A stretch of 64,000 nt of DNA from Oceanibaculum pacificum (GCF_001618175.1 NZ_LPXN01000001.1:1-64000); one strand, 5' to 3'; shown: positions 1 through 64,000, numbered from the stretch's first letter. The notes: a model not told the origin generated them from the letters alone. Translations and numbers: made by a program.

Positions 1-10
1 CACTTGTTGC

Positions 11-175
11 GGGGGTCCACGCCTCAGCCCGCTGGATCGTCGGTCGAGAAGGCTGAACCCTGGATTCCCGGCACAAGGCCGGGAATGACGAAGTAAGGGA
101 AATTCTCAGACCGTCACCCCCGGCCTTGTGCCGGGGGTCCACGCTTCCGCTTGCTGGATGCCGGTCGAGCAGAAC
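11..175. repeat. Dispersed palindromic repeat cluster downstream of mutS
   Basis: Two similar direct blocks (11-52 and 133-175), each starting with a GGGGGTCCACGC core and containing GCTGGAT and GGTCGAG, flank two hairpins. The first hairpin pairs 64-72 with 78-86 (9 bp, loop ACAAG). The second pairs 117-124 with 130-137 (8 bp, loop CTTGT). The loops are reverse complements, so the hairpins are inverted copies of one element. The type (GTCATTCCCGGC, a loop, GCCGGGAATCCA in either direction) resembles short intergenic palindromes common in alphaproteobacteria. It lies past the mutS stop and could act as an mRNA 3' end. A related copy is at 54166-54242. Confidence 0.75.
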
Positions 176-179
176 GGGC

Positions 180-2864
180 CTACTCCAGCAGCCCCTTCAG
201 CCGATAGAGCGCATCGAGCGCGCCCCTGGGTGTCAGCTCGTCGGGGTTGATCTCGGCCAGGGCCGCCTCCGCCGGGGACGGGCCGGCGGGCGACGCGGCG
301 GGGGGCTTCGGGGCCATCGCGGCGAACAGCGGCAAATCGTCGGCGATGCGGGCCGGCGATGAGCCGGGGCGGGCGCCGGTTTCGCCTTCCTCCAGCCGTT
401 TCAGCACAGCCTCGGCGCGGGCGATCACCGGGGCGGGCAATCCGGCCAGCTTGGCGACATGGATGCCGTAGGAACGGTCCGCCGCGCCGGCCGCGACCTC
501 ATGCAGGAACACGATATCGTCCTGCCATTCCTTCACCCGCATGGTGTGACAGGCGAGATGGTCCAGCTTCTCGGAGAGCTGCGTCAGCTCGTGGTAATGC
601 GTGGCGAACAGCGTGCGGCAGCGATTGACCGCGTGCAGATGCTCCACCGTCGCCCAGGCGATGGAAAGGCCGTCATAGGTCGCCGTACCCCGGCCGATCT
701 CGTCCAATATGACCAGCGAGCGCTCGCTGGCCTGGTTCAGGATGGCGGCGGTCTCGACCATCTCGACCATGAAGGTGGAGCGGCCGCGCGCCAGATCGTC
801 GGCCGCACCCACCCGGCTGAACAGCCGGTCGACGGCGCCGATACGGGCCTTGTCGGCCGGCACGAAGCTGCCGATCTGCGCCAGGATGGCGATCAGCGCA
901 TTCTGCCGCAGGAAGGTCGATTTGCCGGCCATGTTCGGGCCGGTCAGCAGCCACAGGCGCTTTTCCGCCTCCAGTACGCAATCATTGCCGACGAAGCGCG
1001 CGCCGGCGGCCTGCAGCGCCGCCTCGACCACCGGATGCCGGCCGCCCTGGATGGCGAAGGCGGTGTCGCTCGCCATCTCCGGCCGGGCGTAGCGGCAATC
1101 GACGGCCAGCTCGGCCAGGGCGGCGGCCACGTCGATGCGGGCAATCGCGTTGGCCGCCAGCGCCACGGCGTCGGCGCGAAGCGTCACCTCGCCGACCAGA
1201 TCCTTGAACAGCGCCAGCTCGACGGCCAGCGCCTTGTCGGCGGCGCTGGAGAGCTTCTGTTCCAGCTCGCCCAGTTCCACCGTGGTGAAGCGCACGGCGC
1301 TGGCCATGGTCTGGCGGTGGATGAAATTCTCCTGCCGCAGCAGCTTGTCGCCGTGATTGGTCGAGACCTCGATGAAATAGCCCAGCACGTTGTTGTGCTT
1401 GATCTTCAGCGCCGACACGCCGCTTTCCTGCTGGTAGCGGGCCTGCAGTCCGGCGATCAGCCGGCGGCTTTCGTCCCGCAGGCTGCGCAGATGGTCCAGC
1501 TCCGGTGCATAGCCGGGGGCGATGAAGCCGCCATCGCGGGTCAGCACCGGCAGCTCGGCGGCCAGCGCCCGGGTCAACCGGTCGACCAGCGCATTGTGCC
1601 GGCCCAGATCATCGAGCGCCTGGGCGATGCCGGCGGGCAGCGGCATCAGCGAGGGCCGGGCGATCAGCTCGCGCAGGGTGGAGGTCTCGGTCAGCGCGTC
1701 GCGGATCGCCGCCAGGTCGCGCGGGCCGCCGCGATCCAGCGTCAGGCGGGTCAGCGCGCGCTCGATATCCGGGCAGCGCTTCAGCGTCTCGCGGGTCTTG
1801 CCGCGCAGCGCCTCCTGGTCGAGGAAGAACTGCACCCGGTCCAGCCGGTCCTCGATGGCCGGCACGTCGGTCAGCGGCGCGGCCAGCCAGGCCGCCAGCA
1901 GCCGCGCGCCGGCCCCGGTGACCGTGCGGTCGATGACGGAAAGTAGGCTGCCCTTGCGCTCGCCGGTCTGGGTGCGCGTCAGCTCCAGCGAGCGGCGGGT
2001 GGCGGCGTCGATCTCCATCACCGCGCCGGCCTGCAGGCGGCGCGGGGCGGACAGGCGCGGCAGCTTGCCCTTCTGCGTCAGCTCCACATAGTCCACCAGC
2101 GCGCCGGCGGCGGCCAGCTCGGCGCGTTCGAAGGCGCCGAACGCATCCAGCGCCTGCACCTCGAACAGCGCCATCAGCCGCTTCTCGCCGGCCACGCTGT
2201 CGAAGCGCGCGCCGGGCTGCGGGGTCATCACGCTTTTCCAGTCGGCGAAGGCCTCGAACAGCGCCTCGCGCTGCAGCAGCCGGTCGGGCAGCAGCAGCTC
2301 CTGCGGGTCGAGCCGGGCGAGAGCGGCGGCCAGGCCGGCCTCGGCGATGGGCTGCACGGAGAATTCGCCGGTCGACATATCGACCCAGGCGAGCCCCAGC
2401 CGACCCTGCGCATCGGCCAGGCAGACCAGATGGTTGTGCCGCCGTGCATCGAGCAGCGCATCCTCGGTGACCGTGCCGGGGGTGACGATGCGCACCACCT
2501 CGCGCTTCACCAGCGACTTGCCGCCGCGCTTCTTCGCCTCGGCGGGGTCTTCCACCTGCTCGCAGATCGCCACCTTGTGGCCCTGGCGCACCAGGCGCGA
2601 GAGATAGGCGTCATAGGCATGCACCGGCACGCCGCACATCGGCACGTCCTCGCCGGCATGCTGGCCGCGCTTGGTCAGCGTGATGTCCAGGGCGGCCGCG
2701 GCCGTGACCGCGTCCTCCAAGAACAGCTCGTAGAAATCGCCCATGCGGTAGAACAGCAGGCAGTCCGGATGGGCCCGCTTGGTCTCGATATAATGCGCCA
2801 GCATGGGGGTGGCGGCGGGGGTGTCTGTCAAGGCGTTCAAGGCGGCCCGCTGGGTTTCGATCAA
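180..2864 (-). CDS. mutS: DNA mismatch repair protein MutS
   Basis: MutS recognises mismatches and small loops and recruits MutL. About 894 residues, the usual length for alphaproteobacteria. The N-terminal mismatch-binding domain carries the signature [11 protein letters not shown]. The C-terminal ATPase shows the P-loop [13 protein letters not shown], the Walker B region ILDEIGRGT and the TFATHYHEL motif. The frame stays open far upstream through antisense to maeB, so length does not set the start. I chose TTG at 2864, which gives an N-terminus ([10 protein letters not shown]...TPMLAHY) aligning with the E. coli protein; ATG at 2804 is the alternative (874 residues). Neither has a clear ribosome binding site. 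Divergent from maeB. Confidence 0.95.
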
Positions 2865-3020
2865 GTGCCGCCGACCATAGCATCCGACCGGCTTCTGTCG
2901 AAGGGCCGCCTGCAAACAGCCACTGGTATTGCCACTTCGCGCCGCGTAGCCTAAAGCGAACCAGAAAATGATGAGCGCCCGTCCCGCGCGGCGCTTGAGG
3001 AAACCCCAAGGAACCCCGCA

Positions 3021-5291
3021 ATGGACGATAATAATACCAACAAGCGCATCACCGACGAGGAGGCGCTGGCCTTTCACTCCGAGGGCAAGCCCGGCAAGAT
3101 CGCCATCGCGCCGACCAAGCCGCTGACCACCCAGCGCGATCTGTCGCTGGCCTATTCGCCGGGCGTCGCCGTGCCCTGCCTGCGCATCGAGCAGGATCCG
3201 CGCCTGGCCTACGAATACACCTCGAAAGGCAATCTGGTCGCCGTGATCTCGAACGGCACGGCGGTGCTGGGGCTGGGCGATATCGGCGCGCTGGCCTCCA
3301 AGCCGGTGATGGAGGGCAAGGCGGTGCTGTTCAAGCGCTTCGCCGACGTGGATTCCATCGACCTTGAGGTCGACACCAAGGATGTCGAGGAATTCGTCAA
3401 TGCGGTGCGCTATCTGTCGCCCAGCTTCGGCGGCGTCAATCTGGAGGATATCCGCGCCCCGGAATGCTTCATCATAGAGCAGCGCCTGCGCGAGCTGATG
3501 GATATTCCGGTATTCCATGACGATCAGCACGGCACCGCGATCATCGCGGCGGCCGGCATTCTGAACGCGCTGCACATCACCGGGCGCGACATCAAGAAGT
3601 CCCGCATGGTCATCAATGGCGCCGGGGCGGCCGGCATCGCCTGCGCCGAGTTGGTGAAGGCCATGGGCATGCCGCACGACAATGTCATCCTGTGCGACAC
3701 CAAGGGCGTGATCTATCGCGGCCGCGTCGAGGGCATGAACCAGTGGAAGTCGGCCCATGCGGCCGCTACCGAGGCGCGTACGCTGGAAGAGGCGATGACC
3801 GGGGCCGACGTGTTCTTCGGCCTGTCGGCCAAGGGCGCGGTCAGCCAGGAGATGGTGAAGAAGATGGGCGAAAAGCCGATCATCTTCGCCATGGCCAACC
3901 CGGATCCGGAAATCACCCCGGAGGAGGTGAAGGAAGTGCGCCCCGACGCCATCGTGGCGACCGGCCGGTCGGACTATCCGAACCAGGTGAACAACGTTCT
4001 GGGCTTTCCCTACATCTTCCGCGGCGCGCTGGACGTGCAGGCGAGCGAGATCAACGACCAGATGAAGATCGCCGCCGCCGAGGCCATCGCCGCATTGGCC
4101 CGCGAGGATGTGCCGGACGAGGTCGACCAGGCCTATTCCGGCCGCCGGCTGCGCTATGGCCCGGAATACATCATTCCGGCCCCGTTCGATCCGCGCCTGA
4201 TCGTCGCCGTCTCTTCCGCCGTCGCCAAGGCGGCGATGGATACCGGCGTGGCGCGCAAGCCGATCACCGACATGAAAGCCTACAAGAACGAGCTGTCGGC
4301 GCGCCTCGACCCGACCTCGGTCAGCCTGCAGCGCATCTTCGACCGGGTGGCGGAGAACCCGCAGCGCGTGGTGTTCGCCGAGGGCGAGGAGGAGCAGACG
4401 ATCCGCGCCGCCGTGCTGTTCAAGAATGCCGGCTACGGCACGCCGATCCTGGTCGGCCGCGAGGACACGGTCCGCGCCACCATGGCGCAGATCGGCCTGA
4501 ACGATCCGGGCGGCATCGAGGTGCATAATGCGCGGCTGTCGACCAACAACAAGAAATACACCGACTTCCTGTATGACCGGCTGAACCGCAAGGGCCTGTT
4601 GTATCGCGACTGCCAGCGCCAGGTGAATCAGGACCGCAACGTCTTCGCCGCCTGCATGGTGGCCAATGGCGACGCCGATGCCATGGTCACCGGGCTTACC
4701 CGCAGCTTCGCGGTCTGCTTCGAGGATGTGACCCGTGTGATCGACCCGCAGCCCGGCCAGCTGCTGTTCGCGCTGGCGATGGTGGTGGCGGCCAACCGCA
4801 CCGTCTTCATCGCCGACACCTCGGTGCATGAGCTGCCGAGCGCGGAGGAGCTGGCGGATATCGCAACCCAGACTGCGGCCAAGGCCCGCCAGCTCGGTCA
4901 TGAGCCGCGCGTGGCGCTGTTGTCCTTCTCCAATTTCGGCAATCCGGCGCGCGAGAAGGCCCAGCGCATCCGCGAGGCGGTCGAGGTGCTGGACAGCCGC
5001 AATGTCGATTTCGAGTATGACGGCGAAATGTCGGCCGATGTGGCGCTGAACGCGGAGCTGCACCGGCTCTACCCGTTCTGCCGACTAACCGGCCCGGCCA
5101 ACATCCTGATCATGCCGGCGCTGCATTCGGCCAACATCTCCTACAAGCTGATGCAGGAGCTGTCGGGCGCGTCGGTCATCGGCCCGCTGCTGATCGGCCT
5201 GCAGAAGCCGGCGCAGATCGTGCAGATGGGCGCCAACGTGTCGGACATTGTGAATGCGGCGGCGCTGGCGGCCTACGACGCCATCCGCTGA
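3021..5291 (+). CDS. maeB: NADP-dependent malic enzyme with C-terminal phosphotransacetylase domain (MaeB type)
   Basis: Oxidative decarboxylation of malate to pyruvate with NADPH production. The 756 residues match the two-domain MaeB form: a malic enzyme half (roughly 1-425) and a phosphate acetyl/butyryltransferase-like half (roughly 430-756). In the first half the motif [10 protein letters not shown] lies near residue 166 and the dinucleotide-binding stretch [10 protein letters not shown] near 198. In this family the C-terminal half is usually regulatory (acetyl-CoA response) rather than a working transacetylase. ATG at 3021 has an AAGGA site 9-13 bases upstream. Monocistronic, followed by a strong stem-loop at 5329-5359. 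Confidence 0.96.
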
Positions 5292-5328
5292 TTTCCGCGC
5301 CGGCCTTTCCACCGGTTTCCTCTCCTTT

Positions 5329-5359
5329 AGGGCAAGGGTTGCATACGCACCCTTGCCCT
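5329..5359 (+). terminator. Stem-loop terminator candidate after maeB
   Basis: Perfect 11-bp inverted repeat (5329-5339 with 5349-5359, AGGGCAAGGGT arm) with a 9-nt loop, 37 bases after the maeB stop. The following sequence is only mildly T-rich, so it may act as an RNA 3' stabiliser as much as an intrinsic terminator. It separates maeB from the TRAP operon. Confidence 0.65.
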
Positions 5360-5457
5360 TCGCTTGTAAAGCGACTTAACCTATCAGCGTCAAGTAAAGA
5401 AACCTGGGGTCGTAGATACGGTCCACGCACACCCGGGGCATATGGGAGGAGGAAACC

Positions 5458-6444
5458 ATGAAGCGTAATCTGCTGTCCCTGACGGCTGCCCTGGTGCTGG
5501 GCGTTGCCGCTGCCGGCACCGCCGCCAACGGGGCGAATGCCGCCGAAAAACTGAAATACGCCCATGTCTACGAGACCAGCGAGCCCTATCACAAATGGGC
5601 GCTCTGGGCGGCCGACGAAATCAAGAAACAGACCAATGGGCGCTACGAGATCGAGGTCTTCCCTGCCTCCTCGCTGGGCAAGGAATCGGACATCAATGAG
5701 GGTCTCGGCCTCGGCACGGTCGACATCATCATGACCGGTGCGCTGTTCGCCGGACGGTTCTACGGGCCCATCGCCATTTCCGGCGCGCCCTACATGTTCC
5801 GCGATTTCGACCATTGGAAGGCCTATACCACCAGCGACCTGTTCAAGGAGCTGTCGGACGGTTACCGCAAGAAAGTCGGCCATCCGGTCCTCGCCATGAC
5901 TTATTACGGCGAGCGTCACGTGACCGCCAACAAGGCGATCAACACGCCGGCCGACATGAAGAACCTGAAGATTCGCGTGCCCGACGCGCCGCTCTACCGG
6001 ATGTTCCCGGAGGCGGTGGGCGCCAATCCGACGCCGATCGCCTTCGCCGAGGTCTATCTCGCCCTGCAGCAGGGCGTGGCCGACGCGCAGGAGAACCCGC
6101 TGCCGACCATCCAGGCGAAGAAATTCTACGAGGTCCAGAAATACATCATGCTGACCGGCCATATCACCGACTCCTTGCTGACCATCGTCAGCGGCATGCG
6201 GTGGGACAATCTGAAGCCGGAGGACCAGAAAATCTTCGCCGCCGTGCTGAAGGAGGCCGCCGGCAAGGCGACCGCCGACATCGTGCAGTCGGAGAAGGAG
6301 CTGGCGGCCTGGTTCGAGAAGCAGGGCGTCAATGTGGTGAAGGTCGACCGCAAGCCTTTCCGCGACGAGACGGTGAAGCTGCATAACGGCAAGTCGGCGA
6401 CCTGGGACAAGGCGACCTACGACAAGCTGCAGGCGCTGAAGTAA
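5458..6444 (+). CDS. TRAP transporter periplasmic substrate-binding protein (DctP family)
   Basis: Periplasmic receptor of a TRAP transporter. 328 residues with a Sec signal peptide (MKRNLLSLTAALVLG..., probable cleavage after ANA near residue 29). The body has family hallmarks: an early KYAHVYETSEPYHKWA segment, the ligand-arginine region NLKIRVPDAPLYR, and ALQQGVADAQENP. An excellent GGAGGAGG site precedes ATG 5458. It begins an operon with the two membrane subunits and a sugar-acid dehydratase, so the ligand is probably a sugar acid such as an aldonate, uronate or aldarate rather than a C4-dicarboxylate; this is inferred from context only. Confidence 0.93.
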   Translation: MKRNLLSLTAALVLGVAAAGTAANGANAAEKLKYAHVYETSEPYHKWALWAADEIKKQTNGRYEIEVFPASSLGKESDINEGLGLGTVDIIMTGALFAGRFYGPIAISGAPYMFRDFDHWKAYTTSDLFKELSDGYRKKVGHPVLAMTYYGERHVTANKAINTPADMKNLKIRVPDAPLYRMFPEAVGANPTPIAFAEVYLALQQGVADAQENPLPTIQAKKFYEVQKYIMLTGHITDSLLTIVSGMRWDNLKPEDQKIFAAVLKEAAGKATADIVQSEKELAAWFEKQGVNVVKVDRKPFRDETVKLHNGKSATWDKATYDKLQALK

Positions 6445-6468
6445 CCACCGCATCCCCAGGAGACCGGC

Positions 6469-7029
6469 ATGAACGGCATCGACGAGGATCGGCCGACCGA
6501 CGGCCTGTATCTCGAAGAGGAAACCGACGCGGATGTCGATCTATCCGACATCCGGCCGGAGGATATCGTCAATCTGCTGGTCTTCTGGGCGCTGGCGGGC
6601 GTGGTGTTCCTGCAATTCTTCTCCCGCTATGTGATGAATGATTCGATCGGCTGGACCGAGGAGATCGCACGCTATCTGCTGATTGGCGTCGGTTTCCTCG
6701 GTTCCGTCATCGCGGTGCGCAAGAACACCCATATCGCGGTGCAATTCTTCTATCGCTACCTCTCGGCCAATATCGGCCGGGCGCTCTCCACCATCGTCGA
6801 TCTCGGCAATGTCATGTTCTACGGCATGGCGACCTGGATCTGCGTGAAGCTGGCCCTGCGCACCCGGCAGTACATGGCGGTGGTCGATCTGCCGAAATCC
6901 ATCGTCTATTGGGTGGTCTGCGCCGGCTTCGCGATGATGACCGCCTATGCCATCCACATCGCCATCAAGCATTGGCGCCAGGGCTATAGCGACCTGACCC
7001 AGCCCTCGGCCGGCAAGATCATGGACTGA
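6469..7029 (+). CDS. TRAP transporter small membrane subunit (DctQ family)
   Basis: 186 residues with about four transmembrane segments, the first at roughly residues 30-50 (IVNLLVFWALAGVVFLQFF) followed by the family motif SRYVMNDSIGWTEEIARYLL. DctQ-type subunits partner the large DctM subunit and the periplasmic receptor in sodium-driven uptake. The N-terminus carries an acidic stretch of about 28 residues before the first membrane helix. ATG 6469 has an AGGAG site and lies 24 bases after the receptor gene. Confidence 0.93.
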   Translation: MNGIDEDRPTDGLYLEEETDADVDLSDIRPEDIVNLLVFWALAGVVFLQFFSRYVMNDSIGWTEEIARYLLIGVGFLGSVIAVRKNTHIAVQFFYRYLSANIGRALSTIVDLGNVMFYGMATWICVKLALRTRQYMAVVDLPKSIVYWVVCAGFAMMTAYAIHIAIKHWRQGYSDLTQPSAGKIMD

Positions 7030-7069
7030 TCGTCTCCCCCGCACATTTCATTTCCCGGAGGCCGCCCCC

Positions 7070-8350
7070 GTGCTGCTGACCCTCCTCTTCGTCATGGTTT
7101 TCGGCATGCTGATCATGGGCGTGCCGGTTGCCGTCGCGCTCTGCGGCTCCTCGCTGATCTACATCCTGCTGTCCGGAAACATTCCGGATGTCGTGGTGCT
7201 GCACCGGATGATCAACGGCGTCGACAGCTTCCCGCTGCTCGCCATCCCGTTCTTCATCCTGGCCGGCAATCTGATGAACTCGGCCGGCATCACCAACCGC
7301 ATCTTCGGCTTCGCCAAGGCCTGCGTGGGCTGGATGCGCGGCGGCCTGGGGCATGTGAATGTCGGGGCCAGCGTGATCTTCGCCGGCATGTCGGGCGCGG
7401 CTGTGGCCGATGCCGGCGGGCTGGGCACCATCGAGATCAAGGCGATGCGCGACGCCGGCTATGACGATGATTTCTCGGTCGGCGTCACCGCCTCCTCCTC
7501 GACCATCGGACCGATCATTCCGCCTTCCCTGCCGATGGTCATTTACGGCGTGATGGCGAACGCCTCGATCGGCCAGCTCTTCGCCGCCGGCTTCATCCCC
7601 GGCCTGCTGATGGCTGGGGCGCTGATGATCATGGTGGCCTATTACGCCCGCGTGCGGGGCTATCCGCGCGACGGCACCTTCTCCTTCACCCGGCTGGGCA
7701 AGAGCTTCGTCACCGCCTTTCCCTCGCTGATGACGCCGACCATCATCATCGGCGGCATCCTGTTCGGCTGGTTCACGCCGACGGAAGCGGCCATCGCCGC
7801 CGTGTTCTACGCCCTGCTGCTGGGCGTGCTGGTCTACCGCACCCTGGGCTGGCGGCGCATCCTGCGCGTCAGCATGGACACCATCGAGACCACGGCGATC
7901 ATCCTGCTGATCGTCGCCGGCGCCTCGATCTTCGCCTGGATTCTGACCAGCACCCGCGTCACCGAGCATTTCGCCACCATCGTTCTGACCATCACCGACA
8001 ACCCGTTGCTGGTCCTGCTGATGATCAACGTGCTGCTGATCGTCGTCGGCTGCTTCATGGAAACCATCGCCGCCATCACCATCCTGGTGCCGGTGCTGCT
8101 GCCGGTGATCGAGAAGCTGGGCATCGATCCGGTGCATTTCGGCGTCGTCATGGTGCTGAATCTGATGATCGGCCTGCTGACGCCGCCGGTCGGTATGGTG
8201 CTCTATGTGCTGTCGCGCGTATCGGGGCTATCCTTCGAGAGATGCGTGACGGCCACGGCCCCGTTCCTGATCCCCTTGGTGACGGTGCTGCTGCTGGTCA
8301 CCTTCATTCCGCAGCTCTCGCTATGGCTGCCGACCCTGATCTATCGATGA
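7070..8350 (+). CDS. TRAP transporter large permease subunit (DctM family)
   Basis: 426 residues, strongly hydrophobic, about 11-12 membrane helices; the translocating subunit of the TRAP system. Family motifs include FFILAGNLMNSAGI, AGMSGAAVADAGGLG, the SSSTIGPIIPPS region and the C-terminal GLLTPPVGMVLYV. The start is GTG at 7070, preceded by CCCGGAGG. It follows the small subunit by 40 bases and precedes the dehydratase by 29 bases, in one transcription unit. Confidence 0.95.
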   Translation: MLLTLLFVMVFGMLIMGVPVAVALCGSSLIYILLSGNIPDVVVLHRMINGVDSFPLLAIPFFILAGNLMNSAGITNRIFGFAKACVGWMRGGLGHVNVGASVIFAGMSGAAVADAGGLGTIEIKAMRDAGYDDDFSVGVTASSSTIGPIIPPSLPMVIYGVMANASIGQLFAAGFIPGLLMAGALMIMVAYYARVRGYPRDGTFSFTRLGKSFVTAFPSLMTPTIIIGGILFGWFTPTEAAIAAVFYALLLGVLVYRTLGWRRILRVSMDTIETTAIILLIVAGASIFAWILTSTRVTEHFATIVLTITDNPLLVLLMINVLLIVVGCFMETIAAITILVPVLLPVIEKLGIDPVHFGVVMVLNLMIGLLTPPVGMVLYVLSRVSGLSFERCVTATAPFLIPLVTVLLLVTFIPQLSLWLPTLIYR

Positions 8351-8379
8351 CGTGACGCCCTGAAGGAGGGGCTAGCCCG

Positions 8380-9924
8380 ATGTCCTCCGTGCTCGACGCG
8401 CCGAAAGACGCCCTCTTCGTTCGCCTGCACCCGGCCGACAATGTCGTGGTCGCCCGGCTGGCGCTGATGCCCGGAACGGCGCTGCCCGGCGAGGGGGTAA
8501 GCGCGGCCGGCAGCATCCCGGCCGGCCACAAGGTGGCGACCAAGCCGATCGCCGCCGGGGAGCCGGTGCGCAAATACAATCAGATTATCGGCTTCGCCAC
8601 CGAGGAGATCGCGGCCGGCGCGCATGTCCATGTGCACAATGTCGAGATGCAGGATTTCGAGCGCGACTACGCCTTTTCCAGCGACATGCGCCCGACCGAC
8701 ATGGTGCCGGAGGCCGAGCGCGCCACTTTCCAGGGCTTCGTGCGCAAGAACGGCACGGTGGGCACGCGCAATTACATCGGCATCCTGACCTCGGTGAACT
8801 GCTCGGCCACGGTGGCGAAATACATCGCCGCCGCCGTCACGCCGGAGATTCTGGCGCAGTATCCCAATGTCGACGGGGTGGTGGCGCTGGTGCATTCCAC
8901 CGGCTGCGGCATGGCCGATACCGGCGAGGGTTACGCCAATCTGCAGCGCACGCTGTGGGGCTATGCCCGGCACCCGAACTTTGCCGGCATATTGATGGTC
9001 GGGCTGGGCTGCGAGGTGAACCAGATCGACTTCCTGCTGGAAGCCTACGGGCTGGAGCGCGGGCCGCGTTTCCAGACCATGACGATCCAGGATACCGGCG
9101 GCACCCGCAAGACGGTGGATCGCGGCGTCGAGATCGTGAAATCCATGCTGCCTGTCGCCAACGAGGCGACGCGCAGCACGGTGCCGGCCAGCCACCTGAC
9201 GCTGGCGCTGCAATGCGGCGGCTCGGACGGCTATTCCGGCATCACCGCCAACCCGGCGCTGGGGGCGGCGGCCGATCTGCTGGTGCGCCATGGCGGCACG
9301 GCGATCCTGTCGGAAACGCCGGAAATCTATGGCGCCGAGCATCTGCTGACGCGCCGCGCGGTCGACCGCAAGATCGGCGAGAAGCTGATCGAGCGCATCC
9401 GCTGGTGGGAGGATTACACCGAGCGCAATGGCGGCGAGATGAACAACAACCCATCGCCCGGCAACAAGGCGGGCGGCCTGACCACCATCCTGGAAAAGTC
9501 GCTGGGGGCGGCGGCCAAGGGTGGCACGACGAACCTGACCGGCGTGTTCAAATATGCCGAGCCGGTGAATGTGAAGGGCTTCGTGTTCATGGATTCGCCC
9601 GGCTACGATCCCTGCTCGGTCACCGGCCAGGTCGCCAGCGGCGCCAATGTGATCTGCTTCACCACCGGCCGCGGCTCGGTGTTCGGCTGCAAGCCGTCGC
9701 CCTCGATTAAGCTGGCCACCAATTCGCTGATGTACCGCAAGCTGTCCGAGGATATGGACGTGAATTGCGGCGCCGTGCTGGATGAGGGGGTGTCGATCCA
9801 GGAGATGGGCCGGCAGGTGTTCGAATTGATCCTGCGGGTCGCCTCGGGCGAGAAGAGCAAAAGCGAGGCGCAGGGCTTCGGCGACGCGGAATTCATTCCC
9901 TGGCAGGTCGGCGCGGTGATGTAG
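8380..9924 (+). CDS. UxaA/GarD-family sugar-acid dehydratase (altronate or galactarate dehydratase type)
   Basis: 514 residues, the full-length two-part form: an N-terminal SAF domain (about 1-100) and a C-terminal dehydratase domain with HSTGCGMADTGEG, LQCGGSDGYSGITANP, NPSPGNKAGGLTT (near 355-368) and FTTGRGSVFGCKPSPSIK. Characterised relatives remove water from altronate or galactarate using iron. The exact substrate cannot be read here; the SPGYDPCSVTGQ section departs from E. coli UxaA and GarD, so another sugar acid is possible. The AAGGAGG site before ATG 8380 is strong. The gene closes the TRAP operon, suggesting uptake and first catabolic step are co-expressed. No regulator gene adjoins it. 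Confidence 0.9.
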   Translation: MSSVLDAPKDALFVRLHPADNVVVARLALMPGTALPGEGVSAAGSIPAGHKVATKPIAAGEPVRKYNQIIGFATEEIAAGAHVHVHNVEMQDFERDYAFSSDMRPTDMVPEAERATFQGFVRKNGTVGTRNYIGILTSVNCSATVAKYIAAAVTPEILAQYPNVDGVVALVHSTGCGMADTGEGYANLQRTLWGYARHPNFAGILMVGLGCEVNQIDFLLEAYGLERGPRFQTMTIQDTGGTRKTVDRGVEIVKSMLPVANEATRSTVPASHLTLALQCGGSDGYSGITANPALGAAADLLVRHGGTAILSETPEIYGAEHLLTRRAVDRKIGEKLIERIRWWEDYTERNGGEMNNNPSPGNKAGGLTTILEKSLGAAAKGGTTNLTGVFKYAEPVNVKGFVFMDSPGYDPCSVTGQVASGANVICFTTGRGSVFGCKPSPSIKLATNSLMYRKLSEDMDVNCGAVLDEGVSIQEMGRQVFELILRVASGEKSKSEAQGFGDAEFIPWQVGAVM

Positions 9925-10021
9925 GCGAAATGTCACCGGCCGATCATTGACGGCGGGTCCCCCCCTGGCCCTATGCTGGTCGGATCGCCAGCTTACGGGT
10001 GTAACGATCTTGTCTCCTAAA

Positions 10022-11476
10022 ATGCGCCGCGCGCTTCTCGTCGCCCTGGTCCTGCTGGGCCTGCCGGCTGCCTTGCTGCTGGCGGGGCTGGCATTGGCGG
10101 GGCGCGTAGGGCCGCTGGCCGGCCTGCTGGTGCTGCTGACGGTGGTGGCGCCGGCCGGATTGCTGCTGCATCGGCATTTCCTGCGCATTGAACGCATCGA
10201 GGGCGCGCTGGCCCAGGCCCTGGCATCGGGAACGCACGCCGCCGAGCGGGACTCCATCCTGACCGTCGAGATCGAGAGCGACAGCCCGCTCTCCGGCATT
10301 GTCGAGGCCGCCAAATCGCTGACCCGGCTTCAGGCCACGCTGAACGAGACGCTTTCCGCCCGGGTCGAGGCGGTCGGCACGGTGATCGAGAATATTCCCG
10401 ACCCGATGCTGCTGCTCGATGGCGATGCCGTGGTGGCTGGCGCCAACAGGGCGGCGCGCGAGCTGCTGGGGGGCAATTCCGTGGGCCGCGGCATCGCCGT
10501 GACGCTGCGCCACCCCGACGTGCTGAAGGCGGTCGATAAGGTGCTTGCCGGCGGCGAGGGCTACGCGGTGGAAATGACCATGCTGGTCCCGGTGGAACGC
10601 AGCTTCGCCGTGCGTGTCGAGCCGCTGCCCAGCGCCGGCCCGGACGGCAGCCGGGCGCTGATCATGCTGCACGAGCTGACCGCGATGAAGCGCAGCGAGC
10701 AGATGCGCGCCGATTTCGTCGCCAATGCCAGCCACGAGTTGCGCACGCCGCTTTCCACGCTGGTCGGCTTCATTGAAACGCTGCGCGGACCGGCCAAGGA
10801 CGATCCGGAGGCGCAGGAACGCTTTCTGGAAATCATGCACGAGCAATCCTTGCGCATGGCCCGGCTGGTGAACGACCTGCTGTCGCTGTCGCGCATCGAG
10901 CTGAACGAGCACACCCCGCCGCGCCATCGTGCCGATCTGAGGCGCATTCTGGAAAGCGCCAAGGCGACCTTGGACATGCAGGCCGGCACCCGTGAGATGC
11001 ACATCGAATTGTCGCTCACTGCCGACCTGCCGCAGGTCGTCGGCGAGGAGGACGAGCTGTCGCAGGTGGTGCAGAACCTGATCGACAATGCAATCAAGTA
11101 CGGCCGCGCCGGCACCGCGATCACCATTGCCGCGCAGCGCGCGGAAGTGCTGCCGGCCGCCTTCCAGAAAGCGCCCCACGGCGCGGTGATGCTGAGCGTG
11201 CGCGACCAGGGCGAGGGCATCGCGCGCGAGCACATCCCCCGGCTGACCGAGCGCTTCTACCGTGTCGACAAGGCGCGCAGCCGCGATCTGGGCGGCACCG
11301 GCCTCGGCCTCGCCATCGTCAAGCACATCGTCAGCCGCCATCGCGGCGTGCTGAGCATCGACAGCGCGGTCGGCAAGGGAAGCCAGTTCACCGTCTATCT
11401 GCCGGCCGCCAATCCCGCCCCCCCGGCCGAATCCTCCCCCGGAATCCAGAGCGAGATCAGCGCCCAATCGGCGTGA
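10022..11476 (+). CDS. phoR: Phosphate regulon sensor histidine kinase PhoR
   Basis: Membrane histidine kinase that phosphorylates PhoB when phosphate is scarce. 484 residues: two N-terminal membrane helices (about 5-60), a PAS-like region (about 120-225), the H-box ASHELRTPL with His238, N-box QNLIDNAIKYG, G-boxes DQGEGI and GGTGLGLAI, and a proline-rich C-terminal tail. ATG 10022 was chosen; the frame extends to TTG 9947, but that TTGACG looks more like a promoter -35 element (with TATGCT at 9972). No clear ribosome site. Identification as PhoR rests on the phoU-phoB neighbours and domain layout. Confidence 0.93.
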   Translation: MRRALLVALVLLGLPAALLLAGLALAGRVGPLAGLLVLLTVVAPAGLLLHRHFLRIERIEGALAQALASGTHAAERDSILTVEIESDSPLSGIVEAAKSLTRLQATLNETLSARVEAVGTVIENIPDPMLLLDGDAVVAGANRAARELLGGNSVGRGIAVTLRHPDVLKAVDKVLAGGEGYAVEMTMLVPVERSFAVRVEPLPSAGPDGSRALIMLHELTAMKRSEQMRADFVANASHELRTPLSTLVGFIETLRGPAKDDPEAQERFLEIMHEQSLRMARLVNDLLSLSRIELNEHTPPRHRADLRRILESAKATLDMQAGTREMHIELSLTADLPQVVGEEDELSQVVQNLIDNAIKYGRAGTAITIAAQRAEVLPAAFQKAPHGAVMLSVRDQGEGIAREHIPRLTERFYRVDKARSRDLGGTGLGLAIVKHIVSRHRGVLSIDSAVGKGSQFTVYLPAANPAPPAESSPGIQSEISAQSA

Positions 11477-11511
11477 TGGCTTTTTTACCAGTGAGAGATG
11501 GCGCCGTGACG

Positions 11512-11545
11512 ATGTAATAAAATTGTCACGGATTTGTAGTATTGG
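11512..11545 (+). promoter_or_regulatory. Pho box and -10 element upstream of phoU-phoB
   Basis: ATGTAAT-AAAA-TTGTCAC at 11512-11529 matches the 7+4+7 Pho box layout (consensus CTGTCAT, A/T-rich 4-mer, CTGTCAC). Exactly 10 bases later comes TATTGG (11540-11545), a plausible -10 at the spacing seen in classical PhoB-activated promoters where the box replaces the -35. The start of phoU is 88 bases further on. This suggests PhoB activates phoU-phoB independently of phoR. Confidence 0.72.
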
Positions 11546-11632
11546 TGCCGTGTAATCCCGCTATGGATAGCCGGTCCTTCCGTGGGCAGACCATTCGGCG
11601 CCGCGACCGAACATCGAAAGAGGATATCCAAA

Positions 11633-12370
11633 ATGCCGTCCGAACATATCGTCAAATCCTTCGATGAAGAGCTGAAGCGCCTGCAGAACCTGATCTCGCA
11701 GATGGGTGGCCTGGTCGAGACCCAGATGCAGGATTGCATCCTGTCGCTGTCAAAGCGCGACAGCACGATCGCCGAACGTGTCATCAAGGGCGACGCGCGC
11801 ATCGACGCCATCGAACATGAAATCAACGATCTGACGGTCCGCATGCTGGCCTTGCGCCAGCCGATGGCCGAGGATCTGCGCCGCATCGTCGGCGCGCTGA
11901 AAGTATCCTCCGATTTGGAGCGCATCGGCGACTATGCCGCCAACGTGGCAAAGCGCTCCATCGCGCTGAATCAGATGCCCCCGGCCCGGCCGGCCGCCGG
12001 CATTCCGCGCATGGGCAAGATGGTGCAGCAGATCCTGAAGGAGATGCTGGACGCCTATATCGAGCAGGATGCCGAAAAGGCGCTGCAGATCTGGCGCCGG
12101 GACGAGGAGGTGGACGAGATGTACACCAGCCTGTTCCGCGAAATGCTGACCTACATGATGGAAGACCCGCGCAACATCTCGCCCTGCACGCATCTGCTGT
12201 TCATGGCGAAGAATATCGAGCGCATCGGCGACCACGCCACCAATATCGCCGAGACGCTGTATTACCAGGTGACCGGGCGGCCGCTGACCGCCGAGCGGCC
12301 GAAGGGCGACAGCAGCAGCTTTACCGTGGTGGAGCCGGACGGCACCGAGCACACCGTGACGAACCAATAG
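11633..12370 (+). CDS. phoU: Phosphate signalling complex protein PhoU
   Basis: Cytoplasmic regulator that links the Pst transporter to PhoR and keeps the Pho regulon off when phosphate is plentiful. 245 residues, all helical, with the two repeated three-helix bundles of the family; both metal-binding signatures are present (SDLERIGDYAANVAKR and AKNIERIGDHATNIAE). ATG 11633 was chosen over the upstream in-frame ATG 11582 because it has an AGAGGA site and gives the family N-terminus (SEHIVKSFDEELKRL). It is 156 bases after phoR with a Pho box between; the usual pstSCAB genes are absent. Confidence 0.95.
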   Translation: MPSEHIVKSFDEELKRLQNLISQMGGLVETQMQDCILSLSKRDSTIAERVIKGDARIDAIEHEINDLTVRMLALRQPMAEDLRRIVGALKVSSDLERIGDYAANVAKRSIALNQMPPARPAAGIPRMGKMVQQILKEMLDAYIEQDAEKALQIWRRDEEVDEMYTSLFREMLTYMMEDPRNISPCTHLLFMAKNIERIGDHATNIAETLYYQVTGRPLTAERPKGDSSSFTVVEPDGTEHTVTNQ

Positions 12371-12392
12371 CAATAGCGATCGGAACGAACCG

Positions 12393-13094
12393 ATGAAGCC
12401 TCTGATCCTGGTTGTTGAGGACGAAGCGGCAATCCTGACATTGCTGCGCTACAACCTCGAACGTGAGAATTTTCGCGTCATCGAGGCGCGCGACGGCGAG
12501 GAAGCGCTGCTGCTGGCCGGCGAGCGCAAGCCCGACCTGGTGCTGCTGGACTGGATGCTGCCGCTGCTCTCCGGGATTGAAGTGTGCCGCCGGTTGCGCC
12601 GCGCCCCGCAGACTCGCGGCCTGCCGATCATCATGCTGACGGCGCGCGGCGAGGAAGGCGATCGGATTCGCGGCCTGAATGCCGGGGCCGACGATTACGT
12701 GACCAAGCCGTTCAGCCCCAGCGAGTTGCTGGCCCGGGTGCGCGCCGTCATGCGCCGCTCCCGCCCGGCCGCCGATGCCGAGACGCTGCGCTGCGGCGAC
12801 ATCATCATGGACATCGCCGCCCACAAGACCCGCCGGGGCGAGCGCGACGTTCATCTCGGCCCGACCGAATTCCGCCTGTTGCGCCATTTCCTGGAGCATC
12901 AGGGCCGCGTCTTCTCGCGCGAACAGCTTCTCGACGCGGTGTGGGGCGCGGATGTCTATGTCGAACCGCGCACGGTCGATGTGCATATCCGCCGTCTGCG
13001 CAAGGCGCTGAACGAGCCACATGAGGACGACCCGATCCGCACCGTGCGCTCCGCCGGTTACGCCCTCGACGCCATGGCCAGCCAATACGCTTGA
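12393..13094 (+). CDS. phoB: Phosphate regulon response regulator PhoB
   Basis: OmpR-type response regulator, 233 residues. The receiver domain has the acidic pair Glu9-Asp10, phospho-acceptor Asp53 in LVLLDWMLP, the threonine in IIMLTARGEE and the lysine in YVTKPFSP. The C-terminal winged helix (about 130-228) includes LGPTEFRLLRHFLEHQGRVFSR and TVDVHIRRLRKAL. It binds Pho boxes, of which two candidates lie in this window (11512 and 44678). Start ATG 12393 lies 22 bases after phoU. Confidence 0.95.
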   Translation: MKPLILVVEDEAAILTLLRYNLERENFRVIEARDGEEALLLAGERKPDLVLLDWMLPLLSGIEVCRRLRRAPQTRGLPIIMLTARGEEGDRIRGLNAGADDYVTKPFSPSELLARVRAVMRRSRPAADAETLRCGDIIMDIAAHKTRRGERDVHLGPTEFRLLRHFLEHQGRVFSREQLLDAVWGADVYVEPRTVDVHIRRLRKALNEPHEDDPIRTVRSAGYALDAMASQYA

Positions 13095-13111
13095 GCCGGC
13101 CGCGGGCCGGC
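13095..13111. terminator. GC-rich hairpin between convergent phoB and ppa
   Basis: Inverted repeat GCCGGCC (13095-13101), loop GCG, GGCCGGC (13105-13111) directly after the phoB stop and 8 bases before the ppa stop. No T-run on either side, so intrinsic termination is uncertain, but its place between convergent genes fits a shared bidirectional 3' structure. Confidence 0.4.
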
Positions 13112-13119
13112 GGCAGAGC

Positions 13120-13653
13120 CTACTTCTCCGCCTTGGCGCGCTCGATGGCGGTCATGATCATGTCGCGCGCCACATCGGCCTCGGCCCAGCCATTGACCTT
13201 GACCCACTTGTTGGGCTCCAGATCCTTGTAGTGGCTGAAGAAATGCTCGATCTGCTGGCGCAGCACCTCGCGCACGTCGCGATAGCTGGCGATATTGCCG
13301 TAATAGGGATGCAGATCATCGACCGGGACGGCCAGAATCTTCTCGTCCGGTCCCTTCTCGTCTTCCATCAGCATAACGCCGACCGGGCGCGAGCGCATGA
13401 CCGAGCCCGGCACGACCGGCACATTGCCCAGAACCAGCACATCGACCGGATCGCCATCCTCGGACAAAGTGTGCGGGATGAAACCGTAATTGGCCGGGTA
13501 ATACATGGCGGTGTGCAGGAAGCGGTCGACGAACATCGCGCCGGATTCCTTGTCCACCTCATATTTCACGGGCGCGCCGCCAAGCGGAATCTCGACGATG
13601 ACGTTCACATCGTAGGGCGGGTTCTTGCCGATCGAAATCTTGCGGATGTCCAT
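13120..13653 (-). CDS. ppa: Inorganic pyrophosphatase (family I)
   Basis: Hydrolyses pyrophosphate to two phosphates, driving biosynthetic reactions; soluble and Mg-dependent. 177 residues, the usual bacterial family I length. Active-site stretches are present: VIVEIPLGG...[27 protein letters not shown] with the catalytic aspartates, and [16 protein letters not shown] 13653 gives the family N-terminus [13 protein letters not shown]; the longer open frame adds 21 residues unlike the family. Convergent with phoB. Confidence 0.96.
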
Positions 13654-13756
13654 GGGTGTCTCTTGTGATGAGCGCGGAAATGGCGCGCATCCTACGCATC
13701 TGGTGCGCCGCAGCAAAGCCCTCTTAGCCCGGAAGACAAAGAGTCGCGGAAAATTC

Positions 13757-15124
13757 TTATTCGGCCGATGCCGGGACGGCTTTCGCTTGCGGCGGCGGCA
13801 GCACCCGCATGATCCAGACCAGCACCAGCAGCCCTGGTATCGCGGCGGCGGTGGATATCAGGAAAAAGCTGACCCAATCGACATGATCGGCGATCCAGCC
13901 GCCCGAGGAGGCGAGGATGGTGCGCGCGAACGCCATGAAGGAGCTGAGCAGCGCATATTGCGTCGCCGTATAGGCGACATTGCACAGGCTCGACAGATAG
14001 GCCACGAAGGCCGCCGTCCCCATGCCGCCGGTGAAATTCTCCAGCCCGATGGTGACGGTCAGCATCGCCAGGTCGTAGCCCACCATGGCCTGCACCGCGA
14101 ACATCAGATTGGAAGCCATTTGCAGGAAGCCGCAGACCAGCAGGCTCTTCAGCAGCCCCAGCCGCGCCACCATGATGCCGCCCAACAGCCCGCCGGCCAG
14201 CGTGGCGACCAGCCCGAACAGTTTGGAGATATTGGCGATCTCGATCTTCGAGAAACCCATTTCGATATAGAAAGGATTGGCCATCACCCCGGCCAGCGCA
14301 TCGCCGAACTTATACAGCACGATGAACAGCAGAATGGTCAGCCAATGGCCGCGCCGCATGAAATCGGCGAAAGGGGCGATGACGGCGCGGTACAGCCATC
14401 CGGCCAGCGCCGCGCGCTTGCCGGTCAGACCGCGCGTGCGGTGCCGGGCATCGGCGCGGTCGGCGGCATCGTCGGCAGCCTGCGGCTCCGGGCTCAACAG
14501 GATGGTGACCATGCCGACCAGCACCAGCGCGCTCATGACGGCGTAGGTGACGAACCAGCCGTGAAACGCCGCCAGATAGAGCGCCCCGGCGCCGGCCACC
14601 AGCATCGCCATGCGGTAGCCGAACACCAATATGCCGGCCCCGGCCCCCTGCTGGCGCTCGCTGAGGCTTTCCACGCGGTAGGCGTCGATGACGATATCCT
14701 GGCTGGCGGAGAAGAAGGCCACCAGCACCGCGAACAAAGCGGTGCGCCCGGCATCCACAGCGGGATCGCTGGCCCCCAGGCCGAGCAGGGAGAGAATCAG
14801 GCCGAACTGCGTCGCCACCATCCAGCCGCGCCGGCGGCCCAGCAGGCTGGTGAAGGGCGGGATCGGCAGCCGGTCGATCAGCGGCGCCCAGAGGAATTTG
14901 AAGGTATAGGGCGCGCCGACCAGGGCGAACAGGCCGATCGAGGTCTTCGATACCCCGACCTCGGCCAGCCAGACGGTCAGCGTGGACAGCGTCAGCAGCA
15001 GCGGCAGGCCGCTGGCGAAGCCCAGGAAGAGCTGCGCCAGCACCGGACGCTCGGCATAGATGGCGAAATCGGCGATCCAGCCGCGCAGCCGCGCCCCTCG
15101 GCTAGCTCCGGTGCCGTGGGTCAA
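13757..15124 (-). CDS. AmpG-like MFS permease (muropeptide or related uptake)
   Basis: 455 residues, about 12 membrane helices, MFS fold. The N-terminal helix [39 protein letters not shown]... and the following FLWAPLIDR segment are typical of AmpG, the inner-membrane importer of anhydromuropeptides; the [12 protein letters not shown] segment also fits. The start is TTG at 15124, whose TTGA overlaps the TGA stop of the upstream adenosine kinase, implying translational coupling. MltA, PBP1A-like and LpoA-like genes in the same window fit a wall-recycling role, but AmpG-like proteins also include acetyl-CoA and siderophore transporters, so the substrate is inferred. Confidence 0.82.
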
Positions 15125-16119
15125 CCGGCATGCACCTTGTCGGCAATCAGCGCGGAGAGCGAAACCTCCGGCCGGGCGCCGAAATGCGAGATCACCTCGG
15201 CCGCCGCCACCGCGCCCAGCGTGCCGCAAACCGCGATCGGCAGGTCGCGCGTCAGCCCGTAAAGGAAGCCGCTGGCATAAAGATCGCCCGCCCCGGTGGT
15301 ATCGACCACCTGCGCGACCGGCTCGGCGTCGATCACATGCACCTCGGCGCCGGCGACCACCACCGCGCCGCGTTCGCTGCGCGTCAGGGCCGCGATTTCG
15401 ACCTTGCCGCGAATCGCCTGCAACGCATCGTCGAAGCTGGAAACCTCGAACAGCGCCTTGATTTCCTCCTCATTGGCGAACAGCACATCGACATGCTTTT
15501 CCACCAGCGCGCGGAATTCCTGGCGGTGCCGTTCGACACAGAACGGATCGGACAAGGACAGCGCAACCTTGCGGCCCGCCTCATGCGCCATCTGGGCGGC
15601 CTTCAGGAAGGCCGCCTTGGCCTGCGGCGGATCCCACAGATAGCCTTCGAGATAGGTATAGGCGGAGGCGGCGACCAGCGAGACATCGACATCCTCGGGC
15701 GTCAGCTCGACGCAGGCGCCCAGGAAGGTGTTCATGGTGCGCTGGCCATCCGGCGTGACCAGGATCAGGCACCGCGCCGTCGGCAGGCCATCGGTGGCCG
15801 GCTGGGTGGTGAAATGCACCCCGGCGGCCTGGATGTCGTGGCGGAAAATGCCGCCCAGCGCATCGTCGCGCACCTTGCCGATGAAAGCGCCCTTGCCGCC
15901 CAGCGAGGCAATGCCGTGCATGGTGTTGCCGGCCGAGCCGCCGGACATCTCCACCCCCGGCCCCATCAGCCCGTAAAGCCGGTCCGCCTCGGCCGCGTCG
16001 ATCAGGCGCATGGCGCCCTTGACCAGCTTCTGTTCGGCGAGGAACGACTCCTCCGTCCGGCTCAGCACATCGACGATCGCATTGCCGATGCCGAGCACAT
16101 CAAACCGCCGTTCGGTCAT
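15121..16119 (-). CDS. Adenosine kinase (PfkB-type carbohydrate kinase family)
   Basis: 332 residues of the ribokinase/PfkB fold. The N-terminal FDVLGIGNAIVDVL and the glycine-rich EMSGGSAGNTMHGIASLGG are the substrate-side motifs; the C-terminal DTTGAGDLYASGFLYGLTR (about 268-286) carries the catalytic aspartate and anion hole. This alphaproteobacterial subgroup is annotated as adenosine kinase (adenosine to AMP); substrate is from family knowledge. First gene of a two-gene unit with the AmpG-like permease, overlapping it by 4 bases. ATG start at 16119. Confidence 0.88.
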   Translation of the reverse strand: MTERRFDVLGIGNAIVDVLSRTEESFLAEQKLVKGAMRLIDAAEADRLYGLMGPGVEMSGGSAGNTMHGIASLGGKGAFIGKVRDDALGGIFRHDIQAAGVHFTTQPATDGLPTARCLILVTPDGQRTMNTFLGACVELTPEDVDVSLVAASAYTYLEGYLWDPPQAKAAFLKAAQMAHEAGRKVALSLSDPFCVERHRQEFRALVEKHVDVLFANEEEIKALFEVSSFDDALQAIRGKVEIAALTRSERGAVVVAGAEVHVIDAEPVAQVVDTTGAGDLYASGFLYGLTRDLPIAVCGTLGAVAAAEVISHFGARPEVSLSALIADKVHAG

Positions 16120-16193
16120 TAAACCTTACTCCCGTTCCGTCGCCCGCAAAGGGGTGTTTCATTTTCCGCGCCGCAGTATACCGGGCGGGCGCG

Positions 16194-16231
16194 CCGCAAC
16201 AAGCCGCCCTTGCCTGCAAGGGCCGTTGCGG
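16194..16231. other. Nested stem-loop upstream of the EI24 gene
   Basis: Outer stem CCGCAAC (16194-16200) with GTTGCGG (16225-16231); inner stem CCCTTGC (16207-16213) with GCAAGGG (16216-16222); a 6/2-nt internal loop separates them. It sits between two divergent genes, 59 bases before the ATG of the EI24 gene. No known riboswitch or terminator matches it by eye. Confidence 0.55.
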
Positions 16232-16290
16232 TATCCGCCGAGCAGCCTCACATGAGGGGGCGTCCACGCGCCAGAGGGAGATCGCGCGCC

Positions 16291-16998
16291 ATGTTCCGAT
16301 CCTTCACCAAAGCCCTGCACCAGCTTTCCGACCCCCGGCTGCGCGGCATCGTCTGGCGGGGAGCGCTGGTCGCCCTGCTAGTGTTCATCGCCCTGTTCGT
16401 GGCGGTGAATTGGGGGCTGTCCGGCCTCAGCCTGATCGATCTGGGCGTACCGCCAAACATTGCGGATCCGGTGGAATGGCCGTTCCGACTGCTGGTCGAC
16501 ATATTGGGCGGGCTGGCGGTCCTAATGCTGACCTGGCTGCTGTTCCCGGCCGTTTCCACGGCGGTGATGGGGCTGTTCCTGGACAAGGCCGCCGATATCG
16601 TCGAACAGCGCCACTATCCGGACCTGCCGGCGGCGCGTGAACAGCCGCTGGTGGAAGCTCTGTTTGCCGCGGCGCGGTTTCTCGGCCTGTCGATCCTGCT
16701 GAATCTCCTGGCGCTGCCGGTGTATCTTCTGCTGCCGGCAGTAAATCTGGTGCTGTTTTACTTGCTCAATGGCTATCTGATCAGCCGCGAATATTACGAG
16801 ATGGTGGCCGTCCGGCGGCTCGACCGGGACCGTCTTGTTGCAGTGCGCAAACGCCATGGCGCGCGCTTGCTGGCGTTCGGGGCGCTGATCGCTTTCCTCA
16901 TGACGGTGCCGATCGTGAATTTGTTCGTGCCGGTTTTTGCGACTGCGGCGATGGTTCACCTATTCCAGGGCTTGCAGAGACAAGAGATTCCGTCATAA
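16291..16998 (+). CDS. EI24 domain-containing inner membrane protein (CysZ-like superfamily)
   Basis: 235 residues with about four long membrane helices (near 25-50, 75-100, 135-165 and 195-225), matching the EI24/CysZ fold. The C-terminal helix ends IVNLFVPVFATAAMVHLFQ, and the family motif NGYLISREYYEMVAVRRL lies near residues 160-177. CysZ is a sulfate channel in enterobacteria; other EI24 proteins have no settled function. ATG 16291 is preceded by AGAGGGAG and was preferred to the upstream ATG 16210. A nested stem-loop lies in the leader. Confidence 0.85.
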   Translation: MFRSFTKALHQLSDPRLRGIVWRGALVALLVFIALFVAVNWGLSGLSLIDLGVPPNIADPVEWPFRLLVDILGGLAVLMLTWLLFPAVSTAVMGLFLDKAADIVEQRHYPDLPAAREQPLVEALFAAARFLGLSILLNLLALPVYLLLPAVNLVLFYLLNGYLISREYYEMVAVRRLDRDRLVAVRKRHGARLLAFGALIAFLMTVPIVNLFVPVFATAAMVHLFQGLQRQEIPS

Positions 16999-17060
16999 TT
17001 TCGCGGCCATAACGGTTCGGCTTCAAACGTCCCCGCCGGGATGATTAAGAAATTATTTAC

Positions 17061-17699
17061 ATGTTCAGGCGCAAGAAAGTCCCTAGCGAAGTAATCGCCC
17101 CCGAAAGCGGTTTAGCCGAAAGTGGGTTGGCCGAAAGCGGGGTGAAAGCCACCACGGGCGAAACGGCGGAGACGGGGCAGCGCGCGGAACCGGACAAAAC
17201 GGCCATTCGGGGAATCACCATGTCGACCATCAAACCGCCCTCGCCCTCCTTCGTGCCGGAATTGCCGCGCCGCACCCTGGATATCCCGGGCGGCCGCCGC
17301 AGCGGCGAAGGCAGCAGCGTCGGCATGCGCAGCGCGGAGAGCCGCCGCCTGATCGTCGGGCGCGAGATCGTGCTGAGCGGCGACATCACCGCCTGCGAGA
17401 CGCTGGTGGTCGAAGGCCGCGTCGACGCCAAGCTGCAGAATTGCCAGGCCATCGAGATCGCCTCGACCGGCGTGTTCAAGGGCAGCGCCGAGATCGACGA
17501 TGCCGATATCAGCGGCCGCTTCGAAGGCAATATCACCGTGCGCGGCCGGTTGACCGTGCGCAGCACCGGGCGGATCGAAGGGGAGATTCGCTACGGCCAG
17601 CTGGAGATTGAGGCCGGCGGCGAGATCAATGGCGATGTGAAGTCGCTCTCTGCGTCGAAGACGGACACCATCGCGAATACGGGCAGCGCGGCAGACTAG
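17061..17699 (+). CDS. Bactofilin (polymer-forming cytoskeletal protein)
   Basis: 212 residues with the right-handed beta-helix bactofilin domain at about 90-195 (the VVEGRVDAKLQNCQAIEIASTG type repeats, GRFEGNITVRGRLTV). Bactofilins self-assemble without nucleotide and place wall or envelope enzymes at sites in the cell. Both ends flanking the domain are disordered; the first 60 residues contain three 15-base tandem repeats (17101-17145) encoding repeated LAESG units. ATG 17061 is reached through an AT-rich leader; no strong ribosome site. The M23 peptidase often beside bactofilin genes is absent. Confidence 0.92.
   Translation: MFRRKKVPSEVIAPESGLAESGLAESGVKATTGETAETGQRAEPDKTAIRGITMSTIKPPSPSFVPELPRRTLDIPGGRRSGEGSSVGMRSAESRRLIVGREIVLSGDITACETLVVEGRVDAKLQNCQAIEIASTGVFKGSAEIDDADISGRFEGNITVRGRLTVRSTGRIEGEIRYGQLEIEAGGEINGDVKSLSASKTDTIANTGSAAD
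17101..17145 (+). repeat. Three 15-bp tandem repeats within bactofilin N-terminus
   Basis: Units start at 17101, 17116 and 17131, each beginning CCGAAAG and differing at a few positions. They encode the repeated pentapeptide LAESG in the disordered tail. The 15-base period keeps the frame, so copy number could vary without breaking the gene. Confidence 0.85.
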
Positions 17700-17724
17700 C
17701 CGCGATTTTAAGGAAACGGGCGGC

Positions 17725-18366
17725 ATGGCTGGGGCAGTCGCGGGGACGTTAAGCAGCTTTCGGCGGACGGGGGAGCCGGTCAGGCGCGCCGCTTTCATCG
17801 CGGCCGCATCCCTGCTGATGCTGGCTGGCTGCGTCGCGGCGCCGCAAACGGCCGACACCCGGCCCGCCAATCCGGAAGCCGCCGGACCGGCGACCGCGAC
17901 GGCGGCGGCCCTGGGGGCGGGCCCAGCCGCGGCATCCCCCCCTATAGGCGGTCCCTCTGGCGGGACTCCTGCGGCTTCCTCCTCTCCTGTTTCGTCCACC
18001 GCCAAGCCCGCGGCCACGAATGTGGCGCTGACCGTGGCGCCGCCCACCGCTTCCAGCCTACCGCCGCAGGACATGTCGGTGCCCTCGCCCTCGCTGCTTG
18101 GCCTTACGGGGGAGGAAGTCGCCCTTCTGCTCGGCAAGCCGCGCTATGAGCGTCGCGAGACGCCGGCGCGAATCTGGCAGTATGGCGACGGGCGTTGCGT
18201 GCTCGACGTGTTCTTCTATCCCGACCCGAGCGGTCTGCGGGTGGTTTATGCCGAGAGCCGCGACCCGCGCAGCCTGTCGGCCATGGCGCTTGCCCCCTGC
18301 CTGAGCGGCCTGGTCACCGCCGCCCGCGCCCTGCCCGCCCCGGCCCCCGCCTTCGGCAAGAGCTGA
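17725..18366 (+). CDS. Hypothetical lipoprotein with small conserved C-terminal domain
   Basis: 213 residues. An N-terminal arginine-rich stretch is followed by a hydrophobic segment and the lipobox LAGC (near residue 36), so it is probably a lipoprotein. Residues about 38-110 are a low-complexity Ala/Pro/Ser linker. The C-terminal 100 residues (SLLGLTGEEVALLLGKPRYERRE...WQYGDGRCVLDVFFY) match a small domain seen in many alphaproteobacterial lipoproteins, resembling SmpA/BamE folds in its G-K-P and WxY motifs; function unknown. An AAGGA site precedes ATG 17725, 25 bases after bactofilin. Confidence 0.8.
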   Translation: MAGAVAGTLSSFRRTGEPVRRAAFIAAASLLMLAGCVAAPQTADTRPANPEAAGPATATAAALGAGPAAASPPIGGPSGGTPAASSSPVSSTAKPAATNVALTVAPPTASSLPPQDMSVPSPSLLGLTGEEVALLLGKPRYERRETPARIWQYGDGRCVLDVFFYPDPSGLRVVYAESRDPRSLSAMALAPCLSGLVTAARALPAPAPAFGKS

Positions 18367-18373
18367 TCCCGCC

Positions 18374-19012
18374 ATGCTGGAACCCGCCATGCTGATCGCA
18401 GCGCTGGCGGCGGGGGTGGTCTATATCGTCACCCCCGGTCCGGCCGTACTCGCCCTGCTTGGCATCGGCGCGGAGCAAGGGCGCCGCGCGGGGGCGGCAT
18501 TCCTGGGCGGACATCTGGTCGGCGACCTGCTCTGGACCTTCCTGGCGCTGCTGGCGATCATCGGCGCGCGGGTGATCGATCCGCTGGTGTTCGACCTGCT
18601 GGGCATCGCCTGCGGCCTATATCTGTTCTATCTCGGCCTGCGCGCCGTGCTGGTGCGGCGCACCGATACCGGGGCGCTGGACAGCCAGGTGCGCCATCCG
18701 CTGCGCCGGGGAATGATCTTCGGCGTGACCAATCCAAAGGGCTATCCGGTGGCGCTGGCGATGTTCGCGGCGTTGCTGGCGAATTACGGCGCGGCGCTGT
18801 CCTGGGACAGCCTGCCGCCGCTGATGCTGGCGGCTTTCCTGGGCTTTCTGCTGGGCGACTTGATCCTGGTCTGGATTGTGGGGCTGAGCGGCGTGCGTCG
18901 GCTCTATCGGCGCTACGATGTGTGGATCGTGCGGGTCACCGGGCTGATGTTCATCGGCTTCGCGCTCAACGCGCTTAGCAGTTCGGCCGCGTCGCTGTTG
19001 CGCCGCCCCTAG
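18374..19012 (+). CDS. LysE-family exporter
   Basis: 212 residues, about six membrane helices, with the family's N-terminal VYIVTPGPAVLALLGIGAEQG and GVTNPKGYPVALAMFAALL (near 116-134). LysE/RhtB proteins export amino acids or related small molecules; the substrate cannot be predicted. It begins 7 bases after the lipoprotein stop; a second in-frame ATG lies at 18389. Its stop overlaps the convergent nth stop (shared CTAG). Confidence 0.9.
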   Translation: MLEPAMLIAALAAGVVYIVTPGPAVLALLGIGAEQGRRAGAAFLGGHLVGDLLWTFLALLAIIGARVIDPLVFDLLGIACGLYLFYLGLRAVLVRRTDTGALDSQVRHPLRRGMIFGVTNPKGYPVALAMFAALLANYGAALSWDSLPPLMLAAFLGFLLGDLILVWIVGLSGVRRLYRRYDVWIVRVTGLMFIGFALNALSSSAASLLRRP

Positions 19013-19665
19013 GCGGATACCGGGTCCGGCGTCTTTTCCTTGAATTTGCAGACATGCGAGACGACACAGCGCCAGCAATCCGGCTTGCGGGCCTTGCAGA
19101 TATAGCGGCCATGCAGGATCAGCCAGTGGTGGGCGTGCTGCAGATAGGGTTTTGGAATTCGCTTCTCCAGCAGCAGCTCCACCGCCAGCGGCGTCTTGCC
19201 GGGAGCAAGGCCGGTGCGGTTGCCGAGGCGGAACAGATGCGTGTCGACCGCGATGGTCGGCTGCCCGAAGGCGATGTTCAGCACCACATTGGCGGTCTTG
19301 CGGCCGACGCCGGGCAGGCTTTCCAGCGTTTCGCGATCCTGCGGCACCTGGCTGCCATGCTTGTCGATCAGCAGGCGGCACAGCTCGATCACGTTCTTGG
19401 CCTTGGAATTATACAGGCCGATGGTCTTGATGTAGCGGGTCAGCCCCTCGACGCCCAGCGCATGCATCTTCTCTGGCGTGTCGGCGATGGGAAACAGATC
19501 CTTCGTCGCCTTGTTCACCGACACATCGGTCGCCTGCGCCGACAGCACCACCGCCACCAGCAGGGTGAAGGGGTTGAGATAGTCGAGTTCCCCCTTCGGC
19601 TCCGGGTTCGAGGCCTGGAGCCGGGCGAAGAACTCCTCCACCTCCGCTTTGGTCATGCGCGCCAT
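19009..19665 (-). CDS. nth: Endonuclease III
   Basis: Base-excision repair glycosylase/AP lyase for oxidised pyrimidines, 218 residues. The helix-hairpin-helix LPGVGRKTANVVLN contains the catalytic lysine and AVDTHLFRLGNR the catalytic aspartate. The 4Fe-4S ligands Cys190-x6-Cys197-x2-Cys200-x5-Cys206 are all present at the C-terminus. ATG at 19665; a second in-frame Met is three codons on. Convergent with the LysE gene with overlapping stops. Confidence 0.96.
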   Translation of the reverse strand: MARMTKAEVEEFFARLQASNPEPKGELDYLNPFTLLVAVVLSAQATDVSVNKATKDLFPIADTPEKMHALGVEGLTRYIKTIGLYNSKAKNVIELCRLLIDKHGSQVPQDRETLESLPGVGRKTANVVLNIAFGQPTIAVDTHLFRLGNRTGLAPGKTPLAVELLLEKRIPKPYLQHAHHWLILHGRYICKARKPDCWRCVVSHVCKFKEKTPDPVSA

Positions 19666-19754
19666 GCGGCGGTTCTAGCCTGAAGCCAGCCGGCCGCCAA
19701 GGCGATTATGTCGCTCTTTACGCGCGCTGGCCGCGGTTCTATCTCTAAGACATC

Positions 19755-20261
19755 ATGGACGCCGCGATTTCGCCCGATACCCCGTCGCGCCGGCTCTATT
19801 TCGACGCGACGCTGACGCCCTACCGGAGCCTGCCGCCGGCCGGCTTCTATATTCTGATGGGTGCGGTGGGCGGCGTGTCGCTGTCGATGGGCATCCTGTT
19901 CCTGGTGGTCGGGGCCTGGCCGATCTTCGGCTTTTTCGGGCTCGATGTGGCGCTGCTCTATTTCGCCTTCCGGCTGAATTACCGGTCGGCCCTGGCGCGC
20001 GAGACCGTGCGCCTGGACGATACCGAGCTGGAGGTTCAACGCATCAGCCCGGCCGGCCATATACGGCGCTGGAGCTTCCAGCCGACCTGGCTGAAGGTGC
20101 TGCACGACGCCGCCTCGGACTATCCCTCACCCCTGGTGCTCGCCAGCCACGGCCGCAGCCTGGAGATCGGCAGCTTCCTCAACCAGCCGGAGCGCTCGGA
20201 AGTCGCCAAGGCCTTGACGGCAGCGCTCGACCGCCGCCGCCTGCCCGAGCATCTGCGCTAG
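19755..20261 (+). CDS. DUF2244 membrane protein
   Basis: 168 residues with two adjacent membrane helices (about 28-70) and a C-terminal cytoplasmic domain, the DUF2244 layout. Typical segments are YFDATLTPYRSLPPAGF and WSFQPTWLKV. In many alphaproteobacteria DUF2244 genes adjoin nth or cytochrome oxidase genes; function not established. Divergent from nth by 89 bases; the stop overlaps the convergent dapB stop by 4 bases. Confidence 0.88.
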   Translation: MDAAISPDTPSRRLYFDATLTPYRSLPPAGFYILMGAVGGVSLSMGILFLVVGAWPIFGFFGLDVALLYFAFRLNYRSALARETVRLDDTELEVQRISPAGHIRRWSFQPTWLKVLHDAASDYPSPLVLASHGRSLEIGSFLNQPERSEVAKALTAALDRRRLPEHLR

Positions 20262-21070
20262 AGTTTCAGCCCCAGCACGTCATTCATGCCGTACAGGCCG
20301 GGGGCCTTGCCGGCGGTCCAGAGGGCGGCGCGAACGGCGCCGTCGGCGTAGATTTGTCGGCTGCTGGCCTTGTGGGTCAGCTCGATCCGCTCGCCCATGC
20401 CGGCAAAGACGACCGTATGGTCGCCCACCACATCGCCGCCGCGTAGCACGGCAAAGCCGATATCGCCGGGATTGCGCGCGCCGGTGTGGCCATCGCGGGC
20501 GCGCTGGGCGACGGTCGCGAGATCGACCCCGCGCCCCGCCGCCGCCGCCCGGCCGAGGCCCAGCGCAGTGCCCGACGGCGCATCGATTTTGCGGCGATGA
20601 TGCATTTCAACGATTTCGATATCGAAACGTTCGTCAAGAATCGCCGCCACCTGCTGGGTGAGCGCGAACAGCAGGTTTACCCCCACGGCCATGTTGGGGG
20701 CGAATATGACAGGCACCCGGGCCGCCGCGTTCCGCAATGCCTGCGTCTGTTCGTCGGACAGGCCGGTGGTGCCGACCACCAGCGCGGTGTTATGGCGCGC
20801 GGCCAGATCGGCATGCGCGGCGGTGGCGGCCGGGACGGTGAAATCGATCACGACATCGACGGATTGGAACAGCGCCTCGGCATCGTCGGTGATGACGACG
20901 CCCAATGCACCCACGCCCGCAGTTTCGCCGGCATCCTTGCCGACCAGGGGCGCGCCCGGTCGCTCAGACGCACCGGCAAGAGCGACGCCCGGCGTCGCGT
21001 GCACCGTTTCGATCAACATCTGGCCCATCTTGCCGCCCGCGCCGACGATCCCGACCCGCATATCCGCCAT
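20258..21070 (-). CDS. dapB: 4-hydroxy-tetrahydrodipicolinate reductase
   Basis: Lysine and diaminopimelate pathway enzyme that reduces hydroxytetrahydrodipicolinate with NAD(P)H. 270 residues: the N-terminal Rossmann motif GIVGAGGKMGQMLIE, the nucleotide and hinge region DFTVPAATAAHADLAA, VVGTTGLSD, and the catalytic stretch EMHHRRKIDAPSGTAL with the His pair and Lys. ATG 21070. Divergent from the PadR regulator. The DapA-family gene at 36359 is remote and probably not its partner. Confidence 0.96.
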   Translation of the reverse strand: MADMRVGIVGAGGKMGQMLIETVHATPGVALAGASERPGAPLVGKDAGETAGVGALGVVITDDAEALFQSVDVVIDFTVPAATAAHADLAARHNTALVVGTTGLSDEQTQALRNAAARVPVIFAPNMAVGVNLLFALTQQVAAILDERFDIEIVEMHHRRKIDAPSGTALGLGRAAAAGRGVDLATVAQRARDGHTGARNPGDIGFAVLRGGDVVGDHTVVFAGMGERIELTHKASSRQIYADGAVRAALWTAGKAPGLYGMNDVLGLKL

Positions 21071-21222
21071 CTATGGTCTCCAATCCTGGGGTAGCGCCAT
21101 TAAAGCACGGTTTGCCGCCCGGAAAAGCGGGAAATACCGCCGGCACTTCCCCGCCACAGGGCTTTTCCGGACCGTAGTGCGCGGCGCCGACCCCTGCGGC
21201 AGCAATGCGGGTTGCGGACGAG

Positions 21223-21238
21223 GTTAAAGAGATTTAAC
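21223..21238. promoter_or_regulatory. Perfect dyad upstream of the PadR gene, candidate operator
   Basis: GTTAAA (21223-21228), GAGA, TTTAAC (21233-21238) form a perfect inverted repeat in an AT-rich stretch between dapB and the PadR gene, 58 bases before the latter. PadR proteins often repress their own promoters through such dyads, although the classical motif ATGT-N8-ACAT is not present. Confidence 0.4.
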
Positions 21239-21295
21239 ATTGTATTTTATTAGATATTCATCTCGGTATAACGGCTAAGAACAGGAAAGCCTGGT

Positions 21296-21829
21296 ATGAT
21301 CGATGTGCGTTGCCTGTGCCTGGGTGTCTTGAGCCTGGGGGAGACGACCGGGTATGAGGTCCGCAAACGGCTGAAAGCCTATTTCGGACCCTATCAGGGG
21401 GTCAGCTATGGCGCCCTGTACCCCGCCCTGGCTAAGCTGCTGGCCGCCGGCGAAGTGGTCGCCACCGGCTCCCCGGATGCCCAGACGCTGGAGAAGCGGA
21501 CCTACGCAATCACCGAAAAAGGCCGGGAATCCTTGCGTTCCAGCCTGGTGCAGGCCAAAGGGCAGGAGCAGGTGCGCTCCGAGTTCATGGCCGCGATGTT
21601 CTTCGCCGACCAGCTGGAGAAGGATGTGCTGGACAGGCTGATCGATGAAAGGCTGGCCGAATTGCGGGGCGACCTGGCCCTGTTTCAGGGATTCCGTGGT
21701 AGTCCCGCAACAGAGGGCCAGCGTTTCGTCTCGCGCTTCGGCCAGGTGCTGTGCCGCGCCGCCATCGACTTCCTGCAGGGCGAAGGGCGAGCCATCGTCA
21801 GCGCCCTCGACCGGGATCGGCAGCGCTGA
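21296..21829 (+). CDS. PadR-family transcriptional regulator
   Basis: 177 residues: an N-terminal winged helix (about 1-80) with the PadR signature TTGYEVRKRLKAYFGPYQGVSYGALYPALAKLLAAGEV, then a helical C-terminal dimerisation region containing FADQLEKDVLDRLIDERLAELRGDL. Effector and target are unknown; in this genome it stands alone between dapB and dnaJ, so it may regulate only itself or distant genes. ATG 21296 with an AGGAAAG stretch 9-15 bases upstream. Confidence 0.9.
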   Translation: MIDVRCLCLGVLSLGETTGYEVRKRLKAYFGPYQGVSYGALYPALAKLLAAGEVVATGSPDAQTLEKRTYAITEKGRESLRSSLVQAKGQEQVRSEFMAAMFFADQLEKDVLDRLIDERLAELRGDLALFQGFRGSPATEGQRFVSRFGQVLCRAAIDFLQGEGRAIVSALDRDRQR

Positions 21830-21959
21830 AAGAAGCCTTTACCGCACGCGATTGCGCCACGCATAGAGCGGTATGACTTCCGGTAATTATTAATTTATTC
21901 AAATATTTAGAGCAGCACTACGCCTGTATCGACGGCGCTACGGAGGCGATAAAACAAAC

Positions 21960-21983
21960 GGCCGGATCATGGTCGATCCGGCC
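21960..21983. terminator. Bidirectional terminator between the PadR gene and dnaJ
   Basis: Perfect 9-bp inverted repeat GGCCGGATC (21960-21968), loop ATGGTC, GATCCGGCC (21975-21983). On the minus strand it is followed by GTTTGTTTTA, a good T-tract for the end of the dnaKJ transcript, 61 bases past the dnaJ stop; on the plus strand GTTCTTCT follows. Confidence 0.8.
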
Positions 21984-22043
21984 GTTCTTCTATCCGGGAG
22001 AGGGAAAGGAATTCCACCCGGAAGTGCTGGTGCTACCGCAACC

Positions 22044-23192
22044 TCAGTCGCGCAAATCCTCCCACAGCTCCTTCACCTTGGCGAAGAAGCCCGCCGATTC
22101 CGGACTGGTCACCTCGCCAGTGCCGCCCTGCTCCTCGAACTGGCGCAACAGCTCGCGCTGCTGCTTGGTGAGATTCACCGGCGTCTCCACCGTGACCTCG
22201 ACATAGAGGTCGCCCCGCAGGCTGCTCTGATAGACCGTCATGCCCTTGCCGCGCAGCCGGAACTGATGCCCGGCCTGGGTGCCTTCCGGGATCGTCACCT
22301 TCACCCGGCGGCCTTCCAGCGTCGGCACCTCGATGGAACCGCCCAGCGCCGCCTTGGTCATCGGGATCGGCACCCGGCAATGGATGTCGGACCCCTCGCG
22401 CTGGAAGAAGCGATGCGGGGCGATCGACAGAAAGATGTAGAGATCGCCCGAGGCCGCGCCGCGCAATCCCGCCTCGCCTTCGCCGGCAAGTCGGATGCGG
22501 GTGCCGTCCTCAACTCCAGCCGGTATCGAAACGGACAAGGTCTTGTCCTTCTGCTGTCGTCCGGCGCCGCCACAGACACGGCACGGCTTCTCGATCACCT
22601 TGCCGACACCGCCGCAGGTCGGGCAGGTCCGCTCGATGGTGAAGAAGCCCTGCTGGGCGCGCACCTTGCCAGCACCGCCGCAGGTGCCGCAGGTGACCGG
22701 CTGCGAGCCCTTTTCCGCGCCCGACCCGTCGCACGCCTCGCAAGACATGGAGGAGGGGATGCGGATTTCCTTGGTGGCGCCGTTGAAGGCGTCCTCCAGC
22801 TCGATTTCCAGATTCAGGCGCAGATCCGCGCCGCGCCCGCGCTGCTGGCCGCGACGGGCGCCGCCCATGAACTCGCCGAACATCTCGTCGAAAATATCGG
22901 CGAAGCCGCCGCCAAAGCCGAAATCGCCGCCGCCCGGCCCGCCAGGCCGGCGCGGCCCGCCGCCATTCTCGAAGGCGGCGTGACCGAAACGATCGTAGGC
23001 GGCGCGCTTCTCGTCATCCTTCAGAACGTCATAGGCCTCGTTCACTTCCTTGAACTTGGCCTCGGCTTCCGGGTCATCGGGGTTGCGGTCGGGATGGTAC
23101 TGCATGGCGAGCTTGCGATAAGCCCGCTTCAGCGCTTCCTTGTCCGCGCCCTTCTCGACGCCCAGGGTCTGATAATAGTCCCGCTTTGCCAT
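22044..23192 (-). CDS. dnaJ: Chaperone DnaJ
   Basis: Hsp40 co-chaperone that loads substrates on DnaK and stimulates its ATPase. 382 residues: J domain (1-70) with the HPD motif at 33-35, a Gly/Phe-rich linker, and four CxxCxGxG zinc repeats ([32 protein letters not shown]), then the substrate-binding C-terminal domains. ATG 23192 gives the universal start [11 protein letters not shown]; the 17 extra codons upstream are not family-like. Follows dnaK by 114 bases with a strong hairpin between. Confidence 0.97.
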
Positions 23193-23235
23193 GGTTATTC
23201 TGCCCCGGCTTGAACGCGGCGGGCGACAGCCAGAA

Positions 23236-23258
23236 CGCCCCATCCTGAGGATGGGGCG
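23236..23258 (-). other. Strong stem-loop between dnaK and dnaJ
   Basis: Perfect 10-bp inverted repeat CGCCCCATCC (23236-23245), a 3-nt loop, GGATGGGGCG (23249-23258), in the dnaK-dnaJ intergenic region. No T-run follows on the transcribed (minus) strand, so it may stabilise the dnaK mRNA end or partly attenuate dnaJ rather than terminate fully. Confidence 0.7.
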
Positions 23259-23306
23259 CCCGGTTCACGAATAGGCTTCGTCGGCATGTCGCCAGCCATT
23301 TGGCCG

Positions 23307-25232
23307 TTAAGCCGACTTCTTGCGATCCTCGTCGTCGACTTCCTCGAAGTCGGCATCGACAACCTTGTCGTCCGGCTTCGCCTCGCCGGTACCGGCAGCC
23401 GGCTGTTCGCCCTCGGCCGGCGCTTCCTGCTGGGCCTTGTACATGGCCTCGCCCAGCTTCATCGCCGACTGCGACAGCTTCTCGGCCTTCTCCTTGATGA
23501 GGGTCGCGTCGTCACCGGCCATCGCCTCCTTAACGGCGGCGAGATCGGCCTCGATGGCGCTCTTCTCGGCGGCAGGAACCTTGTCGCCATATTCGGCCAG
23601 GTTTTTCTCGGTGGTGTGAACCAGCGATTCGGCCTGGTTGCGGGCCTCCACGGCCTCGCGGCGCTTCTTGTCCTCGGCGGCGTGCGCCTCGGCATCCTTC
23701 ACCATCTGCTCGATATCGGCGTCGGACAGCCCGCCGGAGGCCTGGATGCGGATCGCCTGCTCCTTGTTGGTCGCCTTGTCCTTGGCCGAGACATTCACGA
23801 TGCCGTTGGCGTCGATGTCGAAGGTAACCTCGATCTGCGGGATGCCGCGCGGCGCGGTCGGCAGGCCGACCAGGTCGAACTGGCCCAGCATCTTGTTGTC
23901 GGCCGCCATCTCGCGCTCGCCCTGGAAGACCCGGATCGTCACCGCCGTCTGGTTATCCTCGGCGGTCGAGAAGACCTGGCTCTTCTTGGTCGGGATCGTG
24001 GTGTTGCGGTCGATCAGGCGGGTGAACACGCCGCCCAGCGTCTCGATGCCCAGCGACAGCGGGGTCACGTCGAGCAGCAGGACGTCCTTCACCTCGCCCT
24101 TCAGCACGGCGCCCTGGATGGCGGCGCCGACGGCGACGACCTCGTCCGGGTTCACGCCGCGATGCGGCTCCTTGCCGAAGAAGTTCTTCACCGTCTCGAT
24201 GATCTTCGGCATGCGGGTCATGCCGCCGACCAGGATCACCTCGTCGATCTCGCCGGCGCTGAGGCCGGCATCCTTCAGGGCCGCCTTGCAGGGCTCGGTG
24301 GTGCGCTTCACCAGCTCGTCGACCAGCGCTTCCAGCTTGGAGCGGGACAGCTTCATGGTCAGATGTTTCGGGCCAGACTGGTCGGCGGTGATGAAGGGCA
24401 GGTTGATTTCGGTTTCCGACGCGCTGGACAGCTCGATTTTGGCCTTCTCGGCGGCTTCCTTCAGCCGCTGCAGCGCCATCTTGTCGCCGCGCAGGTCGAT
24501 GCCGGATTCCTTCTTAAACTCGTCGGCCAGATACTGGATGATCCGGCTGTCGAAATCCTCGCCGCCCAGGAAGGTGTCGCCGTTGGTCGACTTCACCTCG
24601 AACACGCCGTCGCCGATCTCCAGGATCGACACGTCGAAGGTGCCGCCGCCAAGGTCATAGACCGCGACGATGCCGTTGCCCTTCTTCTCCAGGCCGTAGG
24701 CGAGTGCCGCCGCCGTCGGCTCGTTGATGATGCGCAGCACTTCAAGGCCGGCGATCTTGCCGGCATCCTTGGTGGCCTGGCGCTGGGCGTCATTGAAATA
24801 GGCCGGGACGGTGATGACCGCCTGGGTCACCTTCTCGCCGAGATGGCTTTCCGCCGTCTCCTTCATCTTCTGCAGGATGAAGGCGCTAACCTCACTGGGG
24901 CTGTATTTCTTGCCGCGGCTCTCCACCCAGGCATCGCCATTCTCGCCCTTCACGATCTTGTAGGGAACGAGGCCCTTATCCTTCTCTACCATCGGATCCT
25001 CGATCCGGCGGCCGACAAGGCGCTTGATCGCGAACAGGGTGTTTTCCGGATTGGTGACGGCCTGGCGCTTCGCCGACAGGCCGACGAGACGCTCGCCGCC
25101 TTCGGTGAAGGCGACCATCGACGGGGTGGTGCGCATGCCTTCGGAATTCTCGATCACCCGGGCGGTGCCGCCTTCCATGACGGCGACGCAGGAGTTCGTC
25201 GTACCGAGGTCGATGCCGATAACTTTGGACAT
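23307..25232 (-). CDS. dnaK: Chaperone DnaK (Hsp70)
   Basis: ATP-dependent chaperone, 641 residues. The nucleotide-binding domain (about 1-385) has [26 protein letters not shown] and VGGMTRMP; the linker [15 protein letters not shown] and substrate domain follow; the tail ends in an acidic EEVDDEDRK stretch like the EEV-type tails of other DnaK proteins. A GAGAGGAAG site precedes ATG 25232. First gene of dnaKJ; a heat-shock-type promoter candidate lies at 25339-25368. Confidence 0.98.
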
Positions 25233-25338
25233 GGTTCTACTTCCTCTCTAGCAGCAGGGCTCGCTTCGGCCCGCCAAGGCACCGGTCGGAGCCCCCCAAG
25301 AAATAGGGTTGTGTGCTGACCTGACTGGACTGCCAGGG

Positions 25339-25368
25339 TATATAGGCGGCTGTTCCGGACGCTGCAAC
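25339..25368 (-). promoter_or_regulatory. Candidate sigma-32 promoter of dnaKJ
   Basis: On the minus strand GTTGCA (25368-25363) and CCTATATA (25346-25339) are 16 bases apart, resembling the alphaproteobacterial heat-shock pattern (cTTG..., CCtATaT). A transcript from here would have a leader of about 100 bases before dnaK. The -35 is imperfect (consensus begins CTTG). Confidence 0.55.
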
Positions 25369-25406
25369 GGGGGAGTGTCCAAACAACCCTCCCGCGACTA
25401 TGGATT

Positions 25407-26273
25407 TTGCGCGTGATCGTTTCCGCGAGCTACCGCACCGATATTCCCGCCTTCTATGCCGACTGGTTCGCGCGGCGGCTGGCGGCCGGCCATTGCCTGG
25501 TCGCCAATCCCTATGGCGGCAAGCCCTACCGGGTCGATCTGACGCCCCGGGCGGCGGAAGGCTTCGTGTTCTGGACCCGCAATATCGGGCCGTTGCTGCC
25601 GGTCCTGCCGATTCTCGGCCGGCCCTTCGTGGTGCAATATACGGTAACCGGCTATCCGCGCGCGTTGGAGACATCGACCATCGGGGCGGAGAAGGCGATA
25701 GCGCAGATTCACGCCGTCGCCGCCCTCTACGGCCCGCGCGCTGCGGTCTGGCGCTACGATCCGATCCTGCTGACCGACGATCTGACGCCGGACTGGCATC
25801 GGCGAAATTTCACCCGGATCGCCCAGGCGCTAAAGGGCGCGGTCGATGAGGTCGTGGTATCGATCGCCACCGCCTATCGCAAGACCGCGCGCAATATGGA
25901 CCGGGCGGCGGGGCGGCACGGTTTTTCCTGGCGCGTGCCCGATGCGGCGGAGGCACAGGCGCTGCTGGCCGATCTGAGCCATCGGGCGGCCGAGGCCGGC
26001 ATGCGGCTCACGCTATGCGCGCAGCCCGAACACGGCTTTGCGGAAGCCGCCTGCATCGACGCGGCCCGCCTGTCGGACGTCGCCGGCCGCGCGGTCGCCG
26101 CCCGGACCAAGGGCAACCGCCCCGGCTGCCGATGCGCCGAATCGCGCGATATCGGCGCTTACGACAGCTGCCCGCATGGCTGCGCCTATTGTTACGCGGT
26201 GACCGACCGCGCGCAGGCGCAGCGCCGGCACCAGGCGCACGACCCCGACGAAGAGAGGCTGATTCCGGCCTAG
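25407..26273 (+). CDS. DUF1848 family protein with C-terminal cysteine cluster
   Basis: 288 residues. Start TTG 25407 or GTG 25413; ATG 25400 is in another frame. N-terminal segments such as SASYRTDIPAFYADWF, FWTRNIGPLLP, QYTVTGYPRALE and VWRYDPILL are hallmarks of DUF1848. Near the C-terminus GCRCAESRDIGAYDSCPHGCAYCYA places five cysteines, the last three spaced C-x3-C-x2-C as in radical SAM iron-sulfur sites though at the wrong end of the protein. Function unknown; a metal or Fe-S site is likely. Divergent from dnaK; the stop overlaps the convergent lipoprotein gene by 4 bases. Confidence 0.85.
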   Translation: MRVIVSASYRTDIPAFYADWFARRLAAGHCLVANPYGGKPYRVDLTPRAAEGFVFWTRNIGPLLPVLPILGRPFVVQYTVTGYPRALETSTIGAEKAIAQIHAVAALYGPRAAVWRYDPILLTDDLTPDWHRRNFTRIAQALKGAVDEVVVSIATAYRKTARNMDRAAGRHGFSWRVPDAAEAQALLADLSHRAAEAGMRLTLCAQPEHGFAEAACIDAARLSDVAGRAVAARTKGNRPGCRCAESRDIGAYDSCPHGCAYCYAVTDRAQAQRRHQAHDPDEERLIPA

Positions 26274-27598
26274 TTGATCAGCGGCGGCGCGAAGCTCTGC
26301 GGCGCCGGGTCGATGACCCGCTTTTCGCCGCTGCCCACCTCGTAGACCGCCAGGCCGCGCTCGTTCAGCCCATCGGCGCGCAACCGGAAAATGCCGTTCA
26401 CCCCGGCGAAACCGTCGTTTGCGGTCAATCGTGCCGGCGTGAAGCCGCCGGCCGCCGGGTCCCGCGCCAGCGCCGCCGCCAACGCGGTCGCGTCATAGGC
26501 CAGGCCGGCAATGGCGGGCGGCGCGCTGCCGAAGGCGGCGCGATAGCGCTGGTCGAAGGCGGCGCGCTCGTCCGGGCCGGGGGCGGCGTACCAGCCGCCG
26601 ACGAGCGTCGGCTCCGTTGTCACGTCGCCGGCCTCCCAGATCGAAGTGCCGAGCAGCCGGACATTGCTGGAATCGACGTCGTAATAGGCCAGCATCGGGC
26701 CGATCGCCCGCAGCCGCTCCGCGCCGTCCGGCAGCAGGATCGCCTGGAACGGCACCTCCCCCGGAGGCTGCTGACGCGCACGCCGGTCATGCTCGGTGAA
26801 TTCCTTGACCGACGGCGTCAGATCGGGTGTGGAGGGATCGTAATAGGATATCTTCACCGCCTGCACGCCGGCCTCGCCGGTGGCGCTCTGCAAGGCTGAG
26901 GCGACGGACCGGCCATAGGGGGTGGAGGGCACGAAGGCCGCGAAGCGGGTCAGGCCGTTCACCTCGGCATAATTCACCACGCGCCGCACCTGATCGCGCG
27001 GCAGGAAGCCCAGCACATACACGCCGTCTCCGGCCACCGCCTCATCGTTGGAGAAGCTGAGCACCGGCACCTGCGCCGCGCGCGCATAGGGGGCGATCGC
27101 CGTCGTCGAGGCGCCGAACAGCGGCCCCAGGATCATATCCGCGCCGTCGGCCACGGCCGCCTGCACCGCCGCTTCGGCCCGGGCGCTGTCGCCGCCCCCG
27201 CCGCTATCGTAGGGGCGCAGCACGAAATTCTGATCCGCGGTGTCGAACAGCGCCAATTCCGCCGCGTTCTGCAGGGCACGGCCGATCCGCTCCTCGCTGC
27301 CGCTGAGCGGCACCAGCAGGGCGACGCGGATTTTATCGTCCTTCAGCGCCTCAGCGATGATTTCGGGGGGAGGCAGCAGCACCGGCTGCTCGACCGGCAG
27401 CTGCGCCTGAGGCGGATTCGCGACCTGCGGCCCCGCACCGCCCCCGTCGCCACGGCTGCCGCCGCAACCGCTCAGCGCGACCGCAACGAGCAGCAGGCAG
27501 GCGGACCAGGCGCGCCACGCCGATGCGGGCCGCTTTCTCCGCTCGCCCGGCCGGGGTAGCGTAGGGAGGTTCGGCGCTTCCGCTTTCGCAACTGACAT
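26270..27598 (-). CDS. Penicillin-binding protein activator, LpoA-like lipoprotein (type 1 periplasmic-binding fold)
   Basis: 442 residues. A basic N-terminus, hydrophobic helix and lipobox LSGC (near 41) mark a lipoprotein. Residues about 95-420 form a LivJ-type binding fold (IRVALLVPLSGSEERIGRALQNAAELALFD, ILGPLFGASTTAIAPYA, LGFLPRDQVRRVVNYA). This corresponds to the C-terminal domain of LpoA (YraM), which activates PBP1A. Its place beside rsmI, yraN and a BON lipoprotein mirrors the E. coli yraLMNP order and supports this. ATG 27598 is only 10 bases from the divergent rsmI ATG. Confidence 0.85.
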   Translation of the reverse strand: MSVAKAEAPNLPTLPRPGERRKRPASAWRAWSACLLLVAVALSGCGGSRGDGGGAGPQVANPPQAQLPVEQPVLLPPPEIIAEALKDDKIRVALLVPLSGSEERIGRALQNAAELALFDTADQNFVLRPYDSGGGGDSARAEAAVQAAVADGADMILGPLFGASTTAIAPYARAAQVPVLSFSNDEAVAGDGVYVLGFLPRDQVRRVVNYAEVNGLTRFAAFVPSTPYGRSVASALQSATGEAGVQAVKISYYDPSTPDLTPSVKEFTEHDRRARQQPPGEVPFQAILLPDGAERLRAIGPMLAYYDVDSSNVRLLGTSIWEAGDVTTEPTLVGGWYAAPGPDERAAFDQRYRAAFGSAPPAIAGLAYDATALAAALARDPAAGGFTPARLTANDGFAGVNGIFRLRADGLNERGLAVYEVGSGEKRVIDPAPQSFAPPLIN

Positions 27599-27608
27599 TA
27601 TCGATCCC

Positions 27609-28463
27609 ATGACCGCTGTTAAAAATCTGGCATCCGGACTGTACATCGTCGCGACGCCTATCGGAAATCTGGGCGACATGACGGTGCGCGGCCGCGATAT
27701 ATTGGCCGAAGCCGACCTTATCGCCTGCGAGGATACGCGCGTCACGGGAAAGCTGCTCTCCGCCTTCGGCCTGAAACGCCCCCTGCTCGCCTATAACGAC
27801 CATAACGCCGATAAGGTTCGACCAAAACTACTGGAAATGCTGCGCGCGCGCCGCATCGTCGCGCTGGTCAGCGATGCCGGCACGCCGTTGATCTCCGATC
27901 CCGGCTACAAGCTGGTGCGCGATTGCGTGGCCGAGGGGCTGCCGGTCACCGCCGCGCCCGGCGCATCGGCGCTGCTGGCGGCGCTGACGCTGGCCGGGCT
28001 GCCGACCGACCGGTTCCTGTTCGCCGGCTTCCTACCGCCGAAATCCGCCGCCCGGCGCGGCGCGCTGGGCGAGCTGGCGGCGGTGCCGGCCACTCTGGTG
28101 TTCTACGAGACCGGGCCGCGTCTTGCCGGCAGCCTGGCCGACATGGCGGCGGTGCTGGGCGCGCGCGAGGGCGCCGTGGCGCGCGAGCTGACCAAGCTGT
28201 TCGAAGAGGTGCGGCGCGGTCCGCTGGCCGAGCTGGCCGCGCATTACGCCGAAATGGGCGGGCCAAAGGGCGAGATCGTGGTCATTGTCGGCCCGCCGCC
28301 GGCCGGCGAGACGGCGGCCGAGGATCTCGACGCCGCGCTGCGCCGGGCGTTGTCCGGCAACAGCACCCGCGACGCCGCGGCACTGGTCGCCGGGGAAACC
28401 GGCCTGCCACGCAAGCAGGTCTATGCCCGCGCCCTCGCGCTGGCGCAGGAGGGCAAGGATTGA
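27609..28463 (+). CDS. rsmI: 16S rRNA (cytidine-1402-2'-O)-methyltransferase
   Basis: SAM-dependent tetrapyrrole-methylase-fold enzyme that 2'-O-methylates C1402 in the ribosomal decoding site. 284 residues with GLYIVATPIGNLGDMTVRG, ACEDTRVTGKLL, LVSDAGTPLISDPGYKLV and the proline-rich VTAAPGASALLAAL, all standard for RsmI. ATG 27609. Its stop overlaps the TTG start of yraN (TTGA), so the two are translationally coupled. Confidence 0.96.
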   Translation: MTAVKNLASGLYIVATPIGNLGDMTVRGRDILAEADLIACEDTRVTGKLLSAFGLKRPLLAYNDHNADKVRPKLLEMLRARRIVALVSDAGTPLISDPGYKLVRDCVAEGLPVTAAPGASALLAALTLAGLPTDRFLFAGFLPPKSAARRGALGELAAVPATLVFYETGPRLAGSLADMAAVLGAREGAVARELTKLFEEVRRGPLAELAAHYAEMGGPKGEIVVIVGPPPAGETAAEDLDAALRRALSGNSTRDAAALVAGETGLPRKQVYARALALAQEGKD

Positions 28464-28828
28464 GCCGCCTGCGCCGCCAGGCCGCCCGCCGCCGGGGGCA
28501 TGCCGCCGAAAGCCTGTGCGTCTGGTGGCTGCGGCTGAAAGGCTACCGCATTCTGGGCCGCGATCTGCGCACGCCGGTCGGCGAGATCGACATATTGGCG
28601 CGGCGCGGCGCCACGCTGATCGCCGTCGAGGTGAAGGTGCGCGACAGCCAGGCGGCAGCGGCCGAGGCCATCGGCGCGCAGCAGCGCCAGCGAATCATCC
28701 GGGCGCTCGGCTGGGTGATGCAGCGCCAGGCCGGCCTGCAGAGCCTGTCTCCGCGCTTCGATGCGATGCTGGTCGGCGGCGGACGGCTGCCCCGTCATCT
28801 GCCCGATGCATGGCGAACCGACGGTTAA
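28460..28828 (+). CDS. YraN family protein (UPF0102, endonuclease-like fold)
   Basis: 122 residues. The frame extends far upstream inside rsmI, so the start was set at TTG 28460, which overlaps the rsmI stop and has a GGAGGGCAAGG site just upstream. Family motifs are present: GHAAESLCVWWLRLKGYRILGRDLRTPVGEIDILARRG and LIAVEVKVR, which resemble the E-x-D...E-x-K core of restriction-like nucleases. Function of UPF0102 is not established. Neighbours rsmI and a BON lipoprotein match the E. coli cluster. Confidence 0.92.
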   Translation: MSRLRRQAARRRGHAAESLCVWWLRLKGYRILGRDLRTPVGEIDILARRGATLIAVEVKVRDSQAAAAEAIGAQQRQRIIRALGWVMQRQAGLQSLSPRFDAMLVGGGRLPRHLPDAWRTDG

Positions 28829-28909
28829 GCGTGCGCGCCGTCATGAATTCTGCAACATTTTAGGCGTCAGTGAGCCGGTGTCCCCGTTGCTTCGAGAGTG
28901 ATCCTTGCG

Positions 28910-29635
28910 ATGATCCGTCCGCTTTTCCTGCTTGCCGCCCTGTCCGCCCTTCCGATTCTGTCCGGCTGTACGCCGCTGGGCCTGGCGGCCGGGGCCGGCG
29001 CCACCGCCGGCGTTGCCACCCAGCAGGAGGGCGGGCTGAACACCGCCGCTAACGACACCTGGATACGTGGCCAGATCAACCAGCTCTGGTTTGAGCACGA
29101 TATCGACATGATGCGCCGGGTCGGCCTGTCGGTCAGCGCCGGCCGGGTGCTGCTGACCGGCGTGGTGCCGAAGGCGGAGGATCGCGTCGACGCGGTGCGG
29201 CTGGTCTGGCGGGTCCAGGGCGTGCGCGAGGTAATCAACGAAATCAAGGTCGATGGCGAGGCCGGCACCAGCGGCGGCAGCTATGCGACCGATGTGTGGA
29301 TCAGCACCCAGCTCCGCAGCAAGCTGCTGTTCGACAACCAGATCAAGGCCATTAATTACAGTGTCGAAACGATCCATGGCATCGTCTATCTGATGGGTAT
29401 CGCCCAGAACGAGCCGGAGCTGGAGCGGGTGATCAACCACGCTCGCAACGTGCCCTCCGTCAATCGGGTGGTCAGCCATGTGATGCTGCGCAGCGATTCC
29501 CGGCTGCGCACGCCGGCCAACAGCCCCGCGCCCGCCGCCGATCCGGCGCCGAGCGCCCCCGCCGCCTCGCCGGAGCCGGTGCGCCAGCTTCCGGCGACGC
29601 AATCGGCCCCGGTCGAGCGGGTGCCGCTGCAATAA
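28910..29635 (+). CDS. BON-domain lipoprotein (DolP/YraP-like)
   Basis: 241 residues from ATG 28910 (GTG 28898 is possible). Signal peptide and lipobox LSGC near residue 19. Two BON domains follow (about 45-115 and 120-190): IRGQINQLWFEHDIDM...VLLTGVVPKAEDRVDAVRLVWRVQGVREVINEI and the second with GIVYLMGIAQNEPELERVINHARNVPSVNRVVSHV. The C-terminus is a Pro/Ala tail. DolP holds outer-membrane integrity in E. coli; this dual-BON layout is the same. The stop (TAATG) overlaps the next start by one base. Confidence 0.9.
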   Translation: MIRPLFLLAALSALPILSGCTPLGLAAGAGATAGVATQQEGGLNTAANDTWIRGQINQLWFEHDIDMMRRVGLSVSAGRVLLTGVVPKAEDRVDAVRLVWRVQGVREVINEIKVDGEAGTSGGSYATDVWISTQLRSKLLFDNQIKAINYSVETIHGIVYLMGIAQNEPELERVINHARNVPSVNRVVSHVMLRSDSRLRTPANSPAPAADPAPSAPAASPEPVRQLPATQSAPVERVPLQ

Positions 29636-30465
29636 TGGACACGAAGGCACAGGCTCGCGCGATCCTGGCCGGCCTGGCCGGGGCCGGCGATTCGGCGGTC
29701 GATATCGGCGGCGCGGCACTTGCCCTGGCCGCCTTCGACCGGCCGCGCGTGGGGCTGGAGCGCTATCAGGCTCATTTGGCCGAACTGGGCGGTTCCGTGG
29801 ACGCGCTCGCGCAGGGCACGCAGGAGGTCCAGGGCCGCGCCGCCGTGCTCGCCATGGTGATGGCGGAACAGTTTCGCTATCAAGGCGACGAGCTGACATA
29901 TGACGATCTGCAGAACGCCAATCTGATGCGGGTGATCGACCGACGGCGCGGTCTGCCGGTGGCCCTCGGCATCCTCTACATCCATGTCGCCCGGCAGCAG
30001 GGCTGGCAGGCGGTCGGCCTCAATTTCCCCGGCCATTTCCTGATCCGCATAGAGACCGGCGGCGGACGAGCCATCCTGGACCCGTTCAGCGGCGGGCGCA
30101 TGGTCAGCCCGGCCGATCTGCGCCGGCTTTTAACCGCTGTCGCCGGGGACGACGCAACCTTGCAGCCGGAGCATTACGAGCCGGTGCCGGACCGGGCCAT
30201 CCTGCTGCGCCTGCAAAACAACATCGTCATGCGCCGCTTGCGCCAGGGCGAGTTGGAGCCGGCGGCCCGCGCGCTGGACAGCATGCTGCTCTTTGCGCCC
30301 GACCGGCCGGCGCTCTGGCGCGAGGTGGCGCTGGTGCAGGCCAAGCTGGAAAATATGAAGACCGCCATCGCGGCGCTGGAACGCTTCGTGGCGCTGACTC
30401 CGTCGCCGACCGAGAAGCATGAGGCGAGCGCTCTGCTGCAAAGCTGGAAGAGCCATCTCAACTAG
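29635..30465 (+). CDS. SirB1 family protein (transglutaminase-like fold with C-terminal TPR-like region)
   Basis: 276 residues. The central segment ANLMRVIDRRRGLPVALGILYIHVARQQGW and GLNFPGHFLIRI is the SirB1 transglutaminase-like core; the usual catalytic cysteine is replaced here (RGLPVALGILYI), as in much of this family, so enzymatic activity is doubtful. The last 80 residues are helical and TPR-like (ALDSMLLFAPDRPALWREVALVQAKL). The gene starts in the TAATG overlap with the BON lipoprotein, showing coupling. Function unknown. Confidence 0.85.
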   Translation: MDTKAQARAILAGLAGAGDSAVDIGGAALALAAFDRPRVGLERYQAHLAELGGSVDALAQGTQEVQGRAAVLAMVMAEQFRYQGDELTYDDLQNANLMRVIDRRRGLPVALGILYIHVARQQGWQAVGLNFPGHFLIRIETGGGRAILDPFSGGRMVSPADLRRLLTAVAGDDATLQPEHYEPVPDRAILLRLQNNIVMRRLRQGELEPAARALDSMLLFAPDRPALWREVALVQAKLENMKTAIAALERFVALTPSPTEKHEASALLQSWKSHLN

Positions 30466-30534
30466 CGTTTGGGGGTGCGCCGGGGCAGGGCTATAGTGCC
30501 GGCAAAACCGTTCCTTATGGGAGTTTTGCTGGCC

Positions 30535-31500
30535 ATGAGCCTCGCCGTCGCCATCCAGATGGACCCGATCGAGCCGATCAATATCGACGCCGACAGCACT
30601 TTCGTGCTGGCGCTGGAAGCCCAGCGCCGGGGTCACGCGCTGTTCCATTACACGCCGCAGGATCTGTCCTTGAAGGGCAATCGCGCCATCGCCCGCGCCC
30701 GGCCGCTGCAGGTGCGCCGCGAGAAGGGCAACCACGCCACACTGGGCAGCCCGGAGAGCATCGACCTGGCCACCGTCGATGTGGTGCTGCTGCGCCAGGA
30801 CCCGCCCTTCGACATGAGCTACATCACCACCACCCATATTCTGGAGCATGTGCATCCGCGCACCCTGGTGGTGAACGATCCCGTCCATGTGCGCAACGCG
30901 CCGGAGAAGCTGTTCGTCACCCATTTCCCTGAGCTGATGCCGCCGACGCTGATCACCACCGACCGGGCTGAAATCCTGGAATTTCGCCGCGAACACAAGG
31001 ACATCATCGTGAAGCCGCTGTTCGGCAATGGCGGTTCCGGCGTGTTCCACATCAAGCCGGACGACGAGAATCTCTCGGCGCTGCTGGAAACCTTCACCCA
31101 GCTCTATCGCGAGCCGGTGATCGTGCAGCGCTATCTGCCGGAGATTCGCCAGGGCGACAAGCGCATCATCCTGATCGACGGCGAGCCGGCCGGCGCGCTC
31201 AACCGCGTCCCGGCGGAGGGCGAGGCCCGGGCCAACATGCATGCCGGCGGCAAGCCGCTGAAAAGCGACTTGACCAGCCGGGAGCGCGATATCTGCGCCG
31301 CCATCGGTCAATCCCTGCGCGAACGCGGCCTGCTGTTCGTCGGCATCGACGTGATCGGCGATTACCTGACCGAGATCAATGTCACCTCGCCGACCGGCCT
31401 GCAGGAAATCGGCCGCTATGACGGCGTCAGCCTGGAAGGCAAGATCTGGGACGCCATCGAACGCAAGCTGACCGGCCGTACGGGCGTGGCGTCGGCGTAA
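30535..31500 (+). CDS. gshB: Glutathione synthetase
   Basis: ATP-grasp enzyme joining gamma-glutamylcysteine and glycine. 321 residues: [24 protein letters not shown] at the N-terminus, the [21 protein letters not shown] region, the ATP-binding [17 protein letters not shown] and [16 protein letters not shown], and [13 protein letters not shown] at the end. The start was set at ATG 30535 (site GGGAG 12-16 bases upstream), which matches the family; the open frame begins earlier at 30469. Confidence 0.96.
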
Positions 31501-31516
31501 GCCTGGGCCGCGCCTC

Positions 31517-32485
31517 TTAATTCAGCCTGGCGGCTTCGGCCTGGCAGGCGACGGCGGCGCGCAGCAGATTAATCGCGATGGCGGAGCCGATGCCGTCGCC
31601 GGTGGACAGCCCCAGATCGAGCAGGGGCGTGAGGCCAAGGCGGTCGGCCAGCGCCCGGGCGCCGGCATCGCCGCTGGCATGGGCCAGCAGGCAATGTTCG
31701 ATGGCGGTCGGCCGCAGCGCGCGCAGCACGGCCGCCGCCGCCAGGCCCTCTACGCCGTCGATCAGCACCGGGGTACGGGCGAAGCGGCAGGCGAGGATGG
31801 CACCCGCCATCGCCGCGATGTCCAGCCCGCCCAGGCGGCGCAGCGCCTCCAGGGGGTCGGCCTTCGCGCCGGCATGCAGGGCCACGGCCTGGTCGACCAG
31901 CGCCAGCCGGGCGGAGCCGGCATCGGCGCCCAGCCAGTCCCGCGCCGTGCCGCCCAGCAACAGGCTGGCGAGTGCTGCGGCAGGCAGTTTCGCCTCGCCG
32001 GAAACGCCGGCCAGGGCCAGCACATCGATGCCGGGCTCGACCGCGATCATGCCGTAGGTCATGGCGCGCGCGCAGTCCGCCTCGCTCATCGCCGGTTGGG
32101 CCGCGATATTCTCGGTCGGCACCTCGACCGACAGTTCATAGACACGCAGATCGGCGTCCAACGTGTCGACCAGCCGGTTCAGCGGCGTATCGCCATCCAG
32201 GAACCGCTTAACCGACGCCTCGGTCAGCGCCGACGGATCGACGCCCAGCCCGGCCGCGACGCCCTGGCTGGCGGCGAAGACGCAGATCCGCGGGTGATTG
32301 AGCTGCGGCGTCGCCCGGCCCTGCCAGGCGGCGAGAAAGCGGGCCAGGCCGCTCAACATGCCCATGCCCTCCCCGGCGGCGGTGCCGGCGGCGGCTTCCG
32401 CCGCGCGGTCCGCGGGCGGCAGCTCGTCCAGCATGCGGCGGATTTCGCTGAAATTCGGCTCCATATCGGTATCGCTGGGGGCCAT
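31517..32485 (-). CDS. CobT-like phosphoribosyltransferase family protein with degenerate active site
   Basis: 322 residues, overall CobT fold (nicotinate-nucleotide:dimethylbenzimidazole phosphoribosyltransferase), e.g. LDELPPADRAA, GRATPQLNHPRICVFAASQGVAA, ILACRFARTPVLIDGVEGLAAA, PLLDLGLSTGDGIGSA. Two canonical motifs are changed: the C-terminal LGEGTGA reads TGDGIGSA, placing Asp297 where CobT has its catalytic Glu, and the central GEMGIGNTT reads AGVSGEAKL. Activity as a true CobT is therefore uncertain. ATG 32485 has GAGG 5 bases upstream and is preferred to ATG 32500. Divergent from a CobC-like gene, which supports a cobamide link. Confidence 0.82.
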   Translation of the reverse strand: MAPSDTDMEPNFSEIRRMLDELPPADRAAEAAAGTAAGEGMGMLSGLARFLAAWQGRATPQLNHPRICVFAASQGVAAGLGVDPSALTEASVKRFLDGDTPLNRLVDTLDADLRVYELSVEVPTENIAAQPAMSEADCARAMTYGMIAVEPGIDVLALAGVSGEAKLPAAALASLLLGGTARDWLGADAGSARLALVDQAVALHAGAKADPLEALRRLGGLDIAAMAGAILACRFARTPVLIDGVEGLAAAAVLRALRPTAIEHCLLAHASGDAGARALADRLGLTPLLDLGLSTGDGIGSAIAINLLRAAVACQAEAARLN

Positions 32486-32563
32486 CGGGTCCTCGTGCAT
32501 ATCGTGGCGGGCGCGCCTGTCCTATAACCTTAGGCGTCCCAAACAAAGCGGAAAGAGAGTGCG

Positions 32564-33214
32564 ATGAGCAGCGACAACCGAACCACGACGCGCTGGTGGT
32601 GGATTCGCCACGCCCCGGTGACCAGCGATGGCGGCCGCGTCTACGGCGCCAGCGACCTGCCGGCGGATTGCTCCGACCGGGCGGCCTTCGAGGGGCTGGC
32701 GCGCCATTTGCCGCAGGAAGCGGTATGGGTCACCTCGCATCTGATGCGCACGCACCAGACGATGGACGCCATCGGCGCGGCCGGCTACCCGCTGCCGGCC
32801 GAGGAGTCGCCGCGCAATATCGAGATCGATCTGGGCGAGCAGAGCTTTGGCGAGCTGCAAGGCCGGTCGCGCCAGGAGATTTTCGCGACCAACGAATTCC
32901 AGCGCCATCGCTTCTGGCTGTCGGCGGTCGATGTCGTCCCGCCCGGCGGCGAGAGCTTCGAGCAGCTGATCGGCCGGGTTGTGCCGGTGGTCGAGCGGCT
33001 GACGCAAACGTACCATCTGAAGGATGTGATCTGCGTCGCGCATGGCGGCACGATCCGCGCCGCCCTGTCCCATGCCTTGCGGATTCCGGCCGCCTCGGCG
33101 CTGCATTTCCGCATCGACAATCTGTCGGTCACACGGCTCGACCATCACGCGCCCGACCGGCTGTGGCCGGACCCGGATTGGCAGGTGGTGACGGTGAATC
33201 ATCATCCACGCTGA
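32564..33214 (+). CDS. CobC-like histidine phosphatase (alpha-ribazole phosphatase family)
   Basis: 216 residues of the phosphoglycerate mutase-like superfamily. The phospho-acceptor motif WWWIRHAP (Arg15-His16) starts the domain; TSHLMRTHQTMDAI and IDLGEQSFGELQGRSRQEIF follow, and the second catalytic His is in CVAHGGTIRAAL. The Trp-rich start and the place opposite a CobT-like gene suggest alpha-ribazole-5'-phosphate dephosphorylation in cobamide synthesis. A general phosphatase is the alternative. ATG 32564 with GAGAG upstream. Confidence 0.85.
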   Translation: MSSDNRTTTRWWWIRHAPVTSDGGRVYGASDLPADCSDRAAFEGLARHLPQEAVWVTSHLMRTHQTMDAIGAAGYPLPAEESPRNIEIDLGEQSFGELQGRSRQEIFATNEFQRHRFWLSAVDVVPPGGESFEQLIGRVVPVVERLTQTYHLKDVICVAHGGTIRAALSHALRIPAASALHFRIDNLSVTRLDHHAPDRLWPDPDWQVVTVNHHPR

Positions 33215-33231
33215 TTCTTTCGTCAGGCGAT

Positions 33232-33258
33232 GGAACAAATAACGGGGGGTTCGGCGTT
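33232..33258 (+). promoter_or_regulatory. Candidate EcfG (general stress sigma factor) promoter
   Basis: GGAAC at 33232-33236 and CGTT at 33255-33258, separated by 18 bases, resemble the GGAAC-N16/17-CGTT general stress promoters of alphaproteobacteria, one base longer in spacing. It lies 57 bases before the ATG of the SYLF protein. Confidence 0.42.
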
Positions 33259-33314
33259 TATAAGATAACGGTCGCCTCATCGGGCGGCCCCGTTCACCGA
33301 TCGGAGACTCGATC

Positions 33315-33992
33315 ATGCGGCGTTTGCGCTACCTATTCCCTCTCCTGCTCGGCCTTGTCGCCGGCGCACCGGCCGTGGCCTCGGCCAACGACCAGCAGGT
33401 GCTGGTCGACAAATCCGCCTCGGCGCTGCAAAGCGTCCTGAACCAGAAGGGGCTGGAGCCGGCCCGCGAATATCTGCAACGCGCCCGCGCGGTAATGATT
33501 GTGCCCGAACTGGTGAAGGCCGGGCTGATCGTCGGCGGCGAGGGCGGCAATGGCGTTCTGGTCACCAAGACCGCCAATGGCGAGTGGAGCAATCCCGCCT
33601 TCTATCAGTTCATCGCCGGCAGCGTCGGCCTGCAGATCGGCGTGGAATCGAAGGAAGTCATCTTCATGGTGATGACCGACGACGCGCTGGACAAGCTGAT
33701 GCGCAACGAATTCAAGCTGGGCGTTGATGCCAGCATCGCCGTTGGCCCGGTCGGCGCCGGTGTCGAAGGGTCCAGCGTTGGCAATGTGAAAGCCGATATC
33801 GTGGCCTACTCCAAGTCAAAGGGCCTGTTCGGCGGCGGCGCCGTGGAAGGCGGCGTGATCCAGCCGAAAACGGACTGGAACGCGGCCTATTACAACGCCC
33901 CGGCGGTAACGGCCGAATCCATCGTGCTGACCCGTCAGCATGAAAATGCCGGCGCGGCGAAACTGCGTCAGGTTCTATCGGCCGCGGATTGA
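33315..33992 (+). CDS. SYLF (YSC84-like) lipid-binding domain protein
   Basis: 225 residues with a signal peptide (MRRLRYLFPLLLGLVAGAPAVASA, cleavage after ASA near 24). The rest is one SYLF domain: AVMIVPELVKAGLIVGGEGGNGVLV, YQFIAGSVGLQIGVESKEVIFMVMTDDAL, VGPVGAGVEGSSVGNVKADIVAYSKSKGLFGG. SYLF domains bind phosphoinositides in eukaryotes; bacterial members are exported proteins of unclear role, often stress-induced. A candidate EcfG promoter precedes it and a T-rich terminator follows. Confidence 0.92.
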   Translation: MRRLRYLFPLLLGLVAGAPAVASANDQQVLVDKSASALQSVLNQKGLEPAREYLQRARAVMIVPELVKAGLIVGGEGGNGVLVTKTANGEWSNPAFYQFIAGSVGLQIGVESKEVIFMVMTDDALDKLMRNEFKLGVDASIAVGPVGAGVEGSSVGNVKADIVAYSKSKGLFGGGAVEGGVIQPKTDWNAAYYNAPAVTAESIVLTRQHENAGAAKLRQVLSAAD

Positions 33993-34044
33993 GGAACGCC
34001 CCCTCACCCCCCTCCTCTTCCGTGACTGATCTGCCCCCTCCCGC

Positions 34045-34066
34045 CCCCCTCGGGAGGGGGTTTTTA
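34045..34066 (+). terminator. Intrinsic terminator after the SYLF gene
   Basis: CCCCCT (34045-34050), loop CGGG, AGGGGG (34055-34060), then TTTTTA. A classical rho-independent shape 50 bases after the SYLF stop; it overlaps the 3' end of the convergent CobD-like gene. Confidence 0.8.
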
Positions 34067-35050
34067 TATCCGCAAGATCAGCACAACCAGGCCGGCAAGC
34101 AGGCCCGCGCTCACCACGCAGCCGATGGCGAACAGCATCAGCGCGCGGCGAATATCGTCAGGCAGCAGGCGGGCCCGGCCGCTGCCGATCCAAGGCTCCT
34201 CAATGCTACGCTGGGCGTAATGGCGCGGCCCGGCGAGCGAGAAATCCAGCGCCCCGGCCATCGCCGCCAGGGCGCGGGCCTGCGACAGGCTGCCCTTGCC
34301 GCCATCCCGCAGCATCATCTTTAGCGCCGCCATCGGCTTGGCCGTGGGCACCGCGATGGCGGCGATGCAGAACAGGATCCCCGCTAGCCAGGCGGCCGGC
34401 CGGGTCACTATCGCGGCCAGCAGGATAAAGGCCTGGCCGTAGAGCGCGCGGTCCGGCCGGCGCACCGTGCCGGCGGCGCGCAGCAAAACTCCCTGGACCA
34501 GCAATCCCGGCAGACCGAACAAGGCCGCCCATAGCACCGGCGCGGCGACGCCGGTGACGAAGCGCTCGGCCGCCGCCTCCACCGCCGTGCGGGCGACGCT
34601 ATGGGCATCCATCTTGTAGATATCGCGGTCGGTCAGCGGGTCGACGGCGATGCGCGCGGCGTCCAGGTTGCCGCCCTGCAATGCCTGCCGCGCAGCACTT
34701 GCCCGGTCGTAGGGTTGGCGCACGGTGAGAAGCATGACCATCAGCACCAGGGCAACGGCCCAGCCCAGCCCATGCGCGCCGGCCAGAATTTGCAGCGCGC
34801 CACCGGTGAGCAGAGCGATAGCCAGCAGCATCAGCGCCGCGAGCCAGCCGCGCAGCCGCAGCGAGGCCGGGCTGCGCGCCGCCCGGTTCAGCCGGTCGTC
34901 GAACCAGCGCGCCGCCCGTTCCGCCAGCCGGCCCGGATGGGCGGTCGATAGCGCGGCCGGCCAGCGCAGCCCGCCGGCATAGCCATCCACCGCCAGCGCG
35001 GCGATCAGCAGGATCAGTATTTCGGCGGTCAACCCATCGAACAGCAGCAT
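34064..35050 (-). CDS. CobD/CbiB-like membrane protein lacking a canonical motif
   Basis: 328 residues, several membrane helices, with partial similarity to adenosylcobinamide-phosphate synthase CobD/CbiB: the LIAALAVDGYAGG start, the ARIAVDPLTDRDIYKMDAHSVARTAVEAAAERFVTGVAAPVLWAALFG core and an AAMAGALDF region. The family motif YKAxNTLDSMxGY expected right after the core is replaced by a VQGVLLRAAGTVRR stretch. So it may be a diverged or non-enzymatic relative. Grouping with CobT-like and CobC-like genes supports a cobamide link. ATG 35050; divergent from the DUF4149 gene. Confidence 0.72.
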   Translation of the reverse strand: MLLFDGLTAEILILLIAALAVDGYAGGLRWPAALSTAHPGRLAERAARWFDDRLNRAARSPASLRLRGWLAALMLLAIALLTGGALQILAGAHGLGWAVALVLMVMLLTVRQPYDRASAARQALQGGNLDAARIAVDPLTDRDIYKMDAHSVARTAVEAAAERFVTGVAAPVLWAALFGLPGLLVQGVLLRAAGTVRRPDRALYGQAFILLAAIVTRPAAWLAGILFCIAAIAVPTAKPMAALKMMLRDGGKGSLSQARALAAMAGALDFSLAGPRHYAQRSIEEPWIGSGRARLLPDDIRRALMLFAIGCVVSAGLLAGLVVLILRI

Positions 35051-35114
35051 GGGCGGAACGATGCCTGTGCTCTGGGGAGATCGTCAATCGCCGCCGACGG
35101 GCTATACTCATCGC

Positions 35115-35552
35115 ATGATTGAACATATGACCTTCCTCTCCCCGCTCGCCGCGCTGTTCACCGCCCTGGTGCTGGGCGGCATGCTGTGCTTCGCCGCGGT
35201 TTTCGCCCCGCTCATCTTCATCAAGCTTCCGGCGGAGACGGCCGGGCCGTTCATCCGGCAGGTATTCCCGGTTTACTATCTGGCGATGGCGCTGGGGTGC
35301 GTGCCGGCGGCGCTGCTGGCCCTGCCGGTGAATTTTTCCGCCGCCGCCGCACTGCTGCTGGTGATCCTGGGTTTTGTCTATGCCCGCCAGGGGCTGATGC
35401 CGAAGATCAATCGGCTGCGGGACCGGCAGCTTGCCGGCGACGCGGCGGCGGCAACGCGCTTCGACCGGCTGCACCGGCTGAGCGTGCTATTGAATCTCGG
35501 CCAGATGGCCGTGCTGCTTTATGCCTTCCTGTTGCTGACGGGCTTGTTTTGA
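35115..35552 (+). CDS. DUF4149 family membrane protein
   Basis: 145 residues with four predicted membrane helices and the pattern of the DUF4149/TMEM205-like family (LVLGGMLCFAAVFAPLIFIKLP at the start, then VYYLAMALGCVPAALLAL). ATG 35115 gives MIEHMTFLSPLAALF; ATG 35127 is a second possibility and the open frame reaches 35049. No function is established. It lies 87 bases before the SCO1 gene on the same strand. Confidence 0.8.
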   Translation: MIEHMTFLSPLAALFTALVLGGMLCFAAVFAPLIFIKLPAETAGPFIRQVFPVYYLAMALGCVPAALLALPVNFSAAAALLLVILGFVYARQGLMPKINRLRDRQLAGDAAAATRFDRLHRLSVLLNLGQMAVLLYAFLLLTGLF

Positions 35553-35639
35553 GGCTGTGCGACCCCGGGACGCATAGCCTTACCGGCGTGATCCGCCTAT
35601 ACCCGTTCGAGACTTTCCGCCTAGCAACGAAAGCGAACC

Positions 35640-36245
35640 ATGTCCTCCACCCTGCTGCGCCGGGCATTGCTGGTCTTCATCTTCGGTGCGCTGGTGCTGC
35701 TGGTGGCACTGGCCGGCCGCGTCTACTGGATGATGAATGAGGAGCAGGGCAAGCCGGCGGCGGCCCTGATCGGCGGCCCGTTCGAGCTGGTCGACCAGAA
35801 TGGCCAGCCCCGAACCGACCGGGATTTCCGGGGCGGCTACATGCTGATCTATTTCGGCTATACCTACTGCCCCGATGTCTGCCCGGTCGGGCTGCAAGTA
35901 ATGGCGACGGCGCTCGACATGCTGCCCGAAGCAAAGGCCAAGAAGGTGACCCCGATCTTCGTCACCGTCGATCCCAGCCGCGACACGGTCGAGCAGATGA
36001 AAGGCTATGTCGAGCATTTCCACCCGCGCATGGTCGGCCTGACCGGCAGCGAGGAGCAGGTGGCCAAAGCCGCCAAGGCCTACCGGGTCTATTACAAGAA
36101 AGTCGAGGATGCGAGCAGCACCGACTATCTGGTCGATCACAGCTCGATCATCTTCCTGATGGGGCCGGACGGGAAATACGTCACCAATTTCACCCATGAG
36201 ACCCGCCCGGAGCAGATGGCGGAAACCCTCGCGAAGGTGCTATAA
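35640..36245 (+). CDS. SCO1/SenC family copper-binding thioredoxin-fold protein
   Basis: 201 residues: one N-terminal membrane anchor (about 8-30) and a periplasmic thioredoxin-like domain. The copper ligands are present: Cys77 and Cys81 in YTYCPDVCP and His167 in YLVDHSSIIFL. SCO proteins deliver copper to the CuA site of cytochrome oxidase or act in thiol redox balance. No oxidase genes are nearby. ATG 35640 lacks a strong ribosome site. Confidence 0.93.
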   Translation: MSSTLLRRALLVFIFGALVLLVALAGRVYWMMNEEQGKPAAALIGGPFELVDQNGQPRTDRDFRGGYMLIYFGYTYCPDVCPVGLQVMATALDMLPEAKAKKVTPIFVTVDPSRDTVEQMKGYVEHFHPRMVGLTGSEEQVAKAAKAYRVYYKKVEDASSTDYLVDHSSIIFLMGPDGKYVTNFTHETRPEQMAETLAKVL

Positions 36246-36260
36246 GGCCCCTTCGGATTT

Positions 36261-36279
36261 CGCCGCCATCCGGGCGGCG
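36261..36279 (+). terminator. GC-rich hairpin after the SCO1 gene
   Basis: CGCCGCC (36261-36267), loop ATCCG, GGCGGCG (36273-36279), 15 bases past the SCO1 stop. No T-run, so it may be a mRNA 3' stabiliser or rho-assisted end. Confidence 0.4.
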
Positions 36280-36358
36280 GGCGAGTGATTGCGCTTGATC
36301 CGCGCCATTGCTCCGCTGTAAAGAAAGCGCTTACATTCAGCCTTCAGGAGAAGCCCCA

Positions 36359-37291
36359 ATGAGGACCCCGACCGGCCCGCAGGGCGTTGTCGCCGCCAGC
36401 CTAACCGCGTTCAAGCCCGACCTTTCCATCGATGTCGAGCGCACCCTCGCGCATGCCAAATGGCTGCTGGCCAATGGTTGCGACGGCGTGCTGATCTTCG
36501 GCACCACCGGCGAGGCGAACTCGCTGTCCGTCGCCGAGCGGCTGGAGGTGATCGAGGCGATCGGCAAGTCCGACCTGCCGAAGGACAAGCTGATGATCGG
36601 CACCGGCTGCTGCGCCATTCCGGATACGGTCGCCCTGTCGAAGGCCTCGCTGGCCGCCGGCGTCGTGCGCCTGCTGATGCTGCCGCCCTTCTACTACAAG
36701 AACCAGTCGGAGGACGGCCTTTACGCCGCCTTCGCCACCGCCATCGACCGGATCAACGATCCGCGGATGAAGATTTTCCTGTATCACTTCCCGCAGATGT
36801 CCGGCGTGCCGATCCCCGACGCCGTCACCGCGAAGCTGATCAAGAACTACCCCGACATCGTCGTCGGCATGAAGGACAGCTCCGGCGATTTCGAGCATAT
36901 GAAGAAGATGCTGACCGAGCATCCCGGCTTCGAGCTGTATTCCGGCACCGAGAAATATCTGCTGGACGTGCTGCGTCTCGGCTCGCCCGGCACCATCTCC
37001 GCCACGGTCAACGTGACCTGCGCCCAGGCCGCCAAGGTGTTCGCGAACTGGAAGAGCGACAAGGCCGACGATCTGCAGGCCGAGATGACCGCCCAGCGCA
37101 TCGCCATGGAGAGCGCGCCCGCCGCCTCCGCCATGAAGGAGATGATCGCCCGGCAGACCGGCGACGCCAATTGGCGTCCGGTGCGCCCGCCCTTCGTGGC
37201 GATCTCCGACGAGCGCTATGCGGCGCTGGAAGAGAAGCTGGCCCAGACCGAGTTCCGCTTCCCCGGCACCCAGGCGAAGGCCGCCGAGTAA
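36359..37291 (+). CDS. Dihydrodipicolinate synthase (DapA/NanA) family aldolase or dehydratase
   Basis: 310 residues, class I aldolase TIM barrel. FGTTGEANSLSV is the family GTTGE motif, Lys172 in VGMKDSSGDF is the Schiff-base lysine, and Tyr142 is in YHFPQMSGVPI where DapA usually has YNxP. That change and the AEMTAQRIAMESAPAASAMKEMIAR tail suggest a keto-acid substrate other than aspartate semialdehyde, possibly a sugar acid. An AGGAG site precedes ATG 36359. Monocistronic, followed by a strong terminator. It is not next to the dapB gene. Confidence 0.9.
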   Translation: MRTPTGPQGVVAASLTAFKPDLSIDVERTLAHAKWLLANGCDGVLIFGTTGEANSLSVAERLEVIEAIGKSDLPKDKLMIGTGCCAIPDTVALSKASLAAGVVRLLMLPPFYYKNQSEDGLYAAFATAIDRINDPRMKIFLYHFPQMSGVPIPDAVTAKLIKNYPDIVVGMKDSSGDFEHMKKMLTEHPGFELYSGTEKYLLDVLRLGSPGTISATVNVTCAQAAKVFANWKSDKADDLQAEMTAQRIAMESAPAASAMKEMIARQTGDANWRPVRPPFVAISDERYAALEEKLAQTEFRFPGTQAKAAE

Positions 37292-37315
37292 GCAACCGGC
37301 CTAGCCGATACGCGA

Positions 37316-37345
37316 AACCCCCGCTCCAAGGAGCGGGGGTTTTTC
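37316..37345 (+). terminator. Rho-independent terminator after the DapA-family gene
   Basis: An 11-bp stem (37316-37326 with 37331-37341, core CCCCCGCTC/GAGCGGGGG), loop CAAG, then a T-run ending TTTTTC at 37345. It also ends 3 bases from the stop of the convergent SRPBCC gene. Confidence 0.9.
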
Positions 37346-37347
37346 GT

Positions 37348-37899
37348 TCAGGCGCCGGATCCGGCCTCGGCTTCCGCCAGATTCTTCAGGTCGGCCAGGC
37401 CGGCCTCGAAGGCGGGACCGCACATGCGGTCAGGATCGCAGACCAAACCAAAGGCCTTGGCGATGAAGTTCGCCCGGCCTTCCATCGTCCAGGTCAACCG
37501 CGTGCCGCTGGCGACGGGCTCCAGCGTGAAGCGCACGATGTTGCTGGTCTTGACGGGGCGGTACATGTCCAGCGCCAGCGTCAGGTGGGTGGGCGGCGTG
37601 GTGTCGACGAGGCTCAGCCGACCCGCGCCGACCTCCTTGTTGCCGTCCCATTCCAAAGCCGAGCCAGGGCCTTGCGCCGGGCCGGTGAAGCTGCGGCGGA
37701 GGGCCGGGTCGCGGCGCTCGAAGGGGGACCAGTCGGCGCCGCGCCGCAAATCGTTCAGAATGGCGAAGATCGGCTCCGGCGGGGTGGCGATCACGATGTC
37801 GCGCGACACGCGAAACCAGTCCGGCCGGCGGGCGATATACAGCAGCAGGATGGCCAGCGCGGCCGCTATCAGGATTGCGATGATCCAGATCAGGCTCAT
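37348..37899 (-). CDS. SRPBCC-family membrane-anchored protein
   Basis: 183 residues: an N-terminal membrane helix (about 2-22, SLIWIIAILIAAALAILLLYIA) and a START/polyketide-cyclase-like SRPBCC domain (RDIVIATPPEPIFAILNDLRRGADWSPF..., NIVRFTLEPVASGTRLTWTMEG). SRPBCC domains bind hydrophobic ligands in a deep cavity; substrate unknown. ATG 37899 is 5 bases after the upstream DUF1579 stop; TTG 37914 would overlap it. Confidence 0.88.
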   Translation of the reverse strand: MSLIWIIAILIAAALAILLLYIARRPDWFRVSRDIVIATPPEPIFAILNDLRRGADWSPFERRDPALRRSFTGPAQGPGSALEWDGNKEVGAGRLSLVDTTPPTHLTLALDMYRPVKTSNIVRFTLEPVASGTRLTWTMEGRANFIAKAFGLVCDPDRMCGPAFEAGLADLKNLAEAEAGSGA

Positions 37900-37904
37900 G
37901 ACGG

Positions 37905-38387
37905 TTATTTCCAACGCCGGTAATGCGCGGTCATGAACTCCCGCCAGTCGCCGTTCGGCTCCTGCACATGGCCGGAGAAGGTGCGGTGGTCGTCAGACAG
38001 AATTTCGACCACATCCTTATAGGGCACAATCGTGCCGTCGCCGGCGAAGCTGGGCCCTTCGGAATGCAGGGCGAGGCGTTGGAACGGAACCTCGATTTTT
38101 GCCTCATAGACCCACAGCCGGTTCATCATCGAGCCGATCCAGGAGCCGACATAGCGCTTATTCTCCGGCTCGTAGCCCAGGGTAAGCAGGGTCAGGCCGG
38201 CCGTACCGTCCGGCATTTGCCCCTTGCCCTCGGCGATGATCCAGATATCGCCCAGCGTGCGGACGGTTTCCACGCCGGAAAATTGCTGGCGCGGCTTGTC
38301 CGGCCCGACAAAGCAATCGCCTTCATAGCTCCATTCGCCGGCCAGGCCGGTCAGCCATTCATGTTCTTTCAGCACTTCCTTGTGCAT
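37905..38387 (-). CDS. DUF1579 family protein
   Basis: 160 residues with the DUF1579 pattern: EHEWLTGLAGEWSYEGDCF at the start, VRTLGDIWIIAEGKGQMPDG and LGYEPENKRYVGSWIGSMMNRLWVYEA. Probably a small beta-barrel protein; function unknown. A GGAGGAG site precedes ATG 38387. Co-transcribed with the SRPBCC gene. Confidence 0.9.
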   Translation of the reverse strand: MHKEVLKEHEWLTGLAGEWSYEGDCFVGPDKPRQQFSGVETVRTLGDIWIIAEGKGQMPDGTAGLTLLTLGYEPENKRYVGSWIGSMMNRLWVYEAKIEVPFQRLALHSEGPSFAGDGTIVPYKDVVEILSDDHRTFSGHVQEPNGDWREFMTAHYRRWK

Positions 38388-38476
38388 GGGGCACGCTCCT
38401 CCTGAAATGGAGGTAGGTTGATATCAACTATATCGGCGGCCGTCAAAGGTATTTTCTTGTTTTGTTCCAGCGCCGG

Positions 38477-39358
38477 TCAGCGGTGCGCCAGCACGATCCC
38501 GGCGACGATGGCGGCGAGGCCGGCCAGCAGCGAAGGCGTCAGCGGTTCGCCCAGCAGCCACACGCCCAACAGCGCCGCCGTCGGCGGGCTGAGCGACAGG
38601 AAGACGGTCACCCGGCTCGCCGACGCATTGCCCAAGGCCCAGAGCCAAAGGAAATAGAACACGCCGCTGCTAAGGCCGATGAACAGCACCGCCAGCATCG
38701 CCGCCCCATCGAGATCCAGCAGCGGCACGGCGCGGGTTTCCAGCAGGGCCAGGGGCAGCAGCGCTAGTACGGCCGCCAGCATGGCGATGGCGCTGACCTT
38801 CAGGATTGGATAGCGCCGCAGATAAGGCCGGTAGAACACGGAGCAGACCGCTCCGGTCGCGGCGCTGCCCAGCACGGCGGCAATGCCGATCCAGGGGGCT
38901 TCCCCCTTGGCCGGGTGCAACACCGCATCGCCCAGCGCGAAGGCCACGCCCAGCAGGCTCAGCAGCACGCCCAGGCCCTTGGCCAGCCCCAGCCTCTCAT
39001 GGCCGAGCGAAGCCGCCAGCACCAGCGTGATCAGCGGCATGGTGGCGAACAACAAGGCGGCCCGCGCCGCCGTGGTGTAGTGCAGGCCGATATTCAGCAG
39101 CGCGATCAGCAGCCCGAACTGGCCGATGCCGAGCAAAGCGATTATCGCCAGGTCGCGCGGCGCGAAGCGCGCCTTCGGGGCCAGCAGCGCCGGGACCGCC
39201 AGGATCGCGACGCCGATGACGTAGCGCAGCAGGGCCAGCGTCGCCGGGCCGGTCTGTTCCACCACATAGCGGCTGGCGACCAGCGCCGCGCCGACCTGAA
39301 CGCCGGTCGCGGCGGCGGCCCCGGCGGCGAGGATCGGCGTCCAGCGCGTCCCGCTCAC
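38477..39358 (-). CDS. EamA/DMT-family drug or metabolite exporter
   Basis: 293 residues, ten membrane helices in two EamA halves (about 5-140 and 148-290). The start is GTG 39358, whose GTGA overlaps the stop of the upstream MarR-GNAT gene; translation is coupled, so both should respond to the same signal. DMT exporters carry amino acids, purines or drugs; the substrate is unknown, but the pairing with a regulator-acetyltransferase hints that the same compound is sensed, acetylated and exported. This is inference. Confidence 0.9.
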   Translation of the reverse strand: MSGTRWTPILAAGAAAATGVQVGAALVASRYVVEQTGPATLALLRYVIGVAILAVPALLAPKARFAPRDLAIIALLGIGQFGLLIALLNIGLHYTTAARAALLFATMPLITLVLAASLGHERLGLAKGLGVLLSLLGVAFALGDAVLHPAKGEAPWIGIAAVLGSAATGAVCSVFYRPYLRRYPILKVSAIAMLAAVLALLPLALLETRAVPLLDLDGAAMLAVLFIGLSSGVFYFLWLWALGNASASRVTVFLSLSPPTAALLGVWLLGEPLTPSLLAGLAAIVAGIVLAHR

Positions 39359-40284
39359 AGATCGCGCTCCCAGGTCTCGGAGACGAGGTCTTTGCCGAAG
39401 CCGCGATAGGGCTCCGACGCGACCAGCGTGAAGCCCGCTTTTTCATAGATATGTCGGGCGGCGTGCAGCACGTCGTTGGTCCACAGCGTCATGCGGGTGT
39501 AGCCGGCGGACCGGGCGAAGCGCATGCATTCCTCCACCAGCCGCCGGCCTAGCCCCAGCCCACGCGCCTTCGGGTCGACGATCACCATGCGCAGCTTCGC
39601 CATTGTCTTGTCCTTGCGCACCACGAAGGCCGAGCCGACGCGCTCGCCATCCTTCTCCGCGATCCAGCAGCAATCGTCGGCCGGGTTGAAGTCGCGCAGG
39701 AAATCGGCGGCGACCTGGGCCACCAGCGCCTCGAAGCTGATGTCCCAGCCATATTCCTCGGCGTACAGCTCGCCATGGCGCTGGATCACCCAGCCAATAT
39801 CGCCGGGCCGGTGCGGGCGCAGAATATAGGCGGGCGTCTGCAGTGCCGTACCGCCCAGCAGCGCCTCGGCGGTGGCCAGCGAGTCGACCAGCCGCTGCTG
39901 CTGCGCCTCCGTCAGATCGGCCAGAACGGCGGCGATTTCGTCGTGGCTGCTGGCGTTCAGCGCCGCATAGGCGACACGGCCGGCCTCGGTGAGGCTGAGG
40001 ATGTTCTGCCGGCCATCGCTCCTGGAGGGGCGGCGCAACAGGACGCCCCGTTCCTCCAGGGCGCGCAGCACGCGACTCAGATAGCCGGCATCGAGGCCCA
40101 GATCGGCGCCCAGATCGGCCGCCGTGACGCCGTCGCGCTGAGCCAGTTCATAGACGATGCGGCCTTCGGTCAGCGAGAAGGGGCTGCCATGCAGCCCTTC
40201 ATGCAGCACCCCGATGCGGCGGGTGTAAAAGCGGCTGAATCCTCGGATCGCAGCAATGCGGGCTTCGAATTGGGCTGTGCTCAT
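39355..40284 (-). CDS. MarR-family regulator fused to GNAT N-acetyltransferase
   Basis: 309 residues in two parts. Residues about 1-140 are a MarR winged helix (SLTEGRIVYELAQRDGVTAADLGADLGLDAGYLSRVLRALEERGVLLRRPSRSDGRQNILSLTEAGR). Residues about 152-309 are a GNAT domain with the acetyl-CoA loop DPKARGLGLGRRLVEECMRFA and the tail NDVLHAARHIYEKAGFTLV. A perfect 14-bp palindrome 26 bases before the start is a likely operator. First gene of a two-gene operon with an EamA exporter. ATG 40284. Confidence 0.92.
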   Translation of the reverse strand: MSTAQFEARIAAIRGFSRFYTRRIGVLHEGLHGSPFSLTEGRIVYELAQRDGVTAADLGADLGLDAGYLSRVLRALEERGVLLRRPSRSDGRQNILSLTEAGRVAYAALNASSHDEIAAVLADLTEAQQQRLVDSLATAEALLGGTALQTPAYILRPHRPGDIGWVIQRHGELYAEEYGWDISFEALVAQVAADFLRDFNPADDCCWIAEKDGERVGSAFVVRKDKTMAKLRMVIVDPKARGLGLGRRLVEECMRFARSAGYTRMTLWTNDVLHAARHIYEKAGFTLVASEPYRGFGKDLVSETWERDL

Positions 40285-40310
40285 GGCGGCCTCCTGCTGG
40301 AAGCAGCCTC

Positions 40311-40343
40311 AATGAACTAGTTGCCAAAAGCAACTAGTTCATT
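40311..40343. promoter_or_regulatory. Palindromic operator of the MarR-GNAT gene
   Basis: A perfect inverted repeat of 14-base arms, AATGAACTAGTTGC (40311-40324), loop CAAAA, GCAACTAGTTCATT (40330-40343). Each arm contains the self-complementary AACTAGTT, so it offers one large dyad and two small ones 17 bases apart. The inner TAGTTGC-N5-GCAACTA is of the kind bound by MarR proteins. It lies 26 bases upstream of the gene, ideal for autoregulation. Confidence 0.78.
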
Positions 40344-40360
40344 GTCATAAGCACAAAGCG

Positions 40361-41440
40361 TCAATTGAGCCGCTTGCTGGTTTCCGGATCGAACAGATGC
40401 AGCTCGTCGAGCGGCGGGGCCAGATGCAGCAATGCGCCGATCTTCACCGGCGAGATGCCGGGCAGGCGCGCGGTGAGGGAGGATTCGGTCCCCTCGATAT
40501 GGCCATAGACCAACGTGTCCGCACCTAGCATCTCGACCAGGTCGACCGTAATGGCGATGGTCGCGGCGCTCTTCTCGGCCTTTTCCGTCAGATGTTCGGG
40601 GCGCACGCCCAGGGTCACGGCACGATTCGCCGCCCCGGCGGGGGCTGTCGGCACCGGCAGGACCATGCCGCCGCCGAGATCGACATGCTTGCCGTCGGCC
40701 GTCAGGGTGGCAGGCAGGAAATTCATCGAGGGCGAGCCGATGAAGCCGGCGACGAAGATCGTGGCCGGGCGCTCATAGACTTCCAGCGGCGTGCCGATCT
40801 GCTCGGCGACACCGTTATGCATGACCACCAGCCGGTCGGCCATGGTCATCGCCTCGACCTGATCATGGGTCACATAGATCGAAGTGGTGCCCAGCCGGCG
40901 TTGCAGACGCTTGATCTCCACGCGCATCTGCACGCGCAGCTTGGCGTCGAGATTCGACAGCGGTTCGTCAAACAGGAACACGGCCGGTTCGCGCACAATG
41001 GCGCGGCCCATGGCGACGCGCTGGCGCTGACCGCCGGAGAGTTGGCGCGGCCGGCGCTCCAGCAAGGCGGAGAGCTGCAGCAGATCGGCCGCCATCTTCA
41101 CGCGCTTTTCGATCTCGTCCTTCGGCAGGCCCTTGATCTTCAACCCGTAGGCCATGTTGTCGTAGACCGACATATGCGGGTAGAGCGCGTAATTCTGGAA
41201 CACCATGGCGATGTCCCGGTCTTTCGGCTCCAGCTGGTTCACCACACGGTTGGCGATGGATATGTCGCCGCCGGTGATTTCCTCCAGCCCGGCGACCATG
41301 CGCAGGGTGGTGGATTTGCCGCAGCCCGACGGGCCGACCAGCACGACGAATTCGCCATCGGCGATATCCATGTCGATCCCGTGGATGACTCTCGTGTCGC
41401 CGTAATTCTTGACGACCTGCTTCAGATGGACGTCGGCCAT
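40361..41440 (-). CDS. ugpC: sn-glycerol-3-phosphate ABC transporter ATP-binding protein UgpC
   Basis: 359 residues of the MalK/UgpC ATPase family: Walker [11 protein letters not shown]-loop [13 protein letters not shown], signature LSGGQRQR, Walker B AVFLFDEP, switch His in VTHDQVEAM, and a C-terminal OB-type regulatory domain (about 240-355). It powers the UgpAE permease. Last gene of ugpBAEC; ATG 41440 is 15 bases after ugpE. Substrate assignment is from the operon. Confidence 0.95.
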
Positions 41441-41455
41441 CGGTTCTATCCCTGC

Positions 41456-42295
41456 TTACTTCTCGGTTTCGACCAGGCCCTTGATGAACAGGCGCTGCAT
41501 GAAGATGACGATGGCGACCGGCGGCAGCATGGCCAGCATGGCGGTCGCCATCACGGCCGGCCAGTCGGTGAAATCGTCAATGCCGATCATGTGGCTGATG
41601 CCCATGACGATGGTGTTCATTTCCTTGTCCGTGGTGATCAGCAGCGGCCAGAGATACTGATTCCAGCCATAGATGAAGAGGATCACGAACAGGGCCGCGA
41701 TGTTGGTGCGCGACAGCGGCAGCACGACATCCCAGAAGAAGCGCAGCGGCCCGGCGCCGTCGATGCGCGCGGCCTCCAGCAACTCGTCCGGGATGGTCAT
41801 GAAGAACTGCCGGAACAGAAAGGTCGCCGTCGCCGAGGCGATCAGCGGAATGGTCAGCCCGCCATAGGAGTTCAGCAGCCCCAGATCGGCCACCACCTCG
41901 AAGGTCGGCAGGATGCGCACCTCCACCGGCAGCATGAGCGTGATGAAGATGGTCCAGAAGCACAACATGCGGAACGGGAAGCGGAAATAGACGATGGCGT
42001 AGGCCGAGGTCAGCGAGATGGCGATCTTGCCGATGGCGATGGTCAACGCCATGACCAGGCTGTTGAACATCATCAGCCCGACCGGCACCACCTTGCTCGA
42101 CCCCTCGAACAGGGCGCGCGTGTAGTTCTCGATCAGATGCGGGCCGGGGATCAGCGGCAGCGGCGGGCGCATGATCTCGTTCTGCGTCACCGTCGAGGCG
42201 ACGAAAGTGATGTACAGCGGGAAGGCCACGATCAGGATGCCGCTGATCAGGATCGCGTGGCTGAGGAGGGTGAGACCGGGACGGCGTTCGATCAT
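41456..42295 (-). CDS. ugpE: sn-glycerol-3-phosphate ABC transporter permease UgpE
   Basis: 279 residues, six membrane helices, with the EAA loop [26 protein letters not shown] that contacts UgpC. The N-terminal [35 protein letters not shown] is typical of UgpE, and so is [24 protein letters not shown]. It pairs with UgpA. ATG 42295, 10 bases downstream of the ugpA stop. Confidence 0.95.
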
Positions 42296-42305
42296 GGCGC
42301 TCTCC

Positions 42306-43187
42306 TCAGTAATGCACGCGGCGTTCGATATAGCGGAACTGCACGACGGTCAGGCTGATGACGATGACCATCAGGACAACCGACTGCGCCGCCGATCCGC
42401 CGAGATCCAGGCTGACGAAACCGTCGGAGAACACCTTGTAGACCAGCGTCTCGGTCGCCTTGCCCGGCCCGCCCTTGGTGACGGCATGGATGATGCCGAA
42501 CGTGTCGAAAAAGGCGTAGACGATGTTCACCACCAGCAGGAAGAAGGTGGTCGGCGACAGCAGCGGGAAGATGATGGTCCAGAACCGGCGCGAGGGGCCC
42601 GCGCCGTCGATGGCGGCGGCCTCGATCAGCGATTTCGGGATCGCCTGCAACCCGGCCAGGAAAAACAGGAAATTGTAGCTGATCTGCTTCCAGGCCGCGG
42701 CGAAGACCACCAGGGTCATCGCCTGGCCGCCATTCAGCACATGGTTCCAGTTATAACCCGTCTGCTTCAGCCAGAACGCCACCAGGCCGATCGACGGATT
42801 GAACAGGAACAGCCACAGCACGCCGACAATGGCCGGGGCCACGGCGTAGGGCCAGATCAGCAGGGTGCGGTAGACATTGGTGCCCTTGATCACCCGGTCG
42901 GCCATCACTGCCAGCACCAGGGCCATCCCCAGCGAGAGCACCGTGACCGAGATGCTGAAGACAGCCGTGGTCTTGAAGGATTCGAGGTAGAGCCGGTCGG
43001 AAAACAGATTTTCGAAATTCTCGAACCAGACGAACTCGCTCGACAGGCCGAAGGCGTCCTCGATCAGGAAGGATTGGTACAGCGCCTGGCTTGCCGGCCA
43101 CAGGAAGAAGATGGCCGTGATAATCAATTGCGGCGTGACCAGCAGGAACGGCAGCAGCCTTTGGCGAAAGACGACGCGCTTTTCCAT
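42306..43187 (-). CDS. ugpA: sn-glycerol-3-phosphate ABC transporter permease UgpA
   Basis: 293 residues with six membrane helices and the EAA loop [27 protein letters not shown]. The N-terminus [39 protein letters not shown] matches UgpA. ATG 43187. It is separated from ugpB by 96 bases containing a GC-rich hairpin, which may set less permease than binding protein. Confidence 0.95.
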
Positions 43188-43231
43188 CTCGTTCGCTTGC
43201 CCGGAATAAAAGAGAAGTCTTTAACAGGAAC

Positions 43232-43259
43232 GGGCGGCGCATCCGCAGACACGCCGCCC
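43232..43259 (-). other. Stem-loop between ugpB and ugpA
   Basis: GGGCGGCG (43232-43239), a 12-nt loop, CGCCGCCC (43252-43259), 24 bases after the ugpB stop. Such a hairpin after the binding-protein gene of ABC operons commonly protects its mRNA and lowers downstream expression. No T-run follows on the minus strand. Confidence 0.6.
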
Positions 43260-43283
43260 TTGTCGCTGTACGACGAGATGTCC

Positions 43284-44603
43284 TTACTTGTTGGCGCGCT
43301 CGAAGCGACGCAGCAGCTCGTTGCCGCGCGCGACAGCGTTGTCCAGCGCGACCTTGGCGGTCTTCTGGCCAGCCCACACACCTTCGAGCTCTTCGTCGAT
43401 GATGGTGCGGATCTGGTCGAAGCTGCCCAGGCGCAGGCCCTTGGAATTATCGGTCGGGGCCTTGCCGGTCATCTGGATGATGGCGATGTCGGTGCCGGGG
43501 TTCTTCTCGTAGAAGCCCTGCTTCTTGGTCAGCTCGTAGGAAGCCGGGGTGATCGGCAGATACCCGGTCTTCTGGTGCCAGTCGGCCTGCATTTCCGGCG
43601 AGGAGAGGAAATTCAGGAAGGTGGCGACGGCCTTGTATTCCTGCGCGCTGTGACCCGCCATCACCCAGACCGACGCGCCGCCGATCATGGTGTTGAGGGG
43701 AGCATCCGGAACATCGTCGTAATAGGGCAGGTTGGTGATCGCGAAGTCGAATTTGGCTTCGTTCTTCACGCCCGCATAGCCGGCGGAGCTTTCCACCATG
43801 ATGGCGCAATCGCCGCTGCGGAACCGGGCGGCAGCCTCGTTGCGGCGGCCGCCATAGATGAACTTACCTTCCTTCGACCATTTGCCCATATTGTCGATAT
43901 GGCGAATCTGGTACTGGCCATTGAAGGCGAGCTCGGCATCCATGCCATTCATGCCGTTCGCCTTGGTGGCGAAGGGCAGGTTGTGGTAGGCGCTGAAATT
44001 CTCCAGATGGGCCCAGGACTGCCAGGAGGTGGTCATCGGGCATTCGACGCCCGCGGCCTTCAGCTTGTCCAGCGCGGCGCCGACTTCCGGCCAGGTGCGC
44101 GGCAGCTTCTCGGTGTCCACGCCGGCCTTCTTGAACAGATCCTTGTTCACGTACATGACCGTGGTGGAGCTGTTATACGGGAAGGACAGCATGCGGCCGT
44201 CGAGCGTGCTGTAGTAGCTGGTCACGGCCGACAGGTAGTTCTTGGGATCGAACGGGAAGCCGCCCTCGTTCATGACCTCGTACACCGGCTTGACGGCGCC
44301 CTTGGCGGCCATCATCGAGGCGGTGCCGACTTCGTACACCTGCAGCAGATGCGGCTGCTGCTTGGCACGGAAGGCCGCGACGCCGGCATTCAGCGTCTCG
44401 GAGTAGTTGCCCTTGTTGGTGGCAACGACCTTGTAGTCCTTCTGAGAGGCATTGAACTGGTCGACCTGGCCCTGCAGGATTTCGCCCAGGCGACCGCCCA
44501 TGGCATGCCACCACTGGATCTCGGTCTGGGCATAGGCGGCGCTGGCGCCGGTGAGGGCCGCCGCGAAAACGCCGGCAGCGAAAGCTGTCTTGCGAAGCAA
44601 CAT
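43284..44603 (-). CDS. ugpB: sn-glycerol-3-phosphate ABC transporter substrate-binding protein UgpB
   Basis: Periplasmic receptor, 439 residues, with a signal peptide ending ASAAYA near residue 22 (MLLRKTAFAAGVFAAALTG). Family segments include EIQWWHAMGGRLGEILQGQVDQFN, FPYNSSTTVMYVNKDLFKKAG, TTSWQSWAHLENFSAYHNLPFATK and MIGGASVWVMAGHS. ATG 44603 follows a GGGGGGA site; the open frame starts further up at 44684. First gene of ugpBAEC; a Pho box candidate is at 44678-44695. Confidence 0.95.
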   Translation of the reverse strand: MLLRKTAFAAGVFAAALTGASAAYAQTEIQWWHAMGGRLGEILQGQVDQFNASQKDYKVVATNKGNYSETLNAGVAAFRAKQQPHLLQVYEVGTASMMAAKGAVKPVYEVMNEGGFPFDPKNYLSAVTSYYSTLDGRMLSFPYNSSTTVMYVNKDLFKKAGVDTEKLPRTWPEVGAALDKLKAAGVECPMTTSWQSWAHLENFSAYHNLPFATKANGMNGMDAELAFNGQYQIRHIDNMGKWSKEGKFIYGGRRNEAAARFRSGDCAIMVESSAGYAGVKNEAKFDFAITNLPYYDDVPDAPLNTMIGGASVWVMAGHSAQEYKAVATFLNFLSSPEMQADWHQKTGYLPITPASYELTKKQGFYEKNPGTDIAIIQMTGKAPTDNSKGLRLGSFDQIRTIIDEELEGVWAGQKTAKVALDNAVARGNELLRRFERANK

Positions 44604-44677
44604 GATACAATCCCCCCTTTGGGAAACGTCCCGAGAATTCGGTAAGGCCCCTTGTATGCGGGTCCTATTATGACTTG

Positions 44678-44695
44678 GTGACATTTATATGAAGC
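44678..44695 (-). promoter_or_regulatory. Candidate Pho box of ugpBAEC
   Basis: On the minus strand GCTTCAT-ATAA-ATGTCAC (44695-44678) fits the 7+4+7 Pho box (CTGTCAT, A/T 4-mer, CTGTCAC), best in the second half. CATAAT (44672-44667), 5 bases on, could be a -10 but is closer than the usual 10. ugpB starts 75 bases after the box. E. coli ugp is PhoB-controlled, so the site is expected. Confidence 0.58.
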
Positions 44696-44809
44696 TTTTC
44701 TTTCAGCCAAATCTTTTCGGCGTCGGTTCGCCCGCAAGCTTCGGATAGTTGTGAAAAACGGCATCGGGGTAAGAAGTCAGTCATGGATATGCCCTTTGGA
44801 GGAAGCCTG

Positions 44810-45850
44810 ATGAGCGACGATGCCGCCTGGCGCCAGGTACTTGACCGCGACCCCGCAGCCGCCGGCGCCTTTGTCTATGCCGTAACCAGCACGCACATCT
44901 ATTGCCGGCCGACATGCCCGAGCCGCCGGCCAAGGCGCGAGAATGTCCGCTTCTACGCCGTGCCGGAAGCCGCCGAGCAGGCTGGCTATCGCCCCTGCAA
45001 ACGCTGCCGGCCGGAAGCGGCGGTGCCGGCCGATCCCCGCCTGGCCGCCGTGCGGCGCGCCTGCCGGCGGATCGAGCAATCCGAGAATCCGCCGGGGCTG
45101 GAGACGCTGGCCGCGGAGGCGGGGCTAAGCCCATTCCATTTCCAGCGCCTGTTCAAGCAAACGGTCGGGATCAGCCCGAAGCATTATGCCGATGCAAGAC
45201 GGCAGGCCCGGCTGCGGCATCATCTGCAAAAGGGCGAAGAGGTGACCAGCGCGCTATACGGCGCAGGCTATGGCTCGGCCAGCCGGCTCTACGAAAAGGC
45301 GGATGCATATCTTGGCATGACGCCGGCGACCTACCGCAAGGGCGGGGCCGGCGCGCTCATCCGCTATGCAATGTCGGACACGCCACTGGGCCAGCTCTGC
45401 GTCGCCGCGACCGAGCGCGGCGTGTGCGCCGTGTTGCTGGCCGACGACGCGGTGGAGGCGCTGGCCGATCTGGCGGCCGAATTCCCCAAGGCGCAGCGGC
45501 TGCCGGATCCGGAGGGGCTGGGCGAGGCGCTGCAAGCGATCCTGCGCCATATCGCCGGGCAAAGTCCGCATATCGACCTGCCGCTGGATATTCGCGCCAC
45601 CGCCTTTCAGCGCCAGGTATGGGACAAGCTGCGGCAGATTCCGCGCGGCGAGACACGCTCCTATACCGACATTGCCGCCGCGCTGGGGGCGCCACAATCG
45701 GTGCGCGCCGTGGCCCGGGCCTGCGCCAGCAATCCCGTCGCCATCGTCATTCCATGCCATCGTGTGGTGCGACAAAATGGCGACCTTGCCGGCTATCGTT
45801 GGGGATTGGACCGGAAGCGCCAGCTACTCGCGCACGAACGCAACTCTTAA
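44810..45850 (+). CDS. ada: Bifunctional Ada: transcriptional activator and methylated-DNA-cysteine methyltransferase
   Basis: 346 residues. N-terminal zinc/methyl-acceptor domain with Cys32, Cys36, Cys63 and Cys66 (matching E. coli Cys38, 42, 69, 72), an AraC-type HTH (about 75-165, SPFHFQRLFKQTVGISPKHYADARRQARL), and a C-terminal O6-alkylguanine transferase with acceptor PCHRVV. Methylation of the first zone turns Ada into an activator of the alkylation response. ATG 44810 has a GGAGGA site 7-12 bases upstream; ATG 44783 lacks one. Divergent from ugpB. Confidence 0.95.
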   Translation: MSDDAAWRQVLDRDPAAAGAFVYAVTSTHIYCRPTCPSRRPRRENVRFYAVPEAAEQAGYRPCKRCRPEAAVPADPRLAAVRRACRRIEQSENPPGLETLAAEAGLSPFHFQRLFKQTVGISPKHYADARRQARLRHHLQKGEEVTSALYGAGYGSASRLYEKADAYLGMTPATYRKGGAGALIRYAMSDTPLGQLCVAATERGVCAVLLADDAVEALADLAAEFPKAQRLPDPEGLGEALQAILRHIAGQSPHIDLPLDIRATAFQRQVWDKLRQIPRGETRSYTDIAAALGAPQSVRAVARACASNPVAIVIPCHRVVRQNGDLAGYRWGLDRKRQLLAHERNS

Positions 45851-45921
45851 CATCTATCCACAACCTGCTGAATATATTATAAATACTCTCGATCTTTGGA
45901 CGTGACCGAGGGGGCGTGTCT

Positions 45922-45964
45922 TTCGATGTCGGGGGTGGTATCAGTAAAATCCATACACATCGAA
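45922..45964. other. Inverted repeat between ada and the PBP1A-like gene
   Basis: TTCGATGT (45922-45929) and ACATCGAA (45957-45964), an 8-bp perfect inverted repeat with a 27-base spacer, 86 bases before the PBP1A-like start. It may be an operator or an RNA stem. The rest of the 199-base gap (45851-46049) is AT-richer than its surroundings and shows no other feature I can support. Confidence 0.35.
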
Positions 45965-46049
45965 GGTAGATTCCGTAAAGGCGCTATCGTCCTCAAACGG
46001 TTTTGGCCATTGCACTTTGTATTGTTGCCAGGCTGGTTAGTATTCGATC

Positions 46050-48002
46050 GTGGGTAAATCGCCTCGCAAAGCAGAGGCTCGCGGCCTCAGAGCGCATCCG
46101 TCCCAGCGGCCGCCGGGACGGCAAAGGAAGACCGGGCGAGAGAATAGAAACAATAAGCCTCGAATTTTAAGCTTCTGCGCCAAATGGCTCGCTGTCGCCA
46201 CGATCTGGGGGCTTATCATTACCGGCGGCTTCATCGCTTATTACGCCTACCAGCTTCCCGACATCGATAATCTTGCCGAAGACAGCCGCACTCCCAGTGT
46301 CCGCCTGCTGGCGACCGACGGCACGGTGTTCGCGACCTCCGGGCAGCTGCATGGCGAGCCGCTGACGATCCGCGAGATGCCGGCGCACTTGCCGCGCGCC
46401 GTGCTGGCGATCGAGGATCGTCGTTTCTACCACCATTTCGGCGTCGATCCCTGGGGTCTGGCGCGCGCGGCGGTGACCAATTTGCTCACCGGCCGGGTCG
46501 TGCAGGGCGGCAGCACCATCACCCAGCAATTGGCCAAGAATCTGTTCCTGACGCCGGAGCGCAGTTTCGACCGCAAGGCCAAGGAATTGCTTCTGGCGCT
46601 CTGGCTGGAGCGTAAATTCAGCAAGGACGAGATTCTCGCCATCTATCTGAACCGGGTGTATTTCGGTGCCGGCACCTATGGCGTCGATGCCGCCGCCTGG
46701 CGCTATTTCGGCCATTCCGCGCGCGAGGTGACCATCTATCAGGCGGCGATGCTGGCGGGGCTGCTGAAAGCGCCCTCGCGGCTCAGCCCGGCGCGCGATC
46801 GCAAGCCCGCGGATGCCCGGGCGCGCCAAGTGCTCGCCAGCATGGTCGATGCAGGATTCGTCGATTCCGCCAAGGCCGCCGGCGCCGCCAAGCAGGGCAC
46901 CGCTTTAGCGCTGGGCGCCGGCGGCAATACCGGCAGCCGCTATTTCGCCGATTGGGTGCTGGATCAGGTCGCCGGCTATGTTGGCTATATCGGCAAGGAT
47001 CTTATCGTCGCCACAACGCTGGAGCCGGGCCTGCAGCGCTTGGCCGAGCAGGAGGTGACGGCTATTCTGACGCGCGAGGGCAAGGCGCGGAATGTGGCAC
47101 AGGCCTCGCTGGTGGCGCTCGACCTGGATGGCGGCATCCGCGCCATGGTCGGCGGGCGGGATTATGTCGACAGCCAGTTCAACCGCGCCACCCAGGCGCT
47201 ACGGCAACCCGGCTCCGCCTTCAAAACCTTCGTTTATCTGGCCGCTTTGCAGGATGGCTGGAAGCCGACCGACGTGATCGAGGATGCGCCGGTCACCGTG
47301 CGCAACTGGTCACCGGTGAATATCGACGGCAAATATCGTGGCAGCATCAGCCTCGCCCAGGCGCTGGCCCATTCCTCCAATGTCGCTACGGTGCGACTGT
47401 CGGAACAGATCGGCCGTAACCGGGTGATCGAGACAGCCCGCCGCGTCGGCCTGTCGAGCACGCTGGAGAACCACCCCAGCCTGCCGCTCGGCGTCGACGA
47501 GGTGACGTTGCTGGAGCTGACCGGCGGCTATGGCGCCATCGCCAATGGCGGCCAGGGCGTGCTGCCCTACGGTATCCGCGAAATTCGGGAATCCAACGGC
47601 GCCGTTTTGTATCGACACGGCCATTCGGGCATCGGCCCGGTGATGTCGCCGCAGGAGGCGGCGCAGATCACCGACATGCTGAGCCGTGTCATTGAGGAAG
47701 GCACCGGCCGCGCCGCCAAGCTGACGCGCCCGGCCGCCGGCAAGACCGGCACCAGCCAGGATTTCCGCGACGCCTGGTTCATCGGCTTCACCAGCGACCT
47801 GGTAACCGGCGTCTGGCTCGGCAATGACGATGGCAAGCCGATGACCAAGGTGACCGGCGGCGCGCTGCCTGCCCAGCTTTGGCGCGGCTTCATGGAGCGC
47901 AGTCACCAGGGCCTGCCGCCGCGCCCGCTGGTCGCGCATTCCCTGGTGCGCATCCAGCAGGCCGCCAGCGGCACGCCGGTCAATGCGGTGTCGCTGGACT
48001 GA
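46050..48002 (+). CDS. PBP1A-family bifunctional peptidoglycan synthase
   Basis: 650 residues. A basic cytoplasmic N-terminus (1-42), one membrane helix (about 46-68), a GT51 glycosyltransferase domain (about 90-270: IEDRRFYHHFGVDPWGLARA, GGSTITQQLAKNLFL, LERKFSKDEILAIYLN) and a transpeptidase domain (about 330-600) with SxxK in RQPGSAFK, SSN in AHSSNVAT and KTGT in AGKTGTSQ. It polymerises and cross-links peptidoglycan in the periplasm. Length fits a short class A enzyme lacking the extra OB domain. Start GTG 46050. The 3' end overlaps the convergent MFS gene by 23 bases. Confidence 0.94.
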   Translation: MGKSPRKAEARGLRAHPSQRPPGRQRKTGRENRNNKPRILSFCAKWLAVATIWGLIITGGFIAYYAYQLPDIDNLAEDSRTPSVRLLATDGTVFATSGQLHGEPLTIREMPAHLPRAVLAIEDRRFYHHFGVDPWGLARAAVTNLLTGRVVQGGSTITQQLAKNLFLTPERSFDRKAKELLLALWLERKFSKDEILAIYLNRVYFGAGTYGVDAAAWRYFGHSAREVTIYQAAMLAGLLKAPSRLSPARDRKPADARARQVLASMVDAGFVDSAKAAGAAKQGTALALGAGGNTGSRYFADWVLDQVAGYVGYIGKDLIVATTLEPGLQRLAEQEVTAILTREGKARNVAQASLVALDLDGGIRAMVGGRDYVDSQFNRATQALRQPGSAFKTFVYLAALQDGWKPTDVIEDAPVTVRNWSPVNIDGKYRGSISLAQALAHSSNVATVRLSEQIGRNRVIETARRVGLSSTLENHPSLPLGVDEVTLLELTGGYGAIANGGQGVLPYGIREIRESNGAVLYRHGHSGIGPVMSPQEAAQITDMLSRVIEEGTGRAAKLTRPAAGKTGTSQDFRDAWFIGFTSDLVTGVWLGNDDGKPMTKVTGGALPAQLWRGFMERSHQGLPPRPLVAHSLVRIQQAASGTPVNAVSLD

Positions 48003-49188
48003 GCCGCCGCCGCACCAGCAGCAGATAGCAGGACAGGCTGGCCAGCGTGCACAGGCCGATGGTCGCGGTCATCGGCACCAGCGTGCCGTCATGCCAATGC
48101 CCGACGCCGATGCCGATTAGCGCCGCGAGCGCCATCTGCGTGAATCCCAGCAGCGCCGAGGCGGTGCCCGCCATGCGCGGGTAAGGCCCGATGGCCCCGG
48201 CCTGGGCGTTCGGGAAGATCAACCCCAGCCCCGCCATCACGCAGGCGAAGGGCGCCAGCACCGTGCCCACATGGGCGACGCCCAGCAGCGGCAGGATCGC
48301 CATCGCAACCCCGCATCCGCTGGCGATCAGCCCGCCGGTCAGGATCAGCCGCTGGATGCCGAGCCGCCCGGTCAGCCGCCCGGCGGTCAGGCTGCCGGCC
48401 ATGTAGCCCAGCACGATGGCGGCGAAGCAGAAGCCGAAATACGCCTCCGGCACGCCCAGCACCTCGATCATCGCGAAGGAGGAGCCGGAGATGAAGGCGA
48501 AGATGGTCGAATAGCCGAAGGCGATGGTCAGCACATAGCCGATATAGATCGGGTCGCGCAGCAGCCGGCCGTAATTGCCGGCCAGCGCCCTCAGCTTCAG
48601 CGCCTGCGGGTCGGGATAGGCGTTGGTCTCGTCCAGCAGCAGCCAGATGCCGAGAAGGATCAGCCCGCCGAAGCCGGTCAGCACCCAGAAATTCGCCTGC
48701 CAGCCGAACCACACATGCAGCAGGCTGCCCAGGATCGGCGCAGCGGCCGGCACCAGCGCCATGGCGCTGGCCATGTAGGCGAGCACGCGCGCCGCACGCT
48801 CCGGCCCATAGACGTCGCGCACCACGGCGCGGCCCAGCACCGGCCCGCAGCAGGCCCCGACCGCTTGCAGCAGGCGCGCCAGGATCAGCGTTTCGATGCT
48901 GGTCGCCAGCGCGCAGACCACGCTGGCCACGGCATAGAGGGCGATGCCGCCCAGCATCACCGGCCGCCTTCCAAAGCGGTCGGACAACGGCCCGTAGGCC
49001 AGCTGCGCCACGGCGAACCCGACCAGGAAGACGCTCAAGGTTAGCTGCACCTGGCCGACATCGGTGGCGAACACCCGCGTCATCGCCGGCAGCGAGGCGA
49101 GATACATGTCGGTCGAGATCGGCCCCAGCGAAACGCAGGCGGTGAGCAGCGCGGCGACCAGGGTACTGTCGGGCTTCGGCCGGTTCAT
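47980..49188 (-). CDS. Bcr/CflA-family MFS drug efflux transporter (copy 1)
   Basis: 402 residues, 12 membrane helices. The N-terminal LLTACVSLGPISTDMYLASLPAMTRVFATDVGQVQLTLSVFLVGFAVAQLAYGPLSDRFGRRPVMLGGIALY carries the Bcr/CflA signature (D near the end of helix 1 and the GPLSDRFGRRP loop). Family members export bicyclomycin, chloramphenicol and similar drugs. ATG 49188 is 3 bases after the YgjP stop. A paralogue lies two genes upstream. Confidence 0.92.
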   Translation of the reverse strand: MNRPKPDSTLVAALLTACVSLGPISTDMYLASLPAMTRVFATDVGQVQLTLSVFLVGFAVAQLAYGPLSDRFGRRPVMLGGIALYAVASVVCALATSIETLILARLLQAVGACCGPVLGRAVVRDVYGPERAARVLAYMASAMALVPAAAPILGSLLHVWFGWQANFWVLTGFGGLILLGIWLLLDETNAYPDPQALKLRALAGNYGRLLRDPIYIGYVLTIAFGYSTIFAFISGSSFAMIEVLGVPEAYFGFCFAAIVLGYMAGSLTAGRLTGRLGIQRLILTGGLIASGCGVAMAILPLLGVAHVGTVLAPFACVMAGLGLIFPNAQAGAIGPYPRMAGTASALLGFTQMALAALIGIGVGHWHDGTLVPMTATIGLCTLASLSCYLLLVRRRLSPATPH

Positions 49189-49191
49189 GCG

Positions 49192-49890
49192 TCAGCCATA
49201 GCGGTGCAGGCGTGGACCGTTCAGCTTCAGCCAGCGCTGGGCGGCCTTGCGGTCGACGCCCTGCTGCTCGACCAGCCGCCAGAAGCGCGGCCCGTGATTC
49301 ATCTCCGCCAGATGCGCCACCTCGTGCGCCACCACATAGTCGCGCACGAAATCGGGCGCCAGGATCAGCCGCCAGCACAGCGAGATGTCGCCCTTCGAGG
49401 AACAGCTGCCCCAGCGGCTTCTGGTGTCGCGCACGGTGATGCGGCCCAGCGGCCTGCCCAGCAGCGCCGCGCGGCGGCGGGCCTCCTCGCCCAACTGCCG
49501 GCGGGCCTCCGCCTTCAGCCAGTCGGTCACCCGGCGCGGCAGATGCTCCGGCTTGCCGGCGACATGCAGCTCCTCGCCCTCCAGCCAGACCGTGCCGCGC
49601 GCTTCCGGCCGGTGTCGGATGCGGCGGTCCTGGCCCAGATAGGGCACGAGGGCGTCGGGCGCGAAGGGCAGAGAGGCCGGCAGCTTCGCCAGCCGGCCTT
49701 CGATCCAGCCCTGGTGCCGATGCAGGAAGTCCTTCGCCTCGCCCAGACGCACCAGGCTGGGCAGCACCAGCGTCACGCCGCCGGTCTGGTCGACCCGCAG
49801 GATCAGCCGGCGGGCGCGGGCGCTGCGCCGCACCTCGATGGCGACCTCGCGGCCATCGGCCAGCGCCAGCGGGATCGCCTGGCCGCTCAC
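49192..49890 (-). CDS. YgjP-like (DUF45) metallopeptidase domain protein
   Basis: 232 residues. The C-terminal zinc site HEVAH (His189, His193) with His199 in EMNHG is the family metal-binding signature; TRSRWGSCSSKGDISLCWRLILAP precedes it. YgjP proteins are soluble predicted peptidases of unknown substrate. Start GTG 49890 overlaps the upstream MFS stop (GTGA). It is the middle gene of MFS-ygjP-MFS. Confidence 0.92.
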   Translation of the reverse strand: MSGQAIPLALADGREVAIEVRRSARARRLILRVDQTGGVTLVLPSLVRLGEAKDFLHRHQGWIEGRLAKLPASLPFAPDALVPYLGQDRRIRHRPEARGTVWLEGEELHVAGKPEHLPRRVTDWLKAEARRQLGEEARRRAALLGRPLGRITVRDTRSRWGSCSSKGDISLCWRLILAPDFVRDYVVAHEVAHLAEMNHGPRFWRLVEQQGVDRKAAQRWLKLNGPRLHRYG

Positions 49891-51074
49891 GCCGGCCGCC
49901 TACGCACCAGCGTGAGATAGCTCAGCAGCACCAGGCTGGCGGAAAAGGCGAAGGCGATCTGCATCGGGCTATCATGCAGCCCGTGCAGTAATCCGACCAG
50001 CAGCGACATCAGCATGGCGATGCCCATCTGCAGGAACCCCATCAACGCCGAGGCGACGCCGGCAATCTGCGGAAACGGGCCGATGGCCCCGGCCATGGCG
50101 CTGGGGATCATCAACCCCATGCCGATCAGCATCGCCATCATCGGGCCGATCACCGTGACCGCCGTAATCAGCCCGGCAAGCGCCAGCCCCAACATGGCCA
50201 GCCCGGCGGCAAAGACGATGCAGGCCCCGATGGCGACCAGCCGGCTCATCGCCACCCGGCCGCTCAGCTTGTTGGCGAGAAAACTGCCGATGGCGTAGCC
50301 GACCACATTGAAGACCGACAATACGCCGAAGATATCCGGGCGGATGCCAAGGCTGTCGATCAGAATGAAGGGCGCGCCGGTCATATAGGTGAACATCGTG
50401 CCGAAGGTGAAAGCCAGGGTCAGCGTATAGCCCATATAGAGCCGGTTGCGCAGCAGCTGGCCGAAATTCCGCGCCATCACCGGCACGTCGAGCGCGGTCG
50501 GGTCAGGCGATTTCAGCGTCTCCCGCACGCCCAGAAAAGTGACGCAGAGCAGCAGCCCGCCCCAGCCGAACAGAAAGAAGAAGCTGGCCTGCCAGCCGAA
50601 CAGCACCTGCAAGACACCGCCTAATACCGGGCCCGCCGCCGGCGTCGCCGCCAGCGCCAGGCCGATCAGCGCCATCACCTTGGCGTAACGCGGCCCGTCA
50701 TAGAGGTCGCGGCCCATCGCCCGCGCCAGCACCTGGCCGGAACAGGCGCCGATGGCCTGGAACAACCGGGCCGCGATCAGCCATTCGATGCTGGGGGCGA
50801 GCGCGCAGGCCAGACTGGCGGCGGTATAGATCGCCAAACCGCCCAGCAGCACCGGCCGCCTGCCATAACGATCGCACAGCGGCCCATAGACAAGCTGCGC
50901 CACCGCGAAGCCGGCCAGGAACACGGTCAGCGTCAGCGCCACCGTGCCGCCATCGGTGGCGAAGATGCCGGTCAGCGAGGGCATTGCCGGCAGATAGATG
51001 CCGGTCGACATCTGCCCCATCGCCACCAGCAGCGTGAGATAGGCGATGGTCCAGGCGGAATCGGGTCGGATCAT
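49887..51074 (-). CDS. Bcr/CflA-family MFS drug efflux transporter (copy 2)
   Basis: 395 residues, 12 membrane helices, close relative of the copy at 47980 (YLTLLVAMGQMSTGIYLPAMPSLTGIFATDGGTVALTLTVFLAGFAVAQLVYGPLCDRYGRRPVLLGG). ATG 51074 sits at the natural N-terminus MIRPDSAWTIAYL; the open frame continues antisense to hslV and is not coding. First gene of the three-gene operon. No clear ribosome site. Two related exporters around one peptidase gene is unusual. Confidence 0.92.
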   Translation of the reverse strand: MIRPDSAWTIAYLTLLVAMGQMSTGIYLPAMPSLTGIFATDGGTVALTLTVFLAGFAVAQLVYGPLCDRYGRRPVLLGGLAIYTAASLACALAPSIEWLIAARLFQAIGACSGQVLARAMGRDLYDGPRYAKVMALIGLALAATPAAGPVLGGVLQVLFGWQASFFFLFGWGGLLLCVTFLGVRETLKSPDPTALDVPVMARNFGQLLRNRLYMGYTLTLAFTFGTMFTYMTGAPFILIDSLGIRPDIFGVLSVFNVVGYAIGSFLANKLSGRVAMSRLVAIGACIVFAAGLAMLGLALAGLITAVTVIGPMMAMLIGMGLMIPSAMAGAIGPFPQIAGVASALMGFLQMGIAMLMSLLVGLLHGLHDSPMQIAFAFSASLVLLSYLTLVRRRPA

Positions 51075-51158
51075 ATTAGGCGCGCCAAATATCGGGCCCC
51101 TGATATACGACGGCGAGGGACCGTTGCCCAGACGGGAATGCGCGGGATTATCGCCCAT

Positions 51159-51187
51159 CTTGACCGCATCGTCGCGACAACCAACAT
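51159..51187 (+). promoter_or_regulatory. Weak promoter candidate upstream of hslV
   Basis: CTTGAC (51159-51164) and CCAACAT (51181-51187), 16 bases apart, loosely resemble a heat-shock promoter and could equally be a weak housekeeping one. The hslV start is 55 bases further. Offered because hslV and hslU are heat-shock genes in most bacteria. Confidence 0.3.
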
Positions 51188-51242
51188 GCTCTGCTAGTCT
51201 GGGGCGCACAGATGCCCCGCCACGCAACAGAAGCAATCCTCC

Positions 51243-51791
51243 ATGTCCGATAGCAATTCCACCGTCTGGCACGGCACCACGATCCTGTCCGTCCGCAAAG
51301 GCGGCAAGGTGGTGGTGGCCGGCGACGGCCAGGTCAGCCTGGGCCAGACCGTCATCAAGTCGAACGCGCGCAAGGTGCGCCCGCTGGCCGGCGGCGATGT
51401 GCTGGTCGGCTTTGCCGGGGCGACGGCCGACGCCTTCACCTTGTTCGAGCGGCTGGAAGCGAAGCTGGAGCAATATCCCGGCCAGCTGACCCGCGCCTGC
51501 GTCGAGCTGGCGAAGGATTGGCGCACCGACCGCTATCTGCGCCGGCTGGAGGCGATGATGGCCGTGGTCGACAAGGATGTATCGCTGATTCTGTCGGGCA
51601 CCGGCGACGTGCTGGAGCCGGAGGACGGCATCATCGCCATCGGCTCGGGCGGCATGTATGCGCTGGCTGCGGCGCGCGCGCTTGCCGACCGCGACGACAT
51701 GGATGCCGAGGCCATCGCCCGGCGCGCCATGGGCATCGCCGCCGACATCTGCGTTTACACCAACACCAACCTGACAGTGGAAAGCCTGTGA
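51243..51791 (+). CDS. hslV: ATP-dependent protease subunit HslV (ClpQ)
   Basis: 182 residues, N-terminal nucleophile hydrolase of the HslUV protease. The mature chain should begin at Thr12 ([28 protein letters not shown]), giving an 11-residue propeptide where E. coli has one residue. [22 protein letters not shown] and [21 protein letters not shown] are standard. Start ATG 51243. The stop overlaps the GTG of a phosphodiesterase gene (GTGA), not hslU as is usual. Confidence 0.97.
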
Positions 51792-52771
51792 GGCGGCCCG
51801 CCCTCGCCGCGCTCCTGCTACTGATCGCCGGCGGCCCGGCCTTTGCCTTCGACCTGCAGGGCCATCGCGGCGCGCGCGGGCTGATGCCGGAGAATACGCT
51901 GCCGGCCTTCGCCAAGGCGCTCGGCCTGGGGGTGACCACGCTGGAACTCGATCTCGGCATGACCAGCGGCGGACAGATCGTGGTGACCCACGATCCGCGG
52001 CTGAACGGCGATGTCGCCCAGGGTCCGGACGGCGCCTATGTCGGCGCGGACGCCCCCCTGATCCGCGACCTGACGCTGGCGCAAATCCAGACCTACGATG
52101 TCGGCACGCTGCGGCCCGGCAGCGGCTACGCCAACAGCTATAAAGAGCAGCAGGCGATTCCCGGCACGCGCATTCCGCGCCTGGCCGATATCGTCGCCCT
52201 GGCCGAAAAGGCCGGCGCCGCCGATATCCGCTACAATATAGAAGTGAAGGTGGACCCGACCCGGCCGGAACTGACCGCCGAGCGGGCCGACTTCACGCAA
52301 GCCGCGGTGAAGGAGATCGAACGGCTGGGCATCGCGGACCGCACGACGCTGCAATCCTTCGACTGGGCGGTGCTGATGCAGGCGCAACAGATCGCGCCCG
52401 GATTGCAGACCGCTTATCTGACCATCGGTCGCGGCCGGATCGACAATCTGCAGCGCGGTCGGCCGGATGCCTCGCCCTGGCTGGGCGGGCTGGATATCGA
52501 CACATTCGGCGGCTCCGCCCCGAAAGCGGTGGCGGCGGCCGGCGGCAAAATCTGGTCGCCCTTTTTCCGTGACCTGACCGACGAGGAGCTGAAGGCCGCC
52601 CGCGATCTCGGCCTTGCCGTCATCCCCTGGACGGTGAATGAGCCTGGCGACATGGCGACGCTGATCGAGCGCGGAGTCGACGGCATCATCACCGATTATC
52701 CCGACCGGCTGCGCGCCGTGATGGCCGAAAAGGGCATGGCCCTGCCGCCCGCCTACCCAGTGCAGCCCTAG
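51788..52771 (+). CDS. Secreted glycerophosphodiester phosphodiesterase
   Basis: 327 residues from GTG 51788, whose GTGA overlaps the hslV stop. Signal peptide ([16 protein letters not shown], cleavage near residue 18). GDPD barrel motifs: [16 protein letters not shown] with the catalytic His and Glu, [25 protein letters not shown] and the C-terminal [27 protein letters not shown]. It releases glycerol-3-phosphate from phospholipid head groups in the periplasm, which the Ugp transporter here could take up. Lying between hslV and hslU is unusual and separates these normally adjacent genes. Confidence 0.94.
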
Positions 52772-52831
52772 TTTAGACGCTCATTCACGCCCATTTAACG
52801 CATTCCGACCCGTTAGAGACAGAATCCCATC

Positions 52832-54142
52832 ATGACCGCTTTCAGCCCCCGCGAGATCGTCTCGGAGCTCGACCGTTTCATCGTCGGCCAGAAGGACGCC
52901 AAGCGCGCCGTCGCCATTGCGTTGCGCAACCGCTGGCGTCGCCAGCAGCTGCCCGAATCGCTGCGCGAGGAAGTGCTGCCGAAGAATATCCTGATGATCG
53001 GCCCGACCGGCGTCGGCAAGACCGAGATCGCCCGCCGCCTCGCTAAGCTGGCGCAGGCCCCCTTCATGAAGGTGGAGGCGACGAAATTCACCGAGGTCGG
53101 CTATGTCGGCCGCGATGTGGAACAGATCATCCGCGATCTGGTGGAAGTCTCGCTGACCATGACCCGCGAGCGCATGCGCAAGGAAGTCGAGGCCAAGGCC
53201 CAGCTCGCCGCCGAGGAACGCGTCATCACCGCGCTGGTCGGCGAGGGTGCTTCGGCGGAAACCCGGCAGAAATTCCGCAAGATGCTGCGCGAAGGTCAGC
53301 TCGACGACAAGGAGATCGACATCGAGGTCGCCGATACCAGCGGCGGCGGCATGCCGACCATGGACATTCCCGGCATGCCCGGCGCGCAGATGGGGATGAT
53401 CAACCTGAACGACATCTTCGGCAAGGCGTTCGGCCAGCGCACGCAGAAGAAGAAGCTGAGCGTCGCCGATTCCTACGCCGTGCTGGTGGAGGAGGAGGCC
53501 GACAATCTGCTCGACCAGGACCGGGTGACGAAAGAGGCGATCCAGGCGGTGGAGCAGAACGGCATCGTGTTCCTGGACGAGATCGACAAGATCTGCGCCC
53601 GCTCGGAACGCGGCGGCGCCGATGTCAGCCGCGAAGGCGTGCAGCGCGACCTGCTGCCGCTGATCGAGGGCACGACGGTGGCCACCAAGCGCGGCTCGGT
53701 GAAGACCGACCATATATTGTTCATCGCCTCGGGCGCGTTCCACCTGGCCAAGCCGTCCGACCTGCTGCCGGAATTGCAGGGCCGCCTGCCGATCCGCGTC
53801 GAGCTGCGGGCGCTGACCCGCGAGGATTTCAAGCGCATCCTGACCGAGCCTGAAGCCAGCCTGATCAAGCAATATGTCGCCCTGCTGGGCACTGAAAAAG
53901 TGACGCTGGACTTCACCGATGACGCCATCGACGCGCTGGCCACCCTGTCGGCGGAGATCAACGCCACCGTCGAGAATATCGGCGCGCGGCGGCTGCACAC
54001 GGTGATGGAACGCCTGCTGGAGGAGGTGAGCTTCACCGCCACCGACAAGCCCGGCGAAACCATCACCATCGATGCCGCCTTCGTGCAGAAGAATGTCGGC
54101 GACCTGGCCAAGAACACCGACCTCAGCAAGTTCATTTTGTAA
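52832..54142 (+). CDS. hslU: ATP-dependent protease ATPase subunit HslU (ClpY)
   Basis: 436 residues, AAA+ unfoldase of Hsl[36 protein letters not shown] opens the family; Walker [10 protein letters not shown] near residue 55, Walker [11 protein letters not shown] near 247, the pore GYVGRD, sensor [16 protein letters not shown], and C-terminal LSKFIL which docks in HslV. ATG 52832. The 60-base gap after the phosphodiesterase stop carries no terminator, so it may be read from the hslV promoter. Confidence 0.97.
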
Positions 54143-54165
54143 GCCAAGCCCCCTTGCTTTCCTCT

Positions 54166-54242
54166 CGTCATTCTCGGGCCTGACCCGAGAATCCAGACTT
54201 TCGCCCCGTCGCTGGCTGGATAATCGGATCAAGTCAGACGAT
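54166..54242. repeat. Dispersed palindromic repeat after hslU
   Basis: ATTCTCGGG (54170-54178), loop CCTGA, CCCGAGAAT (54184-54192), flanked by GTC and CCAGA, followed by GCTGGATAATCGGATCAAG and a GACGATGACAAAGAGGGA tail. It is the same family as the repeats at 11-175. Located between convergent hslU and xre, a typical site for such elements. Confidence 0.75.
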
Positions 54243-54323
54243 GACAAAGAGGGAAGTTGGAGGGGGCGCGCCGCTCTTATCCAAGCTTGTCTCGGCTTCG
54301 AAACGTCATATAAGCAAATCGCC

Positions 54324-54348
54324 TAAAAAGCTGATATATTGCTTTTTA
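54324..54348. terminator. AT-rich bidirectional terminator between hslU and xre
   Basis: TAAAAAGC (54324-54331), a 9-nt loop, GCTTTTTA (54341-54348): 8-bp perfect repeat whose arms supply A- and T-runs to both strands, 9 bases past the xre stop. The GC content of the stem is low, so its strength is moderate. Confidence 0.5.
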
Positions 54349-54356
54349 TCGAACTG

Positions 54357-54728
54357 TCATTCCGGCTGGACAGGCTCGTCCCGTTCGATTTGGGCGATCA
54401 GCGCTACCAGGCGGTCGCGATCCAGATCGGCGATTCTGCGGGCAAGCAGATGGGCGAGACGGGTGGCTTCCGGCGGCAGCCCGGCGGTATCGATCACCAC
54501 GCGCGGATGGGAGGTTTCGGCCAGCCGCTTCAGCGCCTCGGCATCGTCCCAGATCAGCCCGAAATAGCCGCAGATCTGGTGGATCAGCCCATCCGTCGGC
54601 CGGCCGCGATGGCCATGCTCCAGGGCCGACAGATAGGCGGAGGAAACCTGCAAGGCCGCCGCCATCTGCTTCAGCGTGCCGCCGCGCTCGGCGCGCAGAT
54701 CGCGCAGTTTCTGGCCGAAGGGGGTCAT
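54357..54728 (-). CDS. XRE-family helix-turn-helix regulator
   Basis: 123 residues. The N-terminal HTH (about 4-65) includes FGQKLRDLRAERGGTLKQMAAALQVSSAYLSALEHGHRGRPT; the rest is a helical domain with ATRLAHLLARRIADLDRDRLVALIAQIE. Ligand and targets unknown. ATG 54728 overlaps the smr stop (ATGA). It is the last gene of lutABC-smr-xre, so it may act on the lut genes, though no site was found. Confidence 0.88.
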   Translation of the reverse strand: MTPFGQKLRDLRAERGGTLKQMAAALQVSSAYLSALEHGHRGRPTDGLIHQICGYFGLIWDDAEALKRLAETSHPRVVIDTAGLPPEATRLAHLLARRIADLDRDRLVALIAQIERDEPVQPE

Positions 54729-55348
54729 GCCTCCTCCCGCATCCGCCGCAGCAGGATATAGAGCGCGCCGCTGCCGCCATCCTTCAGCTGGGCCGGCGTG
54801 AAGGCCAGCACCTTATCGCGATTGCCGGCCTCGTTCAGCCAGCGCGGCACCTCGCGTTTCAGCACGCCGGTCTCGTAGCGGCCGAATTCGTCGCGCTTGG
54901 TGCCCTTGCCGGTGATCACCAGCACGCAGCGCAGGCCGCGCGCCTGCGAGCGGGCAATGAAGCCGTTCAGCGCCGCATGCGCCATATCCTGGGTCATGCC
55001 GTGCAGATCGATGCGCGCCTCGATCTCCATCTGGCCGCGCTTCAGGCGAAGCTGGCTGCGCTTGTCGAGGCCGGGCGCGCGGTCATGCTTCAGCTCCGGC
55101 AGCTTCACCGGCGCCTTGACCGGGGGCGCGGGGGGCTGGGGCAGCGGATCGTCCTTCGGCACCCGGCCGCGCTTGCGCTTGGCGGGCGACACGCCTTCGG
55201 CCATCGGCGCGGTTGGCACCGGCTCCACATCGGGCGGCAGATCGAGCGCGCCGAGGCGCCTCTTGGCCTTTTCCGCCAGCGGCTTGGCGTCCTTCACGAC
55301 GAGGCGGAACAGGGCTGCCTCGTCCTTCGTCGCGCGCCGCCGAGCCAT
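54725..55348 (-). CDS. Smr-domain protein (MutS2 C-terminal-type nuclease domain)
   Basis: 207 residues. A basic, proline-rich N-terminal half (about 1-105) and an Smr domain (about 110-207) with IDLHGMTQDMAHAALNGFIARSQARGLRCVLVITGKG and the DGGSGALYILLRR tail. Smr domains bind or nick nucleic acids. Typical place in alphaproteobacteria, after mltA and near hslU. ATG 55348 is 3 bases after the lutC stop; TTG 55354 overlaps it and is an alternative. Confidence 0.9.
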   Translation of the reverse strand: MARRRATKDEAALFRLVVKDAKPLAEKAKRRLGALDLPPDVEPVPTAPMAEGVSPAKRKRGRVPKDDPLPQPPAPPVKAPVKLPELKHDRAPGLDKRSQLRLKRGQMEIEARIDLHGMTQDMAHAALNGFIARSQARGLRCVLVITGKGTKRDEFGRYETGVLKREVPRWLNEAGNRDKVLAFTPAQLKDGGSGALYILLRRMREEA

Positions 55349-55350
55349 GG

Positions 55351-56031
55351 TCAATCGTCGATCAGAACGATATGCAGCCGCCGGGGACCGTGCGCGCCCA
55401 TCAGGATTTTCTGTTCGATATCGCCGGTGCGCGACGGGCCGGTGATATAATTCACCGTGCGCGGAAGCTGGCCCGGATAGGCCTCCCGCAGCTTCTTCCA
55501 GCCATCCTCATAGGCGCCCACGACCTGGCTGGCCTTCAGCACCACCATATGGGTCTCGGGCAGCAGGTTCAGCGTGGTCGGCGTGCCGGGGCCGGAGGTC
55601 AGCATCAGCGTGCCGGTCTCCGCCACGCCGGCAAAGGCCGGGGTGACGCTGACGGCGTCCGGTTCCTCGGCGCGGCCGGTCTTGATGGTCAGCGTCTTCT
55701 TCCGCGCCCAAGGCAGGCCGGTCAGCCATTCGTCCGGGGCGAGACGCAATTCCGCCGGCAGATTGTGCTGCTTCAGATAGTCGGCGACCGCCTCGGGCAC
55801 ATCGGCCGCGCTGGCCACCCGGCTGACGGTGGTCTGCACGCCTTCCGCCATCTCGACGAAAAGCCGCACCTGGTCGGCATGCGGGCGCTGGGCGCGCTGC
55901 GGGATCAGGTTCGGCTGCGAATTCTCCAGCCGGCGGGTCAGTGCTTCGGCCTGCTCGCCCTCGATCTTGGTGCGGCCGAGAGACCGGCGGATCCCGGCCA
56001 GGATCTGGTCGCGTGACGACATGTCGGGCAT
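55351..56031 (-). CDS. lutC: Lactate utilization protein LutC (LUD domain)
   Basis: 226 residues with an LUD domain (about 60-222): VTPAFAGVAETGTLMLTSGPGTPTTLNLLPETHMVVL, VNYITGPSRTGDIEQKILMGAHGPRRLHIVLID. LutC completes the LutABC complex that oxidises L-lactate to pyruvate. ATG 56031 overlaps the lutB stop (ATGA). Confidence 0.93.
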   Translation of the reverse strand: MPDMSSRDQILAGIRRSLGRTKIEGEQAEALTRRLENSQPNLIPQRAQRPHADQVRLFVEMAEGVQTTVSRVASAADVPEAVADYLKQHNLPAELRLAPDEWLTGLPWARKKTLTIKTGRAEEPDAVSVTPAFAGVAETGTLMLTSGPGTPTTLNLLPETHMVVLKASQVVGAYEDGWKKLREAYPGQLPRTVNYITGPSRTGDIEQKILMGAHGPRRLHIVLIDD

Positions 56032-57452
56032 CAGGCGGCCCTCTTTTTATCGCGGTAGAGTTGCTGGAAGGTGCGGCCCTGCGGCGCCGGCATGTCGCGC
56101 ACGGAGGTCCAGCCGCCGGCCAGCGGCAGGCTCTTGAATCGCCCCTTATCCTTGCCGAACCGACCCAGCACCCGCATGGCGAGGCCGGTGACCGCTTGGT
56201 ACAGCGCCGGCCGCTTGGCGAAGAAGGCCCAGAGGCCGAGGCCGGCGCGGAAGGTGCCCGGCGACAGCTTCTTCTCGAACTCGCGCTTGCGCCATTGCCG
56301 CATCATCTTCGGCAGCGGAATGCGCATCGGGCACACGCTTTCGCAGCGTCCGCAGAAAGTGGAGGCGTTCGGCAGGTGCCCGGCCTCCTGCACGCCGACC
56401 AGGGTGGGTGTCAGCACCGCGCCCATCGGACCGGGATAGACCCAGCCATAGGCATGGCCGCCAACGGCGCTATAGACCGGGCAGTGATTCATGCAGGCAG
56501 CGCAGCGGATACAGCGCAGCATCTCCTGGAACTCGGTGCCCAGCATGGCGCTGCGGCCATTATCCAGCAGCACGACATGATACTGCTCCGGCCCATCCAG
56601 ATCCTCCGGCCGCTTCGGTCCGGTGGAGAAGGTGGTGTAGACCGACATTTCCTGGCCCGTCGCGGAGCGCGCCAGCAGGCGGAAGATGGTCGCCGCATCG
56701 TCCAGCGTCGGCACCACTTTTTCCAGGCTGGCCAGCACGATATGGATTTTCGGCAGGGTCTGGGTGAGGTCGCCGTTGCCCTCGTTGGTGACGATGACGG
56801 TGGAGCCTGTCTCGGCGATCAGAAAGTTCGCCCCGGTAATACCGACATCGGCGTCGATGAACCTGTTCCGTAGTTTCGCGCGCGCCTCGTCGAGCAACTG
56901 GCGCGGTTCCGACAGCGGCCGGTCCACCGGCAGGTCGTTATGAATCTTGCGGAAGCTTTCCTCGACGTCGGTCTGGTTCAGATGCACCGCCGGCGCGATG
57001 ATGTGGCTTGGCGGTTCCTTGCGGATCTGGATGATGTATTCGCCGAGATCGGTCTCGATCGGCTCGATCCCGCTTTCCTCCAGGAAATCGTTCAGCGCGA
57101 TTTCCTCGGCGATCATCGACTTGCCCTTGGTGACCGTCTTTGCATCCACGGAACGGCAGATTTCCAGGATTTTCTCGCGCGCCTCCTGCGGCGTGCGCGC
57201 CCAATGCACATGGCCGCCATTCTGGATCACCTTCGATTCGAAGCGCTCGAGATAGAAGTCGATATGCTCCAGCGTATGGTTCTTGATGTCGCGGCCCAGA
57301 TCGCGCAGCGTCTCGAACTCCGGCAGCTTGTCGATGGCCGCCAGGCGCTTGTCCTGGAACCCCGACCGCATATTGCCGAGCGCGCGTTGCAGGCGTTCGT
57401 CATGCAGCGCAGTGGTGGCGTTGCTCTTAAAGGCGTGGCTGGTGGGCTTCAT
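56031..57452 (-). CDS. lutB: Lactate utilization iron-sulfur protein LutB
   Basis: 473 residues: an LUD domain (about 75-300) and two 4Fe-4S ferredoxin motifs, CIRCAACMNHCPVY near 310-325 and CGRCESVCPMRIP near 366-380, then a C-terminal DUF3390-type helical region. LutB relays electrons in L-lactate oxidation. ATG 57452 follows the lutA stop by 9 bases. No lactate permease or LldR regulator adjoins the operon. Confidence 0.95.
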   Translation of the reverse strand: MKPTSHAFKSNATTALHDERLQRALGNMRSGFQDKRLAAIDKLPEFETLRDLGRDIKNHTLEHIDFYLERFESKVIQNGGHVHWARTPQEAREKILEICRSVDAKTVTKGKSMIAEEIALNDFLEESGIEPIETDLGEYIIQIRKEPPSHIIAPAVHLNQTDVEESFRKIHNDLPVDRPLSEPRQLLDEARAKLRNRFIDADVGITGANFLIAETGSTVIVTNEGNGDLTQTLPKIHIVLASLEKVVPTLDDAATIFRLLARSATGQEMSVYTTFSTGPKRPEDLDGPEQYHVVLLDNGRSAMLGTEFQEMLRCIRCAACMNHCPVYSAVGGHAYGWVYPGPMGAVLTPTLVGVQEAGHLPNASTFCGRCESVCPMRIPLPKMMRQWRKREFEKKLSPGTFRAGLGLWAFFAKRPALYQAVTGLAMRVLGRFGKDKGRFKSLPLAGGWTSVRDMPAPQGRTFQQLYRDKKRAA

Positions 57453-57461
57453 GGCCGTCCC

Positions 57462-58253
57462 CTATTTCGCGTCGCCGATGGGCGCGTCGCCGGTCATACC
57501 GGCCAGCACCTCGGCGACATGCCGCACGCGAACTTTCTCGCCGCGCCGCTTCAGCTTGCCGGCCATGTTCAGCAGGCAGCCGAGATCACCGGCCAGCAAC
57601 GTGTCCGCGCCGGTGCGGGCGATATCCTCCGCTTTGTCGGTGACCATGCGGTCGGAAATCTCGGGATATTTGATGCAGAAGGTGCCGCCGAAACCGCAGC
57701 AGATCTCCGAACCGGGCAGCTCCTTCAGCGTCAGCCCATCGACCGAGCCGAGCAGCCGGCGCGGCTGCTGTTTCACCCCCAGCTCGCGCAGGCCGGAACA
57801 GCTATCGTGATAGGTGACGGTGCCGTCATAGCGGGCCTCGACGCGCTGCATTCCCATCACATCGACCAGAAAGGACATCAGCTCATGCGTGCGGCGCGCC
57901 AGATGATGCGCGCGCGGCCCCCATTCGGCGTCGTCCTTGAACAGCTCGGGATAATGCTCGTGGATCATGCCGGCGCAGGAGCCTGACGGCGCCACAACGT
58001 AATCATAGCCCTCGAAGGCCTGGATCGTGTTGCGGGCAATGTCGCGGGTGTCGCCGAAATCGCCGGAATTATAGGCCGGCTGGCCACAGCAGGTCTGCGC
58101 CTCCGGCACCTCGACACGGCAGCCAGCCTCTTCCAGCAACTTGATCGCGGCGAAGCCGACGGAGGGGCGGAACAGATCGACGAGGCAGGTGACGAACAGA
58201 GCCACCCGGGGATTTTCCGGGCGGGGGGGATGGGCTGGCATGTCCTCGGCCAT
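57462..58253 (-). CDS. lutA: Lactate utilization protein LutA (Fe-S oxidoreductase)
   Basis: 263 residues from ATG 58253, which has AGGAAG 6-11 bases upstream; the open frame extends to 58319. Two cysteine-rich CCG motifs typical of the GlpC/LutA family: VPEAQTCCGQPAYNSGD and EICCGFGGTFCIKYPEIS. First gene of lutABC in this window; 85 bases after mltA on the same strand, so read-through is possible. Confidence 0.94.
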   Translation of the reverse strand: MAEDMPAHPPRPENPRVALFVTCLVDLFRPSVGFAAIKLLEEAGCRVEVPEAQTCCGQPAYNSGDFGDTRDIARNTIQAFEGYDYVVAPSGSCAGMIHEHYPELFKDDAEWGPRAHHLARRTHELMSFLVDVMGMQRVEARYDGTVTYHDSCSGLRELGVKQQPRRLLGSVDGLTLKELPGSEICCGFGGTFCIKYPEISDRMVTDKAEDIARTGADTLLAGDLGCLLNMAGKLKRRGEKVRVRHVAEVLAGMTGDAPIGDAK

Positions 58254-58338
58254 GGTGGCTTCCTGGCTTTTGCGGGCTTTGTTGGAAGCTAAAATGACGG
58301 TTGTCGGCTGGCTTGACAAGCTGGGCCGGTATTACCAC

Positions 58339-59511
58339 TCAGCTGGCTGGCGTCAGCGCCTTGGGCAGCAGCAGATAATAGGACCCGCCGGACTTCATGC
58401 GGCCGGCCCGGTCCGCCGCCTGGTCGCCATGCCCCCAGAACAGATCGCCGCGCACCGGCCCGCGGATCGCGCCGCCGACATCCTGGGCGATCACCAGCTG
58501 GCGCAGCCGGGGCGCGCCGGCGTCGGGATGCTCCGCATCGAGCCAGACCGGCGTGCCGAGCGGCACGAAGCGACGATCCACCGCCAGGCTGCGCAGCGGT
58601 GTCAGCGCCACGCCCTGCGCCCCGACCGGCCCTTCGCCCGATAGCTCGCGGAAGAAGACGTAGGATGGGTTGGAGTTCATGATCTCGTCGGCCCGGCCGG
58701 GATTGGCGGCCAGCCAGGCGCGGATCGACTGCATCGAGACATTCTCGCGCGACAGCTCGCCCTTGGCGATCAGCTCGCGGCCGATGGCGACATAGGGGTG
58801 GCCATTCTGCCCGGCATAGCCGACCCGAACCACCTTGCCATCAGGCAGCTGCACCCGGCCCGAGCCCTGGATCTGCAGAAAGAACGCGTCCACCGGATCA
58901 TCGACCCAGAGAATTTCAAGCCGTTTGCTGTCCAGGGCGCCGCCGACGATTTGAGCGCGATCCTCGTAAGGCTTCAAATTGCCGTCGATCACCCGCCCGG
59001 CAATGCGCTGGCCCTTCAACTCATCGCGGAACTGGCCGAGATCGACCATCACCAGATCGTCCGGCCGGCGGTGCAGCGGCACGGAATAACGGCTGGTGCG
59101 GGTCAGCGAGCCGTTCAGCTCCGCCTCGTAATAGCCAGTGAAAAGACCGTCGGGATTGCCGTTATTGGCGGCGCGGTAAGGCTGGAACCAGGTTTCAAAG
59201 AACTGCCGCACGGCCTGCGGATTATTCGGCAGCGAGGCCGCCGCCTCGCAAGCCGGCAGCCAGTCGCCGATCACGCCGAACCGGCCGTCGGAACCGAAGG
59301 CGCGGTCGGCCGGCTGGCGCTTTAGCCGGTCGCAGGATTTCAGCAGGGCTGGCAGGGCGGCAACCTGATCGTCGGCCGTCCAGCCCGGCAAATCGCCAGG
59401 GGCAACCGTCGTCAGGGTCAGCGCATCGGGCGGCGGCGCGGGGGGCTTAGCCTGTTCGCAGGCGGCCAGAGACAGGGCGCAGCCGACAATCAGGCTCCAG
59501 GCTTTCCGCAT
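58339..59511 (-). CDS. mltA: Membrane-bound lytic murein transglycosylase A
   Basis: 390 residues with a lipobox LAAC (Cys18) and the MltA domain plus 3D domain: FTGYYEAELNGS, FFLQIQGSGRVQLPDG, RVGYAGQNGHPYVAIGREL, VAIAQ-type LVIAQDVGGAIRGPVRGDLFWGHG near 345-368 with the catalytic Asp. It cleaves peptidoglycan to anhydromuropeptides, substrates of AmpG-like import. ATG 59511, 8 bases after the Tim44-like stop. Confidence 0.95.
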   Translation of the reverse strand: MRKAWSLIVGCALSLAACEQAKPPAPPPDALTLTTVAPGDLPGWTADDQVAALPALLKSCDRLKRQPADRAFGSDGRFGVIGDWLPACEAAASLPNNPQAVRQFFETWFQPYRAANNGNPDGLFTGYYEAELNGSLTRTSRYSVPLHRRPDDLVMVDLGQFRDELKGQRIAGRVIDGNLKPYEDRAQIVGGALDSKRLEILWVDDPVDAFFLQIQGSGRVQLPDGKVVRVGYAGQNGHPYVAIGRELIAKGELSRENVSMQSIRAWLAANPGRADEIMNSNPSYVFFRELSGEGPVGAQGVALTPLRSLAVDRRFVPLGTPVWLDAEHPDAGAPRLRQLVIAQDVGGAIRGPVRGDLFWGHGDQAADRAGRMKSGGSYYLLLPKALTPAS

Positions 59512-59519
59512 GGCCGCGC

Positions 59520-60191
59520 TCAGTTCGGCGTGCGGGTGGCGACCAGCAGCCAGTTCGGATCGTCGGAACGCGTGTCGCGGGCGAAGGTCCAGATATCGAC
59601 GATGGTTTCGATTTCGTCCGGGGTGCCGTCGACGAGCCTGCCCTCGGCATCCTGGGTGACGTTGATCTGCTCGCTGACGAACTCCACCGTGATCTGGGCC
59701 TCACTGCCCCGCATCGCCGCTTCGGTGATATCGGCGGCCTTCATCGACACCAGCGTGGTCTGCAGGGTTTCCCCGCGTTGCGCGCGCTGTTCGATGGCGG
59801 CGGCGAAGCGGTCATAGACCTCATCGGCCAGCAAGGGGCGCAGCGCATCCTTGTCGCCGCGGGCGAAGGCGTCGACAATCATCTCGAATGCCGCGCGGGC
59901 ACCGCTGGCGAAATATTTCTCGTCAAAGCTGGGGTCGGCGATCTTAACCTGGGTGAGCGCGGCGGCGAGGGAGCCCGGCGGGGCCGGCTCTTGCTCCGGC
60001 AGCCCGTCGCGGCGCGGCAATTTCACCACATTCTCGGAATCGCCGTCTTGCGTGGGGCGCGGCTGAAACTGATCGGGGCGCTCGCGCTCGTTACCGGTGC
60101 GCCGGCCCAGCACGCTGCGCAGACGCAGGATAAGAAAAGCGGCCACCATCGCGAAGAAAATGATGTCCAGAAAAGGAAATCCGTCGCCCAT
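59520..60191 (-). CDS. Tim44/TimA family protein
   Basis: 223 residues: an N-terminal membrane helix (about 8-24, FLDIIFFAMVAAFLILRL), a charged linker, and a Tim44-like domain (about 80-222) with FDEKYFASGARAAFEMIVDAFARGDKDALRPLLADEVYDRFAAAIEQR and the ending DDPNWLLVATRTPN. In alphaproteobacteria TimA is the relative of the mitochondrial Tim44; role in membrane-protein handling is proposed. ATG 60191. Divergent from fxsA across two tandem hairpins. Confidence 0.92.
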   Translation of the reverse strand: MGDGFPFLDIIFFAMVAAFLILRLRSVLGRRTGNERERPDQFQPRPTQDGDSENVVKLPRRDGLPEQEPAPPGSLAAALTQVKIADPSFDEKYFASGARAAFEMIVDAFARGDKDALRPLLADEVYDRFAAAIEQRAQRGETLQTTLVSMKAADITEAAMRGSEAQITVEFVSEQINVTQDAEGRLVDGTPDEIETIVDIWTFARDTRSDDPNWLLVATRTPN

Positions 60192-60256
60192 TCTGTCCTT
60201 CGGGCCGGCCTTGCTGGACCTATACCCGCCCTATGCGCTAAGTACGTGGATATATG

Positions 60257-60298
60257 CCGTCGGCAACACGAACCGACGGGACGATGATTGCCATCGTC
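60257..60298. other. Two adjacent hairpins upstream of fxsA
   Basis: First: CCGTCGG (60257-60263), 9-nt loop, CCGACGG (60273-60279). Second, directly abutting: GACGATG (60280-60286), loop ATTGC, CATCGTC (60292-60298). They lie in the divergent Tim44/fxsA gap, 42 bases before the fxsA ATG. Role unknown. Confidence 0.55.
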
Positions 60299-60340
60299 GC
60301 CGTAATCCCTACATAGGCGTGACCGACCGAAAGAGCAAGC

Positions 60341-60901
60341 ATGCGCCTATTTCTGTTTCTTATTCTTCTCGCCATTCCGTTCACGGAAATCGCGGTGTTC
60401 ATCCAGGTGGGCGACGCCATCGGTGTCTGGCCCACAATCGCGCTATGTCTGCTGACCGCCCTGGCGGGCAGCTTTCTGTTGCGGCAGCAGGGCCTCGCCA
60501 CCCTGGCCCGGGCTCGCGCCCAGATCGATCAAGGCAAGATGCCGGTGGGCGAGATGCTGCACGGCCTTGCCCTTATGCTGGCCGGCGCGCTGCTGATCGT
60601 GCCCGGCTTCGTCACCGATACGGTGGGGCTGCTGCTGTTCCTGCCGGCTTTCCGGCGATTTCTGATGGGCGGTCTGCTGGCCGGCGCGCTGAAGAATGCC
60701 GAGGTGCATGTCGCCGGCGGCGGGTTCCAGGGGGCACGCCCCCAACGGGGGAGGGGAACGGTGATCGACGGCGATTACCAGGATGTCACGCCGCCCGAAC
60801 CCGGCGCGCCGGACGCCAATTCGCCCTGGCGCCATTTGCCGCCAGGAAATGAGCCGGATGCCGATTCCCCGGATGCCGATTCCAAGGGAGACAAGAAATG
60901 A
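60341..60901 (+). CDS. FxsA family membrane protein
   Basis: 186 residues with about three or four membrane helices (RLFLFLILLAIPFTEIAVFIQVG, IALCLLTALAGSFLLRQQG, HGLALMLAGALLIVPGFVTDTVGLLLFLPAF), the FxsA pattern; E. coli FxsA suppresses T7 phage exclusion by F plasmid. The C-terminal cytoplasmic tail has an exact 15-bp duplication at 60854-60883. ATG 60341. Its TGA overlaps the next ATG. Confidence 0.92.
   Translation: MRLFLFLILLAIPFTEIAVFIQVGDAIGVWPTIALCLLTALAGSFLLRQQGLATLARARAQIDQGKMPVGEMLHGLALMLAGALLIVPGFVTDTVGLLLFLPAFRRFLMGGLLAGALKNAEVHVAGGGFQGARPQRGRGTVIDGDYQDVTPPEPGAPDANSPWRHLPPGNEPDADSPDADSKGDKK
60854..60883 (+). repeat. Exact 15-bp tandem duplication in the fxsA tail
   Basis: CCGGATGCCGATTCC occurs at 60854-60868 and again at 60869-60883 without mismatch. 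It encodes PDADS twice and keeps the frame; identity suggests a recent duplication in a disordered tail. Confidence 0.85.
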
Positions 60902-61458
60902 TACTGGTCCGTCACGGGCAGTCCGAGTTCAACGTGCATTTCGCCAAGACGCGCCAGGATCCCGGCATCGCCGACCCTTCGCTGACCGATGAAGGCCGCC
61001 GGCAAGCCGCCCAGGCAGCGGAAGTGGTGCGCGCGTTCGATATTCGCCATGTTATGGCCAGCCCCTTTACCCGCGCGCTGCAAACCGCCGAGATCATCGC
61101 CGGCGCGCTGAAGCTGCCGGTCGAAATCGAGCCGCTGGTGCATGAGCATGCCGCCTTCGTCTGTGATATCGGCACGCCGGCCAGCGAGCTGGGCAAGCGC
61201 TGGCCGGGCTGGCGCTTCGACCATCTGCCGGAGCGATGGTGGCCGGAGGCCGAGGAAGAGCATGAGATGCTATCGCGCTGCGAGCGCTTCCGCGACCGCA
61301 TGGCCACGGCGGAGTTTTACGACCATACCGTCATCGTCAGCCATTGGGGCTTCATTCGCGGCCTGACCGGCTTGCGCGTCACCAATGGCGCGGTGGTGCG
61401 GGTGGCAAAGCAGGGCGAGGCGGAATTGCTGCATCCGCTGGAGGCGGCCCTTTCATAA
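60898..61458 (+). CDS. Histidine phosphatase family protein
   Basis: 186 residues of the phosphoglycerate mutase-like superfamily: RHGQSEFN (Arg5-His6) phospho-acceptor motif at the N-terminus, MASPFTRALQTAEIIAGAL, and the second His in VIVSHWGFIRGL. Substrate unknown. ATG 60898 overlaps the fxsA stop (ATGA) with GGGAG upstream. A second, CobC-like member of the superfamily is at 32564. Confidence 0.92.
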   Translation: MILVRHGQSEFNVHFAKTRQDPGIADPSLTDEGRRQAAQAAEVVRAFDIRHVMASPFTRALQTAEIIAGALKLPVEIEPLVHEHAAFVCDIGTPASELGKRWPGWRFDHLPERWWPEAEEEHEMLSRCERFRDRMATAEFYDHTVIVSHWGFIRGLTGLRVTNGAVVRVAKQGEAELLHPLEAALS

Positions 61459-61543
61459 CAGGGCCGCGCTTGCCCCCCGCCTGCATTCCGTGTTAGCGAC
61501 CGGCTACCTCCGTTTCAAGCATTCCGCGAAGAGAGTTTGTCCC

Positions 61544-62041
61544 ATGACCGAAGACACCGCAGACCAGGGCCAGGAACAGCAGACGGCCCAGGCAGGCGCG
61601 CTGCCCATCGTCGTGCATGCGCAATATGTGAAGGATCTGTCCTTCGAGAATCCGAATGCGCCGATGAGCCTGCAGCCCTCCGACAAGCAGCCGGACGTGT
61701 CGGTGAAGGTCGATGTCCAGGCCCGCCGCCTGCGTCAGGACGACCCGGTGTTCGAAGTGTCGCTGATCATCAATGCGGAGACCAAGAAGGACGATCAGCA
61801 GCTGTTCCTGATGGAGCTGACCTATGGCGGCATCTTCTCGATGCGCGGTGCGGCGGAAGAACATCTGCATCCGCTGGTGATGATCGAGTGTCCGCGCCTG
61901 CTGTTCCCGTTCGTCCGCGCCATCGTCGCTGAGACGTCGCGCGACGGCGGTTTCCCGCCGCTGATGCTGCAGCCGATAGACTTTGTGGAGCTGTATCGCC
62001 GTCGCATCGCGCAGGGCGACCAGCCGGTCGGCCACGCTTAA
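61544..62041 (+). CDS. secB: Protein-export chaperone SecB
   Basis: 165 residues, tetrameric export chaperone that hands preproteins to SecA. Family motifs: YVKDLSFENPNAP, VKVDVQARRLRQDDPVFEVSLIINAETK, TYGGIFSM, PRLLFPFVRAIVAETSRDGGFPPLMLQPIDFVELY. ATG 61544 follows GAAGAGAG; the open frame to 61385 is not family-like. Convergent with dnaQ. Confidence 0.97.
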   Translation: MTEDTADQGQEQQTAQAGALPIVVHAQYVKDLSFENPNAPMSLQPSDKQPDVSVKVDVQARRLRQDDPVFEVSLIINAETKKDDQQLFLMELTYGGIFSMRGAAEEHLHPLVMIECPRLLFPFVRAIVAETSRDGGFPPLMLQPIDFVELYRRRIAQGDQPVGHA

Positions 62042-62059
62042 GCGCCGGAATAGCGGGGC

Positions 62060-62743
62060 CTATTCCCGCAGCCAGATCGGGTCTTTGATCTTGGCGATCA
62101 TGGCGGCGTGGGCGGCCAGTTCGGCCTCGCTGAGGAGATGCGGCCGGGGCGGGCGCTTTTGGCGCACCTCTTCGAGCTGCTGCGATTCGGCGACACTGAT
62201 CTGCTCGCCAGCCGCCAGCAGCAGGCCGGGCTCGCGACCGCCAATCAGCTCCAGGTAAACCCCGGCCAGCAGATCGGCGTCGACCAGCGCGCCATGCAGA
62301 TCGCGATGGGTGTTGTCGATGCCGAAGCGGCGGCACAGCGCATCCAGGCTGGCCTGCGCGCCGGGGAATTTGCGCCGGGCAATCATCAGCGTATCCACCG
62401 CCCGGTCCGACGGCAGGACCGCATGGCCCAGGGCTGAAATCTCGGCATTTATGAAGCGCATGTCGAATTCGGCATTGTGGATCACTAGCCTCGCATCGCC
62501 GATGAACTCCAGGAACGCATCGCAGATTTCCGCGAATTTCGGGTAGCCGGCAAGGAAATCGGCCGACAGGCCGTGGACCTTGAAAGCCTCCTCCGGCATG
62601 TCGCGCTCGGGATTGATATATTGCTGGTAGGTACGGCCCGTCGGCAGATGGTTATCCAGCTCGACACAGGCGATTTCGACGATGCGGTGGCCGGCCTTCG
62701 GGTCGAGGCCGGTGGTTTCCGTATCAAGGACGATTTCGCGCAT
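62060..62743 (-). CDS. dnaQ: DNA polymerase III epsilon subunit (3'-5' proofreading exonuclease)
   Basis: 227 residues of the DnaQ family: Exo[21 protein letters not shown], Exo[11 protein letters not shown], Exo[18 protein letters not shown]. The acidic residues for two metals are present. ATG 62743 lies within the coaE 3' end (20-base overlap), so translation is coupled. The proofreading subunit clusters with coaE and maf as usual in this class. Confidence 0.96.
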
Positions 62744-63365
62744 GGCGGCTCCGGTGGCGAGGGGGGCGGCGAGGGGGGTTGCGTTTCAGGAGTCTGACGA
62801 TCCGTTTCAGCTGACGCAAGCTCTCTGCGCGGCTGAGGCCCGTGGTGACGACGAAATCCGCCCGCCGGCGCTTTTCGGCATCGGGAATTTGCTTGGCCAG
62901 GATCGCGCGATATTTCGCCGGCGTCATTCCCGGCCGGCGCAGCACCCGCATCGCCTGGATGCGGGCCGGCGCGCTGACCACGATCACGGCATCGACCCGC
63001 CATTCGCCGCCCGTCTCATACAGCAGCGGTATGTCCAGCACGGCCATTTTGCGACGGCGCAGCCGCATCTGCCGCAGGAACCGGCGCTCCGCCTGGCGAA
63101 CCATCGGGTGCAGGATCCGCTCCAGCCGGCGCAGCTTTTCCGGATTGCCGAACACGAGGGCGCCAAGGGCGGCACGGTCGACCGCGCCTTGCTTCACCAC
63201 CCCCGGAAACGCCACCTCGACCACCGGAACCGCAGCACCACCCTTGCCGAGCAGCCGGTGCACCGCCGCATCGGCATCGTGCACCGGAACCCCGAGGGAC
63301 CGCAGCATCGCGGCCGCCGTGCTTTTGCCCATGCCGATGGAACCGGTGAGGCCAAGCCGGATCAT
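62724..63365 (-). CDS. coaE: Dephospho-CoA kinase
   Basis: Last step of coenzyme A synthesis. 213 residues: P-loop [12 protein letters not shown] near the N-terminus, the [10 protein letters not shown] region, [39 protein letters not shown] 63365 overlaps the maf stop (ATGA). The open frame continues antisense-free upstream inside maf but that part is not coding in this frame. The C-terminal tail is unusually Arg/Pro-rich, in the part overlapping dnaQ. Confidence 0.95.
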
Positions 63366-64000
63366 CAGCGCGGCACCACCCCATGTGTCCGCAAAAAATC
63401 CAGCAACGGCAGCAATGGCAGACCGAGGATGGTGAAGTAATCCCCTTCGATCCGGCTGAAAAGCTGCGCGCCCAGCCCTTCGAGCTGATAGGCGCCAACG
63501 GAATTCAGGATCGGTTCGCCGGCGGCATCCAGATAGGCCTCGATGAAATCCGGCGACAGCACCCGCACCGCCAGGCTGGCGATGGAAAGATTGTGCCAAA
63601 GGCGCTGGCCGTCGCGCGCGACGACGATGCCGACCTGCAGCCGATGCGTCTTGCCGCTGAATGCCTGGAGGTGCGCGCGCGCATGGTCGCGGTCGACCGG
63701 CTTTTCGAACCACACGCCATTGCAGTCCAGCATCTGGTCGCAGCCGATGACCAGCGCGCCCGGATTGCGGCGCGACACACGCATCGCCTTCGCCTCGGCC
63801 AACGCGATGGCGGCGTCGCCCACGGTCGCCCCCTCGGCTTGCAGCGAGCGGCGTATTTCGGCCTCGTCGACCGGCGCGGCCTGGATGTCGAAATCAACGC
63901 CGGCATTGCGCAGCAGCTCGGCGCGGATGCGGCTGCCCGACGCCAGGATCAGTTTCTGCGGCGCGGGCCCGGTCAGCAAAGCCTCAGACGGCATCCTCAC
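63365..64000 (-). CDS. Maf-family nucleoside triphosphate pyrophosphatase (start at or beyond the window edge)
   Basis: 211 residues visible: KLILASGSRIRAELLRNAGVDFDIQAAPVDEAEIR is the Maf N-terminus, VIGCDQMLDCNGVWFEKP the nucleotide-site region, and LNSVGAYQLEGLGAQLFSRIEGDYFTILGLP the family core. Maf proteins hydrolyse non-canonical or dTTP/UTP nucleotides and can limit septation. ATG 63994 or GTG 64000 is a likely start; an earlier one could lie past the window. Overlaps coaE by 1 base of ATGA (in the usual order an aroE gene sits between these). Confidence 0.9.
   Translation of the reverse strand: MRMPSEALLTGPAPQKLILASGSRIRAELLRNAGVDFDIQAAPVDEAEIRRSLQAEGATVGDAAIALAEAKAMRVSRRNPGALVIGCDQMLDCNGVWFEKPVDRDHARAHLQAFSGKTHRLQVGIVVARDGQRLWHNLSIASLAVRVLSPDFIEAYLDAAGEPILNSVGAYQLEGLGAQLFSRIEGDYFTILGLPLLPLLDFLRTHGVVPR

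Follow-up and report, generated by a model that had tools for sequence, protein, structure and literature searches.

CobT and CobD are textbook enzymes of cobalamin (B12) synthesis with one assigned job each, and without CobS the nucleotide loop of the cofactor cannot be joined. ArsAB is a heteromeric homologue of CobT that attaches phenols. It has been proposed that CbiB, CobU, CobT, CobC and CobS form a complex at the membrane, perhaps together with transporters and cobamide chaperones (PMC8092220). Here we describe a gene cluster within a 64,000 nt stretch (the window) of the genome of Oceanibaculum pacificum (G000), in which the homologues of CobT and CobD, designated CobT* and CobD*, have kept the fold and lost the catalytic and substrate-binding motifs. 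No CobT pseudoenzymes were found in a limited literature search.

A remnant of a cobalamin gene cluster

A preliminary description of this DNA had recognized CobT-like, CobC-like and CobD-like genes within 3.5 kb, and the three ORFs were found there, with Pfam domains scoring above cut-off (Table 1). Beside the trio is a Ysc84/SYLF gene, the fourth member of the inherited cluster. A check of related genomes found the trio, with identical losses, in each of the three further genomes of the genus, and the ORFs are intact in the four species, down to 69% identity. No cobalamin riboswitch was found at the window locus, and a search for defence systems gave no PADLOC match. Further along the window there is a complete ugp-type glycerol-3-phosphate ABC transporter operon (40361-44684) followed by ada (44783-45850), both ordinary.

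Table 1. Genes of the cluster and their positions in the window.
Gene or product	Position	Strand	Domain match
cobT*, CobT (DBI_PRT) homologue, active site lost	31517..32500	-	PF02277, 213.6 bits (cut-off 22.6)
CobC-like histidine phosphatase, catalytic residues intact	32564..33214	+	PF00300, 109.8 bits
Ysc84/SYLF-domain protein, apparent signal peptide	33315..33992	+	PF04366
cobD*, CobD/CbiB homologue (membrane), signature motifs all lost	34064..35050	-	PF03186, 122.7 bits (cut-off 34.4)

The B12-producing relative G123 (locus L194) has the order cobT (-), cobS, cobC, cobalamin riboswitch, cobW, cobN, cobO, Ysc84, cobQ (+), cobD (-), and that of G068 (L193) is similar. Compared with L194, the window order of cobT (-), cobC, Ysc84 (+), cobD (-) indicates that the trio is an ordinary cluster left in place after the genes between were lost, and that the genes are orthologues. 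The cobT*, CobC-like and cobD* genes are thus what is left of a standard alphaproteobacterial cobalamin cluster, from which cobS, cobW, cobN, cobO and cobQ, as well as the riboswitch, have been lost in this genus. One earlier suggestion was that they are repurposed paralogues catalyzing an unknown reaction; repurposing is supported in substance, although the genes are orthologues of the normal cluster, still in place, rather than paralogues, and CobT* and CobD* most likely carry out no reaction at all. In the ancestral cob cluster Ysc84 stands between cobO and cobQ, and it is the same neighbour in L193, L194, L304, L308, L312 and L314; this protein is found in the cob clusters of several alphaproteobacterial families and has been kept with the inactive pair.

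CobT* was aligned with 41 alphaproteobacterial CobTs. In this alignment AGVSGEAKL falls on GEMGIGNTT, and Asp302 on the catalytic Glu (the residue had been called Asp297, numbered from the second ATG), so both substitutions reported in the preliminary description are genuine replacements, and the possibility that the motifs are merely shifted is ruled out. The Lys and GTG loop preceding the Asp302 position are also lost, as is the N-terminal KPPG loop; altogether, both catalytic Glu residues, the phosphate loop, the Lys and the base loop are missing. A pairwise alignment with Salmonella CobT places the two replaced Glu residues at E174 and E317, the positions changed in deposited CobT structures that are titled E174A and E317A. 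CobT* scores 188.1 bits against the NCBIfam cobT equivalog TIGR03160, under the cut-off of 319.3, whereas the canonical CobT of L194 scores 399. The predicted (AF2) model of CobT* has a pLDDT of 95 and matches CobT crystal structures with a TM-score of 0.84, the best PDB matches all being CobT or ArsAB; the model supports an intact fold, although most of its 30 aligned input sequences were canonical relatives.

CobD* lacks YKxxNTxDSMxG, as had been noted, and in alignment also lacks IVGRD, ENFSDG, HPV and SPNAGWPE. It reaches 53.6 bits against the cbiB equivalog TIGR00380 (cut-off 165.9). Its predicted model is helical (pLDDT 88), and a fold search with it returned no PDB relative. The CobC-like phosphatase, by comparison with CobC proteins of B12 clusters, does retain the catalytic RHA, Arg, Glu and His, in agreement with the first reading. 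It is 42–54% identical to most of these CobCs and scores 97 bits against cobC TIGR03162 (cut-off 163), a model on which the CobC of a complete B12 cluster reaches only 121. It is probably an active phosphatase acting on a substrate other than alpha-ribazole phosphate.

A check for canonical cobT and cobD elsewhere in the genome found none; the window homologues are its only CobT and CobD, with a single PF02277 match in G000. CobS is missing from G000 and from the three other genomes of the genus, 92–98% complete, CobU is absent from G000, the sole genome searched for it, and CobB/CobQ has no full match in any of the four; the partial CobB/CobQ matches of about 30 bits in the genus resemble others found in genomes with real CobB/CobQ. 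All four genomes encode MetH, and two of them, G000 and G002, also encode methylmalonyl-CoA mutase. The genus therefore uses cobalamin and has no known route to make it or to assemble the nucleotide loop, and no known mechanism would let the trio produce or remodel a cobamide lower ligand. The proposal that it produces a non-standard lower ligand fails on these absences, and on the loss of all the ligand-binding elements of CobT. Two candidates for a hidden CobS were discarded: an unannotated 263 aa protein beside CobT in G001 and G003 carries a signal peptide and none of the features of CobS, and a 252 aa ORF in L125 appears to be a non-coding shadow.

Selection and recurrent loss in Alphaproteobacteria

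The dN/dS ratio (omega) was estimated from two independent species pairs of the genus, with confidence limits below 0.5 and a wrong-frame reading of the same DNA as control. Values were 0.22–0.29 for cobT*, 0.16–0.27 for the CobC-like phosphatase gene and 0.19–0.36 for cobD*, and above 1 in the wrong frame, showing that the trio are not pseudogenes. The inactive CobTs of three Parvibaculaceae-type genomes (family f10), which also own canonical CobT and CobS, gave an omega of 0.06.

Among the higher-scoring CobT matches that were read from an even sample of the class Alphaproteobacteria, broken active sites are present in at least 18 of the 197 genomes with a CobT. Outside this sample they are found in G014 and in a Methylobacteriaceae record. 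In G309, G103 and G081 CobT still has the second Glu, and its degeneration is only partial. Inactive CobTs formed one clade in a first tree (95/97), but once sampling was denser and the active-site columns had been excluded, a single clade was rejected (p-AU 0.000124); six changes are required on the larger tree, and supported branches force at least four of them. CobT has thus lost its active site repeatedly in Alphaproteobacteria. For CobD, one clade of inactive copies was not rejected (p 0.28) and the branch order of CobD* is weak, and repeated loss is not claimed.

Residues that are invariant in canonical CobTs split sharply across eight lineages, the catalytic ones being lost and the scaffold kept. 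Glu165, Met166, Ile168, Thr194, Glu278, Met298 and Ser304 (window numbering) are lost in all eight, and Lys198 and Glu302 in all but one lineage each. Kept in all eight are Arg21, Trp59, Gln60, Phe75, Gly103, Gly150, Gly225, Arg239, Pro244, Asp248, Gly249 and His269. Of the genomes tested, those with no CobT other than an inactive one (the genus, G014, G055 and G309) lack CobS, and those with a canonical CobT have it. The B12 producers G012, G142, G382, G233 and G043 carry an inactive CobT together with the full pathway.

No non-cob partner genes conserved with the inactive CobT were common to the other lineages. In G043 it is flanked by genes for an ankyrin-repeat protein and a histidine kinase (L126:10902-11525 and 8336-9802), unlike in other lineages. 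In the Parvibaculaceae genome G233, which has a canonical CobS elsewhere, the inactive CobT adjoins a divergent CobS-like protein (L035:8800-9759, minus strand; PF02654, 31.6 bits) whose DGLAD region is altered. The canonical CobT of G012 (L131) falls outside the alphaproteobacterial type in trees, and its own alphaproteobacterial-type CobT is inactive; it is possible that this genome lost B12 synthesis and later regained it by transfer.

Inactive CobT lies next to inactive CobD in four families (f1, which is the genus, f29, f93 and f94), in three arrangements. The two are adjacent in f94, with 99 bases between the matched stretches, and in f29 and f93 Ysc84 lies between them. Families f1 and f94 form a supported clade in both the CobT (99/96) and CobD (99/94) trees, so the motifs of both proteins were probably lost before these families separated. 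Besides the inactive pair, G096 (f93) has a separate canonical cobC-cobT-cobS locus (L308, L310). Pairing is not universal, as inactive CobTs are found without a nearby CobD in f10, f41, f53 and f12. G054 (L086), G333 (L191) and G068 (L174/L193) have a CobD with broken motifs and a second CobD match elsewhere; in G333 and G068 the broken copy is inside a B12 cluster with canonical CobT, and G054 and G333 are B12 producers carrying a second, inactive CobD. The only CobD of G056 (L181/L312) is broken and has cobC and Ysc84 beside it, and no CobT was found in this genome.

Possible roles of the retained pair

We consider it probable that CobT* and CobD* are a non-catalytic pair, left from a B12 cluster and maintained by selection for a structural or handling job that is shared with normal CobT and CobD. 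CobD* would be embedded in the membrane and CobT* would dock onto it, neither being catalytic, and the job would be one that the normal pair also performs in B12 producers. Its source may be the proposed membrane complex of nucleotide-loop enzymes, of which the two proteins are possibly a leftover. One possible use would be to deliver imported cobamide to MetH and methylmalonyl-CoA mutase, or to retain it for them; a leftover complex handling imported cobamide would explain why CobT, CobC and CobD stayed while CobS and the ring genes went. A broader reading, which we put forward tentatively, is that the CobT and CobD/CbiB of Alphaproteobacteria also serve a second function, without catalysis, which is exposed wherever B12 synthesis is lost, parallel erosion of the active sites leaving a conserved pair of pseudoenzymes.

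Two other explanations fare poorly. In favour of the trio being decaying, functionless relics of a recently lost pathway are the loss of the pathway partners and an omega in G000-G002 (0.29–0.36) above that of some housekeeping neighbours. However, ORFs that stay intact among four diverged species, omega values of 0.16–0.36 where wrong-frame controls exceed 1, the much lower value in another lineage, and losses confined to catalytic positions all argue the other way; the selection test largely refutes this explanation, which is improbable. More improbable still is that CobT* still transfers a phosphoribosyl group with Asp302 as the base, activating an unusual lower ligand, with an unrecognized synthase in place of CobS. 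Asp302 does occupy the catalytic Glu position in all four species of the genus, but related inactive CobTs have Ser, Pro or Gln there, the second Glu, phosphate loop, Lys and base loop have gone as well, and CobS and CobB/CobQ are missing from the four genomes and CobU from the one searched.

For the genus, a function unconnected with B12 has to be taken seriously as a rival, though we regard it as somewhat unlikely. CobT* and CobD* would have been recruited, separately or together, to another task, for example as a membrane-linked sensor or allosteric subunit, their co-location being merely inherited gene order. Neither a riboswitch nor a conserved non-cob partner gene ties the locus to B12; many lineages keep an inactive CobT without CobD or CobS, and the five B12 producers named above keep one alongside the full pathway. 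Inherited order alone accords less well with the neighbouring inactive copies in four families with differing arrangements, and with the way inactive CobT and CobD track each other in trees.

If the active sites of CobT and CobD are repeatedly lost under strong selection, then the proteins must also do something else, and the inactive copies are natural separation-of-function variants that make a second job testable. This bears on the open question of why the last steps of B12 synthesis are located at the membrane (PMC8092220). In practice, a cobT, cobC or cobD found in a genome or metagenome can wrongly be taken as a sign of B12 synthesis or of lower-ligand activation.

Comparison with known systems

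CobT* resembles CobT (nicotinate-nucleotide:5,6-dimethylbenzimidazole phosphoribosyltransferase) in fold, in its place by cobC and cobD and in its scaffold residues, but differs in the loss of its catalytic and binding elements and in being encoded by a genome without the partner CobS. ArsAB is retrieved by the same sequence and fold searches, but has two different subunits where the window genome has one gene. CobD* is, like the CobD/CbiB adenosylcobinamide-phosphate synthase, a helical PF03186 membrane protein encoded at the same place in a cob cluster, but has none of the five signature motifs of that enzyme. NCBIfam PRK07630, a CobD/CbiB family of unknown role, is likewise a CbiB homologue outside the known reaction; CobD*, at 25.5 bits against a cut-off of 291, is not a member. 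The proposed CbiB-CobU-CobT-CobC-CobS complex (PMC8092220) is itself a hypothesis, and its catalytic members are gone or inactive here, but three of its five members have been retained together.
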